From assembly GCA_018653485.1 (NCBI GenBank), contig JABHZE010000002.1, positions 120,294 through 184,293 on the forward strand: 64,000 nucleotides of DNA, in the 5' to 3' direction. The translations under genes were made by a program, and so were the position numbers. The stretch comes from an archaeon. GTDB taxonomy: Archaea; Nanobdellota; Nanobdellia; Pacearchaeales; GW2011-AR1. The notes below the pieces were generated by a model that searched no databases, was not told where the DNA came from, and saw only the letters and a program-made list of their open reading frames with translations. This document shows positions 1 to 64,000 of the stretch, in pieces. The stretch's first letter is position 1; each line of letters starts with the position of its first letter.

Positions 1-1
1 T

Positions 2-121
2 TTCAAATGCGGAAAGAAAATAACTACTGCCGTACTTGATAAAAGATTTCTATGCCCTCATTGCGGATATAAGATTTTCTACAAACCAAGAAAACATATT
101 GTAAAGATTAAGGCGGTTTAA
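2..121 (+). CDS. rpoP: DNA-directed RNA polymerase subunit P (partial, 5' end outside window)
   Basis: Frame 2 reads FKCGKKITTAVLDKRFLCPHCGYKIFYKPRKHIVKIKAV*, a CxxC zinc ribbon typical of RpoP; immediately upstream of prefoldin. Confidence 0.85.
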   Translation, partial: FKCGKKITTAVLDKRFLCPHCGYKIFYKPRKHIVKIKAV

Positions 122-128
122 TTTTAAA

Positions 129-458
129 ATGGATTTAGATAAAGAAACTCAAGAAAAAGTTCAACAATTACAAATGTTTGAACAAACATTACAACAATTA
201 TTAATGCAAAAACAAGCTTTTCAAATGGAATTATCTGAAACAGAAAATGCATTAGCAGAAATTACAAGTTCTAAAGACGATGTATTCAAATTAGTAGGAC
301 AAATAATGATAAAATCAGATAAAAAGAAAATAGAAGAAGAACTAAAAAAGAAACAAGAATTATTAGCATTAAGATTAAAATCAATTGATTCTCAGGAAGC
401 TGATTTAACAAAAAGGCTTGAAGATTTAAGAAAAGAAGTAATGGCTAAGATAAAGTGA
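129..458 (+). CDS. pfdB: Prefoldin subunit beta
   Basis: MDLDKETQEKVQQLQMFEQTLQQLLMQKQAFQMELSETENAL..., coiled-coil beta-prefoldin signature, located after rpoP. Confidence 0.9.
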   Translation: MDLDKETQEKVQQLQMFEQTLQQLLMQKQAFQMELSETENALAEITSSKDDVFKLVGQIMIKSDKKKIEEELKKKQELLALRLKSIDSQEADLTKRLEDLRKEVMAKIK

Positions 459-494
459 TTTTTTTAAATAGTTGATTTATATTTGGTGAGGGTT

Positions 495-869
495 TTATTG
501 ACTCATAAAAGGAAATTTTAATTGCCTATGATATCCTCTTAATGCATTTTCATATCTCTTTTTGTGTCTGTCTGGACACTTATAATCACAATCATCTCTA
601 AAATAAAAACTATTAATATGCCAATAATAGTGAATAGAAAATCTTCCTATTCCATGCCCATCCTTATCCTGTACCCAATAATTAATATCATTTCCTAATT
701 TTAGTAATTCTAATAAATCTCCTGTAACTGTTTCAAAAATTTCAACTAATCGATCAGATTCTTCAAATTCATGAGCCAAACAAAAAAGTTTAAAATATTC
801 TATGAAATCTCTTCTATCTAAACTAGTGATATCCACCTCTATCTCAATACCCTTTATTTCATTACTCAT
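495..869 (-). CDS. Hypothetical protein
   Basis: 124-aa ORF with plausible start and composition; no family recognised. Confidence 0.55.
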   Translation of the reverse strand: MSNEIKGIEIEVDITSLDRRDFIEYFKLFCLAHEFEESDRLVEIFETVTGDLLELLKLGNDINYWVQDKDGHGIGRFSIHYYWHINSFYFRDDCDYKCPDRHKKRYENALRGYHRQLKFPFMSQ

Positions 870-969
870 AATTATTTTACATTAATTTTATATAAAAATA
901 ATATACTGCTCTAACCCTATTTTTAACAACACAGAAATCTTTATAAACTTCTCACGATATTCCTTAATT

Positions 970-1353
970 ATGGTGTTCGATAGTTTAAAAAAAGCATTTG
1001 GTAGCAATGAAGGAGAAGAGGAATATATTGAAATTGACTTAGGTAGAGAGATGAAAAAAGCCAAGGTTATTGTAAGGCCATTTGTATTAAAAAGTTTTGA
1101 AGATGTTACTCCTATTTTAAATTCATTAAGAGAAGGATACACAATAGCTGTTATTGATATTAAACAATTAAGAGCTAAAGATATTATTGAATTAAAGAGA
1201 GCTATTTCTAAGATAAAGAAAACAGCAGATGCATTGGAAGGAAACATTGCAGGATTTGGTGAAAACATGATCATTGTTACACCTCAATTTGCAGAAATCC
1301 ACAAACCCCAAGCACAACCTACAAATTCTCCAGCAGATATGGTTAGGGAATAA
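970..1353 (+). CDS. sepF: SepF-like cell division protein
   Basis: AKVIVRPFVLKSFEDVTPILNSLREGYTIAVIDIKQLRAKDIIELKRAISKIKKTADALEGNIAGFGENMIIVTP matches the SepF core. Confidence 0.85.
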   Translation: MVFDSLKKAFGSNEGEEEYIEIDLGREMKKAKVIVRPFVLKSFEDVTPILNSLREGYTIAVIDIKQLRAKDIIELKRAISKIKKTADALEGNIAGFGENMIIVTPQFAEIHKPQAQPTNSPADMVRE

Positions 1354-1430
1354 AAATTTAATAACCAAATTTTAAATACTTAAATTTCTACATAAAACTA
1401 GATTAAATAACTAGTTTATCCTATAATCCA

Positions 1431-2045
1431 ATGAAAATCTTATACATTGAATCTAAATCAAGAAAAGCAGATATTAAAATATCTAAATCAGAAATAAAAA
1501 AATTACCTAAAAAAATATTTCTAGCCTATACAGTCCAATTTAAAGATTTCACACTACAATTTAAAAAACAACTTAAGGAAAACAAAATACAAGTAGAGAA
1601 AACCCAACAAGTTTTAGGATGTTCTAAGATAAATACAAAATCTCCTATATTATTAATAGGAACAGGAAGATTCCATGCACTTAACCTATATTTGCAAGCT
1701 CCATCTGTTTTTATTCTAGAAGGAGATAAAATAACCAAAATACCTGAATCAGAGATTCAGAAATTAAAACAAAAGAGAAAAACAGCACTCATTAAGTTTC
1801 TTCACGCAGAAAACATAGGAATTTTAGTTTCAACAAAGCCAGGACAAGAAAACCTAAAGATAGCTGAAAAAATCAAAAAACAACTAATTAAACAAAAAAA
1901 GAAACCCTATATTTTTCTAGCTAATAATATAGATATCAATCAATTTGAGAACTTTAATATCCAAAGTTGGATTAATACTTCTTGCCCAGGTTTAGCAAAT
2001 GATAACACAAATATCCTAAACCACACAGAATTACCTAAAAAATAA
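1431..2045 (+). CDS. Short Dph2-like (diphthamide synthesis) protein
   Basis: Contains VLGCSKI and NTSCPGLANDN motifs resembling the second and third cysteine regions of Dph1/Dph2; only 204 aa. Confidence 0.6.
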   Translation: MKILYIESKSRKADIKISKSEIKKLPKKIFLAYTVQFKDFTLQFKKQLKENKIQVEKTQQVLGCSKINTKSPILLIGTGRFHALNLYLQAPSVFILEGDKITKIPESEIQKLKQKRKTALIKFLHAENIGILVSTKPGQENLKIAEKIKKQLIKQKKKPYIFLANNIDINQFENFNIQSWINTSCPGLANDNTNILNHTELPKK

Positions 2046-2077
2046 TAAAAATAAAATAAAAAAACAACAAATTAAGT

Positions 2078-2461
2078 TTACTCTCTCGCAATTTCTAAAA
2101 CAGATTTTAATGCCACAATTATTGTTGCAGGTATAAACAAGAACAATAACGCATTTAGGATTTCACCTAATATAATACCTATTTTAAGAAAACTAACAGT
2201 TCCTAAAGCACTTATTACACTTCCACCCATTACAGATACAATAACAAGTGATACTGCTGCAAGTAAGAATTTTGAAGCATCATTACTATCAACATTTAGT
2301 AAACCTACCAAAATTCCTGAAATTATCATTAACCCAAGAATCCCATTATATAGGTTAGGCCCCAATTGGGAGCTAAATATACCTAATACAATAGCAAGAA
2401 CTACACCGATTATAAATGCCCATGCACCAATACCTCTCATTTTTCCTTTTTTCTTAGCCAT
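2078..2461 (-). CDS. Small membrane protein
   Basis: 127 aa, several hydrophobic segments. Confidence 0.55.
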   Translation of the reverse strand: MAKKKGKMRGIGAWAFIIGVVLAIVLGIFSSQLGPNLYNGILGLMIISGILVGLLNVDSNDASKFLLAAVSLVIVSVMGGSVISALGTVSFLKIGIILGEILNALLFLFIPATIIVALKSVLEIARE

Positions 2462-2817
2462 TTCATAATACCTCCTTTCAGCAGAGTAGTTAATTAATAC
2501 CCTACTATAATATAACTAAAACACTATTATAAAGGTTTTCAAAGGAGACCTTAGTAAATTTCCATTTAACAATTCTTAATTCAAATCTCTTAAAAAATAA
2601 CTCCATTTTTTCCAAAAAATCAAACCCAAATTTCCAAAAAAACTCCCAACAAAAAATCAACTAACAATCTCAACCCAAAACCAAAAAATATTAAAAATCA
2701 ATTTACCTTCGATAAATCAATCAAAAAAACCAGAAAACACACCATTTTACAATTTTAACACATATTTTACAAAAGCGAAATCTTTATAAAGTGTCTTAAC
2801 TCAAAAATTATAACAAA

Positions 2818-4482
2818 ATGAAATCAAAAATACTATCAATGTTTTTATTGACAACAATTTTAGCACTTTCTTTAGTTAGTGCAGCTGATTTTACACTTTC
2901 TAAAACTTCAATTGAATTTACTGAAACAAGTAATTCTCAAAGTTTTACAATGACTCCTGTTGATGGACTTGTAGCATTTAATGATTATACTTTAACACTT
3001 ACACAAATTTTAGATGATGATGATAACCCTATAACAATTACAACAACACCTGATTCAATAACTGCTCTTGATGATACAACAGCTATTAATGTTGCAACAA
3101 CTGTTGATTTTGATGATTTAACAGTAGGAAAGAGTTATACTGGTGATTTAATAATTACAAATGATGCAGACGCAAACGATACTGAAACTATTACAGTAAA
3201 CTTCTTAAAAACATTTTGTGAAGAAGGAGAACAAAGCACAAATGATCATGAATTAGAAATTACAGAAGTTGATATTGAAAATGATGATGGAGATGATGAT
3301 GAATGGTCACCATTAGATGAAATAACAATTGAAGTAGAAGTTACAAATAATGGAGACGAAAAAGTAAAGGATGTTATTGTTGAATTAGGAATATTTAATT
3401 CAGATGGTGAAAACATTGTGAGAGACTTAGAAAACTTAGATGATGAACAAATTGACTTAGGAAATATAGATGATGATGAGGATGATACTACAACTTTTGA
3501 ATTTAAAGTTCCAGCTGATTTTGAAGATGAAAATTATAAAATTGTAATTAAAGCTTATAGTGATAAAGAAGATGAAGAAAATGTTTGTACATCTTCAGCT
3601 GCAGATTTTGAAGACGAATACTTTGAATTAATTACAGGTGAAAGAGAAGATGATGAAGACAAACACGTTATTGTAGATGATATTGTATTTTCTCCAGAAA
3701 CAGCTGAACCAGGAGACATAATTCAAGTTACAGCAGAAGTTTTCAATATTGGAGATGAAGAATATGAAGATCAAGTTATGGTATCTGTTTATAATCAAGA
3801 ACTTGGAATTAATGAAGAAATTATAGTTACTGGAGATTTAGATGCTGGAGATTCAGAAGTTATTGACTTTGAATTTGAAGTTCCATCAACAGCTAATCCA
3901 AAACTTTACACACTTGAATTTAAAACATATTATGATTATGATGAAGATGATGATGAATATGATTTAGAATCAGATGAAAGAGTTACAAAAGTTCTTAAAG
4001 TTGAAGGAACACCATTACCTCCAACACCAGAACTTAGAATCACAGCAGGATTAGATTCAGACTCTGTAAAAGCTGGAGAAGAAGTTACAATTACTGCAAC
4101 TCTTGAAAACACAGGAGATGATGAAACAACTTACTCAATAACATTATCTGGAAATAGTGCATGGTCAAGTGCATCAATAAGCCCAAGAATATTAACTCTT
4201 ACTGCAGGAGAATCAAAAGATGTTGAAATAATCCTTACATTAGATGATGATGTTGAAGCAGAAACAAAAGATTTCACACTAAAAGCAACTTCAAATGCTG
4301 AAACAATCGAAAAAGATATGTCTCTTACAATTGAAGAAGATGATTCAAGAGATGCTAATCAAGTAGTTGACCATCTTAAAACAAACTGGTTTATCTATGT
4401 AATAGTATTAGTTAACTTAATCTTAATCATAGCAATAATCTCTGTAATTAAGAGAATGATTGCACCAAGACCAGTTCTTTAA
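2818..4482 (+). CDS. Secreted, highly acidic protein with CARDB/NEW3-like repeats and C-terminal TM anchor
   Basis: Signal peptide MKSKILSMFLLTTILALSLVSA; repeated segments such as EITVEVEVTNNGDEKVKDVIVE and VTITATLENTGDDETTYSITLSG; C-terminal TM plus basic tail. Confidence 0.75.
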   Translation: MKSKILSMFLLTTILALSLVSAADFTLSKTSIEFTETSNSQSFTMTPVDGLVAFNDYTLTLTQILDDDDNPITITTTPDSITALDDTTAINVATTVDFDDLTVGKSYTGDLIITNDADANDTETITVNFLKTFCEEGEQSTNDHELEITEVDIENDDGDDDEWSPLDEITIEVEVTNNGDEKVKDVIVELGIFNSDGENIVRDLENLDDEQIDLGNIDDDEDDTTTFEFKVPADFEDENYKIVIKAYSDKEDEENVCTSSAADFEDEYFELITGEREDDEDKHVIVDDIVFSPETAEPGDIIQVTAEVFNIGDEEYEDQVMVSVYNQELGINEEIIVTGDLDAGDSEVIDFEFEVPSTANPKLYTLEFKTYYDYDEDDDEYDLESDERVTKVLKVEGTPLPPTPELRITAGLDSDSVKAGEEVTITATLENTGDDETTYSITLSGNSAWSSASISPRILTLTAGESKDVEIILTLDDDVEAETKDFTLKATSNAETIEKDMSLTIEEDDSRDANQVVDHLKTNWFIYVIVLVNLILIIAIISVIKRMIAPRPVL

Positions 4483-4553
4483 TTTTTCTTTAAGTTTTTA
4501 TTAATAATTAGTTTAAGGAGTATTTTAATAAATATTTATTAACTTAAATTATC

Positions 4554-4943
4554 ATGGCACTTACACATGTTGTTGGAATTGTTAGATATTATGATGAAGT
4601 CTTAGTTGGAAAGAAAATCTCTACTTCTCCAAAATTTTTAGCAGGTAAATGGCATATTCCTGGAGAAACTATAGAACCTAATGAAACAGATAAACAAGCT
4701 TTAGAAAGAGGATTACGTGAAGAAGCAGGAATAGAGGTTATTGTTGGAAGATATATTGATAGTCACTTTAATGAGGATGGAGGAGAAGTTAAGTGGTATG
4801 AATGTTTTTATGTTTCTGGGAAAGTAATTCCTAGAAGCGATTTAGAAGACGCGAGATTTATTAATAAAAAAGAAGTAATAAATATTTGTAGTCCAAGGGC
4901 CTCAGAAAAATGGCCTAAAAAGATTTTAGATTATTTTAAATAA
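4554..4943 (+). CDS. NUDIX hydrolase
   Basis: Nudix box region GETIEPNETDKQALERGLREEAGIEV. Confidence 0.85.
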   Translation: MALTHVVGIVRYYDEVLVGKKISTSPKFLAGKWHIPGETIEPNETDKQALERGLREEAGIEVIVGRYIDSHFNEDGGEVKWYECFYVSGKVIPRSDLEDARFINKKEVINICSPRASEKWPKKILDYFK

Positions 4944-4949
4944 AATTTT

Positions 4950-5594
4950 CTACCCAAACACCCTAAACCTTTTAACAATCTTCCCACCAAAACCATATCT
5001 CTTCTCCAACCAAATCATACTCATTCCTATTAAATATCCAATTAATCCCCCGCTTAAAACATCAGACATATAATGAACCCCAAAATACATTCTTGATAAT
5101 CCTACTGAAACTGCAAAAATAAGCCAGATATATTTAAATTTTCTAAATTTTTTGTTTAACAAAGGAACTAATGCAAAAACTAACATTGTTTGAAATGAAG
5201 GGAATGAATAATTCCAGGTATTAAAGTTGCCTAACCCTTCGTAAAATAGCATATTTAAAACACTAACTAACCCTTCTTGGAAAGGACGTAGCCTTTTAAC
5301 AACCACTTTTAATGTAACTGCAACAATAACTGAAAGAAATATTGTTAAACCTGCAGGAATAACATATCTTCTAGTTTTTTTATTCCAAGAAAACAAACAA
5401 ATTATAAAAAAGAAAATAATAAACACATTACTTAAAAATTCAATTATTAAAAAATAAACATCAAGATACTGATTTCTCAAACTTTCAATAAATTTAATTA
5501 TCTGAACATCAAATATAAAACTTAAAACTATCAATACAAAGGTTAATCCAACAACTACACAAAACACAGATCTATTTTTAACACTCTTTTTCAT
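4950..5594 (-). CDS. PAP2-family phosphatase (membrane)
   Basis: VVVKRLRPF ... NYSFPSFQTM ... GLSRMYFGVHYMSDVLSG match PAP2 motifs KxxxxxxRP, PSxH-like and SRxxxxxHxxxD. Confidence 0.85.
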   Translation of the reverse strand: MKKSVKNRSVFCVVVGLTFVLIVLSFIFDVQIIKFIESLRNQYLDVYFLIIEFLSNVFIIFFFIICLFSWNKKTRRYVIPAGLTIFLSVIVAVTLKVVVKRLRPFQEGLVSVLNMLFYEGLGNFNTWNYSFPSFQTMLVFALVPLLNKKFRKFKYIWLIFAVSVGLSRMYFGVHYMSDVLSGGLIGYLIGMSMIWLEKRYGFGGKIVKRFRVFG

Positions 5595-5642
5595 ATGTTA
5601 CAAGGGGATTAAATATTTAAATAGATTTCCTTTATTTATTTT

Positions 5643-6203
5643 ATGAATAAGAAAATCAAAAAATCAAAAAAAACAGATGAAAAAAATAAAATCTATATGA
5701 TTTTAACAAGATATATTTTATTACTCTTACTAAGTTTCTCTCTCTCTTTAATCTATAAGATTCTCACACCTTTAACAATTAACACAGCATTTATTTTATT
5801 AAAACAATTTATCCCCACAATATTAATCTCAGGAAATTTATTAATAATCCCTCTTGATAAGGTAATAGAGATAAATCAAGCATGTGTTGCAGGTTCTGCA
5901 TACCTTTTACTAATATTAATCAATCTTACTGTGCCTATGGCCTTAAGAAAGAGGATTTATACACTATTATTCTCATTAATAACTCTTTTTATAATCAATA
6001 TATTAAGAATCTTAATTTTTACAATATTATATAATAATAATTTCAAATATTTTACATTAACTCACAATATCTTTTGGGTCTTTCTAAGTACAATATTTGT
6101 AGTCTTAATATGGCTCTTAACAGTAAAAGTATTCGCTATAAAGGATATACCAGTCTATACTGATATTAAATACTTAAGGGGAGTAAGGAGATCTAGAGGA
6201 TGA
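5643..6203 (+). CDS. Archaeosortase/exosortase-family transpeptidase
   Basis: Multi-TM protein with NQACVAGSAYLLLI (Cys), FIINILRILIF (Arg) and LTHNIFWVF (His), the Cys-Arg-His arrangement of archaeo/exosortases. Confidence 0.8.
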   Translation: MNKKIKKSKKTDEKNKIYMILTRYILLLLLSFSLSLIYKILTPLTINTAFILLKQFIPTILISGNLLIIPLDKVIEINQACVAGSAYLLLILINLTVPMALRKRIYTLLFSLITLFIINILRILIFTILYNNNFKYFTLTHNIFWVFLSTIFVVLIWLLTVKVFAIKDIPVYTDIKYLRGVRRSRG

Positions 6204-6868
6204 TAGAGACAATATTTAATCTACTGCATCAATTAATAGAATTCTTAGTGACAATTATCAGTTCATTAGGTTATTTAGGGATATTTATTGGAATGACTAT
6301 TGAAAGCTCATTTCTTCCATTTCCAAGTGAATTAATTCTTCCTCCTGCAGGAGTTTTAATCTCTAGAGGAGAAATGTCTTGGATATTAGTCTTAATTTCA
6401 GCAGTTTTAGGAAGCATACTCGGAGCATTAATTAATTATTTTCTAGCTCTCACTTTAGGAAGGAGGGCAATCAACCACCTATTAAGCAAATATGAAAAAA
6501 TATTATTCTTTTTAGATGAGGATAAATTAGCTAAATCAGATTATTTCTTTAAAAAACACGGAGAAATAACCACATTTATCGGAAGATTAGTTCCAGGGAT
6601 AAGGCAATTAATATCTATCCCAGCAGGATTTGCTAAAATGAATCTTAAAAGATTTATATTCTTTACAACACTTGGAGCAGGAATTTGGTCATTTATCTTA
6701 ATTTATCTAGGATATCTTTATGGGGACAATATAGATGTAATAAAACAAAACGCCAACACTATTTTATTATTCCTATTGCCAGTAATCCTCTTATCAATTT
6801 TAATTTATTTATTGATGCATAAAAAGAAAAAGGATAAACAATCAATCAAAGAAAAACAATCAAACTAA
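6200..6868 (+). CDS. DedA-family membrane protein
   Basis: GIFIGMTIESSFLPFPSELILPPAGVL ... FIGRLVPGIRQLISIPAGFAKM signatures; ATGA overlap with upstream archaeosortase. Confidence 0.9.
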   Translation: MIETIFNLLHQLIEFLVTIISSLGYLGIFIGMTIESSFLPFPSELILPPAGVLISRGEMSWILVLISAVLGSILGALINYFLALTLGRRAINHLLSKYEKILFFLDEDKLAKSDYFFKKHGEITTFIGRLVPGIRQLISIPAGFAKMNLKRFIFFTTLGAGIWSFILIYLGYLYGDNIDVIKQNANTILLFLLPVILLSILIYLLMHKKKKDKQSIKEKQSN

Positions 6869-6890
6869 TAAATTCTCAAATCAGTATGAA

Positions 6891-7574
6891 CTATTTCTTT
6901 TTTCTAATTAAATAAATAACAACAAGAGCAATTATAACCAAAACCCCTATAAAAATATAAATCATATTGTTTGAACTTTTAGTACAATAACTTATTTCAG
7001 AATATTGATACGGAATTTTTTCTTCTAATCCTTCTACATCACATTTATAGCCTTCATTTTTCCATTCCTCACACTGAATCTTTTTACATTTAGAGAACAT
7101 TCCTTCATTATCTTTACAAACATTATCATTAACACATTCACTATACGAACAACAATAAACTTCTAATAAACACCCATCTTCAAAACCACATACAAAAGAA
7201 CCCTCTTTATATTCCATATAAGGATTCCATTCAGAATCAAAAGTATTTGCAAATGCATTTTTATTCCCACAAACATCAATAAAAATATCATCAATTAAAA
7301 CATTTTCCTCAAAACTAATTTCAAAAGTTTCATCTGCATAAACAGAACAACCCCTATTTTCTCCAATCACTGAATATAATTCCCCTTCAGGATTAGTCTT
7401 TTCAATAACACTATATGCAAATATACTTGGAGTTAGAAATAATAAAGAAGTTACAATAAATAAACTAATTAGATTTCCCCTCATTTTATTAATAACCAAT
7501 TGAACATTTTTAAATCTTTCTAAGACCTCTAATAAATTCTTAAATTCCCTAATAACCTGGAACCATTTCAACAA
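6891..7574 (-). CDS. Secreted/membrane-anchored Cys-rich hypothetical protein
   Basis: Internal Met followed by signal peptide (MRGNLISLFIVTSLLFLTPSIFA), C-terminal TM plus RKKK; the true start is probably the internal Met. Confidence 0.6.
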   Translation of the reverse strand: MLKWFQVIREFKNLLEVLERFKNVQLVINKMRGNLISLFIVTSLLFLTPSIFAYSVIEKTNPEGELYSVIGENRGCSVYADETFEISFEENVLIDDIFIDVCGNKNAFANTFDSEWNPYMEYKEGSFVCGFEDGCLLEVYCCSYSECVNDNVCKDNEGMFSKCKKIQCEEWKNEGYKCDVEGLEEKIPYQYSEISYCTKSSNNMIYIFIGVLVIIALVVIYLIRKKK

Positions 7575-8442
7575 ACAAATTCATATAATCTCCAACAACT
7601 TCTAACATAAATTTCTCAGAAACTTCAACAATCTCACAATTAGCATAAGTTATCTCAAAACAATTTTCAGAAGTTTGTTCTATCTTTGTCTCATTACCAC
7701 TATTAAACATAATCACAGTATTATCAGGATGACTTTGACAATTAGCAAACAAAAGTCGATTCTCTTCAGCCCCTTCTTCAGTAGATTGAGCACCCCTAAC
7801 ATTCATAAGTCCAAATCTTGTAAGAAGTTGAGTAATCCCTCCAACACCATTAACACTATGAGGGCACACCTCCATGTCAGGGTTAATACTTAGAAAAATA
7901 TCCTTACTTCTTTGAAAAACAATACTATCCTTCTTTAATTCCACTGGAATTGAATCTATCTCTCGAGGGTCACTTATTAATTCTAAATAAAAAGGGTCTA
8001 GAGAATTCCCTTGCTGATCTATTCTAGGAATTTCAGTGAAATAAACCCAAACACCTCCTCGCTTAGCTTTAAAAAAATCAAGATGATTATATTCAAATTT
8101 ATTTATAATATTTTTATTAATATAAGGAACTAAAACAATTATTAGAATCATACTAGTCATTAAAATAATCGCCCACATAAGTTGTTTATTTTGTTTTTTT
8201 GCAATTTCTTTTTTTGTAATTTTGGAATCTTCTGAACTAAGTTCAGAATCCACTATTTTACTTTTATCAATATCAGCATTTTCAACAACACTATCTTTAA
8301 CAGAACTATCCTCTACCTCACTTTCAATTATCTTACTATCCTCAATTTTACTATCATCAACATCACTATTAATTATTTTACTATCCTCTACATTACTTTC
8401 TTCAATAACAGATTTATTCTCAATTTTATCTTCTTTTTCCAT
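7549..8442 (-). CDS. Membrane protein with N-terminal pentapeptide-repeat-like segment
   Basis: Five-residue periodicity SNVED SKIIN SDVDD SKIED SKIIE SEVED SSVKD SVVEN ADIDK SKIVD SEL, then a TM and an extracytoplasmic domain. Confidence 0.65.
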   Translation of the reverse strand: MEKEDKIENKSVIEESNVEDSKIINSDVDDSKIEDSKIIESEVEDSSVKDSVVENADIDKSKIVDSELSSEDSKITKKEIAKKQNKQLMWAIILMTSMILIIVLVPYINKNIINKFEYNHLDFFKAKRGGVWVYFTEIPRIDQQGNSLDPFYLELISDPREIDSIPVELKKDSIVFQRSKDIFLSINPDMEVCPHSVNGVGGITQLLTRFGLMNVRGAQSTEEGAEENRLLFANCQSHPDNTVIMFNSGNETKIEQTSENCFEITYANCEIVEVSEKFMLEVVGDYMNLFVEMVPGY

Positions 8443-8551
8443 TTTAAAATTTCTTTCTCCCGAGGGTCTTTCTTTAAAAAAGAAAGAGGCTCTTACTTTT
8501 TAAGCTTTTATATACAATACTTAAATCAATTTCTCTTCAATAAACTAAATT

Positions 8552-9196
8552 TTACATACCTAAAATCTTAAACAAAACAGCATCAGCATACATAATCTGG
8601 TTTCCTTCCTCAGAAATAACATAAATACAATTTCCTTCCTGATAGATTCTTTCTTCCTCAAGACCATATCCTTCATCTCCCAAATCTCCTTCAACAACTG
8701 GCTCTCTAAATATCATGATATTATTTTGAAAACAATCTTTAATTGGAAAATCTCCTTCACAATCATCTTCATCTAAACAAGCATCTGCAAACCTCAAAAC
8801 ATCATTAGCCAAATTCTTACCAATCTCCCCCATTCCCTCACTATTATCTCCAACAAAATATAAAACCTTTTCTTGATAATCAGAAACACTTGCAGTCACA
8901 GGTACAGAAATATTCTCAACATCCAGAGGATTATAAAAACTATTAAAATTTCTTCCATTATAATTAAAATACCAACTTCCCTCACCACCTTGAAATTCAA
9001 TTCCATTATATTCTAAAATAATTCCTCCTGAATTATCATTATCCTGACCATTAAATGCATAACCAAACGTACTAAAAACCATTAAACCAATCAACACAAC
9101 CCCAAGAAAAACAATCATTAATTTATTTCTTTGTTTAATCCTTTGCCTTTCATAACGACTCATTATTTTTTTCATAAACTTATCTATACCTCTCAC
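8552..9196 (-). CDS. Hypothetical membrane-anchored protein
   Basis: 214 aa with N-terminal TM. Confidence 0.55.
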   Translation of the reverse strand: MRGIDKFMKKIMSRYERQRIKQRNKLMIVFLGVVLIGLMVFSTFGYAFNGQDNDNSGGIILEYNGIEFQGGEGSWYFNYNGRNFNSFYNPLDVENISVPVTASVSDYQEKVLYFVGDNSEGMGEIGKNLANDVLRFADACLDEDDCEGDFPIKDCFQNNIMIFREPVVEGDLGDEGYGLEEERIYQEGNCIYVISEEGNQIMYADAVLFKILGM

Positions 9197-9301
9197 TTTA
9201 AAAATATTTGTAGTTTTTTACATTATCCAGAAAGACTTAATTTAACTCACTACATTTTTTAAATCTTCAATACTAAATTGAAATATTATGAATTTTAAAA
9301 G

Positions 9302-9346
9302 ATTTTTATTTTTCTCCCCCTATTATGAGGGAGAACAAATCCAAAA
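9302..9346 (+). repeat. Dispersed palindromic repeat, copy A
   Basis: tttttatttttctccccctattatgagggagaacaaatccaaaa. Confidence 0.75.
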
Positions 9347-9429
9347 ATATGATGAAATTCCTCCAAACAAATCTCCGATTAATACTCGATAAAAAAAAGA
9401 AAAGAAAAAAAGAAAAATAAAATTTAGAT

Positions 9430-11991
9430 TTACTCAACACTAGTTGTAGGACCAATAATCTCACTTCCAACATCAGTTGTGATTGCTTCCATAGCTCTAT
9501 TCGCAGCCATAGTTGTTTCTGCAGCTTCATAACCTGCAACTAACATAGCAGTCTTTTCCGCATTATACGGTGACGCAAAAGTTTTAATTATATATTGGTT
9601 TGCTCCAACATTAGTTTTATCAGTAAAGGCAGCCTCACAAAGAGGTGTATCACTTTCTAATAACTTAGCAGCAACAGTATTTACACAACTTCCTCCAACA
9701 ACAATTAAGTGTTTTGTAGTTACACTAGACGCTTGGCTATCATCCATTATAGAGATAACTCCACCGCCTCCTGTAGATCCCGGAGTAATTGTAGCACCTT
9801 CTTCTGAAACATATAACTTAGCAAATATTTGCTCATCAGGATAACTAATTACAGCTGTTTTCTGACTGGTTTGACCAGCATCAAGTGTAATAATAGTTCC
9901 AAATAAGTCTGCCTCTTTAGTAATATCACTATTACCATAAACACTATGTTCCCATGAACTACTATCCGAACTCCATGTTCTTTCAACATCTTCAATACCA
10001 ATACCATTTCCTGAGGAACCTCCTTCAATTCTAACAATCATCGCCTCATAAGCATTATTGTCATCTTCTTCTTCAAAGATAACTAATGCAGGAGCGTCAA
10101 TATTAGCACCTCCAACAGTTTGTAAATAAACTGTTGTTACATTGTTAGTTCCATCTGAAGTCGCATTATACATTAGTTGTCCAATTGAGAAATTTGCTGA
10201 TTTACCTAAGGTATCTGTATCTAGGTTTGAACCACCTATTGTCCAGTTACCTACAGTAACAACATTTGCAATTGTTATGTCAGTATATCCATCCCCATCA
10301 GGGAAACTTAAAGTGTTTAAGTCTGTAGTACTTCCATCCCAACCAGTAAGGTTAAGAGTAACAGGTTCATAGAATGCAAAATTTGCACCCTGACTTGTTT
10401 CAATAGTAGGATAAATTATAGCATTAGTAGCAGCACTACTATCTGGAGAATTTACTCTAACTCTGAAATCTTCAGTAGCATTGTTAGCATTTCCAGTCAT
10501 AGTTACATCATATGAGTTTCCACCCACAGTTAATGTTCCTATACCTTCACTACTCCAAACTACTGAAATTGCAGCCTCTTCAGAAAACACATCACTAAAC
10601 TTAGCAATATCTCTTGTATGATCTGTTGCATGAGTATTGTTATCAACAGAAGTAAGTTGCATTAAATAACCTTCATCTTCATTACCCAAAACAACCATAT
10701 CATTATATTGAAGACCTTCCTTTTCAAAGACTGAAATGTTATTTCCATCATCTGTATGCTGTAAGTATTGTCCAGAAGTCCAGTTTTTTGCAAACTGAAT
10801 AACCTCATCATAACCTCGATGGTCATTAAGAGTAACTTCCATTCTATCATCTCCAGCATCATTTATAAGAATTTCTTCTCTTGCTGATGAATCACTAGCA
10901 ATATTTAATCCAGCAAAATCTAATTTAAAGCTCCCAAATACGGGATCAATAATTGATTCACCTGCCTTTATAGCATCCATATCAGATTCAGAAGCAGCAA
11001 TACTAACAACTAATTTAGTCATAGCACCAGTCCCTCCTGTAAATGTAGCAAGAGAACCTTGAACTGATGAAGTATCATCACCTAAAGTTATATCACTTCC
11101 ACTTGTAAGAGTTACTTTTTCAGCTCCAGCAATTATAGATGCAGACAATTTTAAATTTGTCTCATCAGCAGTATTAACAGCAATTGTTAAGCCATTAATC
11201 TTTTTTGATTGAGCTTCAGAAACTTCTTTACTTGCTGTTTGACCAGCCGCGTTAGTTACTGCAATTGTAGCAGCAGTATCTGACGATGAAACTAGTTCAA
11301 CAGTAAAAGTTTCTCCAGCAATTGTAACTTCCTTAGAAGGATTATCACTTAGATCTAGTGTGAATTTCTCTGCACTTTTTAATAATACTAAATCTGTTGT
11401 ATCAGTCGATGATGAAATAGTAAATGTTTGTCCAAACAAAGTAATTTCTTCACCTTCTGAATCAGAATGAGTAAAATTTATCGCTTTAAAAGTAGCAGTT
11501 GCATTGTAAATATAGTTTGCAGCCTGAGTACTTGTTTTAAGTGCAAAATTCGGATCATCCTGACTTGTAGGTTGTTTTTCAAAAGTGATTCTTGGATTAG
11601 AACCCATTACAATTGTTTGAGATACTTTTGCTTCAACATTTCCTGAGAAAGTTGTATCTGCAAGAACAGTTGGAAGATCAGATTTAGTTAAAATACTTTT
11701 AACTTTATTCAATGAATCATTGATATAAATCTTTGTTCCTCCACTAAATAACTCAACAACTTCTCCTTCGAAACTGTCTCCAGTTCCTGTATCTCCAGCT
11801 ACGTTTTTTAGATTACTAAAAACATCAATAGCTGCAGTTAAATCAGAATTAGCAGCATTTACACCATAAACTACTGCAGCGCCGTCTGAAAATGGCGCAG
11901 GGTATGTCGCAGCCGCAGCAAATCCAACAGTGCTCGAAAGCATTGCAGCACTTGCTAAAACCGATACTACCTTTTTAAAATTAATATTCAT
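9430..11991 (-). CDS. S-layer protein
   Basis: 853 aa, signal peptide MNINFKKVVSVLASAAMLSSTVGFAAAA followed by an S-layer-like N-terminus (YPAPFSDGAAVVYGVNAANSDLTAAIDV) and a C-terminal region HLIVVGGSCVNTVAAKLL...NQYIIKTFASPYNAEKTAMLVAGYEAAETTMAANRAM as in archaeal S-layer proteins. Confidence 0.85.
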   Translation of the reverse strand: MNINFKKVVSVLASAAMLSSTVGFAAAATYPAPFSDGAAVVYGVNAANSDLTAAIDVFSNLKNVAGDTGTGDSFEGEVVELFSGGTKIYINDSLNKVKSILTKSDLPTVLADTTFSGNVEAKVSQTIVMGSNPRITFEKQPTSQDDPNFALKTSTQAANYIYNATATFKAINFTHSDSEGEEITLFGQTFTISSSTDTTDLVLLKSAEKFTLDLSDNPSKEVTIAGETFTVELVSSSDTAATIAVTNAAGQTASKEVSEAQSKKINGLTIAVNTADETNLKLSASIIAGAEKVTLTSGSDITLGDDTSSVQGSLATFTGGTGAMTKLVVSIAASESDMDAIKAGESIIDPVFGSFKLDFAGLNIASDSSAREEILINDAGDDRMEVTLNDHRGYDEVIQFAKNWTSGQYLQHTDDGNNISVFEKEGLQYNDMVVLGNEDEGYLMQLTSVDNNTHATDHTRDIAKFSDVFSEEAAISVVWSSEGIGTLTVGGNSYDVTMTGNANNATEDFRVRVNSPDSSAATNAIIYPTIETSQGANFAFYEPVTLNLTGWDGSTTDLNTLSFPDGDGYTDITIANVVTVGNWTIGGSNLDTDTLGKSANFSIGQLMYNATSDGTNNVTTVYLQTVGGANIDAPALVIFEEEDDNNAYEAMIVRIEGGSSGNGIGIEDVERTWSSDSSSWEHSVYGNSDITKEADLFGTIITLDAGQTSQKTAVISYPDEQIFAKLYVSEEGATITPGSTGGGGVISIMDDSQASSVTTKHLIVVGGSCVNTVAAKLLESDTPLCEAAFTDKTNVGANQYIIKTFASPYNAEKTAMLVAGYEAAETTMAANRAMEAITTDVGSEIIGPTTSVE

Positions 11992-12444
11992 TTTTATAAC
12001 CTCCTTTCAATAATCATAACCATAAATCCAAGATTTAACACCTCTCAGATTCTTTTTTCTGTAATCTCTTTTTGTAATCTCTGTTCAAACTGGCCAGTTA
12101 ATCATTACCTAACTTTGTTAAGTAATAAGTAATAAAATTAAAATCTCTTTAAAAAGCTTTCTCTAATTCTTTTGTAAAATTGAGTAGCAACCCCTCATTT
12201 TCACAAGTTTATTTATAAACCTTTGCCTGTAATTATAAAATAGTTACACTTTTTAAGAAAAGTAAAAAATTACCAAAAAATTCTTTTTTTTATCATGGTA
12301 CATTTTTTTAAACATATATTCTATAAAAAAACCCCTAACTAAAAAACATATTTCTTACATATAGGGTTAAATTTATATACTATGCTTTTCTTAGTAGGTT
12401 AGAAATAAAATTTATCGAGGGTAAATTAAACTTAATATAAAAAA

Positions 12445-12795
12445 ATGGCAGAAACAAAAACTAAAACAATAACCTTAACTGGAAAAGATGGAACATTCAC
12501 AACATTATTTGGGAGATTAAAAAAAAATAAAAAGAAATCAGAAGTATCTGATTTAAGAGCATTATTAAGCAACGAAAAAGCTAGATTATTACATACTATA
12601 AAAACAAAAAAACCAGAATCAATATACAAATTAGCAAAAATTTTAGGAAGAGATTTTAAAGCAGTTAGGGCAGATATTAAGCTTCTTGAGAGATTTGGAT
12701 TTATAGAATTAATTTCATCCTATAAACAAGGAAGAGAAAGACTTCAACCTATTATAGACACTGACAAAGTAGTTATTACTATTAACTTAAAATAG
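12445..12795 (+). CDS. Winged-helix DNA-binding protein
   Basis: KPESIYKLAKILGRDFKAVRADIKLLERFGFIELISS HTH region; TATA-like TTTATATACTATG upstream. Confidence 0.7.
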   Translation: MAETKTKTITLTGKDGTFTTLFGRLKKNKKKSEVSDLRALLSNEKARLLHTIKTKKPESIYKLAKILGRDFKAVRADIKLLERFGFIELISSYKQGRERLQPIIDTDKVVITINLK

Positions 12796-12836
12796 ATAGC
12801 AGAAATATTTATAAATAATAATTTCCTAATAAATTA

Positions 12837-13727
12837 ATGAAAAGAGGAGAGTTATTACCAAAAATAAACCCAAGTATATTTATTATACTTTCATTTTTAT
12901 TAACAATTTTAGTAGCATCTCCGTTAGTAATAGCAATGGATACTGCAGTAAAAATTAATACCCTTCCAGGACATAGGATTCAAATTATTGCAAGAGAGGC
13001 AGGAACTTTTACTAAAGTAGGAGACGGAATCCCAAGTCAAGATACTCTCACAGGAGATTTAACATTTACATTAACCTCCTCAGTAGATAATTTAGACTTA
13101 AAAGTTTATTTAAGAAAAGATGGAGTAGAAGTTATTAAACAAGATTTTACTGAAAGACCTAATGGTGAAGCTATTTTTCTTAATCTTATTCCAGGAGATA
13201 TTTATATTAAAACTCAAGCAGAGGTTGATGCAGAGGCTGCAAATCAAACAGAAGAAGTAAATAATGAATCTTCAGATTCAATAGAATCTGAAACACCTGA
13301 AGAAGTTCCAGAAGAACCAGAACCTGAAGAACTTCTTGAAGAAACCCAAGAAACAGAAGTATTAGCAGAAACAAATGAAAATCCATTAACAGGTTTTGCA
13401 ATTACAGATAGTATTAATGTTAAGGTAATAACTTATGTAGTTGTTGTAGTTGTTGCAATAATCTTAATCCTTGTTTTAGTAATTTTCTTTCTCAAAAAAA
13501 GAAAGAAAGGCCCTAAAAATATTAAGGTAACTAAATACTCAGATATGGGTAAAAATAAATTAGATGAAGAAGAAGAAATGAGAGAACTTAAAGACGCTGA
13601 AGAAAGATTAAAAGTAGCTCAAAGTGAAATTGAAAGAATTAAAAATAAGAAAAGCAAAATAAAAGAAGCAGAAGAAAAATTTATGAAAGATAGAGAAGAA
13701 TTAGCAAGATTAAAGAGAGGAGAATAA
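12837..13727 (+). CDS. Secreted membrane-anchored protein with Glu/Pro-rich linker and cytoplasmic coiled coil
   Basis: Signal peptide, NPLTGFAITDSINV motif before a TM, KKRKKG, then a coiled coil. Confidence 0.65.
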   Translation: MKRGELLPKINPSIFIILSFLLTILVASPLVIAMDTAVKINTLPGHRIQIIAREAGTFTKVGDGIPSQDTLTGDLTFTLTSSVDNLDLKVYLRKDGVEVIKQDFTERPNGEAIFLNLIPGDIYIKTQAEVDAEAANQTEEVNNESSDSIESETPEEVPEEPEPEELLEETQETEVLAETNENPLTGFAITDSINVKVITYVVVVVVAIILILVLVIFFLKKRKKGPKNIKVTKYSDMGKNKLDEEEEMRELKDAEERLKVAQSEIERIKNKKSKIKEAEEKFMKDREELARLKRGE

Positions 13728-13794
13728 ATTTACTTTTTCTAAATTATTTAATACCTTAAACAATTTTATTATTAAAATAATTTATTAATCATTA

Positions 13795-14367
13795 TTACCT
13801 ACAAACTTCTAAACCAACATCAATATTATCACTTCCAATTGTTGTAGCTAATATTGTATGGCTTCCCCCAATAATAGAACTACAATTTCCAAAAACTCCT
13901 TCTTCTTTAACTAAAATTTCATCAGTATAATTATTTGCATAAATCCCTAACTTGTATGCCTTATTAACTCCCTCACTACTAACATCTAATCCTAATTTAA
14001 ATATAGTATCTAAGCTTATTTCAAGCGCTTCACTAACACTTCTTCCATCTAAGCAGGGTTTAGAGGGATTTTTATAAACTTCTTTAATTAAGTCTTGATT
14101 TGATTTATATTCTGGAATAAAAGTAGTTGAACAATTAGTTGTAGAATACATACTAGCCTCTAGTAAATTAGATATTTCCGCACTATTTCCAATTCCCCCA
14201 CCTTGAGTAATACTAAAACCTAAAAAAATTAAACCAATAACACTCACAATTACAACTATCATCACAAATCCAATTATTTCATGTTGGCTTTTTTTGTTAA
14301 AACCTATTCCCATTTTTTTGTTAAAACCTATTCCCACTTTTTTATTAATAAATTTTTTAAATTCCAT
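13795..14367 (-). CDS. Pilin-like protein (class III-like signal)
   Basis: NKKSQHEIIGFVMIVVIVSVIGLIFLGFSI N-terminal basic-Q-hydrophobic segment. Confidence 0.6.
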   Translation of the reverse strand: MEFKKFINKKVGIGFNKKMGIGFNKKSQHEIIGFVMIVVIVSVIGLIFLGFSITQGGGIGNSAEISNLLEASMYSTTNCSTTFIPEYKSNQDLIKEVYKNPSKPCLDGRSVSEALEISLDTIFKLGLDVSSEGVNKAYKLGIYANNYTDEILVKEEGVFGNCSSIIGGSHTILATTIGSDNIDVGLEVCR

Positions 14368-14369
14368 TT

Positions 14370-15029
14370 TTAATCATCATCCTCCACACCAGCTATAAAT
14401 TTAACAACCTCGCAATCTTCATAAACATAATTATTCACAGATTCTTTTCTACATAATGCAACAAAATTAGAAACACTACTTTCTTTAACACTCTTATCAT
14501 AAATAACAAACTCATCACAATTAGGATAATTAGCACGAGTACAAAGAATTATATCCCCTGAAGATTTATTCAAAGCACCTAACTTTACCACACTTAAACT
14601 ACTAAATGGCCAGAAATTTTGGTAATTCTTTTTATTCAATAAATTAACTAATTTATCTCCATCAACACAATTAGATTTTGAACCAGAACAACTAAACTCT
14701 GGAGAATCAGCAAGAAGATTTACAATAGATATAACTTCTTCACTCTTTATCTCACTTGCTTGTTTTGAAAGATTTGCATAATAAATAGAAAATGCAAATA
14801 ATCCCGCTAAAATAAAAAATAATAAAACAGCCACAAGCATAAATGACATTTCTTGTATTTTCAATTGCCCTTTTTTTGAAAATCCAAGACCTAAAAATCC
14901 AAGATTCTTAGTGCCTGAATCTTGTTGTTTATCATGCCCAGTTATTAGTATTTCTCTCCTTCGCTTTCCCTCAAACAATAATATCTTTCCAATTACCATA
15001 TCAATAAACCTCACACTCTCCTCTTGCAC
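14370..15029 (-). CDS. Pilin-like protein
   Basis: SKKGQLKIQEMSFMLVAVLLFFILAGLFAFSIYYA; same KKGQ + TM layout. Confidence 0.6.
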   Translation of the reverse strand: MQEESVRFIDMVIGKILLFEGKRRREILITGHDKQQDSGTKNLGFLGLGFSKKGQLKIQEMSFMLVAVLLFFILAGLFAFSIYYANLSKQASEIKSEEVISIVNLLADSPEFSCSGSKSNCVDGDKLVNLLNKKNYQNFWPFSSLSVVKLGALNKSSGDIILCTRANYPNCDEFVIYDKSVKESSVSNFVALCRKESVNNYVYEDCEVVKFIAGVEDDD

Positions 15030-16017
15030 CTTTATTCATTAAATCAGCTTCCCTAGCCAAATCATGAACATTAATCAAATCACTTGAATCAAAATTATTA
15101 GAACTAATTTCTCCATCAACAAAACCTTGCATAATTCTAATCTTATCACCAATATTTAATCTACACCCCTTCCCTTGAAGCAAGTCAGCTTTCCCTCGAT
15201 AAATATCTGATAATTCACTTAATCTATTCATTATCCTAATAACATTACACTCATAAATATCTTCTCCAGAAAATATAGCCCCATAAACCAAACTATCAGC
15301 GTAATAGAGGATACTCTGTCCACCATTCTTCAAAACTCTACCATAATCATAACTATCTTCACAGACTCGCAAGTCATTACATTCACCTTTAACAATCATA
15401 TCACATTTATTATTCTCACTTTCAAAACAAACTAATCTACCACTACAATTTTTTAAATCACTATCACTTAAACTTTCTGTAAATCTAAACTTATCAACAC
15501 CTAAATTTTGAATATCTCTCTTAATTCTATTTGGAGCTTGATAAAAACAATAATCCTCAGAACCCATTATATTTATATCAGAAACCTTAAATCCCATAAA
15601 AAAAGCTTGAGAAAAAATATAAAAATTTTCACCTTCAATTATTTTATCTGAAAAAACATATTTATTATTTAATGATACTTCATATCCCCATTCACCATAA
15701 TCACTTCCAAATCCTTTTTCTGCAACTCTTAATCTTTGTCTTCCAAAAGGACGATTAGAAGAAGAATCACAACTAAACTCTATTTTTGTTTTTCTTTTTA
15801 AATCAACTTTAAGGGATTTCTCTAAAGCCAATCCTGTTTCAAGAGGATCAAAAACAGAAACAAGCCTAGCTGCACTTTCAGTTCCTGCCTGAGTTTCACC
15901 AACACCAATAACTTTAGAAGCAAAATAAAGTGCTATAAATAAAATAATTGCTCCAACTATCATTGCAAAAATCCAATTAAATCCTACTCCTATCGCACCT
16001 CTTTTTTTCATAATCAT
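15001..16017 (-). CDS. Pilin-like/membrane-anchored hypothetical protein
   Basis: MIMKKRGAIGVGFNWIFAMIVGAIILFIALYFASKVIG N-terminus, 338 aa. Confidence 0.6.
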   Translation of the reverse strand: MIMKKRGAIGVGFNWIFAMIVGAIILFIALYFASKVIGVGETQAGTESAARLVSVFDPLETGLALEKSLKVDLKRKTKIEFSCDSSSNRPFGRQRLRVAEKGFGSDYGEWGYEVSLNNKYVFSDKIIEGENFYIFSQAFFMGFKVSDINIMGSEDYCFYQAPNRIKRDIQNLGVDKFRFTESLSDSDLKNCSGRLVCFESENNKCDMIVKGECNDLRVCEDSYDYGRVLKNGGQSILYYADSLVYGAIFSGEDIYECNVIRIMNRLSELSDIYRGKADLLQGKGCRLNIGDKIRIMQGFVDGEISSNNFDSSDLINVHDLAREADLMNKGARGECEVY

Positions 16018-16517
16018 CTTACCTTAACAAGCCTCTGATTAAGTTCTTTTATAACTTCAATATCAATTTTTCCATTATTAACTGCAATACAATAAGGATT
16101 CACACTAGCAGTTATATTTTCAATATCTAGATGAGGAATATTTGCTCTATTAAACTCACAAGTATTTTTACGAGGATAAAAATAAAGATTATACCCTTGA
16201 CTTTTATACAAATCTACTTCATCTCCAACATCATCATTTCTAGCAATAGGCGAATTATAATCTGTAAAACAAACAAACTCTATATTTTTTGGAAGAACAC
16301 TATTAAAATCCTCCCCAGTTCTTGGAGAATTCCAAGCATCTTCAATAAATTTTTCAAAATCTTCTAGAAAAATTCCTATTTGCCCACATTTATTAAAATC
16401 TAAAAATTTAACAATTACAATTCCAGAAACAGCTAAAATAAAAACAATAATTATAATTGAAAAGATTGTTCCAAAAGATAATCCTAATATACTTCCTTGT
16501 CCTTTTTTGTTAACCAT
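16014..16517 (-). CDS. Pilin-like protein
   Basis: MVNKKGQGSILGLSFGTIFSIIIIVFILAVSGIVIVKFLDF N-terminus. Confidence 0.6.
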   Translation of the reverse strand: MVNKKGQGSILGLSFGTIFSIIIIVFILAVSGIVIVKFLDFNKCGQIGIFLEDFEKFIEDAWNSPRTGEDFNSVLPKNIEFVCFTDYNSPIARNDDVGDEVDLYKSQGYNLYFYPRKNTCEFNRANIPHLDIENITASVNPYCIAVNNGKIDIEVIKELNQRLVKVR

Positions 16518-16539
16518 TTTAAACCCCTAGAAACACCAA

Positions 16540-18858
16540 TTATAAAACTACAACTCCTGTTTCCATAGATTCAGAAGCCCTCACAATAATTGAACAAGTA
16601 GCAGGATTTGGTTGATTATTATCTTTATCCATACATCTTATGTAATAATTATGGTTCAAAGTCCAATCACTTGTATGGCTATTAAAGTCACTTGTTGACA
16701 TACTTATTCCATCTGCAATATCAAAATTACAATCTTTATTTGAATAACTACATTCAGCATCCTCATTAGTCATTATTTTCAAATCTCCAGCTTCCTTGTA
16801 GGTCCTAACAATTATTGGCTCTTCTCTATCAACATCAATACTAAACTCTGTTGAATTATAAACAGCATTTCCTCCTAAATCAACACATTTAATTGAATAT
16901 TCATAATCTCCTTCAATTAAATCTTGTCTTTGTTTATGAATATTTTCTCCTGTTTCTGAAAACTCAATATAATCTTCTTCATTTTCAACTTCTCCAGCAA
17001 AATAATAACAAGTCGCTTTTCCATTATCATACCCATTATCAGTTTGAACTTCTAAGAATGCCGGAATACTATCTGTTGCACCTGCAATTGTTTCATCACT
17101 TGGTGAAACACTTAATATATTCAATGGTTGAGTCCCAATAATATTATACAAATAACTTTTTGTGTTTGGATTTCTATCATTTGGATCTGCAGCATTAGGC
17201 TGATCTTTACATCTAAAGTAATACTTATTCTCTTTTCTATCTTCAATTCCAGTTAAAGTAGTCTTACATGTATAACTATTTTTATTATTCATTTCCCATA
17301 ATTCATTAGAACATTCCATCTCATTTTGCATAACATCATAAGCAATATTTTCTCTACTCCATTTACAATCTGCAGGCTCATTAACATAAACCTCTAAATC
17401 AAGATTTTCATTATTAAATTGAACAGGAGATTCACTAGGAACATTAGTGTTTACAATTAATGGCGGTGTTGTATCAGGTCCTTTTTCAACACAGAATCTT
17501 ACAGAATAAGCATCTTGGTTAAAGTTCCCATTAGCATCAATACATCTAACATACAATGTATAGCTTCCATCATTTTGTAATTCAGGAGCAACTGCATTAA
17601 TTGCATCAGGTCCTGGTAATGCTAATCTCTCAGTATGATTATACTTAAACAAACTATCTCCACCAACATAATAACTCATTTCTTCATAAGAATTTAATCC
17701 AGATGTTAAATTATAATCTACCTTACATTGAGCAGGCTCTCCAACATTTTCTTTTTCATCTTTAGTTGTAAATGTGAATTCAAGAGGCATAAATGCTTTA
17801 ATACATTCAGCATCTTTTGGTTTTATCACAACCCCTGTTCCACTAGGTCTTAAAGAGTCTGGTGAAAACACATGCCCTTCATTAACATCAAGCATTTTAA
17901 TTATAGGAGAGTTAGTATCATGAGGATTAACCCAAACACACTTTTCTTCTTCACTACCTTTATTTATCAAATCACATGCTTGCCCTAAACTCTTACAAGT
18001 ATATTCTGAACACTCTTCAAACTCATTACATAATTCACAATCTCCTCCTCCAATTGGAGCTTGCCAAGGCAAACACTGGAATTCAACAACTTCTTGAGAT
18101 TCCTTTTTATAAGTTAATATAAATATTAAAGCACCAACACCAACACCTAATCCTACAGAGTATAATGGATTTGCAATAAATTGTGAAGCAACATTATAAA
18201 CCAATCCTCCCACAGCTCCTGAAACAGCACCCCAAATCTCACCATTTTTCCCACCACCAATCGCACCTGCAATTCCTCCAATAAAACTTCCAAAACCAAC
18301 AGAGGTAGCTAAATCTTTAAGATTATCTTTAGCAAATAAACCACCTAAAGATTTTCCAGGAGTTTGAGGAGGAGTCGGTGCAGGAGTTCCACCAGAAGGA
18401 CCTTCAATTCCCGGAGGAATATCCGGAGTAGGAATATTCAAATCAGGAGCACCAGGGGTTATAGGGGGAGCTTTAGGAGTACCAGGATATAATGGAGGCG
18501 CACATCCGCCAGGACCACAAGGACTATCTGGAATACTTGGACTTCCAGGAAGATTATCTAATCTCCCATTAGGAATTAAATCAGGAGTTTTTCTTGAAAA
18601 ACTAGGATTATCAGGTATCTCAATATTTAATCCAGGAACTTTAGCATTTCCACCTAATGAAGGATTAGGGACAATACTTGGGGGTAAAATAGGAATATTA
18701 CATCCGCCAGGACCACAAGGACTTTCTTCAGCACTAACAGTTTGCACACCAATCAAATAACTAAACCCAACAATAGCTATAACTAAGTTTAAAATCATAA
18801 AACACGCCTTCCATTTTACTAGATTCTCTTTTTCATTGTTATAATAATTATTTTCCAT
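16540..18858 (-). CDS. Large Pro/Gly-rich then Cys-rich surface protein (772 aa)
   Basis: Two SPCGPGGC motifs, glycine-zipper-like TM pair, then FQCLPWQAPIGGGDCELCNEFEECSEYTCKSLGQAC; homologous by eye to the C-terminal half of the 22366..25758 protein. Confidence 0.65.
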   Translation of the reverse strand: MENNYYNNEKENLVKWKACFMILNLVIAIVGFSYLIGVQTVSAEESPCGPGGCNIPILPPSIVPNPSLGGNAKVPGLNIEIPDNPSFSRKTPDLIPNGRLDNLPGSPSIPDSPCGPGGCAPPLYPGTPKAPPITPGAPDLNIPTPDIPPGIEGPSGGTPAPTPPQTPGKSLGGLFAKDNLKDLATSVGFGSFIGGIAGAIGGGKNGEIWGAVSGAVGGLVYNVASQFIANPLYSVGLGVGVGALIFILTYKKESQEVVEFQCLPWQAPIGGGDCELCNEFEECSEYTCKSLGQACDLINKGSEEEKCVWVNPHDTNSPIIKMLDVNEGHVFSPDSLRPSGTGVVIKPKDAECIKAFMPLEFTFTTKDEKENVGEPAQCKVDYNLTSGLNSYEEMSYYVGGDSLFKYNHTERLALPGPDAINAVAPELQNDGSYTLYVRCIDANGNFNQDAYSVRFCVEKGPDTTPPLIVNTNVPSESPVQFNNENLDLEVYVNEPADCKWSRENIAYDVMQNEMECSNELWEMNNKNSYTCKTTLTGIEDRKENKYYFRCKDQPNAADPNDRNPNTKSYLYNIIGTQPLNILSVSPSDETIAGATDSIPAFLEVQTDNGYDNGKATCYYFAGEVENEEDYIEFSETGENIHKQRQDLIEGDYEYSIKCVDLGGNAVYNSTEFSIDVDREEPIIVRTYKEAGDLKIMTNEDAECSYSNKDCNFDIADGISMSTSDFNSHTSDWTLNHNYYIRCMDKDNNQPNPATCSIIVRASESMETGVVVL

Positions 18859-18863
18859 CTTAA

Positions 18864-20504
18864 TTACCCTCTAACTCCTGCAAAACTTTTTACATTATCT
18901 AAAATACCACTTACAACTTGCTTCTTACCATTTATTTTCCATTCAACACCCTTACTACTCATCTTACCAGCAATATTAACATAACCACCGCAATCACCAA
19001 CACTTAAACAAATATTATTCATTTTTCTTGCCCATGCAGGAGTTATAGCCTCACAATTTCCTTCACACTTTTTACTTCCAATTAATCCTTTTTCATAAGT
19101 CACTGTTTGCCTAGTATTTGCTAAACTACAAATATTTGAAGCATCACCTTCATTCCAAAATTGCAATCCTGGAGGATTATTAGGTAAGCAAATTCCACCA
19201 CCATTTTTAATCCCAAAACTAATATCTTGCCTTCCATCATCTAATGTCCTTGATTCATCTCCTGTAGAATAATGCATACCTTCTAACCAAAAACAATCTC
19301 TTTGATCAGTATTCAAACAATCATCTTCTTCATCTTGATCAATACAATCCTTCCACCTATTAACTCTACAACCAGATTCTATGAATCTTCCACTAGAAGT
19401 TTCCAAAACATTTTCAATACAAATTTCATTTCTAAAATCAGCACAAGCCTCTACTACTTCCTCACCATTAATACAAATATGTCTAAAATGCCTACTACCC
19501 ACAACATCTCTACCTTCACCAACATTAGATTGATCAACACACCAACTCTCTCCATTCTTATAATCTTTCCCATTATCAGTATTATAACAATTCAAGTCTT
19601 TACAAATATAATCTCCATAAGTTGGATTTCCTTCAGAACAAATACTTCCACTAAAATAATCACAATTTCCACAACCTCTTGAACCTGCATTTCCATCAAC
19701 TTCATCATAACCACAACTCTCAGCCTTGCCAACTAACTTCTGCCAATAAGAAGGAACCTGACTATAGATTTTTTTAGCATCATAAATATTAGTTGGATTC
19801 CCACAACTATCTTTAAAATAAACTTCATCTTTTCCAGGAATACATAGGGTATCTGTAGTAGGTCCACAATTAGTCCCTAATTCATCTGCCGAACATAAAA
19901 AGTCTTTATAAAATTCAGGTTCTCCACTAACATTTCCTGCATTCAGAGATGAGCATCCAGACCTAGTTGTAAGTTTACAAGTTCTTGTAGATTCTGTTTC
20001 AAAAACACAAGCACCTCTATCTTGAGCATGAGCAAGAATAATACAACTTGCCTCATCATTTATATTATTTTGAAAATTAGTTTCTAATCCATAAAATCCT
20101 GATAATTTTTTACATCTTGTTAATGTTACAAAACTTGCTTGATCTCCTAAAACACAACAACCCAAATTACATTGAGGAACATTACATTCAGCATCTTCCA
20201 TCCAAGTTCCAGTAGAAATCTCACAAACCTTTTCAGGAGTATTTTCCATACATAATCCCTCTTCTGTATCTACACAACAACCCATTTTACAAAAACTAGT
20301 TGCATCACAGCTTGTAGGAGTCGTCCTAAAACCCTCTGCACAATCTTCTTCATTTGCATTCTGACACCATGCGCCATTTTCAGTCTTTTCACAACAAACA
20401 TTATATGCAGGCCATTCCTGAGCACTAACAATAGTCACACCAATACTAACAATCAAAAAGCATAATACTATGCTTAACAAGTATTTTATTAATTTTTTCT
20501 TCAT
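18864..20504 (-). CDS. Cys-rich surface protein (546 aa)
   Basis: Signal peptide, then NVCCEKTENGAWCQNANEEDCAEGF...CKMGCCVDTEEGLC...NLGCCVLG; homologous by eye to the N-terminal half of the 22366..25758 protein. Confidence 0.65.
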   Translation of the reverse strand: MKKKLIKYLLSIVLCFLIVSIGVTIVSAQEWPAYNVCCEKTENGAWCQNANEEDCAEGFRTTPTSCDATSFCKMGCCVDTEEGLCMENTPEKVCEISTGTWMEDAECNVPQCNLGCCVLGDQASFVTLTRCKKLSGFYGLETNFQNNINDEASCIILAHAQDRGACVFETESTRTCKLTTRSGCSSLNAGNVSGEPEFYKDFLCSADELGTNCGPTTDTLCIPGKDEVYFKDSCGNPTNIYDAKKIYSQVPSYWQKLVGKAESCGYDEVDGNAGSRGCGNCDYFSGSICSEGNPTYGDYICKDLNCYNTDNGKDYKNGESWCVDQSNVGEGRDVVGSRHFRHICINGEEVVEACADFRNEICIENVLETSSGRFIESGCRVNRWKDCIDQDEEDDCLNTDQRDCFWLEGMHYSTGDESRTLDDGRQDISFGIKNGGGICLPNNPPGLQFWNEGDASNICSLANTRQTVTYEKGLIGSKKCEGNCEAITPAWARKMNNICLSVGDCGGYVNIAGKMSSKGVEWKINGKKQVVSGILDNVKSFAGVRG

Positions 20505-20947
20505 CTTACAACCTCCACCTGCTTTTTAGATTTAATTTTACCAATTACTAATCCGATTATTGCTCCAATAATTCCAAATAAGATAATTACTGGAAGAATA
20601 GAAAAAATAAAAGTTATACCTGGACCAAGCCCACAAGTAACATCATCTCCACAATTTTTAAGGTCAATAAACAACCAAACAAAATAAACTATTAAATCTA
20701 ATATGACTCCAATTATCATCCCCATAATTGAACCCTTAAGCCACGCCTTTCTTTTATCATTGTATAATTTATCATAAAGAATCCCTACTGCAATTCCAAA
20801 TACTAAGGGAATTATAAAAAAGATAGAAATTATTAATGAAATCATATCTCCAAAATCAGGAATTCGGGATTGTATAATTGCAGTACCGATTATATAAACT
20901 AATAAAAATCCCAAACTAATCAAACCCCCCTTTAACCAACCCCTCAT
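20501..20947 (-). CDS. Small multi-TM protein (paralog 1 of 3)
   Basis: MRGWLKGGLISLGFLLVYIIG ... IIGAIIGLVIGKIKSKKQVEVVR. Confidence 0.6.
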   Translation of the reverse strand: MRGWLKGGLISLGFLLVYIIGTAIIQSRIPDFGDMISLIISIFFIIPLVFGIAVGILYDKLYNDKRKAWLKGSIMGMIIGVILDLIVYFVWLFIDLKNCGDDVTCGLGPGITFIFSILPVIILFGIIGAIIGLVIGKIKSKKQVEVVR

Positions 20948-21261
20948 CCTCTCACTCCTTTTTGTTTTTTAGATTTAATTTTGCCAACTATCCAACTAAT
21001 CAAAATTCCAATAATAAATCCAATGATTATAGTTTCAACATAATAGATTAAATTAGTACAAAGGAATAGTTGAAAATCACTACAAATTTTACTAAAACAA
21101 TCCAATGATGTTTGACAATAGGAGGGTATAAATTCTAATAATATTATTAGAGGAAAAAGTAATAGCCCTAAAAATCCGATATCAATTATATCTATGAATA
21201 TTATATAAAGAAGTAAGTATGCTCCTGCCCCAATCAAACCCCCCTTTAACCACCCCTTCAT
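20944..21261 (-). CDS. Small multi-TM protein (paralog 2 of 3)
   Basis: MKGWLKGGLIGAGAYLLLYII ... GILISWIVGKIKSKKQKGVRG. Confidence 0.6.
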   Translation of the reverse strand: MKGWLKGGLIGAGAYLLLYIIFIDIIDIGFLGLLLFPLIILLEFIPSYCQTSLDCFSKICSDFQLFLCTNLIYYVETIIIGFIIGILISWIVGKIKSKKQKGVRG

Positions 21262-21509
21262 TTTCTCACCTCTACCTGTTTTTTAGATTTGAATTTTTCG
21301 ATTACTAATCCAATAACTGCGCCGATTATAAAATAAATCAATAACAGAAATAACAAGTTTCCTATCAAGACCAGAGGTAAAAAAAACCAACTTAATACAG
21401 AAGGTCCACAATAATCAAAACAAATAAATTGGGATTTCAAATTTTCAAAAATAATAATAACTACAATAAACAATACTCCAATCAAACCACCCTTTAACCA
21501 CGCCTTCAT
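21258..21509 (-). CDS. Small multi-TM protein (paralog 3 of 3)
   Basis: MKAWLKGGLIGVLFIVVIII ... IIGAVIGLVIEKFKSKKQVEVRK. Confidence 0.6.
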   Translation of the reverse strand: MKAWLKGGLIGVLFIVVIIIFENLKSQFICFDYCGPSVLSWFFLPLVLIGNLLFLLLIYFIIGAVIGLVIEKFKSKKQVEVRK

Positions 21510-21545
21510 CTTCTCACCTCTTTAATTTTTAACACCATTTTCATC

Positions 21546-22304
21546 TTATATTCTCCCAAGTTCTGCAGGAAGTGCAACACTCCTCGACGCAAACATGAAT
21601 TTATCTTCACTAACTTTTTCAGTTAAAATATAAACTGTTGTTCCATCACTTTGAACTTTCTTTTCTACTCTTAATGAAGGATAATACATCATATAATTCA
21701 TACTCTCACTATCCCCATATCTTGCTTCCCAATTAGAAATTGAACTAGCAATTATAACTAGGCTGTAAATATTAGAGTTTATATCAGTTTTAATAACTTT
21801 ATATGATTCTGTTTTATCTTTTCTAATTTCTAAATCACTATCAACTTCAATTAAAATATTATTTGGAACCAAATCAACAGAAATTTCAGGTTGTTTAAAT
21901 GTAACAGTATAACCTTTACTTACTAAACTCTCTTTTGAAGAAGTTAAACAATTATTAACTCCTTCTTCCATATATGTTTCAAGTTCTGTTTCATAATTTT
22001 GTTTTAATAATGGTTTTTGCATAACACATCTTTCATAATTTTCGTGAGTATAACAAAGGTATTCTATCTTATTCCCTTGATAAAGATAATAATTTTCAGG
22101 ATTTAAACTACCTCCTTGCGAATTTAAAATATCCACTCCTTGTTCTCCAACTTCCTGAATACAATTAATTATTTCTTCAACAGGTGTTTGAGGTGTAATT
22201 GTAATATCAAAACTACCCCTATTTATAAAAATCAAAACCACTACTACTATAATTGCAAGTGCAAGAATAATAAAAATTGCAAGTTGTCCTTTTTTATTAA
22301 CCAT
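21546..22304 (-). CDS. KKGQ pilin-like protein (paralog of 25760..26536)
   Basis: MVNKKGQLAIFIILALAIIVVVVLIFI ... CIQEVGEQGVDILNSQGGSLNPENYYLYQGNKIEYLCYTHENYERCVMQKPLL. Confidence 0.65.
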   Translation of the reverse strand: MVNKKGQLAIFIILALAIIVVVVLIFINRGSFDITITPQTPVEEIINCIQEVGEQGVDILNSQGGSLNPENYYLYQGNKIEYLCYTHENYERCVMQKPLLKQNYETELETYMEEGVNNCLTSSKESLVSKGYTVTFKQPEISVDLVPNNILIEVDSDLEIRKDKTESYKVIKTDINSNIYSLVIIASSISNWEARYGDSESMNYMMYYPSLRVEKKVQSDGTTVYILTEKVSEDKFMFASRSVALPAELGRI

Positions 22305-22365
22305 CTTTTTGTTTTTTTACTAACCTAGGAAGGAAAATCATATTTATAAATTTATCATGAGATTA

Positions 22366-25300
22366 TCAGATTAATTCATAAGGCCTAACAACAAAAACAC
22401 CTCCTTTATTTTCAAATCTATCAACACATTGAATATAAAATGTCTTTAAATCCCAATCAGCATAATATCCTGTTTCCCGATTACTCATAGAACTCATGTT
22501 CTCAAACCTAGTTCTTTTATCAAATCCATACTTACATTCATTAGAATCTTCACTAGTTATTATTTTTAATTCATTACCCTCACTATACGCCCTTATAATC
22601 TTAGGACCTGTTGTATCTATCTTCACCCTAAACCTAGTGCTTTCATTAACTATGTTTCCTGCAACATCTTCACATTTAAATTCAACCTCATAATTTCCTC
22701 TAAACAAATAATTAAAATTCTGTTTATGGATATTATCTCCTGTTTCAAAAAACTCTGTAAATCTTTCTTCATCATTTACTCTAAAAGAGCATTCTGCTTT
22801 TCCATCTACTGCCCCTCCAGAAGTTTCAAGTTTTAATTCAGTACTAGCAGGTTCAACACTATCAACAATATCTTCCCCTCTAATAGGGAATACCCTATCT
22901 ATGGATAAATCTGAAACAGATTTACTAATCTCATAAACATAACTCTCTTGCATAACATTCTCATTTTCAGAAATATCTTTACATCTAATATAGAATTTAT
23001 TATTCTCACTTACAGGAAGAACACTATTACAATTTAATCCATCCACCCCATAATACTCCATACTAGTTTGACATTCCATTTCATTTTCCATTAATTCATA
23101 ATTTACATCCTCTTCACTCCATCTACACATTCCAGGTTCATTGATAAACAAATTAAAATCAAACTCTTCTTGACTATATTTAACATAAGCATTATTGTCT
23201 GGAATTGTTCTGGTGATTAAAGGAGGAGTTAAATCAGGCCCTGGATTAACACAAACCTCTACCTTAAATGGATTATTATTTACAACACCCTTTTTATTTC
23301 TACATTTAACAAAGAATTCCATAGTTCCTAATTCTCTCATTTGAGCTTCAGTTAAATTATACTCTCTACCAAATGCTTCAGGACTTGGCAAAAATAAATC
23401 CATCCTATGGTAAGGGAAATAAGCAGAACCTACATGCTCATCAAAATACCCTAACATTTCATCATAAGTTTTAGAAGAATCTATATCAAATTTACATTGT
23501 GCAAATTGTTCTTCTCCATTAGTATTTGAAACCTTTATCCCATATTTAACAGTTGTAAATGCATCAATACAACCATTGTCTACCTCATTAACTAATTCAA
23601 ATCCACTATCATCTTCATTATGATACTTAAAACCAGCATTAGGAAGATTATTATTTAATCCACTCCAAGAATCTATAACAGGTACACTATAATTTCTAGG
23701 ATTTTCAATACATATTTGATAAGCAGTTCCTTTGTTTACAATTTCACATTCTTTTCCTAAACTTTCACACCTATATTCAGTACAAGGAACATCTACTTCA
23801 TTACATTTATTACAATCACCATTATCAGGTGCTTGCCATTGATGACAATCAAAATAAATATTCACAACTTTTGTCTGACTAAAAAAGAAAAAGAATACAA
23901 TTAATCCTACGATTAATCCAACAATCATGCTTCCCATTAATATTCCAGCAATAGCGCCTGCAATTCCCCCAGCTAATAATCCTATAGGATCTAAGCCCAT
24001 AATTTTATTAGATTTATCTTCAATAATCTGCCCCTCATTTACAATAAAGGCACTTTTTGAAAATCCTGCAAAATCCATCACATTAGGTCTTGTTTCACGA
24101 ACACTATTAATTAAAGAAAGACTTTCATTTCTTTCTCTATCTGAAAGAATTTTAATTAATAATGGAGAACCTAAAGCTCCTGAAACCCCACTAAAAAATG
24201 TACTATTTGTATTTAATGAACTTCCTAATCCAGAAACTTGTAGAAAGTCTAAATCACCAGGTTTAGCAGGTTTTTCTCCTTGATTATTTTTAATAGCTCT
24301 TATTTTTGAATCACTTAATCTTGGAGGCCATTTCCAATCAGCTCGTAAAGTATATCCTTCTTCATTTATATCTCCCTCATAATTTACATAAGCACCACAA
24401 TCACCAAGACTTACACAAAACTCATTCATATCTTTTGTAAATACTTCCTTATTACAATTACAATTCTTTTTACATTTCCAACTCCCAAATAATTTTTTCT
24501 CCCAAAGTTGAGTACATTGAACATTAGCTAAATTACATATATCTTCAGCAGAATTACTATACCCTTCAATATCTTCATTATAATCCATTGCTAAATCAAA
24601 ACCAGGAGGATATTCTGGAAGACAAACATCAAATTTCTGAGTTCCAAAATTTATATTTTTTGAATAACAATCAGGATTTTCACTACACTCATCATCTCTT
24701 TTAGATGTTTCAAAATTATTATAATTCATACAACTTCTCCAATTATTAACTCTACACGCTGCTTGAGAAATTTTTCCATTTTCAATTTGATTTTCTTCTT
24801 CTACACAAATTTCATTTCTATAATCATTACAAGCATCAATTCTTTCTTCACCCATATAACAAATATGTTTTACATGCCTACTTCCAACAGTATCTGTTCC
24901 TTGCCCAATAACATCATCATATTCACACCAACTCTCTCCATTTTTTCTTTCTACTCCATCCACATTACAACTAATATCTCTACACACCGCAGTGTTTCCA
25001 ACACCACCACAATAACTTCCTTCAAATAAATTACAATCATCTGCAATTCCCTCAGGATTTCCACAAGAATCAAACCAATAAACATCTTCCTCTCCATTTA
25101 AACAACTTTTACTAGATTTTTCTTGACAACTATTATTAAGAGCATTATCAGAACAATAAAATCCTACATGAAAGTCAGCACCTCTTGCTTGACAATCAGC
25201 ACCAGTTGTATAAACACACTCATTAGAATCACCAGATTCAAAAACACACGCCCCTTCTTTTTCTCTTTCAGATAATAATGTACATTCTATTTCAGATTCT

Positions 25301-25758
25301 AAATTTTGAAAATTAATTGAAACATCTGCAAACTCCCCCCCAGATTCTCTAAGGCAAGTTTGTTCAGTTGTCCAAAATGCCTCTCTTCCAATAACGCAAC
25401 ATCCTTTCTTACATTCATTAACATTACAAACCGCATCATTATTCCAAACACCACCACGAATATCACAAACATTTTCAGTAGTAGATTGATAACAAATACC
25501 AGTCTTATCACTCACACAACATCCCTTAACACAATCATTTGTTTCACTACATTTAATAAATTTTGAAAAACCTAACTCACATTCATCCTCATTAACTTCT
25601 ATACAACTATTTCCTGATTTAGTTTGTTCACAACAACCCTTTGAAACTACTTGTGCAGAAACACCATCAATAGAATAAATCATATAAGAGAAAGAAAAAA
25701 TACTTAAGAGTAAAATAAATATCTGACTTAAACCCATATAGGTATTTTGATTTACCAT
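22366..25758 (-). CDS. Giant Cys-rich surface protein (1130 aa)
   Basis: Signal peptide, N-terminal CCEQTKSGNSCIEVNEDECELGF...CVKGCCVSDKTGIC, glycine-zipper TM pair, then FDCHQWQAPDNGDCNKCNEVDVPCTEYRCESLGKEC. Confidence 0.7.
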   Translation of the reverse strand: MVNQNTYMGLSQIFILLLSIFSFSYMIYSIDGVSAQVVSKGCCEQTKSGNSCIEVNEDECELGFSKFIKCSETNDCVKGCCVSDKTGICYQSTTENVCDIRGGVWNNDAVCNVNECKKGCCVIGREAFWTTEQTCLRESGGEFADVSINFQNLESEIECTLLSEREKEGACVFESGDSNECVYTTGADCQARGADFHVGFYCSDNALNNSCQEKSSKSCLNGEEDVYWFDSCGNPEGIADDCNLFEGSYCGGVGNTAVCRDISCNVDGVERKNGESWCEYDDVIGQGTDTVGSRHVKHICYMGEERIDACNDYRNEICVEEENQIENGKISQAACRVNNWRSCMNYNNFETSKRDDECSENPDCYSKNINFGTQKFDVCLPEYPPGFDLAMDYNEDIEGYSNSAEDICNLANVQCTQLWEKKLFGSWKCKKNCNCNKEVFTKDMNEFCVSLGDCGAYVNYEGDINEEGYTLRADWKWPPRLSDSKIRAIKNNQGEKPAKPGDLDFLQVSGLGSSLNTNSTFFSGVSGALGSPLLIKILSDRERNESLSLINSVRETRPNVMDFAGFSKSAFIVNEGQIIEDKSNKIMGLDPIGLLAGGIAGAIAGILMGSMIVGLIVGLIVFFFFFSQTKVVNIYFDCHQWQAPDNGDCNKCNEVDVPCTEYRCESLGKECEIVNKGTAYQICIENPRNYSVPVIDSWSGLNNNLPNAGFKYHNEDDSGFELVNEVDNGCIDAFTTVKYGIKVSNTNGEEQFAQCKFDIDSSKTYDEMLGYFDEHVGSAYFPYHRMDLFLPSPEAFGREYNLTEAQMRELGTMEFFVKCRNKKGVVNNNPFKVEVCVNPGPDLTPPLITRTIPDNNAYVKYSQEEFDFNLFINEPGMCRWSEEDVNYELMENEMECQTSMEYYGVDGLNCNSVLPVSENNKFYIRCKDISENENVMQESYVYEISKSVSDLSIDRVFPIRGEDIVDSVEPASTELKLETSGGAVDGKAECSFRVNDEERFTEFFETGDNIHKQNFNYLFRGNYEVEFKCEDVAGNIVNESTRFRVKIDTTGPKIIRAYSEGNELKIITSEDSNECKYGFDKRTRFENMSSMSNRETGYYADWDLKTFYIQCVDRFENKGGVFVVRPYELI

Positions 25759-25759
25759 C

Positions 25760-26536
25760 TTAAATTCCCGGAGGCATTACACAACTCCTTACAGCAAAAT
25801 TAAAATCTTTTCCAGAAACTCTTTCTTGCAAAATATAAATTGTATCAGAATCTCCTGTTTTAATTCTTTGAACATCATATTCAGGATAAATCAACATAAA
25901 TCCAACTTCATTGAAATTACAAAATTCTGATTCTTGATTTACAATTTCACCAGCAATCTTAGCTAAATCATAAATTGGATTTAATATTTCAACTTTAAAA
26001 TCCTTAAACTCCCTAACATTATCTCCTCTAACAATCCTCATCTCTCGAATCAAATCAACTTTAATCTTTCTTCTATTAAGATTAACATCAATATCTAAAC
26101 TACCCATTTCAACTTCATATCTTCTTTCTAATCCAGCTTTAAGATTTTCAAAACAATTTTCAACATTCTGACGAATATTTACTTTAATCTCATTTTCAAT
26201 ATGTTCAATTAACAAAGGTCTTTGATTAACACAAGGCAAATAATTTTCATTAATATAGCAAAGATAAGTTATGTTTCTACCTTGATACATAACACTTCCC
26301 TGAGGATTAAAATCTCCTCCTTGAACACTTAAAACATTAACAACCTCATTAACAACTTCACTAACACAACTCTCAATACTTGCCTGAGGATTTTCATCAT
26401 CTAAAACTTCAATTTCAGGAGGATTTCTAAATGCAAAAATAAGTAAAATACTAACCACAAGAATCAGGGCAAGAATTATGAAGATTGCAATCTGCCCTTT
26501 CCGGCTCATTCTATTCGCCTTTATTTCAACAACCAT
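25760..26536 (-). CDS. KGQ pilin-like protein (paralog of 21546..22304)
   Basis: SRKGQIAIFIILALILVVSILLIFA ... CVSEVVNEVVNVLSVQGGDFNPQGSVMYQGRNITYLCYINENYLPCVNQRPLL. Confidence 0.65.
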   Translation of the reverse strand: MVVEIKANRMSRKGQIAIFIILALILVVSILLIFAFRNPPEIEVLDDENPQASIESCVSEVVNEVVNVLSVQGGDFNPQGSVMYQGRNITYLCYINENYLPCVNQRPLLIEHIENEIKVNIRQNVENCFENLKAGLERRYEVEMGSLDIDVNLNRRKIKVDLIREMRIVRGDNVREFKDFKVEILNPIYDLAKIAGEIVNQESEFCNFNEVGFMLIYPEYDVQRIKTGDSDTIYILQERVSGKDFNFAVRSCVMPPGI

Positions 26537-26757
26537 AAATTAACACCTCTTTTTTTTATTTTAACCACTTCACCTTCAATCACCAACTCTAACAAATACT
26601 TTTCTGCAGTATTCCAACTAACACCTAAGAACTTTGCAAGTTCAGAACTAGTTATCACCTTCTCTTTCCCCAGATATCGCACTATCTTTTTCCCCGTCTG
26701 TATATCCATAATATCTTTCCTTCTAGTATCCCTTTTAATATCCTTATGAATATTCAT
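26521..26757 (-). CDS. Winged-helix/HTH regulator
   Basis: ITSSELAKFLGVSWNTAEKYLLELVIEGEVVKIKKRGVNLW; head of the minus-strand surface locus. Confidence 0.65.
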   Translation of the reverse strand: MNIHKDIKRDTRRKDIMDIQTGKKIVRYLGKEKVITSSELAKFLGVSWNTAEKYLLELVIEGEVVKIKKRGVNLWLLK

Positions 26758-26834
26758 AGTTATTTAAAGGTTTTGTAAGGTTTGGCGAATTCCTATTTAA
26801 CAATATTTAAATCAATAGAATAAATTAATAAAAA

Positions 26835-27701
26835 TTAAGAGATAACTTTTTTTCTATGTTTGACTAATTCAGAAACTCTTTCTCTAAAATCCATTAAATC
26901 TTTTTTTTCTAATTTATAGGGCTTAATAAATGGTTCATCACTTTCATTATAATTCGAGAATGTTTTTAAATTATGCAATTCTTCCCTAGGAAATGTTAAT
27001 AGTCCATTTTCCATACAATCTTCAAAGATTTTTGTTCCAGGAAACGGAACAAGATTAAAGACTGAAACTTGACTTATAGTAGGCACAATTTTTTCTATCA
27101 TTTTATAATTTTCTTCTAAGGTTTCTTTTGTTTCTTCAGGATAACCAATTATAAAAAAAGCTTTTACAAATAAATTATCATAATCTTTTATTAATTCAAA
27201 GAAATCATATATTTGTTTTTCAGTCATATTTTTTTGCATTAACTTATTTCTAATATATTCAGAACCATTTTCAGGAGCTACACACAATCTAATTAAACCT
27301 GCTTTGACTAAACTATCCATAACTTCTTTATCTAATGTTTTAAGTGAGAGCCCATTAGGAGTATCAAATTGTATATTCAAACCTCTCTCAATAATTTCAT
27401 GCATAATTTCTAATGTTCTTCCCTTTAACAAAGTCATATTATCATCCATAAAAGAAAAATATCTGTGATTATATTTATTATATATTTGTTCAATTTCATC
27501 AACTACATTTTTTGCAGAACGATATCTCCATCCCTTACCATGTAATAAAAACATAGAACAAAAAGTGCATTGATTAGGACAACTTCTACTTGTAAGTATT
27601 GGAACAGGAACATTAATAGGAATATTTTTAGGATTATGCCATCCACTAGTATCAAAATAGTAATCTTTAAGATTTATAGCGTCATAATCTGGAAAAGGCA
27701 A
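26835..27701 (-). CDS. Radical SAM protein, catalytic part
   Basis: SRSCPNQCTFCSMF gives CxxxCxxC; GYPEETKET region; joined to 27716..28345 by an apparent frameshift. Confidence 0.85.
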   Translation of the reverse strand: MPFPDYDAINLKDYYFDTSGWHNPKNIPINVPVPILTSRSCPNQCTFCSMFLLHGKGWRYRSAKNVVDEIEQIYNKYNHRYFSFMDDNMTLLKGRTLEIMHEIIERGLNIQFDTPNGLSLKTLDKEVMDSLVKAGLIRLCVAPENGSEYIRNKLMQKNMTEKQIYDFFELIKDYDNLFVKAFFIIGYPEETKETLEENYKMIEKIVPTISQVSVFNLVPFPGTKIFEDCMENGLLTFPREELHNLKTFSNYNESDEPFIKPYKLEKKDLMDFRERVSELVKHRKKVIS

Positions 27702-27715
27702 TTCATCAATATTTT

Positions 27716-28345
27716 CTATGAAAGACGTTTTTTGATTAATTTTAATCCCCCCTCTTGCCTATAAGCAATACCATTTATATCTTTTAATAAATTTTGATTA
27801 TTAAAATGTGCATGTATTAATTTTGGAAATGAAATTTCACCTTCCCCTAAACAAATATATTCTACAACATTATAATCTTTTAATATTTCTCTTGGAAATA
27901 TTGTTGGATGAATCCCTCCGAGAACTATTGGAACACTAGGAGATATTTTCTTAATTTTATTTATAACATTCATAGCCGATTTAAATCTTCCTGAAAATAA
28001 ACAAGTAACCCCAATCATATCAGGATTAAATGAATTAAATTCATTAATAAATCTTCCAGAAAAATAATTTTCAAAATCACCATCCTCAGAATTTATAATT
28101 TCATTATTCATATCAATTATCTTAACATTATAATTATTTTTTTTCAATATAGCAGAAAGATACAACAAACTAAGGGGAATACTTTTGTCTTTATGAGTAA
28201 CAAAGGAGGGCGAAGGCGGATTTATTAAAAGAATTTTCTTACTTATTTTATTATCCATAGTTTTATTTAACTCAGAATCTCTAGGAACTTCCATTTTTAT
28301 CATTTCTGGATATTTTTTTTCAGAACACATGTCATCAAATTCCAT
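27716..28345 (-). CDS. Cobalamin-binding-domain part of B12-binding radical SAM protein
   Basis: LLINPPSPSFVTHKDKSIPLSLLYLSAILKKN ... VLGGIHPTIFPREIL ... GEGEISFPKLI. Confidence 0.85.
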   Translation of the reverse strand: MEFDDMCSEKKYPEMIKMEVPRDSELNKTMDNKISKKILLINPPSPSFVTHKDKSIPLSLLYLSAILKKNNYNVKIIDMNNEIINSEDGDFENYFSGRFINEFNSFNPDMIGVTCLFSGRFKSAMNVINKIKKISPSVPIVLGGIHPTIFPREILKDYNVVEYICLGEGEISFPKLIHAHFNNQNLLKDINGIAYRQEGGLKLIKKRLS

Positions 28346-28413
28346 TTTTTATATTTAAATATAATTACGATATCTTATATATCTTCCTTCAGATTAGTTT
28401 CATAAAGAATCTA

Positions 28414-28821
28414 TCAACAAATAATCCCTCTTAATTTGGGTAATGCTAAAACTAAATTAGGAACTAAAACTCCTCTTTTATTTAATCTACAAAGTGATTC
28501 ATAACCCAAATATCCACACCAATCCATTTTATCCTTCTCCCTAGGTTCAGGAGTCCCATTCATTATTTCTGCAAAATAAGTCCTACAAAAAAAACTTCCT
28601 TCAGGAGTCTGAGTTTTATAATCTCCAAAAACTCCTTTAACCCGAATTCCTATGCCTAACTCTTCCCAATTTTCCCTTATAACAGCACTCACTAAATCTT
28701 CATGAAGTTTAACCTTTCCACCACAAAATTCATACCTATCTGCACCATTTTTGCAATTATGTGTTAAGAAACAACGACTAGTTTCATTCAGAATTAATGA
28801 ATTAACCATATCTATTTTCAT
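28414..28821 (-). CDS. NUDIX hydrolase
   Basis: GGKVKLHEDLVSAVIRENWEELGI fits Gx5Ex7REUxEExGU. Confidence 0.8.
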   Translation of the reverse strand: MKIDMVNSLILNETSRCFLTHNCKNGADRYEFCGGKVKLHEDLVSAVIRENWEELGIGIRVKGVFGDYKTQTPEGSFFCRTYFAEIMNGTPEPREKDKMDWCGYLGYESLCRLNKRGVLVPNLVLALPKLRGIIC

Positions 28822-28839
28822 TCTCCTAATCCTCCCTTA

Positions 28840-29571
28840 CTAATCCTCACTCTCAACTCTTGGAGCCAATATAAACGCTAACTCAATAAATGGAGTAATA
28901 AACTCCAACCTCAAAGGATAATCTGTTGCAAAATTAACTTTAACTTTATCTGTAATCTTTGTAGCCTTAACCATCTTTTGCAAATATTCTAAAGAATATT
29001 TAGAACTATTATTCTCTGCTTCAATATTCAACTCATCACTACTAAACTCAGACTTAAATGAATTCAAACTTCCTTTAGCTTTCATAACAAATTTATCAGG
29101 TTCTGAAACAAAACTACAAGAATCTGCAACAACACCACAATCTTCAATAGCTTCTGCAAAATCTAATGAAGGCATTTCTATTTTACTTGAAAAATCCAAA
29201 TTAGGTAATTCCTTTTCTTCAGTTTCAATATCAATCAAAGCTAAATTAAACTCTCTCTTAACTTTATCTTGAATTTGTAATCTTAATTCATTTTCTTGCT
29301 TTGTAATTATTAAAACACTTCCAGCCTTAACCCTTCTTAAAACAGCCTTTAAACTATCTAAGCTAACTCCTAGAACTTCTTCATTTTCAATTTCAAGCTC
29401 TGAAAATGCACTAGAAGGTAACTTAAATGAAATCATAGCAACATTTGCAGGGTCAATTGCTTGAATACTCATTCCTTCCCTATTTACCTTGATTCTAACC
29501 TCTAAAACTAACTCAGAGATAATACTAATAATTTCTGAAAATATCTTTGGATTATCTAACTTTAATAACAT
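28840..29571 (-). CDS. pcn: DNA polymerase sliding clamp (PCNA)
   Basis: VNREGMSIQAIDPANVAMISFKLPSSAFSEL ... APRVESED. Confidence 0.95.
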   Translation of the reverse strand: MLLKLDNPKIFSEIISIISELVLEVRIKVNREGMSIQAIDPANVAMISFKLPSSAFSELEIENEEVLGVSLDSLKAVLRRVKAGSVLIITKQENELRLQIQDKVKREFNLALIDIETEEKELPNLDFSSKIEMPSLDFAEAIEDCGVVADSCSFVSEPDKFVMKAKGSLNSFKSEFSSDELNIEAENNSSKYSLEYLQKMVKATKITDKVKVNFATDYPLRLEFITPFIELAFILAPRVESED

Positions 29572-29662
29572 ATCTCATAAAACCTGAAATTGTTTTTAAA
29601 GATTATGATGTTATAGAATAGTTTATTATATATAACAAAAAACCCAAATTTACCTATATAAA

Positions 29663-31267
29663 ATGGGTACTGATTCTAATAAACGAAGTTTTAAGGAACA
29701 AAGGATTAGAGAGATAACTCTTTTTTACTATTCTCTTCCAGAAGTAAGAAAAGCTATCTTTGATTTTGCTAAAAATAGGGAGACAATACCCAGATTCTTT
29801 GAAGGTTTTGGAAAACGCCCTGATAATTTTCAATATGAATCAGATATAGTTGAATTTACAAAAAGAGGGGCAACATCTTTTCATTGTTCAGAAGAATTAT
29901 GGGAAGACCCATTAGAAATCTCAACAGATTTTTCAAGAAAACAATTTGATGAAATAAGAATTGGATGGGATTTATTGTTAGATATAGACTCTCCTTATTT
30001 AGAATATTCAAAAATCTATACTAAATTATTAGTTGACACACTAAAATTTCATGGAATTGAAAATATAGGTATAAAATTTTCAGGATCAAAAGGATTTCAT
30101 GTAATAATTCCTTGGAAAGCATTTCCAGAAGAAATTTATGGAAATAAAACAAAAAATATGTTCCCTGAATGGCCAAGAATTATTTGTCAATATCTTGATG
30201 AAATAATCAAACCAAAATTAACAGATTATATATTAGAAAATAGTAGCTTGCAACAAATAGCTAGTAGAACTGGAAAAAAAGAAGAGGATTTAATGGTAAG
30301 GGAATGTGTCTCTTGTAATCGCCCATCTATTAAAAAAAATCTAATAACTTGGATGTGCCCATTTTGTAAAAATGAAATAACAGCTATTGAAGGACATTAT
30401 AATAATAGAAGAAAAGCAAAATGTCCTGATTGTAGAAAAGAATTGTTTGAAAAAGAAAAAGAACAAATGTTTTATTGTGAATCTTGTAAAATTAATTCAA
30501 ATAAAAATCCAGAATTATTTGAAGAAAAAGAAAGATTTAGAACAGAAAAATTAATTGAAGCAGACTTAATTTTAGTTGCTCCAAGACATCTTTTTAGAAT
30601 GCCTTATTCATTACATGAAAAAACAGCATTAGCTTCAATAGTTTTAGACCCTGACAAAATTATAGAATTTCAAATAACAGATGCAAAACCCTTAAAAGTT
30701 AAAACAAAAGAATTTTATCCTAATTCAAAACCAGAAGAAGCAAAAGAATTATTATTACAAGCATTAGATTGGAAAGAACAAAAAGATCAAGAAGAAAGAG
30801 TTATTGAAAAAAATAAAGAATTTTTAGAGTCTTCACAATCATCACAAAACCCCTCATCAAAAAAGAAATCAGAATACAAGAAAATTCAAATACTTAATCC
30901 AACAGATGATTTATTCCCCCCTCAAATTAAACAATTGTTAAAGGGAATAGAACATGATGGAAGAAAGAGAGCTCTATTCATTATATTAAGTTTCTTCAAA
31001 GCATTAGGAATAGAAGAAAAAGAAATAGCAAGAAGAATAAATGAATGGAATGAAAGAAATTCATATCCCCTAAAAAAAGGATATATCCAAGCACAATTAA
31101 CATGGTATAAAAGAAAAGATTCTGTAATGCCCCCTAATTTCAACAATCCCATTTACAAAGACTTAGGATTATTTGACACAGATGATTTATCTAAGCAAGT
31201 TAAAAATCCTGTTAATTATACTGTTAAAATGTTTTTTAAGAAAGGCGGGAGAACAGATAAACAATAA
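29663..31267 (+). CDS. priS: DNA primase catalytic subunit fused to a PriL-CTD-like domain
   Basis: IRIGWDLLLDIDSPYLEYSK, IKFSGSKGFHVIIPWKAF, zinc-binding insertion (CVSCN..CPFC..CPDC..CESC), C-terminal LFPPQIKQLLKGI...GRKRALFIILSFFKALG. Confidence 0.85.
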   Translation: MGTDSNKRSFKEQRIREITLFYYSLPEVRKAIFDFAKNRETIPRFFEGFGKRPDNFQYESDIVEFTKRGATSFHCSEELWEDPLEISTDFSRKQFDEIRIGWDLLLDIDSPYLEYSKIYTKLLVDTLKFHGIENIGIKFSGSKGFHVIIPWKAFPEEIYGNKTKNMFPEWPRIICQYLDEIIKPKLTDYILENSSLQQIASRTGKKEEDLMVRECVSCNRPSIKKNLITWMCPFCKNEITAIEGHYNNRRKAKCPDCRKELFEKEKEQMFYCESCKINSNKNPELFEEKERFRTEKLIEADLILVAPRHLFRMPYSLHEKTALASIVLDPDKIIEFQITDAKPLKVKTKEFYPNSKPEEAKELLLQALDWKEQKDQEERVIEKNKEFLESSQSSQNPSSKKKSEYKKIQILNPTDDLFPPQIKQLLKGIEHDGRKRALFIILSFFKALGIEEKEIARRINEWNERNSYPLKKGYIQAQLTWYKRKDSVMPPNFNNPIYKDLGLFDTDDLSKQVKNPVNYTVKMFFKKGGRTDKQ

Positions 31268-31306
31268 AATAAAAAAGATTATAAATATAGATAAATATCT
31301 AATTAT

Positions 31307-32092
31307 ATGAAAACAAATCGTTGGGATAATTATAGAAAAGCAAATGATAAATTTCCAGAAGTTAGGAAAAAAGAACTCCAATTAATGCTTAAAAAGGTAA
31401 ACCCTCAATCTGGAGAAATAATTATGGAATGTGGAACTGGAAATGGCTATCTTACTTTTCCAATTGCTCAAAAATTAGGAAAAGGAAAATTAATAACTTA
31501 TGATGTTACTCCTGAAAATCTTGATGCAGTAAGGAAATTAAATAAAAAATTTAATCTACCTATTGAAATTAAACAACAAACAATTTTTTATGATTTTGAA
31601 GAAACAGATTCATCAATGGATAAAATAATATCAATTGCTTCATTTCATCATTATGATAATAAAATTAAAAAAACTGGTTTTTCTGGAAGATTAGAGGCTT
31701 TAAAAGAGTTTCATAGAATTATTAAAAAAAATGGAAAAATAATAATTGGAGATGTTGGAAAGAATACAATCTCTTCAAAATATTTTGATTCAATTAATAA
31801 TCCTAAATTTTGTTTTCCCGAGGGACATCCTCATGAATTCTTAGATAAAAAAGAGATTCAAAATCTTTGCTTACAAACAGGTTTTGAAATTGAATCTTAT
31901 GAAGTTGCCCATGTTCCATGGGTTTTTGATTCAGAAGATCAGGCAAAAGAATTCTTACATACAATTCATAATGCAAAATGTTCTCCTGAAGAATCATTAG
32001 CACATGCTAAGAAATATCTTAAATTCTGGAAAGAAAATAATAAATATTATTTAGATTGGGAATTATTTTATTTAATTGCAAAAAAGAAATAA
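31307..32092 (+). CDS. SAM-dependent methyltransferase
   Basis: IIMECGTGNGYLTFPIAQKLGKGKLITYDVTPENL ... KNGKIIIGDVG. Confidence 0.8.
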   Translation: MKTNRWDNYRKANDKFPEVRKKELQLMLKKVNPQSGEIIMECGTGNGYLTFPIAQKLGKGKLITYDVTPENLDAVRKLNKKFNLPIEIKQQTIFYDFEETDSSMDKIISIASFHHYDNKIKKTGFSGRLEALKEFHRIIKKNGKIIIGDVGKNTISSKYFDSINNPKFCFPEGHPHEFLDKKEIQNLCLQTGFEIESYEVAHVPWVFDSEDQAKEFLHTIHNAKCSPEESLAHAKKYLKFWKENNKYYLDWELFYLIAKKK

Positions 32093-32109
32093 AAATCCTC
32101 AATCTAAAA

Positions 32110-32457
32110 TCACCCAACTTCAATCTCTTTCTCCAATAACTCTGAACCACTTTCCTTCAATAAAGGGCCAACAGCCAATTCAACATCTAACCTTATAAGA
32201 TGTTTAACAAATAAATTATCTGTATTTAATTTATACAAATCAGATTTTCCCTGTTTTCTAGTTTTGATCACAATTCCACTTTTAATAAAATCTTCAAAAA
32301 AAGATAACAAAGAATTATAACTAATATTAGATTCTCTAGCTATCTCTGTAAGATTATAATCAAATAAATCATTGTCAATCAGAAAATCTAAAACTCTTAA
32401 TTTAGGGGTGTCTCCAAGAGCTTTCAAAAATGGTGACATATTTTCTTTTCTTTTCAT
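32110..32457 (-). CDS. Winged-helix transcriptional regulator
   Basis: TPKLRVLDFLIDNDLFDYNLTEIARESNISYNSLLSFFEDFIKSGIVIKTRKQGKSDLYKLN. Confidence 0.8.
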   Translation of the reverse strand: MKRKENMSPFLKALGDTPKLRVLDFLIDNDLFDYNLTEIARESNISYNSLLSFFEDFIKSGIVIKTRKQGKSDLYKLNTDNLFVKHLIRLDVELAVGPLLKESGSELLEKEIEVG

Positions 32458-32598
32458 TTAATTTCATTCCTTTTAATTCTCCCCCTCCCTCCCCATATAC
32501 ATGTACACGACACTCACACCATATTTAAATGTTTCTATAGCTACATCACAACTATCAAAGATAGAAACATTTAAATAATCTCTTAAACCTCTAAAATA

Positions 32599-32856
32599 AT
32601 GGTGTCAAAAGAATGGGTAACAGCGAGAATTATGTTAAAATTAACAAAGAAAAATAATTGGAATGCTTGTTATGATAGATTAGAACATTTCAAAAGATTT
32701 CCAAACCTAAAAGAAATTATAAAAGAACTAGAAAAAAAGAATTGGATTTTAATTCACAAAAAACCAAACTATACCACAATATCTTTGAATACAAAATATA
32801 AAAAAGAAATAGCAGAATTTATTATTGAACAAACAAATATTAATTATAGAATTTAA
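32599..32856 (+). CDS. Small hypothetical protein (possible winged helix)
   Basis: 85 aa; FPNLKEIIKELEKKNWILIHKKPNYTTISLN. Confidence 0.5.
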   Translation: MVSKEWVTARIMLKLTKKNNWNACYDRLEHFKRFPNLKEIIKELEKKNWILIHKKPNYTTISLNTKYKKEIAEFIIEQTNINYRI

Positions 32857-32909
32857 TTTTCTATCACAAACATCAACAAATTTAAATACCATAATAACCT
32901 AAACATTTT

Positions 32910-34673
32910 ATGAACATATCAAAAAGAGGGTTGGTAATAGCTTTAGTAATCTTATTAGCATTTCCATTAGTCTTAGCTCAGAATGAAACAGAAGCAGAAA
33001 AATCTTATTCTTGTTTAAAATCTAAATTAAGTGATGATTGTGGAAACACTCAAAGCACCAAGGAAGCAGCATTTAATTTATTAGCAATGGCACATGATTC
33101 TTCTGTTAAATCAGATTGTAAATCATCTTTAGAATCAAAGAAAAGTGATAATTGTTGGGGCGAAACATCCTCTGCTCCATGTGATATAAAATCAACTTCA
33201 TTAGCAATTCTTGCATTAGATTATATTGGAGAAAATACAGACACTTACAAAGATTGGTTATTAAGTAAGAAAAAAATAGCAGACGAATTAGAATGGTTTT
33301 TAGAAGTAGATACAAATAATAGATCTACATGTACTATTAACGGAAATGAAATAACTTTACAAGATAATAAAAAAATAACAGGTTCAAACCCTCCAGGACT
33401 TAGAAAAGCATATAGTGATTATTGGCTTGAAATAATAGATTTTAATATTAATTATACTATTTCTTGCGACAAGGATTTTATAACAACTTTAATTTACAAA
33501 AAACCAGATGAATCTGTTTATCATGTTTCAAGTGAAACTCATTCTGCTTCTGCAGGAGATTCTACAGAAGAAGGAGTAAATGCATATTGTTTTGCATTAT
33601 CAGGAGCTTGCAATTATGAAGGAAGTTTATGGGCAACATTAGCTTTAGGAAAATTAGGCGAAGAAACAACACCCTACATACCTTATATTTCTGCAATGGC
33701 TGAAGAATCAGAAAACAGAAAATATTTCCCATCTACATTTTTATACAATCTAATTCCTGTTTCAGATTATTATGATGATTTATTAGATAAACAAAAATTA
33801 AACAAATATTGGGATGAAAGCGGAAACAAATATTTTGATACAGCCTTAGCATTATTAGCATTAAAAGGAACAGGAGTAACAGATACTGTCAAAAATTATC
33901 TTTTAACAATAAGAGAGTCAGATAATTGTTGGAGATTTGACACAGCATTTATTTTACATTCAGGATGGCCTAAAATCTCTTCAGGAGATGGAGATGATGG
34001 AAGTGCAGATGGTTGTGTTGAATTTAGTCATTATTGTGTTTCTTCAGGAGAATGTACATTATCAAATACATTAGATAATTTTCAATGCGCTCTTGCAACA
34101 GATGTTTGTTGTTCAGAAGAACCAGAAGAAGAATCTTGTATAGAACAAACTGGAGTAATCTGCGAGTCTAACGAAGCATGTGATGGCGTTCAAACATCTT
34201 CTTCAGATATTAATTGTTGTTTAGGAACTTGTGAAGAAATAGATTATGGAAATGATTGCGAAGATTCAGGTTATTCTTGTGAAAATACTTGTTCAAAAAA
34301 TCAAGAAGAAAAAACAGCTTATTCAGATGATTGTGGCTATCAAATTTGTTGTGCAGAAAAACAATCTTCTCCAATAAATTGGTTCTTAATCATATTATTA
34401 ATTATTTTAATCATCCTAGTTATTCTAGCAATAATTTTTAGAAATCAATTAAAAATTTGGTGGTTTAAGCTAAAATCTAAATTTAGTTCTAAAAAGAAAA
34501 CTCAACCTCCAAAAAGAGCCCCTCCTCCAGGCATGATGCCTCAAAGACCTATCAGACATTTAAGAAGAGCACCTAATCCAAGAGCACCTCCAAGAAGGCA
34601 AATAAGACGTCCTCCTGCAAGAGATAAAGATTTTGATGATACTATGAAGAAATTAAGAGATATGTCAAAATAA
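32910..34673 (+). CDS. Membrane-anchored protein with alpha/alpha-toroid (prenyltransferase/cyclase-like) repeats and Cys-rich region
   Basis: DIKSTSLAILALDYIG, GSLWATLALGKLG, YFDTALALLALKGTG, DNCWRFDTAFIL repeats; C-terminal TM and basic Pro/Arg tail. Confidence 0.65.
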   Translation: MNISKRGLVIALVILLAFPLVLAQNETEAEKSYSCLKSKLSDDCGNTQSTKEAAFNLLAMAHDSSVKSDCKSSLESKKSDNCWGETSSAPCDIKSTSLAILALDYIGENTDTYKDWLLSKKKIADELEWFLEVDTNNRSTCTINGNEITLQDNKKITGSNPPGLRKAYSDYWLEIIDFNINYTISCDKDFITTLIYKKPDESVYHVSSETHSASAGDSTEEGVNAYCFALSGACNYEGSLWATLALGKLGEETTPYIPYISAMAEESENRKYFPSTFLYNLIPVSDYYDDLLDKQKLNKYWDESGNKYFDTALALLALKGTGVTDTVKNYLLTIRESDNCWRFDTAFILHSGWPKISSGDGDDGSADGCVEFSHYCVSSGECTLSNTLDNFQCALATDVCCSEEPEEESCIEQTGVICESNEACDGVQTSSSDINCCLGTCEEIDYGNDCEDSGYSCENTCSKNQEEKTAYSDDCGYQICCAEKQSSPINWFLIILLIILIILVILAIIFRNQLKIWWFKLKSKFSSKKKTQPPKRAPPPGMMPQRPIRHLRRAPNPRAPPRRQIRRPPARDKDFDDTMKKLRDMSK

Positions 34674-34777
34674 TTTAATTTCTTCAAATCACTCGCTTCT
34701 TACGAATCTACGGATATGAAGAAATTAAGAGATATGAGCAAGTAAACATTTATTAATATTAATTCTTACTTACCTCT

Positions 34778-36091
34778 ATGAAAAGAGGACATTTATCACC
34801 AAAAGTAAATATCAATTTATTTCTTGTACTATTCCTATTTACAATCCTATTCATACCATTCATCTCTGCAATAGATATAACACTATCAAAAGAAAACTAT
34901 CAACCAAGAGAAACACTTCAAGCAGAAATAATAGGCAACTTTGTTTCTCTAACAGCAGATAACATCTTACTTTATGAACAAGGTGTTCCTCGTTCAACAC
35001 CTGCAATTTCAGATTTAACTTATCAAGATAATACTTATTATTTTTATGCAATTCTTCCAAATAAACAAGCTAATTTTTCCCTTAAAATAGAAAATGCAGA
35101 ATACTATGATCAAGAGAACATAATCTCAGATACTATAACAAAAGATTTTGAAATTAAAACAACAAATCAATCTTCACTTCAAATTAATCCAGGGTTTATT
35201 GTTTCAGAAGAATCTTTTTCAATAAATGTAAAATCACTTAATGAAAATCAAGATGTAAAATTAGATTTTGAAAATATAACTCAAACCCATACAATAATTC
35301 AAGAAGATGAAAAAACAATAGAATTAACTTCAATTAAAAAACAATCTTCAACACTAAAAATAGATGATTATAATATTCCCATATTTATAACCTCAGAACC
35401 AATCACGCCTCCAATACCTCAAAGCAGAGATTTAAAATTCACACCTACAGAATTAACTGCAAAAGTAATTTCAAATCAAGATTATTTTTTTAGAGTTATT
35501 TTAGAAAATATCGGAAACAAAAATCTTACAAACCTACAATTCTCTTCAGACATTGCAACAATTATAGAACCAAGTGTAATTCCTTTAATTAATTCAAAAA
35601 CAAAAGAATTTATTAATTTAACAGTAAAAGTTCCAGAAACACAAGATAATTTCACAGGAGAAATAACATTAACTTATCTTGATAACACTCAACAACTTAA
35701 ACTTCCAATATTATTTGAAATCATAGAAACACAAGAGGAAATTAATCTAACCCCCACAGAAACACCTGTAGGATTAAATTGCGATGAATTTGGAATAATT
35801 TGTGATTCAGATGAAATATGTGATGGTTCAATAACAAAAAGTTTACAAGGAAATTGTTGTATTGGAAATTGCATTGTAGAACCAGAACCCTCAAATTATG
35901 GAATGATTTTCTTAGGAATTCTAATCCTCTTAGTTGTAGCATTTTTTGGATTCATCATATACAGAAGATTCAAAAAAAAGAAAATAAAAACACCAGAGCA
36001 ATTATTAAAAGAAAAATCAGAAAAGTACAGCAAAAGAATTCAACCACAACAACCTCCTGCAGAAGTTCGAGGTAAATTAGATAGGATTTAA
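34778..36091 (+). CDS. Membrane-anchored extracellular protein with Cys motif
   Basis: Signal peptide, beta-rich domains, DEFGIICDSDEICDGSITKSLQGNCCIGNC, TM, basic tail. Confidence 0.65.
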   Translation: MKRGHLSPKVNINLFLVLFLFTILFIPFISAIDITLSKENYQPRETLQAEIIGNFVSLTADNILLYEQGVPRSTPAISDLTYQDNTYYFYAILPNKQANFSLKIENAEYYDQENIISDTITKDFEIKTTNQSSLQINPGFIVSEESFSINVKSLNENQDVKLDFENITQTHTIIQEDEKTIELTSIKKQSSTLKIDDYNIPIFITSEPITPPIPQSRDLKFTPTELTAKVISNQDYFFRVILENIGNKNLTNLQFSSDIATIIEPSVIPLINSKTKEFINLTVKVPETQDNFTGEITLTYLDNTQQLKLPILFEIIETQEEINLTPTETPVGLNCDEFGIICDSDEICDGSITKSLQGNCCIGNCIVEPEPSNYGMIFLGILILLVVAFFGFIIYRRFKKKKIKTPEQLLKEKSEKYSKRIQPQQPPAEVRGKLDRI

Positions 36092-36684
36092 TCTTTTTTT
36101 GAATCTTCCAATTTCTTAAATTCTTTAGAATCAGCATTACTCATGTCTTTATCATTTTTTGAATCCTCTGAATCTTTTGATTCTGAACCATTTCCAGATT
36201 CTAAACTACCTATCTTACTCTCCAACTCTTTAACCTTATTAACTAATTGTTCTCTTTCAAGAGCAACAGCTTTAGTAACTTCATCAAATCTATGCAATCT
36301 AATTGCTAATTGAGATAACATGGAGGTTAAATCAAAATTACTTAATTTAATATTTTCAGGTTCAAGTATTTCTATATTTGCAGGAAGCATATTTAAAACA
36401 ATTTCATAAACAAGGTGAAGATTATCACAAACAACTTCTACTTCTGCATAATTTGTAAATAAATCTTTAGCATTTTCATCTTCTAATGGTTTAGGTTCAT
36501 GAACAATTCTCTCTATAACTTCCACACCTTTTTGTTCATTTAATTTATCAATAAATAAATTCATTGTTTCCACTATATGCTCTGGAGGTCTTCCAAGCAT
36601 TTCAAAAATAAATCTTGTTTTTACTTTATTATCCGATGTTATAGTTACCATTTTTTTCAAATTTTCTTGTTCTAGATTTAGCAA
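36088..36684 (-). CDS. Conserved hypothetical protein
   Basis: MVTITSDNKVKTRFIFEMLGRPPEHIVETMNLFIDKLNEQKGVEV...; probable start at the internal Met near 36651. Confidence 0.6.
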   Translation of the reverse strand: MLNLEQENLKKMVTITSDNKVKTRFIFEMLGRPPEHIVETMNLFIDKLNEQKGVEVIERIVHEPKPLEDENAKDLFTNYAEVEVVCDNLHLVYEIVLNMLPANIEILEPENIKLSNFDLTSMLSQLAIRLHRFDEVTKAVALEREQLVNKVKELESKIGSLESGNGSESKDSEDSKNDKDMSNADSKEFKKLEDSKKD

Positions 36685-37894
36685 AAATCAATAATCCTAT
36701 TAATAAAACACATTGAAATACAAAAGTATACAATGCATATCTTGCTATTTTCTTTGCTTTTGATTCATAAATCAGGGTTTTTTTTGTTTTTATATCTTCC
36801 TCTCCTGCAACAATAGCATTCCCAGTCAATTTAGAATCTCTTTTTTCAATAAGCTCTTGCAATAATCTTTCTTTGTCGTCTAAATAGGAATTTTCGGAAT
36901 CATCTCCTGAATCTCTAGATTCAGCTAGATTCGAATCTTCTAATTCTTCGGAATTAGAACTTCCACTACTCTCCAAAATCTCAATCTCCATTTTAATCTC
37001 CTCATCATAACTATTATCTCCATTTTCTCTTAATCTAAAAATTATTTCTGCATCACCCTTAAAATCCTCATATTTTTCTCGAATCCTTAATTTTATCTCC
37101 TGGTCATCATTACCAGGACCATTAAAAAAATTATCAACATAATAATTTCCACTATCCCAAGTTTCTTCTTCCTCATCATATCTTTGACTAATTATGCTAT
37201 CATTATCTTCAAATTTAATGTAAACTTTAACATCATAATCTTTATCTTCTAAATTTTCAACATAAATATCAATCTTCATTGTTTTTTGATTAACAATATT
37301 ATCTTCATTCCAATCCATATCTAAAATAATATCTTCATCATTTATTGAATCTTCTAATTCTGAAGAATTAGAATTCTCATTCTCATTTTCTGATTCCTCA
37401 GAATCCCCCCTAACACAAGGACTAGGGACTCCTCTAATAAATAAACCATCTTCAAATATCCAAGAATCACCACTTGTTTTAATATTACTCTCCCATGAAA
37501 AACTATCTATTAATTCACCAGAATCATCATATAAAGAAATACTTTCCTCTCCATCATTTAATCCACTACCAATAGTGCTTAGAGCAATACAACTTTCACT
37601 AGCTACATTAAATCTATCACAATCTTCTTCAACACCATCAAGAATAATTCCAAAATCATTAGCACCTAAACTCAAACTAATACTATCATTACTTTTTAAA
37701 TCCCCTATTTCCCATTCAATTAATTCAACTCCACTACCAGAATTATACAATTCAACCCATTCATTTTCAAGAAAATTATTTGTATGAGGCATAACCTCAT
37801 TAATTCTAACTTCAGCATAAACCAAATTTATAAATATCAAACCAATTAAAAACAAACCTAATAATCCCACACACGTCTTTTTTAGCATCATCAT
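36629..37894 (-). CDS. Lamin-tail-domain (LTD) secreted membrane-anchored protein
   Basis: AEVRINEVMPHTNNFLENEWVELYNSGSGVELIEWEI LTD signature; LTGNAIV motif then TM near the C-terminus. Confidence 0.75.
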   Translation of the reverse strand: MMMLKKTCVGLLGLFLIGLIFINLVYAEVRINEVMPHTNNFLENEWVELYNSGSGVELIEWEIGDLKSNDSISLSLGANDFGIILDGVEEDCDRFNVASESCIALSTIGSGLNDGEESISLYDDSGELIDSFSWESNIKTSGDSWIFEDGLFIRGVPSPCVRGDSEESENENENSNSSELEDSINDEDIILDMDWNEDNIVNQKTMKIDIYVENLEDKDYDVKVYIKFEDNDSIISQRYDEEEETWDSGNYYVDNFFNGPGNDDQEIKLRIREKYEDFKGDAEIIFRLRENGDNSYDEEIKMEIEILESSGSSNSEELEDSNLAESRDSGDDSENSYLDDKERLLQELIEKRDSKLTGNAIVAGEEDIKTKKTLIYESKAKKIARYALYTFVFQCVLLIGLLIFAKSRTRKFEKNGNYNIG

Positions 37895-37999
37895 AAAAAA
37901 TAATCCTAGAAGTTTTTAAGTATTTATGTTTCAAGTTTATAAAAAGTTTTGATATATTTTTCAGATAACTCAGATAATCTCCCCTTTTATTTTAAAATG

Positions 38000-38106
38000 T
38001 CAAAAACCTTCGGTTTATTACCCTGCCTAAAGGCAGGGGCTTGTTTCGGTTTTTGATGCTAGAGAAATTCCCTTCCAACCCCTCTCTAAAGAAAGGGGAT
38101 TTCTCT
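38000..38106. other. Intergenic tandem stem-loop structures
   Basis: TCAAAAACC(38000)...CCCTGCC/GGCAGGG...GGTTTTTGA(38056) nested stem, then AGAGAAATtCCC(38061)...GGGgATTTCTCT(38106). Confidence 0.7.
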
Positions 38107-38162
38107 AAGTTTAACATTTTCAGAATTATTTAAAATTTGGTTAGCAGTATGCTTCCAAATTT

Positions 38163-38684
38163 TCATAAAATATTGCTCTCTCCATCTTCATCATCCCTTA
38201 AATCTTCATAAAATTCCTCGCATTCTTTATCATTTTTTGCACATTTTATTTTCCCACCAAAAAATTGTCCAAATCTTTTCCCTTTTAATTGAGCTTTTTT
38301 TAATGAAATTCCCCAGTTTTTACCAGAATTTTCAAGATGTTTAGGTTCAAGAAAATACCATCCAACTCGATTAAATCTTACTGCAATTACAGGTTTTAAT
38401 CCAAAGATTTCAGAAAATGTCATAAATCTTGAAATCTGATCTTTAGTAATATACTGAATAGGTTTTTTTGTAGACTTAGCTTCAATACAATATTTTCTTC
38501 CTTTTTTACCTGCAAGAATATCACAATCAGCATTCTCCATCATTCCACTTCCTGCAACTCTAACAGCTCTAAAGCTATTATCTACAAACATTTGAAATAA
38601 TTCTCTTTCAGTTCTTGAACCTTTTGTTTTATTTGACATTTTTATAACCTTTATGTAACTTTTACAATTTATATAATTTAACAA
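38163..38684 (-). CDS. hjc: Holliday junction resolvase Hjc
   Basis: KGSRTERELFQMFVDNSFRAVRVAGSGMMENADCDILAGKKGRKYCIEAKSTKK. Confidence 0.9.
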   Translation of the reverse strand: MLNYINCKSYIKVIKMSNKTKGSRTERELFQMFVDNSFRAVRVAGSGMMENADCDILAGKKGRKYCIEAKSTKKPIQYITKDQISRFMTFSEIFGLKPVIAVRFNRVGWYFLEPKHLENSGKNWGISLKKAQLKGKRFGQFFGGKIKCAKNDKECEEFYEDLRDDEDGESNIL

Positions 38685-38711
38685 AAATACTTAAAATAAT
38701 CTCTAACCAGA

Positions 38712-38897
38712 TTACAAATCTCTAGCAAGTAATGTTTTTCTTTGATTTGCCTTTGCCCTAGCAATCCCTTTTCTTAAAATATCTTCAACCTTTTTTTCCA
38801 ATTCTTCTTCAACTTCATTAGCAACATTACCAATAACCCCTTCTTCATCAATCTTCTTTACACTCTCTCTTATTTTGCTTTTTATTATTAAACTCAT
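38712..38897 (-). CDS. Histone-fold protein (short)
   Basis: NVANEVEEELEKKVEDILRKGIARAKANQRKTLLARDL resembles archaeal histone alpha2-L2. Confidence 0.65.
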   Translation of the reverse strand: MSLIIKSKIRESVKKIDEEGVIGNVANEVEEELEKKVEDILRKGIARAKANQRKTLLARDL

Positions 38898-40432
38898 TTT
38901 TTCTTCTTCTTATTTTTTGAATTTTCAGCACTCTTAGAATTTTCTGAACTTGCATTATCCCTCATAAAAGGAAATAATAAAACATCCCTAATACTCTCTT
39001 GCCCTGTTAATAACATAACCATTCTATCAATTCCCAACCCCAACCCACCAGTAGGAGGCATTCCAATATCAATAGCATTTAAGAAATCTTCATCTAATGG
39101 ATTAGCTTCTTCATCTCCACCTTTTAACATTTTTTGTTGCCCTTCTAATAATTCTCTTTGTAAAATAGGATCATTTAATTCACTATATGCATTTCCTAAT
39201 TCAGCACCCATGCAAAAAGGCTCAAATCTTTCAATTAGTTTACACATTTGATCATTTCTATGAGTTTTACATAAGGGAGTAGTTTCTAAAGGATGGTCTA
39301 AAATAAATGTAGGTTGTTCAATTTTTTCTTCACAAAAATGCTCAAATAATCCCTGAACAGCCCATCCCCAAGTTTTATCTTTAATATCAATTTTATTTTT
39401 ATCAACAAACTCAAAAATTTCAGAATCACTCATTTTTTTAATATCAATTTTTGCATATTTTTTAATTGCCTCTAACATTGTCATTCTTTTCCAAGGAGCT
39501 TTAAAATCAATCATCTTGCCCCTAAATTTAACCTTAGTAGTTCCAAGAACCTTTTTACAAGCATTCTCATAAATCTCTTCAAACAAATCCATCATATCAT
39601 TATAATCACAATAAGCACAATAGATTTCCATCATTGTAAATTCAGGATTATGCCATCTATCAATTCCCTCATTTCTAAAATTTCTTGAAATAGTAAATAC
39701 TCTATCATATCCTCCAACAATTAATCTCTTTAAATATAATTCAGGAGAAATAGCTAAATATAAATCCATATCAAGTGCATTTAAATGTGTCTTAAATGGT
39801 TTAGCACTTGCCCCACCATAAAGTGTTTGTAAAAATGGAGTTTCAACTTCAACAATATCTTTCTTTTTTAATAATTCTCTAATAGAATCAAGAATCTTTG
39901 TTCTTACCTCAAAAACATTTTTCACATCAGGATTCATAATTAAATCCAAGTATCTTTTTCTATATCTTTCTTCTTTATCCTGAATACCATGCCATTTTTC
40001 AGGAAGAGGCAATAAACTCTTACTCAACATTTCAGCTTTTTTAACTAACACAGAAACTTCCCCAGTTCTTGTTTTCATAATAATTCCTACACTTCCAATT
40101 ATATCTCCAATATCTGAATATTTCTTAATATTTTCAAAACTCTCTGCATTTGTTTCAGCTTTTTGAAAAATCAATTGCAAATCCCCTTTAGAATCTCTAA
40201 TAGTTAAAAAAATAAGTTTTCCAAGATTCCTCTTAGTCATAATTCTTCCAGCAACACTAACCTTGCCCTTACTCCTCTCATCATTTTTTAATTTCTTATA
40301 CTTTTCTTTAATTTCCAAAGAAAAATTCTTTCTATCAAATTTATGTGGATAAGGATTAACTCCTTTTGCAATTAATTCCTTTAATTTTCTTTTTCTCTCA
40401 TTAATTATTTGTTCTTCTCTTCCCATTAACAT
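38894..40432 (-). CDS. lysS: Lysyl-tRNA synthetase, class II
   Basis: RFRNEGIDRWHNPEFTMMEIY, GGLGLGIDRMVMLLTGQESIRDVLLFPFMR class II motifs. Confidence 0.95.
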   Translation of the reverse strand: MLMGREEQIINERKRKLKELIAKGVNPYPHKFDRKNFSLEIKEKYKKLKNDERSKGKVSVAGRIMTKRNLGKLIFLTIRDSKGDLQLIFQKAETNAESFENIKKYSDIGDIIGSVGIIMKTRTGEVSVLVKKAEMLSKSLLPLPEKWHGIQDKEERYRKRYLDLIMNPDVKNVFEVRTKILDSIRELLKKKDIVEVETPFLQTLYGGASAKPFKTHLNALDMDLYLAISPELYLKRLIVGGYDRVFTISRNFRNEGIDRWHNPEFTMMEIYCAYCDYNDMMDLFEEIYENACKKVLGTTKVKFRGKMIDFKAPWKRMTMLEAIKKYAKIDIKKMSDSEIFEFVDKNKIDIKDKTWGWAVQGLFEHFCEEKIEQPTFILDHPLETTPLCKTHRNDQMCKLIERFEPFCMGAELGNAYSELNDPILQRELLEGQQKMLKGGDEEANPLDEDFLNAIDIGMPPTGGLGLGIDRMVMLLTGQESIRDVLLFPFMRDNASSENSKSAENSKNKKKKK

Positions 40433-40462
40433 ACACTAGAAAAATCTGATTAATAAATCTTT

Positions 40463-40735
40463 TTACAACCTCATAACCTTAAAACCCTTAAAATCTTGAT
40501 GCCTAATTTCTCTTATTTCCATATTTTTAATATCTGCATGCTTAGGTCCTGTTTTACAAACACCTAACATTTCCTTAACATTATCATCTTTTCCTTCAAG
40601 AAGAATCTCAACTCTTCCATCTTCAAGATTTCTAACAAAACCCCTAACATTAAGTTTATCAGCATTATCTTTGATGAATTTTCTAAAAAACACACCTTGC
40701 ACACTTCCTGAAACATATATTCTAAGAGTTTTCAT
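40463..40735 (-). CDS. acyP: Acylphosphatase
   Basis: RIYVSGSVQGVFFRKFIKDNADKLNVRGFVRNLEDGRVEI. Confidence 0.93.
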   Translation of the reverse strand: MKTLRIYVSGSVQGVFFRKFIKDNADKLNVRGFVRNLEDGRVEILLEGKDDNVKEMLGVCKTGPKHADIKNMEIREIRHQDFKGFKVMRL

Positions 40736-40804
40736 TTTAAATCTTCAAATCTTTTAATAAGAAAAACAAATATTATATTTAAAGATTAGTATAATCCCCA
40801 AGAA

Positions 40805-41074
40805 CTAATTAGAATAATCTCTTTGTCTATTATTTCTACCTAATCTATAAGCACCCAATGCACCTACTCCCATAGTTAAAAGCAAAGCAGTTGAAGGTTC
40901 TGGTGTAGTGTTATTATGCATATCTCTATATTTTTGTTGCTGAGTAGTTCCAATAGGTTTAAGATTTCTAGGATTATCTTTTGAATTCCCATTAATTAAA
41001 CCACATCCAGCACTACAACTAAGTAAACCCGCTGAAATAATTACAGGTGCAATTAATTTTTTTAATGTTTTCAT
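40805..41074 (-). CDS. Small secreted lipoprotein-like protein with PEP-CTERM-like tail
   Basis: Signal plus lipobox-like LLSC; C-terminus TTPEPSTALLLTMGVGALGAYRLGRNNRQRDYSN. Confidence 0.75.
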   Translation of the reverse strand: MKTLKKLIAPVIISAGLLSCSAGCGLINGNSKDNPRNLKPIGTTQQQKYRDMHNNTTPEPSTALLLTMGVGALGAYRLGRNNRQRDYSN

Positions 41075-41135
41075 TTTAATATTATTTGTTAGTTTTTAGT
41101 TAATATAAATCTTTCTAAAGGCTATTTAAACCTTT

Positions 41136-41714
41136 CTATAATCTCCTCAAATCCAACTCATTATGAATAATAATCATTGTTTGTGAGGCAAAATAAGTAG
41201 GCCTTCCAACACTAATTTTATCTTTATACCTTTTAACTTCTTTCTTAGGTAATCCCTCATGATCTCCAAGAACAAAAACACACTTGCTCAACTTAGAACT
41301 ATCAAGTTCCCTAATACTTTCCCCTTTTCCATCCAAAATACAAATATCTTTTCCATTATCTTCTAATTCATTCAATAAAGCTCTAAAGCTCTTTTTCTCA
41401 ATAAAACATCCTGGAAAAACTTCGTTTTTCTTTCCCTCTTTACATTTATACAACATTCTTTTAATCAACCCAGCAACATTTTTTTTACTTATTTGCGTCT
41501 TCTCAATTTTAGAACTAACAATTTCTAAATGCATTGGAGGATTTGGAGCACCATTAAAAATCAGATGCAAATGAACATCATCCCTCATTTTATTACTAAG
41601 AAAAAGAGATTGTATTATCACATTACAAACAATATCCATTCTTCCAGCTTTCATTAAATCTGTAAAATTCCCAGATGTTCTTGCTTTTTGCGAAAAATAA
41701 ATAAATTCTCTCAT
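41136..41714 (-). CDS. trmY: tRNA (pseudouridine54-N1)-methyltransferase TrmY
   Basis: FIYFSQKARTSGNFTDLMKAGRMDIVCNVIIQSLFLSNKMRDDVHLHLIFNGAPNPP. Confidence 0.9.
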   Translation of the reverse strand: MREFIYFSQKARTSGNFTDLMKAGRMDIVCNVIIQSLFLSNKMRDDVHLHLIFNGAPNPPMHLEIVSSKIEKTQISKKNVAGLIKRMLYKCKEGKKNEVFPGCFIEKKSFRALLNELEDNGKDICILDGKGESIRELDSSKLSKCVFVLGDHEGLPKKEVKRYKDKISVGRPTYFASQTMIIIHNELDLRRL

Positions 41715-41776
41715 AAAACTATAGTTATATTTAACTTAATAAATGTTTATAAGTTTAAAACCATTAACAAAATAAG

Positions 41777-42313
41777 ATGGAATATCCTACTGAATTTGAT
41801 GCTAAGCAGGGGAATATGAGTTTTTATATTTTGGAAGCAGGTCTTGAAATTGATAATGATCGTTTAGGAAGAGAAGAAGGTTGGTCAAGATTAGATAAAG
41901 TTAGGGGATTAGGGAAAATGCTTTCAAGAGCTGTTGAAATATTTCAATCAGGTTATAAGGATGATGAACTTTTTGGAGGTTATAGTGAATTAGGATTTAT
42001 AGATTGGGCTGATTTTTATCATACTTTTAATAAATCTATTGCAGATTATACTGGGCAAGAAGAAGAGCCTAGTGATGATTTTAAAGAAAGATTTGGTTCT
42101 GAAAATAATGAAGAGAGTAGAAGAAGGTTATATGAATGGACTCAAGATACTATGGATGGCATAATGAAAGTTTCAAAAGATTTAGAAAGGGTTGCATGGA
42201 TGCCTGAAAAAGTTTCTGTTGAACAAAAACATAGACTAATTGATTTTTGTTGTGAATTAAGTAGAAATCTTCTTGGGCATAATTCTAGCGGAATTAATTT
42301 TTTAGCTGCTTAA
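41777..42313 (+). CDS. Hypothetical protein
   Basis: 178-aa ORF, good coding composition. Confidence 0.55.
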   Translation: MEYPTEFDAKQGNMSFYILEAGLEIDNDRLGREEGWSRLDKVRGLGKMLSRAVEIFQSGYKDDELFGGYSELGFIDWADFYHTFNKSIADYTGQEEEPSDDFKERFGSENNEESRRRLYEWTQDTMDGIMKVSKDLERVAWMPEKVSVEQKHRLIDFCCELSRNLLGHNSSGINFLAA

Positions 42314-42314
42314 C

Positions 42315-43013
42315 TTAAACCTCTCCTCTCAAATACATCTTCCTTTTATCTTCTGGGAATTTTTCAATAGAATATCTTAACATTGTTCTAGGCATATTCT
42401 TATAATGTTTACTTAAAAATTCTTCTAAAACTTTAACATCTTTTTTACCCATTTCCCTTAACATCCATCCAACAGCTTTATGAATTAAATCATGAGAATC
42501 ATTTAAAAGAATTTCAGATAGATTCAAAACTTCATTAAAATCATTTTCTCTAATAAATGCAAAACAACTTACAATAGAGATTCTCTTTTCCCATAAATCT
42601 TCTGAAACCGCAAGTTCATACAAAACATCCCTATCTTTATCAAGCAAAAATTTCCCAACAATTTTGTGTGCTGATAAATCTACTAAATCCCAATTATTTA
42701 TTCCATGAGTATTTTCTAAATAAAAATCAAAAATATTTTTTCTAACTGATTCATCACCTTTATTAAATTTTTCAATTAAAATCAATAACCCAATTAACCT
42801 TTTTTCGTGAACCTCTGAGTTAAGCAAATTTCTAATCTCTTCCATAGAAAGATGAATACTTTCTTTAGCAATACTTCTTTGAACAGGAACTGTTATCCCT
42901 AAAAATACATCTCCTTCACCATACTGCCCTTTTCCTGTTTTAAAAAATCTCTGCAAGATTTTAGCTTTTTCAGGATTAGCATTTTCTTTTAATAGTTTGT
43001 TTAGATTTTCCAT
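42315..43013 (-). CDS. DNA alkylation repair (AlkD-like HEAT) protein
   Basis: YGEGDVFLGITVPVQRSIAKE ... NNWDLVDLSAHKIVGKFL. Confidence 0.85.
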   Translation of the reverse strand: MENLNKLLKENANPEKAKILQRFFKTGKGQYGEGDVFLGITVPVQRSIAKESIHLSMEEIRNLLNSEVHEKRLIGLLILIEKFNKGDESVRKNIFDFYLENTHGINNWDLVDLSAHKIVGKFLLDKDRDVLYELAVSEDLWEKRISIVSCFAFIRENDFNEVLNLSEILLNDSHDLIHKAVGWMLREMGKKDVKVLEEFLSKHYKNMPRTMLRYSIEKFPEDKRKMYLRGEV

Positions 43014-43068
43014 AAATCATATCATAAAATAAACCTTATAAATTATACTCTTATTTTTAATCCAAAAA

Positions 43069-43446
43069 CTACCCTAAATCTCTTATCTCAACACCTTTAT
43101 CAGCCATATACTTCACAAAATCCTCAACATTCTTAAACAAAACATCATAAGCTTCCCCTGCCCCATGCTTCTCACAATTTTCTATACTTAATTTCTTACA
43201 AATCTCAGGCCTTTTATCATAAATCTTACACATATATTTTTCATCAAGTTTATTACAAGGAGTATCAAATTGTATATACCATTCTTTACCTTCAATAAAC
43301 ACACTTACATCTTTATGAACTAAATACCATAAAATATGTTCATAATCTTCCTTGTCTTCAGGTTTATCAATTTCAACACAAATATATTTACAGCATTTAG
43401 CTTTACATCCTTCACAACTTAATTTCTTACCCATTATCTTCTCCAA
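43069..43446 (-). CDS. YkgJ-like cysteine-cluster protein
   Basis: SCEGCKAKCCKYICVEID ... FDTPCNKLDEKYMCKIYDKRPEICK. Confidence 0.85.
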   Translation of the reverse strand: MEKIMGKKLSCEGCKAKCCKYICVEIDKPEDKEDYEHILWYLVHKDVSVFIEGKEWYIQFDTPCNKLDEKYMCKIYDKRPEICKKLSIENCEKHGAGEAYDVLFKNVEDFVKYMADKGVEIRDLG

Positions 43447-44186
43447 GAAAAAAATCCTCGTTTACCTTTACCAAGTTTTTTAATTTTTCTCAATTTCCTT
43501 AATTCTTTTAATTTAGTAGTTGCAGTAGCTTCTTTAAACACAATATGATTCATATGAATATGTTTTAAAATAAATCTTTTAGCAACTTCAGGTTTTTTAT
43601 TCCCTATCTCCCTTAAAATAATTCCAACACACTCCTGAATATATTTTTCTTTAACATCAATAAAATCTTCAACAAATTTCATCCCTAGTTTAAAATCCCC
43701 TTTTCTAATTAATGGAATTGAGGAAGCAAGAGCTAATCTAACTAACCATAAATTTTTACTTTTTGAAAGTTTTATAACTTCTCTTTTCATACTTGCAGGA
43801 TGTTTAATTAGAATCTCTCCAATAATTTTACCAATGCTATCTGCCTGATCAAAACTTTTTATACTCATTAATTTAGATTTCAAAAATCTCCAAGTTGCAA
43901 GATTAAATTCATCAGAATATAATCTTAATGTATAAATAGCTAATGAAGTTTCTCCATGATATTTTGAATTCCACATTTTATTAAACACCTTATAAAATTC
44001 TTTTAAACTATACTCCTCATGAAGTCTTTTAGCTAAAACTCGCATTTCAGGAACTTTATTTCTATAAAAATCATGAGAACTCACAAGATATGTTTTTATA
44101 TCATCTGCAAATTCTTTATTGCTTAGTTTTTTCAACACCCTTTTAGATTTTTGATTTATCATTATTTTATTAAGAATTTCACCCAA
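43434..44186 (-). CDS. DNA alkylation repair (AlkD-like HEAT) protein, divergent paralog
   Basis: VPEMRVLAKRLHEEYSLKEFYKVFNKMWNSKYHGETSLAIYTLRLY ... QECVGIILREIGNKKPEVAKRFILKH. Confidence 0.8.
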   Translation of the reverse strand: MGEILNKIMINQKSKRVLKKLSNKEFADDIKTYLVSSHDFYRNKVPEMRVLAKRLHEEYSLKEFYKVFNKMWNSKYHGETSLAIYTLRLYSDEFNLATWRFLKSKLMSIKSFDQADSIGKIIGEILIKHPASMKREVIKLSKSKNLWLVRLALASSIPLIRKGDFKLGMKFVEDFIDVKEKYIQECVGIILREIGNKKPEVAKRFILKHIHMNHIVFKEATATTKLKELRKLRKIKKLGKGKRGFFSWRR

Positions 44187-44198
44187 CCAATTTCAAGT

Positions 44199-44786
44199 TT
44201 ATCTTGATAATGTTTTTCTTGGAGTTGATATAGGTTTTTCCTTAGAAGTATGTTTTTCAGTTAATGCTTGTTTTTTTGATATTTTTTCACTCTCATCCTT
44301 AGAGGCTTCCCTTTTTTCTTTAGCATCTTTCTTTTTTTCAGCATCTTTAGATTCCGAACCAGCCTTAGCATCTTTTTTCTTGCTTTCAGAATTTGCTTCA
44401 TTTACAGCTTCTTTTTCTTTAACTTTCTTTTCAACTTCTGCCTTTTTCTTTTCATCTCTTAATTTTGCAAATTTAATATGAGGAGGTAAATCAACTAATT
44501 CAACTCTCACAGTTCCATTATCTAATTTAATAGCTTTAACTTTAATCTTAGAAAGAGGTTTTTTCATACCCCTAAATCTTATTTCATTATTAACTAAAAT
44601 ATCTATTTTTACTTTTCTTAAATCTCTATCATAAATCTTCATATGCTGTGCAATAAATTCTTTCAAACCCTTAACAGCTTTATTAGCTCTTTTATACTTT
44701 GGAACTTTAAGCCATTCCTTTCTAAGTGGAACTATATATTCTCTTTCTAATTCAACTTTTGGTTCTTTAGTATCTGGTTTTGCCAT
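44199..44786 (-). CDS. rpl31e: Ribosomal protein eL31 with Lys/Glu-rich C-terminal extension
   Basis: LEREYIVPLRKEWLKVPKYKRANKAVKGLKEFIAQHMK. Confidence 0.9.
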   Translation of the reverse strand: MAKPDTKEPKVELEREYIVPLRKEWLKVPKYKRANKAVKGLKEFIAQHMKIYDRDLRKVKIDILVNNEIRFRGMKKPLSKIKVKAIKLDNGTVRVELVDLPPHIKFAKLRDEKKKAEVEKKVKEKEAVNEANSESKKKDAKAGSESKDAEKKKDAKEKREASKDESEKISKKQALTEKHTSKEKPISTPRKTLSR

Positions 44787-44787
44787 T

Positions 44788-45006
44788 TTATCCTAATTGT
44801 TGTTTCCTTTGTTTCCTAGGTTTAATTTTTAATTTTGTTCTTCTCCAATTTCTTCTAACATAAGTTACTGAAGATGGATGAGCTCTTTTACCTGCCCCTA
44901 ATTTCTTTAATACAACCCAAACAGGAGCCCATTTAGTTTGCTTACCAGCTTTACTTAATTTGATTTTTTTCTGATTCTTTCTTTTCTCATTTCTTTTTAC
45001 ATTCAT
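44788..45006 (-). CDS. rpl39e: Ribosomal protein eL39
   Basis: KWAPVWVVLKKLGAGKRAHPSSVTYVRRNWRRTKLKI; between eS19 and eL31. Confidence 0.8.
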   Translation of the reverse strand: MNVKRNEKRKNQKKIKLSKAGKQTKWAPVWVVLKKLGAGKRAHPSSVTYVRRNWRRTKLKIKPRKQRKQQLG

Positions 45007-45425
45007 TTTATACTCTCCATTAATTCTTTACCTTTTTCAGTAAGCATCCTTCCTGCTCTTTTTCCAGGTTCATTATATTTCTCTAATAATTCAGCTTTTT
45101 CAGCTTGTTGTAGAATTAATCTAATTATTTTACCAGAAGCTTTTCTAAACTTTTCAGGTTTCATTCCTCTATTTTGTTTACTTCCATATCTTGTTTTTAA
45201 TCTATTTACACCCACAGTTCTATGAACATAAATTTGTCTTAAAATACTCGCAGCTCTAACATGCCAAAAATCATTTTTTTGAGGAGGTTTTGTTTTAGCA
45301 ACACCTGTTTTAACAAACAAACTCCATTCAGGAACTTCAAATTCAGGCATAGCTTTCACTATCTCAGCTAATTTAGCATTATATTCATCAGCTTTCATAT
45401 CATATACTGGATTTTCTTTTACCAT
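45003..45425 (-). CDS. rps19e: Ribosomal protein eS19
   Basis: WSLFVKTGVAKTKPPQKNDFWHVRAASILRQIYVHRTVGVNRLKTRYG. Confidence 0.93.
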   Translation of the reverse strand: MVKENPVYDMKADEYNAKLAEIVKAMPEFEVPEWSLFVKTGVAKTKPPQKNDFWHVRAASILRQIYVHRTVGVNRLKTRYGSKQNRGMKPEKFRKASGKIIRLILQQAEKAELLEKYNEPGKRAGRMLTEKGKELMESIK

Positions 45426-45544
45426 TTTATATCTTTTAACAGGTCATTCCTTTCGGAATTAGATAAGCTTAGAAGCTCATTAACCTAAAACTATCTATAA
45501 TTAACCCTTTATAAAGTTTGCCTTGTAACAATTTTTTCCCAGAG

Positions 45545-45584
45545 AATTTTATTTTTCTCCCCCTATTTATGAGGGAGAATAAAT
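45545..45584 (+). repeat. Dispersed palindromic repeat, copy B
   Basis: aattttatttttctccccctatttatgagggagaataaat; a partial second piece ggagaacaaatcaaaatt lies at 45633..45650. Confidence 0.75.
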
Positions 45585-45648
45585 GTAAATTCAAGTAAGT
45601 TTAAGTTAAATTAAGTCTTTTTAGAATATTCAGGAGAACAAATCAAAA

Positions 45649-45930
45649 TTACCTTTTCTCCTGTCTCCACTTCTTAATAAAAATACTAAAGCCTAAAACT
45701 CTAAAAGTATATTTTTTACCTAAAAATTCAACAATCTCTTCAGCATATTTCTTTACATCAGCCTTACTTTCTCTAGCACTCTTTAACACACTAATTTTAA
45801 GATTCTTCATCTTAGAATCTTCAAACCTACTCTTAATATCTTCTAGAAATTCTTTTGTAAGACCTTTCTTTCCTAATTGTATTTGTGATTGTGATGTCAT
45901 TGTTTTATCTCCTATAAATATTATAATCAA
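45649..45930 (-). CDS. YhbY/CRM-domain RNA-binding protein
   Basis: IQLGKKGLTKEFLEDIKSRFEDSKMKNLKISVLKSAR. Confidence 0.8.
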   Translation of the reverse strand: MIIIFIGDKTMTSQSQIQLGKKGLTKEFLEDIKSRFEDSKMKNLKISVLKSARESKADVKKYAEEIVEFLGKKYTFRVLGFSIFIKKWRQEKR

Positions 45931-45951
45931 TTATCATTTTTAATTCTTCCC

Positions 45952-46560
45952 TTATTTAACACCCAACTTATCAGAAGGAATTGCACTCATAATTTCATCC
46001 TTAGAAACAGGAAAATGAAATTTATCTTTTATCTTTTTAGCAATTTTATCAGCAGATTCTTCTTTAGATAATTTACCTTGTTTTATTTCAACAAGTTTTT
46101 GCTCATTAGTTGTTTTTGGAACAGCCCTTAACTTTCCATTTTGAATAATTAAAACTAATTCAGGTTTAATTTTTTTAACTTTCTTGATTCCTTTTACCCC
46201 AAATGTTCCTGTTTTCATTATTTTACTTTTGTAAATTTGACTTCCCTGAAAAACATCTACACTAATCATCTTTTTCCCACTTTTCCATTCCTTTGAAAAA
46301 CATCCACAAAAAATAGCTGTTTCATCTAAATCTTTTTTAGAAGGATTATCATCTTGAATAATCATAAAACTACTTCCAGGAGAAGAAGTATGCATTACAG
46401 TATAACCTGGCTTTAAAAAATTCTTAATCACTAATTCATTTTGTTCATCATTTTTTCCACCAACAACTAAGATTCCTGAAGAAGTATAAAACCATCTATA
46501 ACTTTCATATTTTTCTCTTCTTACACTTTTAACAGAGTTTGATTTTAATGGCCTTAACAT
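45952..46560 (-). CDS. Stand-alone NFACT-R (DUF814) domain protein
   Basis: YRWFYTSSGILVVGGKNDEQNELVIKNFLKPGYTVMHTSSPGSSFMII. Confidence 0.8.
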   Translation of the reverse strand: MLRPLKSNSVKSVRREKYESYRWFYTSSGILVVGGKNDEQNELVIKNFLKPGYTVMHTSSPGSSFMIIQDDNPSKKDLDETAIFCGCFSKEWKSGKKMISVDVFQGSQIYKSKIMKTGTFGVKGIKKVKKIKPELVLIIQNGKLRAVPKTTNEQKLVEIKQGKLSKEESADKIAKKIKDKFHFPVSKDEIMSAIPSDKLGVK

Positions 46561-46600
46561 TGTAATTAAATAGAAAAAAAGAGAGTTTTTAAAGGTTGAG

Positions 46601-46789
46601 TTAATTTCCTCTTATTCTCTCTATGGCTGCAATAATGCTCACCATAATAGATGAAAATAAACCCATAGCACTTATTGATAGACCAATAATATCTAAAAAG
46701 TTAGCTTTTATTAGTTCTATGGAAAAATAAACAAAAATTGTAAAATTTAGTATTTGTGAAAAAACTTGTAGTGAATCACTAATTCTCAT
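46601..46789 (-). CDS. Small membrane protein
   Basis: 62 aa, two hydrophobic segments. Confidence 0.4.
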   Translation of the reverse strand: MRISDSLQVFSQILNFTIFVYFSIELIKANFLDIIGLSISAMGLFSSIMVSIIAAIERIRGN

Positions 46790-46790
46790 T

Positions 46791-46904
46791 TTACATTAAC
46801 AAAGCTCTAATAATTCCAAAAATCAATATCCCCAAACCTATAAATCCAATTATCCAAGCAATTATTTGCAATTTAGATATCTTTTCATTATTTTTTCTAG
46901 GCAT
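46791..46904 (-). CDS. Very small membrane protein (not in supplied ORF track)
   Basis: Manual translation: MPRKNNEKISKLQIIAWIIGFIGLGILIFGIIRALLM*. Confidence 0.4.
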   Translation of the reverse strand: MPRKNNEKISKLQIIAWIIGFIGLGILIFGIIRALLM

Positions 46905-46905
46905 T

Positions 46906-48165
46906 TTATTTTTTCTTCCAAAATTCTAAAGCATCTCTTAGTTCAATATGTTTCTTAGAATATTCTTTTAATGAAATACCCCTCATAGTAGCATCTACAG
47001 CTTGCCTCATTGCAATTGCACCCCTAAAAGTTCCATTAGGATGTCCATGAATTCCTCCTCCTGCCTGAATCACAATATCTTTACCTAAATTTTTAATTAA
47101 AAAAGGTGCATGTCCTGGATGCAATCCTCCGGAACTTACACTTAAAACAGATTTAATTTTCCCCCAATCTTGAGCCAATCTTCTCTTAGTTGCCTTCACA
47201 TTTTTCTTTTCAATTTCTTCACTTATCTCAGAAACTTCTTCTAAACTTCCTTCTAATTTTCCAACCGCAGTTCCAATATGTAATTGATCCACCCCAATCA
47301 AACGAGCAATATCTGCTAAAACCATCATACTCATTCCTTGTTCTTTATCTCTTGTAAATGCAGCATGCATGGCTCTATGGGCATGAATAGCCATTTTAAA
47401 ATTAGCCTCTCTTAATGTTTGTAATGCAGAAAATCCACAAGTAACAATATCAACCATAATATATTTTCCACCTTGATCTTCAACTAATTCAGCTCTCTTA
47501 AGCATCTTCTTTGTTTCAGCAGTTACATTAATCAAATAAGCTTTTTCTTCACTAGTATGAGACTTAGCCTTATCAGCAACCTCTAAACAACTAGTCAATC
47601 TTTTTTCAAATTTATTAAAAGTCTGTGAACTTAAATTTTCATCATCTTTAACAACATCACAACCACCTTTCCAAGATTCAAAAGCAAGCTCAGTATGATC
47701 TTTAGTTTTTAATCCTAATTTAGGTTTAACAATTGTCCCAACTAACGGTCTATTTTTCACTTTCATAATTTTCCTTACTCCCTCAATACCATATTTAGGC
47801 CCTTTAAATGAATCTAAAATATCTTTAGGAATTTTTATGTCTTCTAATCGAATACTTTTAACAGCTTTCATTCCAAAAATATTTCCTGCAATACTACTCA
47901 AAATATTTGGAGCATTTCCTCTTTCAAATAAATCTTGAGGATACGCAATCTTAATCATATTTTTATTAATAGAAAAAACTTTTGCAGCTAATTTATTAAC
48001 ATATTTTTTTTCATGAACATCAGTCCAAGTTCCCACTGAACTTTCCAAAGCAACAGTAGCTGCAGCCTCTCGCATAGTCATTTTATTAGGCTTAACCCTA
48101 AATAAACAAACCAAATCCTTTCTAGAAGGTTTATATTTTAAATTTACAAATTCTGCGGGTTTCAT
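46906..48165 (-). CDS. rbcL: RuBisCO large subunit, form III-like
   Basis: GTIVKPKLGL, GGCDVVKDDENL, HAHRAMHAAFTRD, VGKLEG, SSGGLHPGH, QAGGGIHGHPNG catalytic motifs present. Confidence 0.93.
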   Translation of the reverse strand: MKPAEFVNLKYKPSRKDLVCLFRVKPNKMTMREAAATVALESSVGTWTDVHEKKYVNKLAAKVFSINKNMIKIAYPQDLFERGNAPNILSSIAGNIFGMKAVKSIRLEDIKIPKDILDSFKGPKYGIEGVRKIMKVKNRPLVGTIVKPKLGLKTKDHTELAFESWKGGCDVVKDDENLSSQTFNKFEKRLTSCLEVADKAKSHTSEEKAYLINVTAETKKMLKRAELVEDQGGKYIMVDIVTCGFSALQTLREANFKMAIHAHRAMHAAFTRDKEQGMSMMVLADIARLIGVDQLHIGTAVGKLEGSLEEVSEISEEIEKKNVKATKRRLAQDWGKIKSVLSVSSGGLHPGHAPFLIKNLGKDIVIQAGGGIHGHPNGTFRGAIAMRQAVDATMRGISLKEYSKKHIELRDALEFWKKK

Positions 48166-48260
48166 TTTAAATCCTGGTTTTGTTCAAACTTTTTTAAAAG
48201 TTTGGTTTCATATATTATCACCAATTTCTAATATAATCTAGGATTCTTTGTTTTTATATC

Positions 48261-48665
48261 TTACTTTTCACCATTCAAACTAATCTTATAAAAAATAAAA
48301 CTTACAAGAATTATACAAATAAAAAAAATCAAACTTGAAAAGAAATTATTATGATAATTCATCAATTCCCCATATCGATTAGAACTAGAAAATAATCTAG
48401 ATAAAAATCCATCAAAATAAGTTCCAAAACCAAATCCAGCTAAAACAACAATAAAACTATTTATCTTAAAAAACATAATAAATAAAAACATAAGTAACAA
48501 AACTAAAATCCCATAATGATAATGATGAAAATTCAATCCAGTAATCCCTCTTAAAAAAGACACCTCACTTAGATTAACAAAATTCATAACAAGCAACCTC
48601 CAATAAACAAATGCGAGCAATAAGGATACAGAAAACAATAATAGTCTTTTTTTCTCTACTCTCAT
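48261..48665 (-). CDS. Membrane protein
   Basis: 134 aa, multiple TM segments. Confidence 0.5.
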   Translation of the reverse strand: MRVEKKRLLLFSVSLLLAFVYWRLLVMNFVNLSEVSFLRGITGLNFHHYHYGILVLLLMFLFIMFFKINSFIVVLAGFGFGTYFDGFLSRLFSSSNRYGELMNYHNNFFSSLIFFICIILVSFIFYKISLNGEK

Positions 48666-48726
48666 AAAATCAAATCAGTTTATCCATATTTAAACAAGTA
48701 TATTAATGGAAATATATTTTCAAAAA

Positions 48727-50091
48727 TTACAATTTACTAACCTTAACACCATCACTAGTATCATCTAATTGAAACCCTAAATCTTTAATCTTATCTCTCA
48801 ACTTATCAGCTTTCCCCCAATCTTTCTCCTTCCTAGCTTTCTCCCTTTCATTAATCAATTCTTTCACCTCTGCAGAAACATCAACCTTTTCTTTCTTTAA
48901 CAAATCTAAACCAAAAATCTTATCCATTTCTTTAATTGTTTTTAACTTTCCCTTAGCCTTAGTATCTCTAACTAATTTCCATAAAACCTGCAATGCTTCA
49001 GGAGTATTCAAATCATCATCCATTGTTTTTTCAAACTCTTTCAAATAACTCTTATTCGCATTTTTCGAATTTTCAGCATTTTTCGAATCTTTATTATCCT
49101 CAGATAATGAACTTATTATCCTCTTCAACCTATCCAAAGAATTCTCAGCATTTTTTAAATTATCTAATGTAAAATTAACCTGACTCCTATAATGCCCTGT
49201 TAAATAAAAATATCTTAATGCTAATGGACTAAAACCTTTTTCAATAATATCTCTAACAGTATAATAATTTCCTAAGGATTTACTCATCTTTTTACCTTCA
49301 ACCATCATCCATTCATTATGAACCCAATAGTTTACAAATTTTTCATTATTCCCAGCCTCTGATTGAGCAATTTCATTTTCATGATGTGGAAAAACTAAAT
49401 CAATCCCTCCAGTATGAATATCAAAATGTTTTCCTAAATACTTACTACTCATTGCAGAACATTCAATATGCCAACCAGGACGCCCCTTACCAATTTTAAC
49501 ATCCCAAAAAACATCACCATCATCTTTATCATAAAATTTCCATAATGCAAAATCCTGAGCATTTTCCTTATCATACTCATCATTATTTACTCTAACATTT
49601 TTTTTAAGATTCTCAAGTTTTACACCAGATAATTTCCCATAACTCTTAAATTTTTTAATATCAAAATAAATTCCATCTTCAGTTTTATACGCAAATCCTT
49701 TTTTTAACAAACCCTCAATCAATTTAACCATTTCATCAATATGTTCTGTAGCTTTAGGGTATTTGAATGATTTTTCAATATTTAACATTTTTTCATCTGC
49801 TAAAAAAGCCTCAGTATATTTTTCAGTAAAATCATTCAAACTTTTTTTCTCACCAATACTTCCTTTAATAGTTTTATCATCCACATCAGTAATATTAACT
49901 ATTTTTTTAACTTTAAAATTCAAATACTCAAGATATCTTTTCAAGATATCTGATGCAACAAAAGCTCTGTAATTACCTATATGCCCATAATTATAAACAG
50001 TTAAACCACAAGAATACATCTTAACCTCATTTTTCTTAATGGGTTTAAAGATTTCTTTTTTCCTAGTTAGGGTATTAAATAATTTTAACAT
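48727..50091 (-). CDS. cysS: Cysteinyl-tRNA synthetase
   Basis: MYSCGLTVYNYGHIGNYRAFVASDILKRYL, WHIECSAMSSKYLG, GIDLVFPHHENEIAQSEA, KMSKSLGN. Confidence 0.95.
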   Translation of the reverse strand: MLKLFNTLTRKKEIFKPIKKNEVKMYSCGLTVYNYGHIGNYRAFVASDILKRYLEYLNFKVKKIVNITDVDDKTIKGSIGEKKSLNDFTEKYTEAFLADEKMLNIEKSFKYPKATEHIDEMVKLIEGLLKKGFAYKTEDGIYFDIKKFKSYGKLSGVKLENLKKNVRVNNDEYDKENAQDFALWKFYDKDDGDVFWDVKIGKGRPGWHIECSAMSSKYLGKHFDIHTGGIDLVFPHHENEIAQSEAGNNEKFVNYWVHNEWMMVEGKKMSKSLGNYYTVRDIIEKGFSPLALRYFYLTGHYRSQVNFTLDNLKNAENSLDRLKRIISSLSEDNKDSKNAENSKNANKSYLKEFEKTMDDDLNTPEALQVLWKLVRDTKAKGKLKTIKEMDKIFGLDLLKKEKVDVSAEVKELINEREKARKEKDWGKADKLRDKIKDLGFQLDDTSDGVKVSKL

Positions 50092-50146
50092 ACAAACTCA
50101 TAATAATTAGAATATAAAAGATTAACTATAAGTTTCATAAAATAAT

Positions 50147-50740
50147 CTATCTTGGAAGGACAGTTAAATAAAGAGTATCCGAGGTGTAATGATCTCCATT
50201 TCTTGTACCTTGACCATATTCTACATTTACAAGATAAGGGATAGTACATGGAGGAGCATTATCAGGAATATTAAATAATACTAATTTTGGATTTTCCATA
50301 ACTTTTCCAGGCCCTAATGTAAAACTTCCACTTGAAATTAACAACCAATCATCTGCTTGAGCTTTTTTAATCTCACATTTATCCTGAATATCAAAACTAG
50401 GGTCTACTTCAATTTCATATTCAAAATTAGCATCCCCAACATCCAAATTCCTAACCGCAAAAGCAAAACCTTGTCCCTGAGTTCTTTGTTTAATTTCTAT
50501 TGTTCTTGCAGAAGGATGAATAGCTAATTTTACATCAGATTTTGAAAATGTTTCACTTAATGAAGTCCGAACTCCCTTGTCTATTTCACCAATAGCACTT
50601 CCAGCAACAAAAAATATTTTCTGCACAAGAATTAATCCTACCACTAACATACTCATAGCTAAAACCAATATAACAATAGTACTCATAGATAATTCAATCG
50701 CACCCTTTTTCGAACTAATCTTTCTTAATTTTAATACCAT
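50147..50740 (-). CDS. Pilin-like membrane-anchored protein
   Basis: SSKKGAIELSMSTIVILVLAMSMLVVGLILVQKIF N-terminus. Confidence 0.6.
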   Translation of the reverse strand: MVLKLRKISSKKGAIELSMSTIVILVLAMSMLVVGLILVQKIFFVAGSAIGEIDKGVRTSLSETFSKSDVKLAIHPSARTIEIKQRTQGQGFAFAVRNLDVGDANFEYEIEVDPSFDIQDKCEIKKAQADDWLLISSGSFTLGPGKVMENPKLVLFNIPDNAPPCTIPYLVNVEYGQGTRNGDHYTSDTLYLTVLPR

Positions 50741-50797
50741 CTTTTTCTAATCAATAAATAGAAACTATTACTTATAAATGTTTTTGAAAAACAAGAT

Positions 50798-51073
50798 TCA
50801 AAAAACCAATAAATTCATAAAAAAATCTTTAATAAAAAACTTCAACAACCAAATATTTCCAAAAACCAAATTAACCACAACAACAACACCTAATAAAATC
50901 AAAACCCATTTTAAAAAACTAAATAAATAATCAAGAAAACTTTTCCTTTTTTTAGGCTTTCCAAACACATTACCCAAAACATCATTTATATCTCCAGAAA
51001 TTTCTTTCTTAAATTTCTCTCTCTTTTCTAAATTTTTTTCTCTTTCAATATCTTCAAGATTCCTAATTACCAT
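50798..51073 (-). CDS. Small membrane protein
   Basis: 91 aa, C-terminal hydrophobic half. Confidence 0.5.
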   Translation of the reverse strand: MVIRNLEDIEREKNLEKREKFKKEISGDINDVLGNVFGKPKKRKSFLDYLFSFLKWVLILLGVVVVVNLVFGNIWLLKFFIKDFFMNLLVF

Positions 51074-51120
51074 AAGAAAGAGAAGAATAACTATGATTTA
51101 AGTTTATCTAGTGTAGAAAA

Positions 51121-51139
51121 AGATATATGGGGAAGGAGA
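51121..51139. repeat. Direct repeat of tRNA-Phe 3' end plus downstream flank (copy 1)
   Basis: agatatatggggaaggaga, identical to 51251..51269. Confidence 0.85.
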
Positions 51140-51257
51140 CTCAGAGAATTAAAATTCTCTGATGCTTCAATTCTCTTACTAACATCGAATTGAACCTAAT
51201 CAAACTCACACAAGTATTAAATTCTCACAAGAAATATCTCATTTGCAACGAGATATA

Positions 51258-51329
51258 TGGGGAAGGAGAGAATCGAACTCTCGACACCATGATCTTCAGT
51301 CATGTGCTCTCCCACTGAGCTACTCCCCC
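51258..51329 (-). tRNA. tRNA-Phe(GAA)
   Basis: Reverse strand GGGGGAG TAGCTC...ACTGAAGATC...GAGAGTTCGATTCTCTC CTTCCCCA; acceptor and T stems pair, anticodon GAA. Confidence 0.93.
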
Positions 51330-51446
51330 ATTAAAAATAGGTGTAATAATAGTTATTTAAACTTAATTGTTAGATGAAAATTTACAACTCTCTTTGTGAT
51401 ATCGAGTCCATCTAAAATCCAGGTTTTGGGTCAAGCCTTTTTTAAA

Positions 51447-51773
51447 AGGGTTGTTGTGAGTAGAGAATAGGCCACCTTTTGTCAAATTTCGATGCTTCAT
51501 TATTTTATAATGAAATTGCCGAACAATTTGTATCAACATTCTACTATGCGTGAAATTTTTCACTTGCATCGACCAAGATACTCGTTTCATCAAATCTGAT
51601 TCTTCTAAGCTTCCCTCAAAGGTTCATAGCTCAAAATCAGCTGTGTCGTTTCTGTAGCAGAGCTTTGCTTCGCAACAATTTGTTTTCACAAATGGTCTTT
51701 AATATGATGGGCAGACCTTCCTCAGAAGTAATTTCCATTTATTTTGAAATTTGTTAATTTAATAACAACCCCC
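51447..51773 (-). ncRNA. rnpB: RNase P RNA (archaeal)
   Basis: Reverse strand has TCTGAGGAAGGTCTGCCCA (CR-I-like GAGGAAAGTC), GCTACAGAAACGACA, TTGACAAAAGGTGGCCTAT (resembling ACAGAAxxCGGCTTAT); ends pair as GGGTTGTT/AACAACCC (P1). Boundaries approximate. Confidence 0.75.
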
Positions 51774-51872
51774 GAAAGTTGACTACTCTACTCACAAAAA
51801 TACTAGAAAATCCCTACTTTTAAACTTATCTACTAAGGAGATTTAAGGAATTTTACTCTTAATTAACTACAA

Positions 51873-51920
51873 GATTTTGATTTGTTCTCCCTCATAAATA
51901 GGGGGAGAAAAATAAAAATA
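51873..51920 (-). repeat. Dispersed palindromic repeat, copy C
   Basis: Reverse strand tttttatttttctccccctatttatgagggagaacaaatcaaaatc. Confidence 0.75.
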
Positions 51921-51937
51921 AATTAAGAAATCATCAC

Positions 51938-52037
51938 AAAAAAAGAGGCAGACATGGACGGCAACTCCATTAAAAACATTCGATAACCAAATCAGAAAAA
52001 GTCATGATTATCAAACTCCACCCTTTCATCCACCTCT
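51938..52037 (-). ncRNA. Candidate structured ncRNA with closing stem and U-tract
   Basis: Reverse strand AGAGGTGGATG...CATGTCTGCCTCT forms ~11 consecutive pairs including G-U, followed by a U7 tract. Confidence 0.4.
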
Positions 52038-52097
52038 AGTAATATTAATAAGATGAATTAAAGTTTATAAGGATTTGTTTGTTATGAACTATAAAAG

Positions 52098-52352
52098 ATG
52101 TATAAAATTACAACTAGAACAAAAAGAGCTGAAAAACAATTTCATCAATTTATTAATGAAAAGATTGCTGAAAGATTAGAATTATTAAAACAAAATCCTC
52201 GAGGGAAACTTGGAGCTCACAAACTTAAAGGAAAATTAAAAGATAAATGGAGTTGTTGGTTTGGAGCAGATGTTAGAATGATTTACGAGATTGATGATAA
52301 AAATAAAGAAATAATTATAATTGCAGTTGGCTCTCATAAGCTTTATTTATAA
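52098..52352 (+). CDS. RelE/ParE-like toxin
   Basis: TKRAEKQFHQFINEKIAERLELLKQNPRGKLGAHKLKGKLKDKWSCWFGADVRMIYEIDDKNKEIIIIAVGSHKLYL has the RelE-superfamily layout. Confidence 0.8.
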   Translation: MYKITTRTKRAEKQFHQFINEKIAERLELLKQNPRGKLGAHKLKGKLKDKWSCWFGADVRMIYEIDDKNKEIIIIAVGSHKLYL

Positions 52353-52357
52353 AAATC

Positions 52358-52510
52358 TCAATAAGAAATTTCCTTAGTTTTTTCATTCTTTGCTTTTGCA
52401 TTACTATCTTCTTCAATAGCCTTAACCATTTCTAGATTCCTCAATATTCCTACTTCTTCTAATAATTCTTCATATTCTTTTTTTGGGATTTGTATCATTT
52501 CTTGTTCCAT
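52358..52510 (-). CDS. Small antitoxin-like protein (not in supplied ORF track)
   Basis: Manual translation: MEQEMIQIPKKEYEELLEEVGILRNLEMVKAIEEDSNAKAKNEKTKEISY*; resembles archaeal RelB-type antitoxins. Confidence 0.6.
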   Translation of the reverse strand: MEQEMIQIPKKEYEELLEEVGILRNLEMVKAIEEDSNAKAKNEKTKEISY

Positions 52511-52603
52511 TTTTATTAGAGGTATTTGATATTTATATAATTTTAGGTTGAAGAGAGCTCTCGCTAACTTTCAATCAATATAAAATTAATTTATGTATAC
52601 AAA

Positions 52604-52620
52604 GATACAGGTAGAGAATA
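52604..52620. other. 23S processing stem, 3' arm (pairs with 55891..55907)
   Basis: gatacaggtagagaata is the exact reverse complement of tattctctacctgtatc at 55891..55907. Confidence 0.85.
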
Positions 52621-55600
52621 ACTTAGTTTAACGACAAAAATGTGGCTTTTAGTAGTTGCGTGCTGAATTTCTCGTTTCCTTAAAACTTACACACCAACTC
52701 TATCAACGTTATCTTCTATAACGGCCTTTGTTGTTTCGTTTTGCGGATGACTTCGTGCTTAGATGCTTTCAGCACTTATCCATATAAAGCGTAGCTGCAC
52801 AACCTGCTCATAACAATTGTTACACCAGAGGCTTCGAACCCCGGTTCCTCTCGTACTACGGGATCCTTCCACTCAAACAACGACACACCAAATAGATATC
52901 ATACAATCTGTCTCACGACGATCTTAACCCAGCTAACGATTCCTTTTAATATGTGAACTCCAGCACCCTTGGTCGCTTGTGCACGGCCAGGATAGGAAGA
53001 GCCGACAGCGGTGTAGCAAGCCTCGCCGTCAATTTGAACTATCGGGCGAGACAACCCAGTTATCCTTGGGGTACCTTTTCTATCACAATTGCGCCCCATT
53101 AAAAGGCGTCAATGGTTCGCTAGGCCCATCTTTCAATTCTGCTTTTCGTGCTGTTTGAAAAACAGTTAGACAAGCTTTTACCCTTACACTCTACTCTAGA
53201 TTTCCGACCTAGATGAGCTTGTCTTTAGGTCCCTCCGATATCTTTTCAGAGGGGTCCCGCCCCAGGCAAACTGCCCGCCTGTTGGTGTCCTCAAGAAGAG
53301 TAAGTGAATCTACAAAAAGCAAGTAGTATTACATATTGTGACATGCCGCCTCGCCGAAACTACGCGTATTCTCCTACTTATTCTATGTACCAATCATAAA
53401 TTCACAACAACAAGTTGCAGTAAAGGTCCACAAGGTCTTAGCTTCCCGTTTGGTGTCTCTGGTCTGTTCACCAGACAATAATTTCAGAAGATTCTAGTTA
53501 GGGACAGTGACAATTTCGTTAAACCATTCATGCAAGTCGCCATTCAGACGACAAGGTATTACGCTCATTTGTGTTACTCTGAATTTACAATACATAAATT
53601 CAACTCTATATGTCGCCATATAGATCGGACTATATCTTCCTACAACAAAAAATGTTGTATGTTTGGCGTGTAGTCTCTGAGGATTCTTCTTAATGTTAAG
53701 AAGTCTTTCCTGCTGATTGTCTCTCCATTTAAATTTTTAGGGTTCGTTATCATCTCACGACGATAATATCCTATTAAATTTCTACGAGATGTTCCAGCAT
53801 ATAGCCAAATTTTCTATGTGTTGGTTTAATTCGATTATTAGCATTCTTTAACTCAATGATTCGTTATTCTCAAGAATCACAGATTCTTGATGATCCTAAA
53901 AACATGATCTTATAGATCATTGTTTTTTTGATCTCTGAAGCTACATAGCGTCGCTGATTTTTACATCAGCTCCGTAAGGCAAGTAATTCACCTTAAGAGC
54001 CTCAGGAATTAGGCCCGCCGTTTGATGGACCTTAGCCGCGTTGAAACACGGTTTTAGACACCACCACTGGGCAGGTCTCACTGGTTATACAAGTCTTTTC
54101 AGATTAGCAACCAGCTATGTTTTTGATAAACAGTCGAACCATCTTTGTTACTGAGATCTATAAATGCTTCTCCATTTCTAAAAAAACAAATATAGACACC
54201 CCTTATACCGAAGCTAAAGGGCTAATGTTGCCGAATTCCCTTAACTAGATTAAACTTTCATATCTTAGCCTTCTCAGCTAGAGCATCAGTGTCGATTCTG
54301 GGTACGGCTATTCAAATTCTATTTCATAATCTTTTCACTGGCTCTTGGAATCAGTAATTTTCATTGCATAAATTCAAAAAGATCTAAGGATTACCCTCCC
54401 TAATCTTCTCTATACAAACTTTCTTTCGAAAGCACACCTATCCGAAAGCAAATTATAATGTCAAACAAATTTGAACAGTACAGGAATATTAACCTGTTGT
54501 CCATCGTAGCACTCAATTAAGGTGCAACTTAGGTGCCGACTAACCCTTGGTTAATTGTTATTGCCAAGGAAACCTTGCTCTTACGATATTTTGCAGTTCT
54601 CAGCAAAATCTGTTCCTACTCCTGCCAGGATTCTCATTCTTTCAAGCTCCACACTTTCTCTCGAAAATGCTTCTGCGCCAAAAAGACGCCTGTTTACCAC
54701 AACACTTCTTCTGAAGTGCGCCTATGGTATCGGTGTTATGTTTTAGCCCCGTCCATTTTCAGGGCCTCAAACCTCAATAGGTGAGCTGTTACGCTTTCTT
54801 TAAAGGATGACGGCTTCTATGTCTACCTCCCCACTGTCTCAGGTTTAAGACTCCTTTTGATACACTTAACATAAACTTTGGGACCTTAACCATAGTCTCC
54901 CTTGTTCGGGTCTCGGAACAGTACCTTACGCACTGCCCCTGTTTCTTATTATCAACATCTTACAGTTTCCGAGTTGGAAAGTTCGCCGTAGCAAAAGCGC
55001 TCTGCACGACCTATCCGTACTTTACACCGTAAGAGAATCACGTAATAAGACTATACGTAGGCATATTTCAACAGGAACCAGCCATTGCCAGATTAGATAG
55101 GCTTTTCACCCCTAATCGCAAGTCATCCTAGTGCATGCACACAACAATGGTTCAGGCCTCCATTTTCCTTTCGGAAAACTTCACCTTGCTCACGATTAGA
55201 TCATCTGGCTTCAGGTCTTATTCAAGAGACTAACGCATTTTCATACTCGCTTTCGCTTCGGCTTCCTTAAGTTAACCTCGCCACTTAAATAAACTCCCTG
55301 GCCCGTTTTTCAAGACGTACGTTACAACCCCCCGTAGGAGGCCGTAACCAACTGTAACTGTTAGATTTCAAGTCTTTTAACTCTCTTTTAAGAGTACTTT
55401 TCAGCTTTCCCTCGCGGTACTAGTTCACTATCGGTCTTAAGCTAATATTTAGGGTTAGCAGTTAATTCTGCTATATTCATACATCCAATCTAGGATATAT
55501 TACTCTTTTAGACATATTCATATTGAATCAGTTTACGAGACTTTCACTCTCTATGGTATTTTCTTTCCAGAAAATTTCAACTTGTCAACTTAGAACTATA

Positions 55601-55890
55601 GTCCACCACATCTCTATCTCTCTTTCAAGAGAAGATTCAGTTTGCCCTCTGCCCTTTTCGCTCGCTGCTAATAAGAGCATCACTATTTGTTTTCTTTTCC
55701 TGCTGGTACTAAGATGTTTCAATTCCCAGCGTACATCATCCTCTCGGATTAAAACGTTCTCGTATTCGGAAATCCTGAGATCAAATTTTGCGTGCAAATC
55801 CCTCAGGCTTTTCGCAGCTTGCCACGTCCTTCGTCACAGCTTAAACCAAGCTATCCGTCTAACAGTAATATGGAGTAGTTAAAGCTAAGA
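52621..55890 (-). rRNA. 23S rRNA, interrupted by an intron at 53566..53989
   Basis: Conserved segments throughout (e.g. CTTAAGGT...AGCGTAATACCTTGTCG, sarcin-ricin side), flanked by complementary processing-stem sequences. Boundaries approximate. Confidence 0.93.
53566..53989 (-). other. Group I intron in 23S rRNA (ORF-less)
   Basis: On the minus strand: P1 AAGGU/GCCUU with U-G at the 5' splice site, Q-like AATCAGCAGG, R-like CTCAGAGACTACACG, P8-like hairpin ACAACA-N5-TGTTGT, S-like GAAGATATAGTCC, terminal G before exon AGCGTAATACC. Confidence 0.88.
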
Positions 55891-56097
55891 TATTCTCTAC
55901 CTGTATCATTGAACATAAGTTCTCCACTCCACTCCGAAATTTTTCATTCGGAACTTCATTGTTTTGTTGGATGTTTTATCTCGTCACCGAGATTCAATAA
56001 AAATTGAATGTGATTTGTGAATTTTTCCTCTCGGAAAAATGGACCCTCCAAAAAATCTAAGATTTTTTGTCCTGTCCTTTTTGACTCTTGTCAAAAA

Positions 56098-56168
56098 TGG
56101 ACCTACTGGGAATCGAACCCAGGTCCCCTCGTTGCAAACGAGGTATCCTACCACTGAACGATAGGCCC
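56098..56168 (-). tRNA. tRNA-Ala(UGC) in the 16S-23S spacer
   Basis: Reverse strand GGGCCTA...CGTTTGCAACG...CTGGGTTCGATTCCCAG TAGGTCC A; anticodon TGC; G3-U70 pair present. Confidence 0.95.
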
Positions 56169-56345
56169 TTGCTCTTTTGTTTTTTGACATCAAATAAGTT
56201 TTTCATTATTTGACTTTTGAATATAAAATGAAACTTAACTAGGAGAGTAGAATAATCTCATTATAATTATCTCTCTGTAATTTTTAATAAAATATCAAAG
56301 AATAAATTCTTTGACTATCTAATTTCATTTGATGAAATTAAATAT

Positions 56346-57783
<1,438 letters not shown>

Positions 57784-58172
57784 GAAAATAAATGTCTAAG
57801 GTTTAAAATAAATTTTAAATCTATGCCATTACTATGCACTCCTCCAAAACTGCTTTTAGAAATTACGTTAAAACAACTATTCGATTACTCTACTACATCC
57901 TACCATTAAAGTAATTTAAGGTAATCATCCTAGTTAAGATTATTAACATTTTATGAACTTGGATGTTTTAGATGGTATTTAAAGGTTTGGGTTGTGGAAA
58001 TGGATAGTTATCGTCGGTGAGTAAGATTATTATTTATTTTTAAAATAAAAAATGTTTTTAAATGTTTTTAATAGTTCTATTCCAGTTGAAGTTAAAATTT
58101 TATTAGGCAAAAATTAGATGGGTTAAAGTTTCTTGTAGGAAACTTTATAAACCATTATCTCAATAAAATCCT

Positions 58173-58961
58173 ATGGAAGAAAAGAAACAAAGGAGTTTAG
58201 CAGAAGAATTAAAAGAAAAATTATCTCAAGATAGTGAAACAATCGAAGAGATAAAAGAAGAATCTAAAGAATCTGCTGAAGATATTTCAGATAAAGAAAT
58301 AGAAAAAAAATCTAATTCAATAACTAAAAAAGAAATTAAAGTAGAAACTAAAAAATTAAAAGAAAATGTTGATGGGAAAAAAGAAACATTAATTCCTCTT
58401 GAAGATTATATTAAATGCGCTGTTCATCTTGGAACAAAAGTAATTACACCACATATGAAAAAATATGTTTACAAAAGAAGAGCAGACGGATTAGCAGTTA
58501 TTAATACTTCTATTATCGATGAAAAAATTAGAAGTGCCATAGAATTCCTAAACAAATTCGATGTAGAAAAAGTTTACATTGTATGTAAAAGGGAAGCAGG
58601 ATGGGATTCAGCAAAATTATTTGGAGAAATTACAGGAATAAACACATTCACTAAAAAATATCCTCCAGGAATTACAACTAATTTAGAACTTGATAATTTT
58701 TTTGAATCAGAACTTACAATTATTTGTGACCCTTGGATTGATAAAAATGCATTAAATGATACTGCAAGATTAAAGAAACCTGTTCTTTCACTTTGTGATA
58801 CAAATAATTATACAACTAATGTTACTCAATTAATTCCTTGTAATAATAAATCTAAAAAATCTATTGGATGTGTTTTATATCTTTTAGCAAGAGGCTATTG
58901 TAAAACTAAAAACATTCCTTTCACAGCAACTTTAGAAGATTTTACAGGTCCTCTTGAATAA
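58173..58961 (+). CDS. rpsB: Ribosomal protein uS2 with charged N-terminal extension
   Basis: YIKCAVHLGTKVITPHMKKYVYKRRADGLAVINTSIIDEKI ... CDTNNYTTNVTQLIPCNNKSKKSIG. Confidence 0.93.
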   Translation: MEEKKQRSLAEELKEKLSQDSETIEEIKEESKESAEDISDKEIEKKSNSITKKEIKVETKKLKENVDGKKETLIPLEDYIKCAVHLGTKVITPHMKKYVYKRRADGLAVINTSIIDEKIRSAIEFLNKFDVEKVYIVCKREAGWDSAKLFGEITGINTFTKKYPPGITTNLELDNFFESELTIICDPWIDKNALNDTARLKKPVLSLCDTNNYTTNVTQLIPCNNKSKKSIGCVLYLLARGYCKTKNIPFTATLEDFTGPLE

Positions 58962-59074
58962 TCAAAGATTATTCAAAAACCTCCTCTTCATTAGAAGAAT
59001 TCATTCTTTTCTACTACTATTTTTAACAACAATTCATAGAGAAGTTTTATAAACAAATTTGAGATAAATATTTC

Positions 59075-59176
59075 ATGAAAAAAATATTTACTAAAATTGC
59101 ATTACAAGTTTCTTTAGCAATCTTTGTTTTATCTTCAATAAAAATTCTGGATATTGTTCTAACTAATTATCATTAG
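59075..59176 (+). CDS. Possible very small TM peptide
   Basis: Manual translation MKKIFTKIALQVSLAIFVLSSIKILDIVLTNYH*; only composition supports it. Confidence 0.2.
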   Translation: MKKIFTKIALQVSLAIFVLSSIKILDIVLTNYH

Positions 59177-59222
59177 CTATTTTTCCTAAAATTAAAATAC
59201 TTTTATAAAAATAACTTAAGTT

Positions 59223-60416
59223 TTACAACTTCCCCTCAATCTCAATAATTCTTTTCAACTTACTTTTTCTAACATCACCATAAACTCCGGTTTTAATAAA
59301 ATCAACATTAAATCCAACACCTAAATCTGCAATAGTATTATCTAAAGTTTCCCCTGAACGATGAGAGATTATTGTTTTAATTTTGTTCGCCCGACAGATT
59401 GCAATCACTTCTTTCACTTCAATTAAACTACCAATCTGATTAGGTTTAATTATCATAGCATTAATTGAATTCATCCTAATAGCTTTCTTAACTCTTTTTA
59501 GATTTGTAGTAGTTAAATCATCTCCAACATTCAAAAATTTACCCTTCAACATTAATTTTCTAAACCCTGAAAAATCATTTTCATCCAAACCATCTTCAAC
59601 ATAAAGAATTTTATATTCTTGAATTAATTTAATAAGATAATTTATTTGAGATGATTGAGATAGCCTATTATTCCAATAAACATATTTCTTATTTTTAAGA
59701 AAACTTGAACTAGCAACATCCAACCCAATATCAACAACTAAACCTTTCTTTTTCATAATCTTTCTAACATTACTCATTATATCCAAAACTTCTTCATTAC
59801 TACATCCAGTTTCCCATGCTCCTTCATCATTCCGACTTCGAGATTTCAAAAACTTTCTAGCAAGAACATAAGCAGTTTCATTTATCTTAACTCTTTCTTT
59901 AAAATTTTTACCTTTTGCAATAAATAAAAATTCTTGAAATTCTGGTTTCTTACCTTTAACTCCCTTGCTATGTAAACCACCCCCAATAGTATTTCCAACA
60001 GGACGAATATTAATTCCTTTCTTTCCCTTCTTTCTCCTAGCAACCACCCCATCCAAAAACTCATACAATTCAACACCCTTATCAAAAGCTATTGCTTTTA
60101 AAATTGAAGCTTCTAATGCAAATAAACTATTTCCTCCAATCTTCCCAGAAACAAGTTTCTCAATATTAACCAAATCATCAAATCTCTTTAACTTCAACCC
60201 ATTAACAACACTAACATTTAACCCATTAAGAAATTTAATATCTCCACTTAAACTTTTAAAATAACTTTTAACTTCAAATTTCCCTTTAGATTTTCCAGCA
60301 GGAGCAGATGTTTCAAACACCTTCCCAGCAGAATTAACAACCCCAACTAGAATAGTTTTCTCACCTCTTGAATCCTTAACTGCTTTTGCAATTATCTTTT
60401 TCAAAATCATTTTCAC
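59223..60416 (-). CDS. eno: Enolase
   Basis: VGDDLTTTNLKRVKKAIRMNSINAMIIKPNQIGSLIEV ... ISHRSGETLDNTIADLGVGFNVDFIKTG. Confidence 0.95.
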   Translation of the reverse strand: MKMILKKIIAKAVKDSRGEKTILVGVVNSAGKVFETSAPAGKSKGKFEVKSYFKSLSGDIKFLNGLNVSVVNGLKLKRFDDLVNIEKLVSGKIGGNSLFALEASILKAIAFDKGVELYEFLDGVVARRKKGKKGINIRPVGNTIGGGLHSKGVKGKKPEFQEFLFIAKGKNFKERVKINETAYVLARKFLKSRSRNDEGAWETGCSNEEVLDIMSNVRKIMKKKGLVVDIGLDVASSSFLKNKKYVYWNNRLSQSSQINYLIKLIQEYKILYVEDGLDENDFSGFRKLMLKGKFLNVGDDLTTTNLKRVKKAIRMNSINAMIIKPNQIGSLIEVKEVIAICRANKIKTIISHRSGETLDNTIADLGVGFNVDFIKTGVYGDVRKSKLKRIIEIEGKL

Positions 60417-60501
60417 CTCAATATAACAACCTCAAATTACAAAAGAAACAGCCCTTTTTATAATCTTGGAAATAAACTTCAAGATTATAAACTCTTAAAA
60501 A

Positions 60502-60735
60502 TTATACTCCTATTTCAGTATTTGGACAATTCTCTCTTACCCAATCACAATAATTTGCAGTATGATAACCAGCACCAGGCATACAATTAATTCCAGGAGC
60601 AGTGGGACATTCATATTTCTCTATATCACACTTATCTACTAGTCCACGTTTATTAAAAGTAGAATAAGCTAACACTATACATAAGACAATTAAACATATT
60701 GTTATAATTAACCAGATTAATGTTCCTCTTTTCAT
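60502..60735 (-). CDS. Small secreted/membrane protein with Cys
   Basis: 77 aa; N-terminal TM, CDIEKYECPTAPGINCMPGAGYHTANYCDWVRENC. Confidence 0.5.
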   Translation of the reverse strand: MKRGTLIWLIITICLIVLCIVLAYSTFNKRGLVDKCDIEKYECPTAPGINCMPGAGYHTANYCDWVRENCPNTEIGV

Positions 60736-60804
60736 TTTAAATTAAGGGATAATATATTTATAAACCCTTCCAAATAAATCCTTAGACTCTTTGTGAATTT
60801 ATAT

Positions 60805-61905
60805 TCAAACCAACCACTTACCTTTATCTTGAACAACCTTCCCATCCAAAACAATTTTAGCACTCCTCATACTCTTTACAATGTCCCAATGAATTGCACT
60901 ATCATTTCCACCACCATTCTCACGATAAGCACTTCCTAATGCTAAATGAATAGTCCCATTAATTTTTTCATCAAATAATAAATTTTTTGTAAATTTATTT
61001 ACCTTAGGATTACATCCAATTCCAAATTCTCCAACATAACTTGCATTTTCATCAACAGATAACATTTCTTTTAAGAAATCTTCATTTTTTGAAGCTCTGC
61101 TTTCAACAACACGACCATTTTCAAATCTTAAATAAATATCACAAACTTCTTTTCCATTTCTAATAGCAGGAAAATCAAATTTAATAAATCCATTTAAACT
61201 TTCTCTAACAGGAGCCATAAAAACTTCTCCACCAGGCATATTCTCTTCACCTTTATCTTCAAGAGAATTTTTACCTTTAATCGAAAATTTTAAATCAACA
61301 TTTTCACCAATTAAATGAACCTCAGAACTCTTCTCAAAAACATTATTAATTTTATCAAGCCGTTTTCCAAATTTTTTCCAATCAATTAAACAAGCATCAT
61401 AAACAAAATTTTCATACTCTCCTAAACTCATTTCAGCTTCTTGAGCCAAAGCAATAGAAGGATAAGCAATTGTAACCCGACTAATCTTATCTTTTTCATT
61501 ACAAACATATTCTGAAATAGGATGCATCACTTTGCCCCTTTCAGCAATTTTTTTAGAATTAGAATTAGTTAATTCCCTAGTATTAATCTCACTACAAACA
61601 CCAATATATTTCTGAGCACCCTTAATAGTATTCATCCAATATTCGGGAAATAGTTCAATCTGATCTTTATTCGCATGCTTATAGAAAAAATCACTTACAT
61701 CTGGAAGATTAACTTTAACAATTGGATGTCCTCCAACTAAAACAACAGCCTTGTACAATTCAACTAAAAAAGGAATACTCTCACTTCCACCACTAAGAAT
61801 AACTTTCTCTCCCTTAGCAACATTCACAGAATATTTCACTGCTAATTGCGCTAATTTTCTTGTTCTTAAATCGACTGGCATTATTATTTTTCTCCATAAC
61901 ACCAC
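60805..61905 (-). CDS. M29-family aminopeptidase
   Basis: GEFGIGCNPKVNKFTKNLLFDEKINGTIHLALGSAYRENGGGNDSAIHWDIVKSMRSAKIVLDGKVV. Confidence 0.85.
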   Translation of the reverse strand: MVLWRKIIMPVDLRTRKLAQLAVKYSVNVAKGEKVILSGGSESIPFLVELYKAVVLVGGHPIVKVNLPDVSDFFYKHANKDQIELFPEYWMNTIKGAQKYIGVCSEINTRELTNSNSKKIAERGKVMHPISEYVCNEKDKISRVTIAYPSIALAQEAEMSLGEYENFVYDACLIDWKKFGKRLDKINNVFEKSSEVHLIGENVDLKFSIKGKNSLEDKGEENMPGGEVFMAPVRESLNGFIKFDFPAIRNGKEVCDIYLRFENGRVVESRASKNEDFLKEMLSVDENASYVGEFGIGCNPKVNKFTKNLLFDEKINGTIHLALGSAYRENGGGNDSAIHWDIVKSMRSAKIVLDGKVVQDKGKWLV

Positions 61906-61956
61906 CTCAAAAAAACAAACAAGAATCTATTTTTAAAGATTTAGATAGTAGAATTA

Positions 61957-62490
61957 TTAATCCAAATCATCTATACAACCCATACCAAATCTTTTCAAAA
62001 ATCTTTTATTACCCTCTTCAACAGAACACTCTCCTCTAATTTTCCTTAATCCATTTAATACTTTCAAACCTTCATCAGATAAACTAACACTCCCATGCCC
62101 TGCCCCATCATAACCAGGCCTTATTGTAAGCCACCCTAATTTTGCTAAAATATCATCTGCATAAGCTTCTGGATTAGTGAAACTAGAAGTTGCAGGCCCA
62201 GTATATTCTTCCATACTCAAAATACATCTTAATGTCTCAATATAAACAACCCTATCTGCATTCAATCCCATTTCAGAAATTCCATCTTCAAATTGTCTCC
62301 TCAAAACATCATAATTATCTTCAGCAATTTGTCCAACATATTCTCCCTCTTCAGTTACTCTTCGAACCCTCTCAGCAATTTCAGAATTAACAACATCTTT
62401 CAAACTCATAAAACTAATAATCAAAAACACTTTATAAAAATTTATATCCCCAAACACTAACAAAAATATATCTCCCCTCTCAAAAATCAT
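61957..62490 (-). CDS. Hypothetical protein
   Basis: 177 aa; the start may be the internal MSLKDVVN. Confidence 0.55.
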   Translation of the reverse strand: MIFERGDIFLLVFGDINFYKVFLIISFMSLKDVVNSEIAERVRRVTEEGEYVGQIAEDNYDVLRRQFEDGISEMGLNADRVVYIETLRCILSMEEYTGPATSSFTNPEAYADDILAKLGWLTIRPGYDGAGHGSVSLSDEGLKVLNGLRKIRGECSVEEGNKRFLKRFGMGCIDDLD

Positions 62491-62497
62491 TCAAACC

Positions 62498-62944
62498 CTA
62501 AACAATATCTTGCGCAACTTCAGGCTTTACTTCCTCTTCTTCACCTTCATCATCAGGCTTAGCCATTTCCATGATTTCACCTTGCTCTTGAATTTCTTTT
62601 TCTTCTTCCTTTTCTTTTGCTTCCTTGTTTTCTTCAATTTTTTCAATAGCTTTAGCTTCTTTTTCAGCTTGTTTCTCAAGCTTTTCTCTAACTTCTTCAT
62701 CTGTAAGTTTTCTAACACTTTTCTCTGATTTTTTAGGTAAAGGTCTTTTAACTGTAATAGGAAGAACTTCTGCACTAAATTCTTTTTCAGCAATTAATAA
62801 AGTATCATAATTCAATTCCTCTACTTCATCATTAGTAAGTTTTAATAAAACAGGAGCATCCATAGCTAATTGTAAACTTCTAGCACCTAGAATTCTTGCA
62901 ACTTCATATCGTGTGAATTTATCTTCAAATTGTTCAAGTATCAT
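62498..62944 (-). CDS. rpoK: RNA polymerase subunit K with acidic/coiled C-terminal extension
   Basis: [28 protein letters not shown] ... [20 protein letters not shown]. Confidence 0.85.
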
Positions 62945-62993
62945 TTTTATATATAATTAAACCCTAAAATTACTTTAAAAACCTTTCTAAAAT

Positions 62994-63812
62994 TTATTTA
63001 AGCGCTTTAATCTGCTTATCAATTCCAGGAAATACTGCTTCATAGACTTTTTCACTATGTTCAATAACTTTGTCTAAATCTTCTCCAGTTATAGGAATTA
63101 ATTCACCTTTCTGCATAGAGTTAATCATCATATCCTTTCCATTATGAGAAAGCGCTAAAGTTAATCTAGAATCAGCAGAATCTTCTTCTTCTCTATTTGG
63201 ATCTACTAATAATTCTTCTCCAATTTTATAAAAAGTCATAGCAAATGGAATATTTTTAGATAAAGGAAGAGGAGTATCTGTTAACTCATCATATTTTACC
63301 ATTTCTGTTTCTTTATCATATACAGGAAATTTAGAAATTAATAATGCAGAAACAGCAGCAATAGAACAAGCATCTAAAACATTTCCATCATCATTTATAC
63401 AATACATATCAATTGAAATACTCCAAACCTTTTTGTTTTCTTCAATACATAATCCTTTCCAATCAATAAATCCACTTTCTCTTATTCCCCTATCAACAAC
63501 TCTTGAAACTTCAATGGCATTTATTGAAGGAGGTCCGCTCTCATATCTTTCACCAGAAACAGGACTAAATTCCATTCCTGTCATCATTGTTCCTTCATCA
63601 GCATGGTCTGAATAAGGTTCTTGAGTAGATAATTTAACTCCAACAATAACTTCTGTTTTTCCAATTCTTACTCTTGCACTACCTTCTGCTTTGTTTGAAA
63701 TCCCTGATTCAATAATTACATCTCTAAATTCATAATTTTTTCTATCATCTAATCTCTTTCCATCTTTTAATAATTCAATTACTCTTTTTTTATTTATATT
63801 TGGTATTTTCAT
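62994..63812 (-). CDS. rrp42: Exosome complex protein Rrp42
   Basis: GKRLDDRKNYEFRDVIIESGISNKAEGSARVRIGKTEVIVGVKLSTQEPY. Confidence 0.93.
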   Translation of the reverse strand: MKIPNINKKRVIELLKDGKRLDDRKNYEFRDVIIESGISNKAEGSARVRIGKTEVIVGVKLSTQEPYSDHADEGTMMTGMEFSPVSGERYESGPPSINAIEVSRVVDRGIRESGFIDWKGLCIEENKKVWSISIDMYCINDDGNVLDACSIAAVSALLISKFPVYDKETEMVKYDELTDTPLPLSKNIPFAMTFYKIGEELLVDPNREEEDSADSRLTLALSHNGKDMMINSMQKGELIPITGEDLDKVIEHSEKVYEAVFPGIDKQIKALK

Positions 63813-64000
63813 TTTTTACTCTCCTTATTTTCATCAATGTCTTCGCCCTTCAAAGCTCTTTTCTGACAATCTAAAACTTTTTCACATGCAATTTTAGCAG
63901 CTTCATAAGATTCTTTTAATCTATTAACTTGGATTTTACCATCTAATTGAAGATGTGTAATTTGTTTTGTATTTGAAGTTAATGTATATGGAATATCAGT
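63809..64000 (-). CDS. rrp41: Exosome complex protein Rrp41 (partial, C-terminus only)
   Basis: Manual translation ...TDIPYTLTSNTKQITHLQLDGKIQVNRLKESYEAAKIACEKVLDCQKRALKGEDIDENKESKK*; ATGA overlap with rrp42. Confidence 0.8.
   Translation of the reverse strand, partial: TDIPYTLTSNTKQITHLQLDGKIQVNRLKESYEAAKIACEKVLDCQKRALKGEDIDENKESKK

Follow-up and report, generated by a model that had tools for sequence, protein, structure and literature searches.

The founding survey of PEP-CTERM proteins found them only in bacteria with an outer membrane, reported no archaeal case, and gave a median of eight tails per genome (Haft 2006, PMC1569441). Archaea were paired in later papers with PGF-CTERM and ArtA and with PEF-CTERM and ArtC (PMC3237569, PMC11980579, PMC5244752). 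In the collection that we searched there was no literature on PEP-CTERM in DPANN archaea or Woesearchaeota, on an exosortase in Pacearchaeota, or on the pacearchaeosortase, and other reports could exist.

We have analysed a 64-kb stretch of DNA (the window) from an archaeon of the order Pacearchaeales (assembly GCA_018653485.1, genome G000 in our set) that encodes an 89-aa secreted protein ending in a PEP-CTERM tail. The likeness to the bacterial PEP-CTERM/exosortase (EpsH) system lies in the PEP motif, the short hydrophobic helix and the basic end, in the occurrence on secreted proteins with little other homology, and in a tail common to several unrelated proteins per genome group (PMC1569441). 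Unlike the bacterial system, this genome has two tails rather than a median of eight, and no bacterial exosortase was found in it. The host differs too, as to our knowledge an outer membrane is not expected in this archaeal lineage. Thus, the tail is PEP-CTERM as a domain, but it falls outside the bacterial definition as a system because no bacterial exosortase was found.

Two archaeal systems are also close. Archaeosortase A/PGF-CTERM of Haloferax volcanii shares the enzyme superfamily (TIGR04178) and the three-part tail layout, but its tail model (PF18204) finds nothing here, nor in 179 of the 180 genomes sampled from the order, and the two enzymes fall into different families. The pacearchaeosortase and PACE-CTERM (NF033505/NF033506) lie side by side in this genome, as in most of the order. 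Unlike the PACE-CTERM protein, whose tail has no PEP motif, the 89-aa protein is encoded 34 kb away and carries a tail of another family.

The PEP-CTERM gene and its setting

The full protein is MKTLKKLIAPVIISAGLLSCSAGCGLINGNSKDNPRNLKPIGTTQQQKYRDMHNNTTPEPSTALLLTMGVGALGAYRLGRNNRQRDYSN and its tail is TTPEPSTALLLTMGVGALGAYRLGRNNRQRDYSN (Table 1). The first-pass annotation had proposed a PEP-CTERM tail here and suggested two models for checking it, both of which match over their cut-offs: PF07589 covers residues 56-77 with 25.3 bits (cut-off 20.7) and TIGR02595 covers residues 57-75 with 18.1 bits (cut-off 16). In a six-frame search of the entire 930-kb genome with PF07589, the locus scored 27.1 bits (E=6.5e-6) and one other match, G000:C2:100786-100857, was over the cut-off. 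The same model had no match over the cut-off in any of 14 control genomes. The PEP motif, helix and basic residues occupy the extreme C-terminus (residues 56-89), and the tail aligns with 17 other tails from the same order. PACE-CTERM (NF033506) does not match the protein, and PGF-CTERM (PF18204) matches neither the protein nor anything else in its genome. The tail truly belongs to the PEP-CTERM domain family.

Table 1. Positions of the features discussed, numbered within the window
Feature	Position	Strand	Basis
Gene, 89-aa secreted PEP-CTERM protein	40805-41074	(-)	ORF with ATG start; PF07589 and TIGR02595 over cut-off; host-like codon usage
N-terminal signal peptide region, residues 1-25, MKTLKKLIAPVIISAGLLSCSAGCG; lipobox-like LLSC of doubtful meaning	41000-41074	(-)	Read from sequence
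PEP-CTERM domain, residues 56-77, then basic stretch up to C-terminus	40844-40909	(-)	PF07589 match
TATA-like box TTTATATT, ~35 nt upstream of ATG	41102-41109	(-)	Upstream sequence, AT-rich DNA
TrmY-like RNA methyltransferase, left flank of variable slot	41136-41714	(-)	PF04013; adjoins acylphosphatase in congeners
Acylphosphatase, right flank of variable slot	40463-40735	(-)	PF00708; synteny
Lysyl-tRNA synthetase-like (LysS), third gene of conserved cluster	38894-40432	(-)	Assigned by inspection; synteny
PACE-CTERM putative S-layer protein, tail without PEP motif	2818-4482	(+)	NF033506, 391 bits
PAP2-superfamily phosphatase	4950-5594	(-)	PF01569
Pacearchaeosortase	5643-6203	(+)	NF033505, 161.4 bits (cut-off 80); single copy; Cys81, Arg122, His141
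VTT/DedA protein resembling undecaprenyl-phosphate transporter UptA	6200-6868	(+)	PF09335; NF052604 below cut-off

The ORF is a real archaeal gene, predicted to encode a small exported surface peptide. Its codon log-likelihood is 0.345 per codon; the two adjacent genes have 0.348 and 0.263, and the remaining five frames range from -0.44 to +0.12. The hydrophobic N-terminus (MKTLKKLIAPVIISAGLL) is a signal peptide as judged by hydropathy only, and the TATA-like box would suit a leaderless archaeal transcript. The protein had also been called lipoprotein-like, a description that fared less well. Its LLSC fits the lipobox pattern, but of the ~91 signal-peptide-like N-termini in about half of the genome, just one other, from a doubtful protein, has a Prosite-style lipobox. 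The lipoprotein reading is weak, and a signal peptide of the ordinary kind is no less probable.

Across the congeners the genes for the TrmY-like methyltransferase and the acylphosphatase are kept together, and LysS joins them wherever the locus extends far enough. The gap between the first two measures 36-65 bp in three congeners and 135-189 bp in three more; in the rest it is ~540-1280 bp and holds different genes. In this genome the slot is 400 bp and is occupied by the PEP gene, whose GC content (31.5%) is close to that of the window (30.2%). The genome is estimated at 85.6% completeness and 0.64% contamination. A chimeric contig is therefore very unlikely, because the gene sits in a variable slot of a genus-conserved cluster, its GC matches and contamination is low; the conserved gene order speaks against the chimerism that the first-pass annotation had listed as a refuting outcome. 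No convincing homologue of the 89-aa protein was found in 17 congeners, which fits a recent acquisition, and none in the genome_contigs set. A type III RuBisCO large subunit is also encoded in the window (46906-48165; TIGR03326, 577 bits).

PEP-CTERM tails in the genome, the order and the phylum

The search for further PEP-tailed proteins yielded one more clear case in this genome, and related genomes proved to have tails too. The second protein, on contig C2, has 313 aa counted from its ATG; it carries a signal peptide, and its C-terminal end is VPEPTTGWLLALGLIGSGVFLARRYC. The neighbouring gene on this 108-kb contig, whose GC is the same, encodes a secreted repeat protein of 2068 aa. In the 455 kb scanned (about half of the genome) there was no further short-helix tail with a motif; the other C-terminally anchored proteins in that scan have long valine/isoleucine-rich helices. 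A 437-aa secreted protein (window 34778-36091; C-terminal EPEPSNYGMIFLGILILLVVAFFGFIIYRRFKKKK) scored 17.9 bits with TIGR02595 in the six-frame search, over the cut-off, and has a borderline PEP-like tail. The third TIGR02595 match in the genome (window 35882-35977, inside these coordinates) was absent from the whole-protein scan and was set aside, probably being no more than an ordinary membrane helix that follows EPEP.

Of 180 genomes of the order, 11 have a PF07589 match over the cut-off, as do 4 of 327 sampled from the phylum. A model made from the lineage's own tails matched in 13 of the 180, adding G077, of the same genus, and G028. Overall, PEP tails occur patchily in about 7% of the order (13-14 of 180 sampled genomes), whereas PGF-CTERM (PF18204), the usual archaeal tail, occurs in one of the 180. 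A weak PF07589 match in G064 was rejected as spurious, and high-GC PEP matches in G043 and G098 were put aside as possible contamination. The PEP contigs of the remaining genomes are consistent in GC with their own genomes.

The two contigs put aside show GC anomalies. On G043:C6 (L086) there is a stretch of ~50% GC against 37%, and the end of G098:C3 (L092) has 50% against 37%; GC steps from ~40% to ~50% within or at the end of these archaeal-binned contigs. The PEP-CTERM genes lie in the GC-rich part, and the two loci are possible chimeras or islands. At another locus, L085, a LAGLIDADG-like ORF (6962-7918) and a GyrB-like gene (5071-6984) overlap at the GyrB start, where the ORF repeats the first residues of GyrB (KAEQIKVLEGLEAVR); it looks like an intervening element in gyrB.

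PEP tails are common to otherwise unrelated proteins of the order. Some families are common within it, with 32% identity over 228 aa between G006 and G167 and 33% over 227 aa between G043 and G103, and G100 has tandem paralogues with PEP tails. G082 encodes a PEP protein that bears an FGE-sulfatase domain, and its gene and that of the pacearchaeosortase share a contig at a distance of 5.4 kb. Across several genera, most tails, also those of paralogues formed within one lineage, retain the PEP motif and the three-part layout; in some tails the motif has drifted (TEP, PDAP). The suggestion that this lineage may use a PEP-like signal is thus borne out to the extent that it carries a sporadic PEP-CTERM repertoire.

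The pacearchaeosortase

The archaeosortase-family gene to which the first-pass annotation pointed is a pacearchaeosortase (NF033505, 161 bits). A count of archaeosortase paralogues, which it had also proposed, gave this gene as the sole exosortase/archaeosortase-type enzyme found in the genome (85.6% complete). A bacterial exosortase of the EpsH/XrtA type was not found there; PF09721 reached 17.4 bits, below its cut-off of 25.7. Of the 180 genomes of the order, 159 have a member of the NF033505 family. Cys81, Arg122 and His141, which we take to be the catalytic residues of the exosortase/archaeosortase superfamily, are invariant in 58 of 58 sequences. No solved structure for this sortase was found.

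The named partner of the pacearchaeosortase is the adjacent PACE-CTERM protein and not a PEP protein. A homologue of this S-layer-like protein lies near the sortase in 47 of 59 loci. Thus, of the proposed link between the archaeosortase and the PEP tail, the gene stands, but what had been missed is that it belongs to a named family with its own partner next door, so that the presence of the sortase alone does not show that it handles PEP tails. The cluster at 2818-6868 comprises the PACE-CTERM S-layer-like protein, the PAP2 phosphatase, the sortase and the UptA-like VTT protein. The last two suggest that a polyprenyl-phosphate carrier may be handled near the sortase; their conservation was counted only partly, the flanks of the loci being short.

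All PEP-positive genomes have a sortase, and most genomes with a pacearchaeosortase have no PEP protein. Of 12 PEP-positive genomes checked with TIGR04178, one (G172) has a clear second sortase, and in two the sortase was detected only with NF033505. Larger second sortases occur in a few relatives (G172, G089 and G107), and no PEP tails were detected in G089 and G107. Co-occurrence of sortase and PEP tails is significant when the data are pooled (p=5e-4), but neither the order alone (p=0.24) nor the genomes outside it (p=0.13) give significance. On the sortase tree, PEP-positive genomes are dispersed: PEP presence changes 11 times, and shuffling gives a mean of 12. A low NF033505 score is associated with PEP presence (Mann-Whitney p=0.004), but we do not count this as evidence because the lineages do not count as independent samples and no clustering is seen on the sortase tree.

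Discussion

In sum, we found a PEP-CTERM protein in a variable slot of an archaeal genome, a second one on another contig, and a single archaeal sortase. The PEP genes probably reached these archaea by lateral transfer, with bacteria as their ultimate source. Horizontal acquisition, raised in the first-pass annotation as one option, is likely on three grounds: the patchiness on the sortase tree, the lack of a homologue in 17 congeners, and the variable insertion slot.

We propose that the PEP protein was gained laterally and is sorted by the resident pacearchaeosortase, and we regard this as the best explanation as a whole, with an equal chance of being right or wrong. Should the tails be processed, the candidate enzyme is the pacearchaeosortase, as it is the sole clear sortase in 11 of the 12 PEP-positive genomes checked. 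That it cleaves the PEP tail is the most economical reading, resting on its being the only candidate enzyme, and the odds on it are about even. According to this model, the tail, through its short helix and basic end, would keep the protein in the membrane after export. The pacearchaeosortase may then recognize the PEP segment, cut there, and transfer the new C-terminus to a lipid-type acceptor. The PEP protein would stay on the cell surface alongside the PACE-CTERM S-layer-like protein, and PEP genes may have been retained because the resident sortase could use them.

The points that we count for sorting by the pacearchaeosortase are the models over cut-off, the second PEP protein, the conserved synteny with a slot empty in congeners, the 13-14 PEP genomes against one PGF-CTERM genome in 180, the single sortase in most genomes, the invariant Cys/Arg/His, the proximity in G082, and tails kept across unrelated proteins and paralogues. 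Against it we count the dedicated substrate with a different tail, an enzyme mostly without a PEP protein, the weak co-occurrence, the tree scatter, the drifted motifs, and the fact that no bacterial donor was identified.

The main alternative is that the tail is a genuine, laterally acquired PEP-CTERM tail that is not processed here, and acts as a plain C-terminal membrane anchor that may be heading for loss. The patchy distribution, two tails against the bacterial median of eight, the drift in some paralogues and the dedicated substrate of the sortase all agree with this. However, the motif and layout are kept in most tails of several genera, also in within-lineage paralogues, and we consider an unprocessed anchor a serious but doubtful explanation. 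It is unlikely that a second exosortase, encoded in the missing part of the genome or of a type missed by the models, processes the tail. The genome is incomplete and the larger enzymes of G172, G089 and G107 give precedents, but 11 of 12 PEP-positive genomes are without a clear second sortase, and incompleteness of only ~15% per genome does not explain so many absences; moreover, two of the three larger enzymes occur where no PEP tails were detected.

That a short hydrophobic C-terminus resembles the PEP model by chance is very improbable and already largely refuted. The PF07589 model is only 24 positions long and its weak match in G064 was spurious, but two independent models are over cut-off here, the genome-wide E-value is low, the genome has a second match and the controls have none. 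In addition, the PGF-CTERM model, of similar length and layout, matches in a single genome of the order, and the protein has a signal peptide at its opposite end. Bacterial contamination or a chimeric contig at the PEP gene, of which the suspect PEP contigs in relatives (G043:C6 and the end of G098:C3) are a reminder, is scarcely credible for a gene that fills a gap between genes neighbouring in congeners and has the GC and codon usage of its host.

Returning to sorting by the pacearchaeosortase, its broader form is that a dedicated S-layer archaeosortase of a single-membrane archaeon also processes bacterial-type PEP-CTERM tails, so that bacterial surface proteins gained laterally would come with a working surface anchor. 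We put this forward tentatively, as a claim that may well hold but is slightly more apt to fail. The presence of PEP-CTERM in archaeal chromosomes in which only an archaeal sortase was detected uncouples the tail from both the outer membrane and the bacterial exosortase. Archaeal PEP tails offer a direct route to asking about the specificity of archaeosortases and about how small archaea take over bacterial surface proteins.
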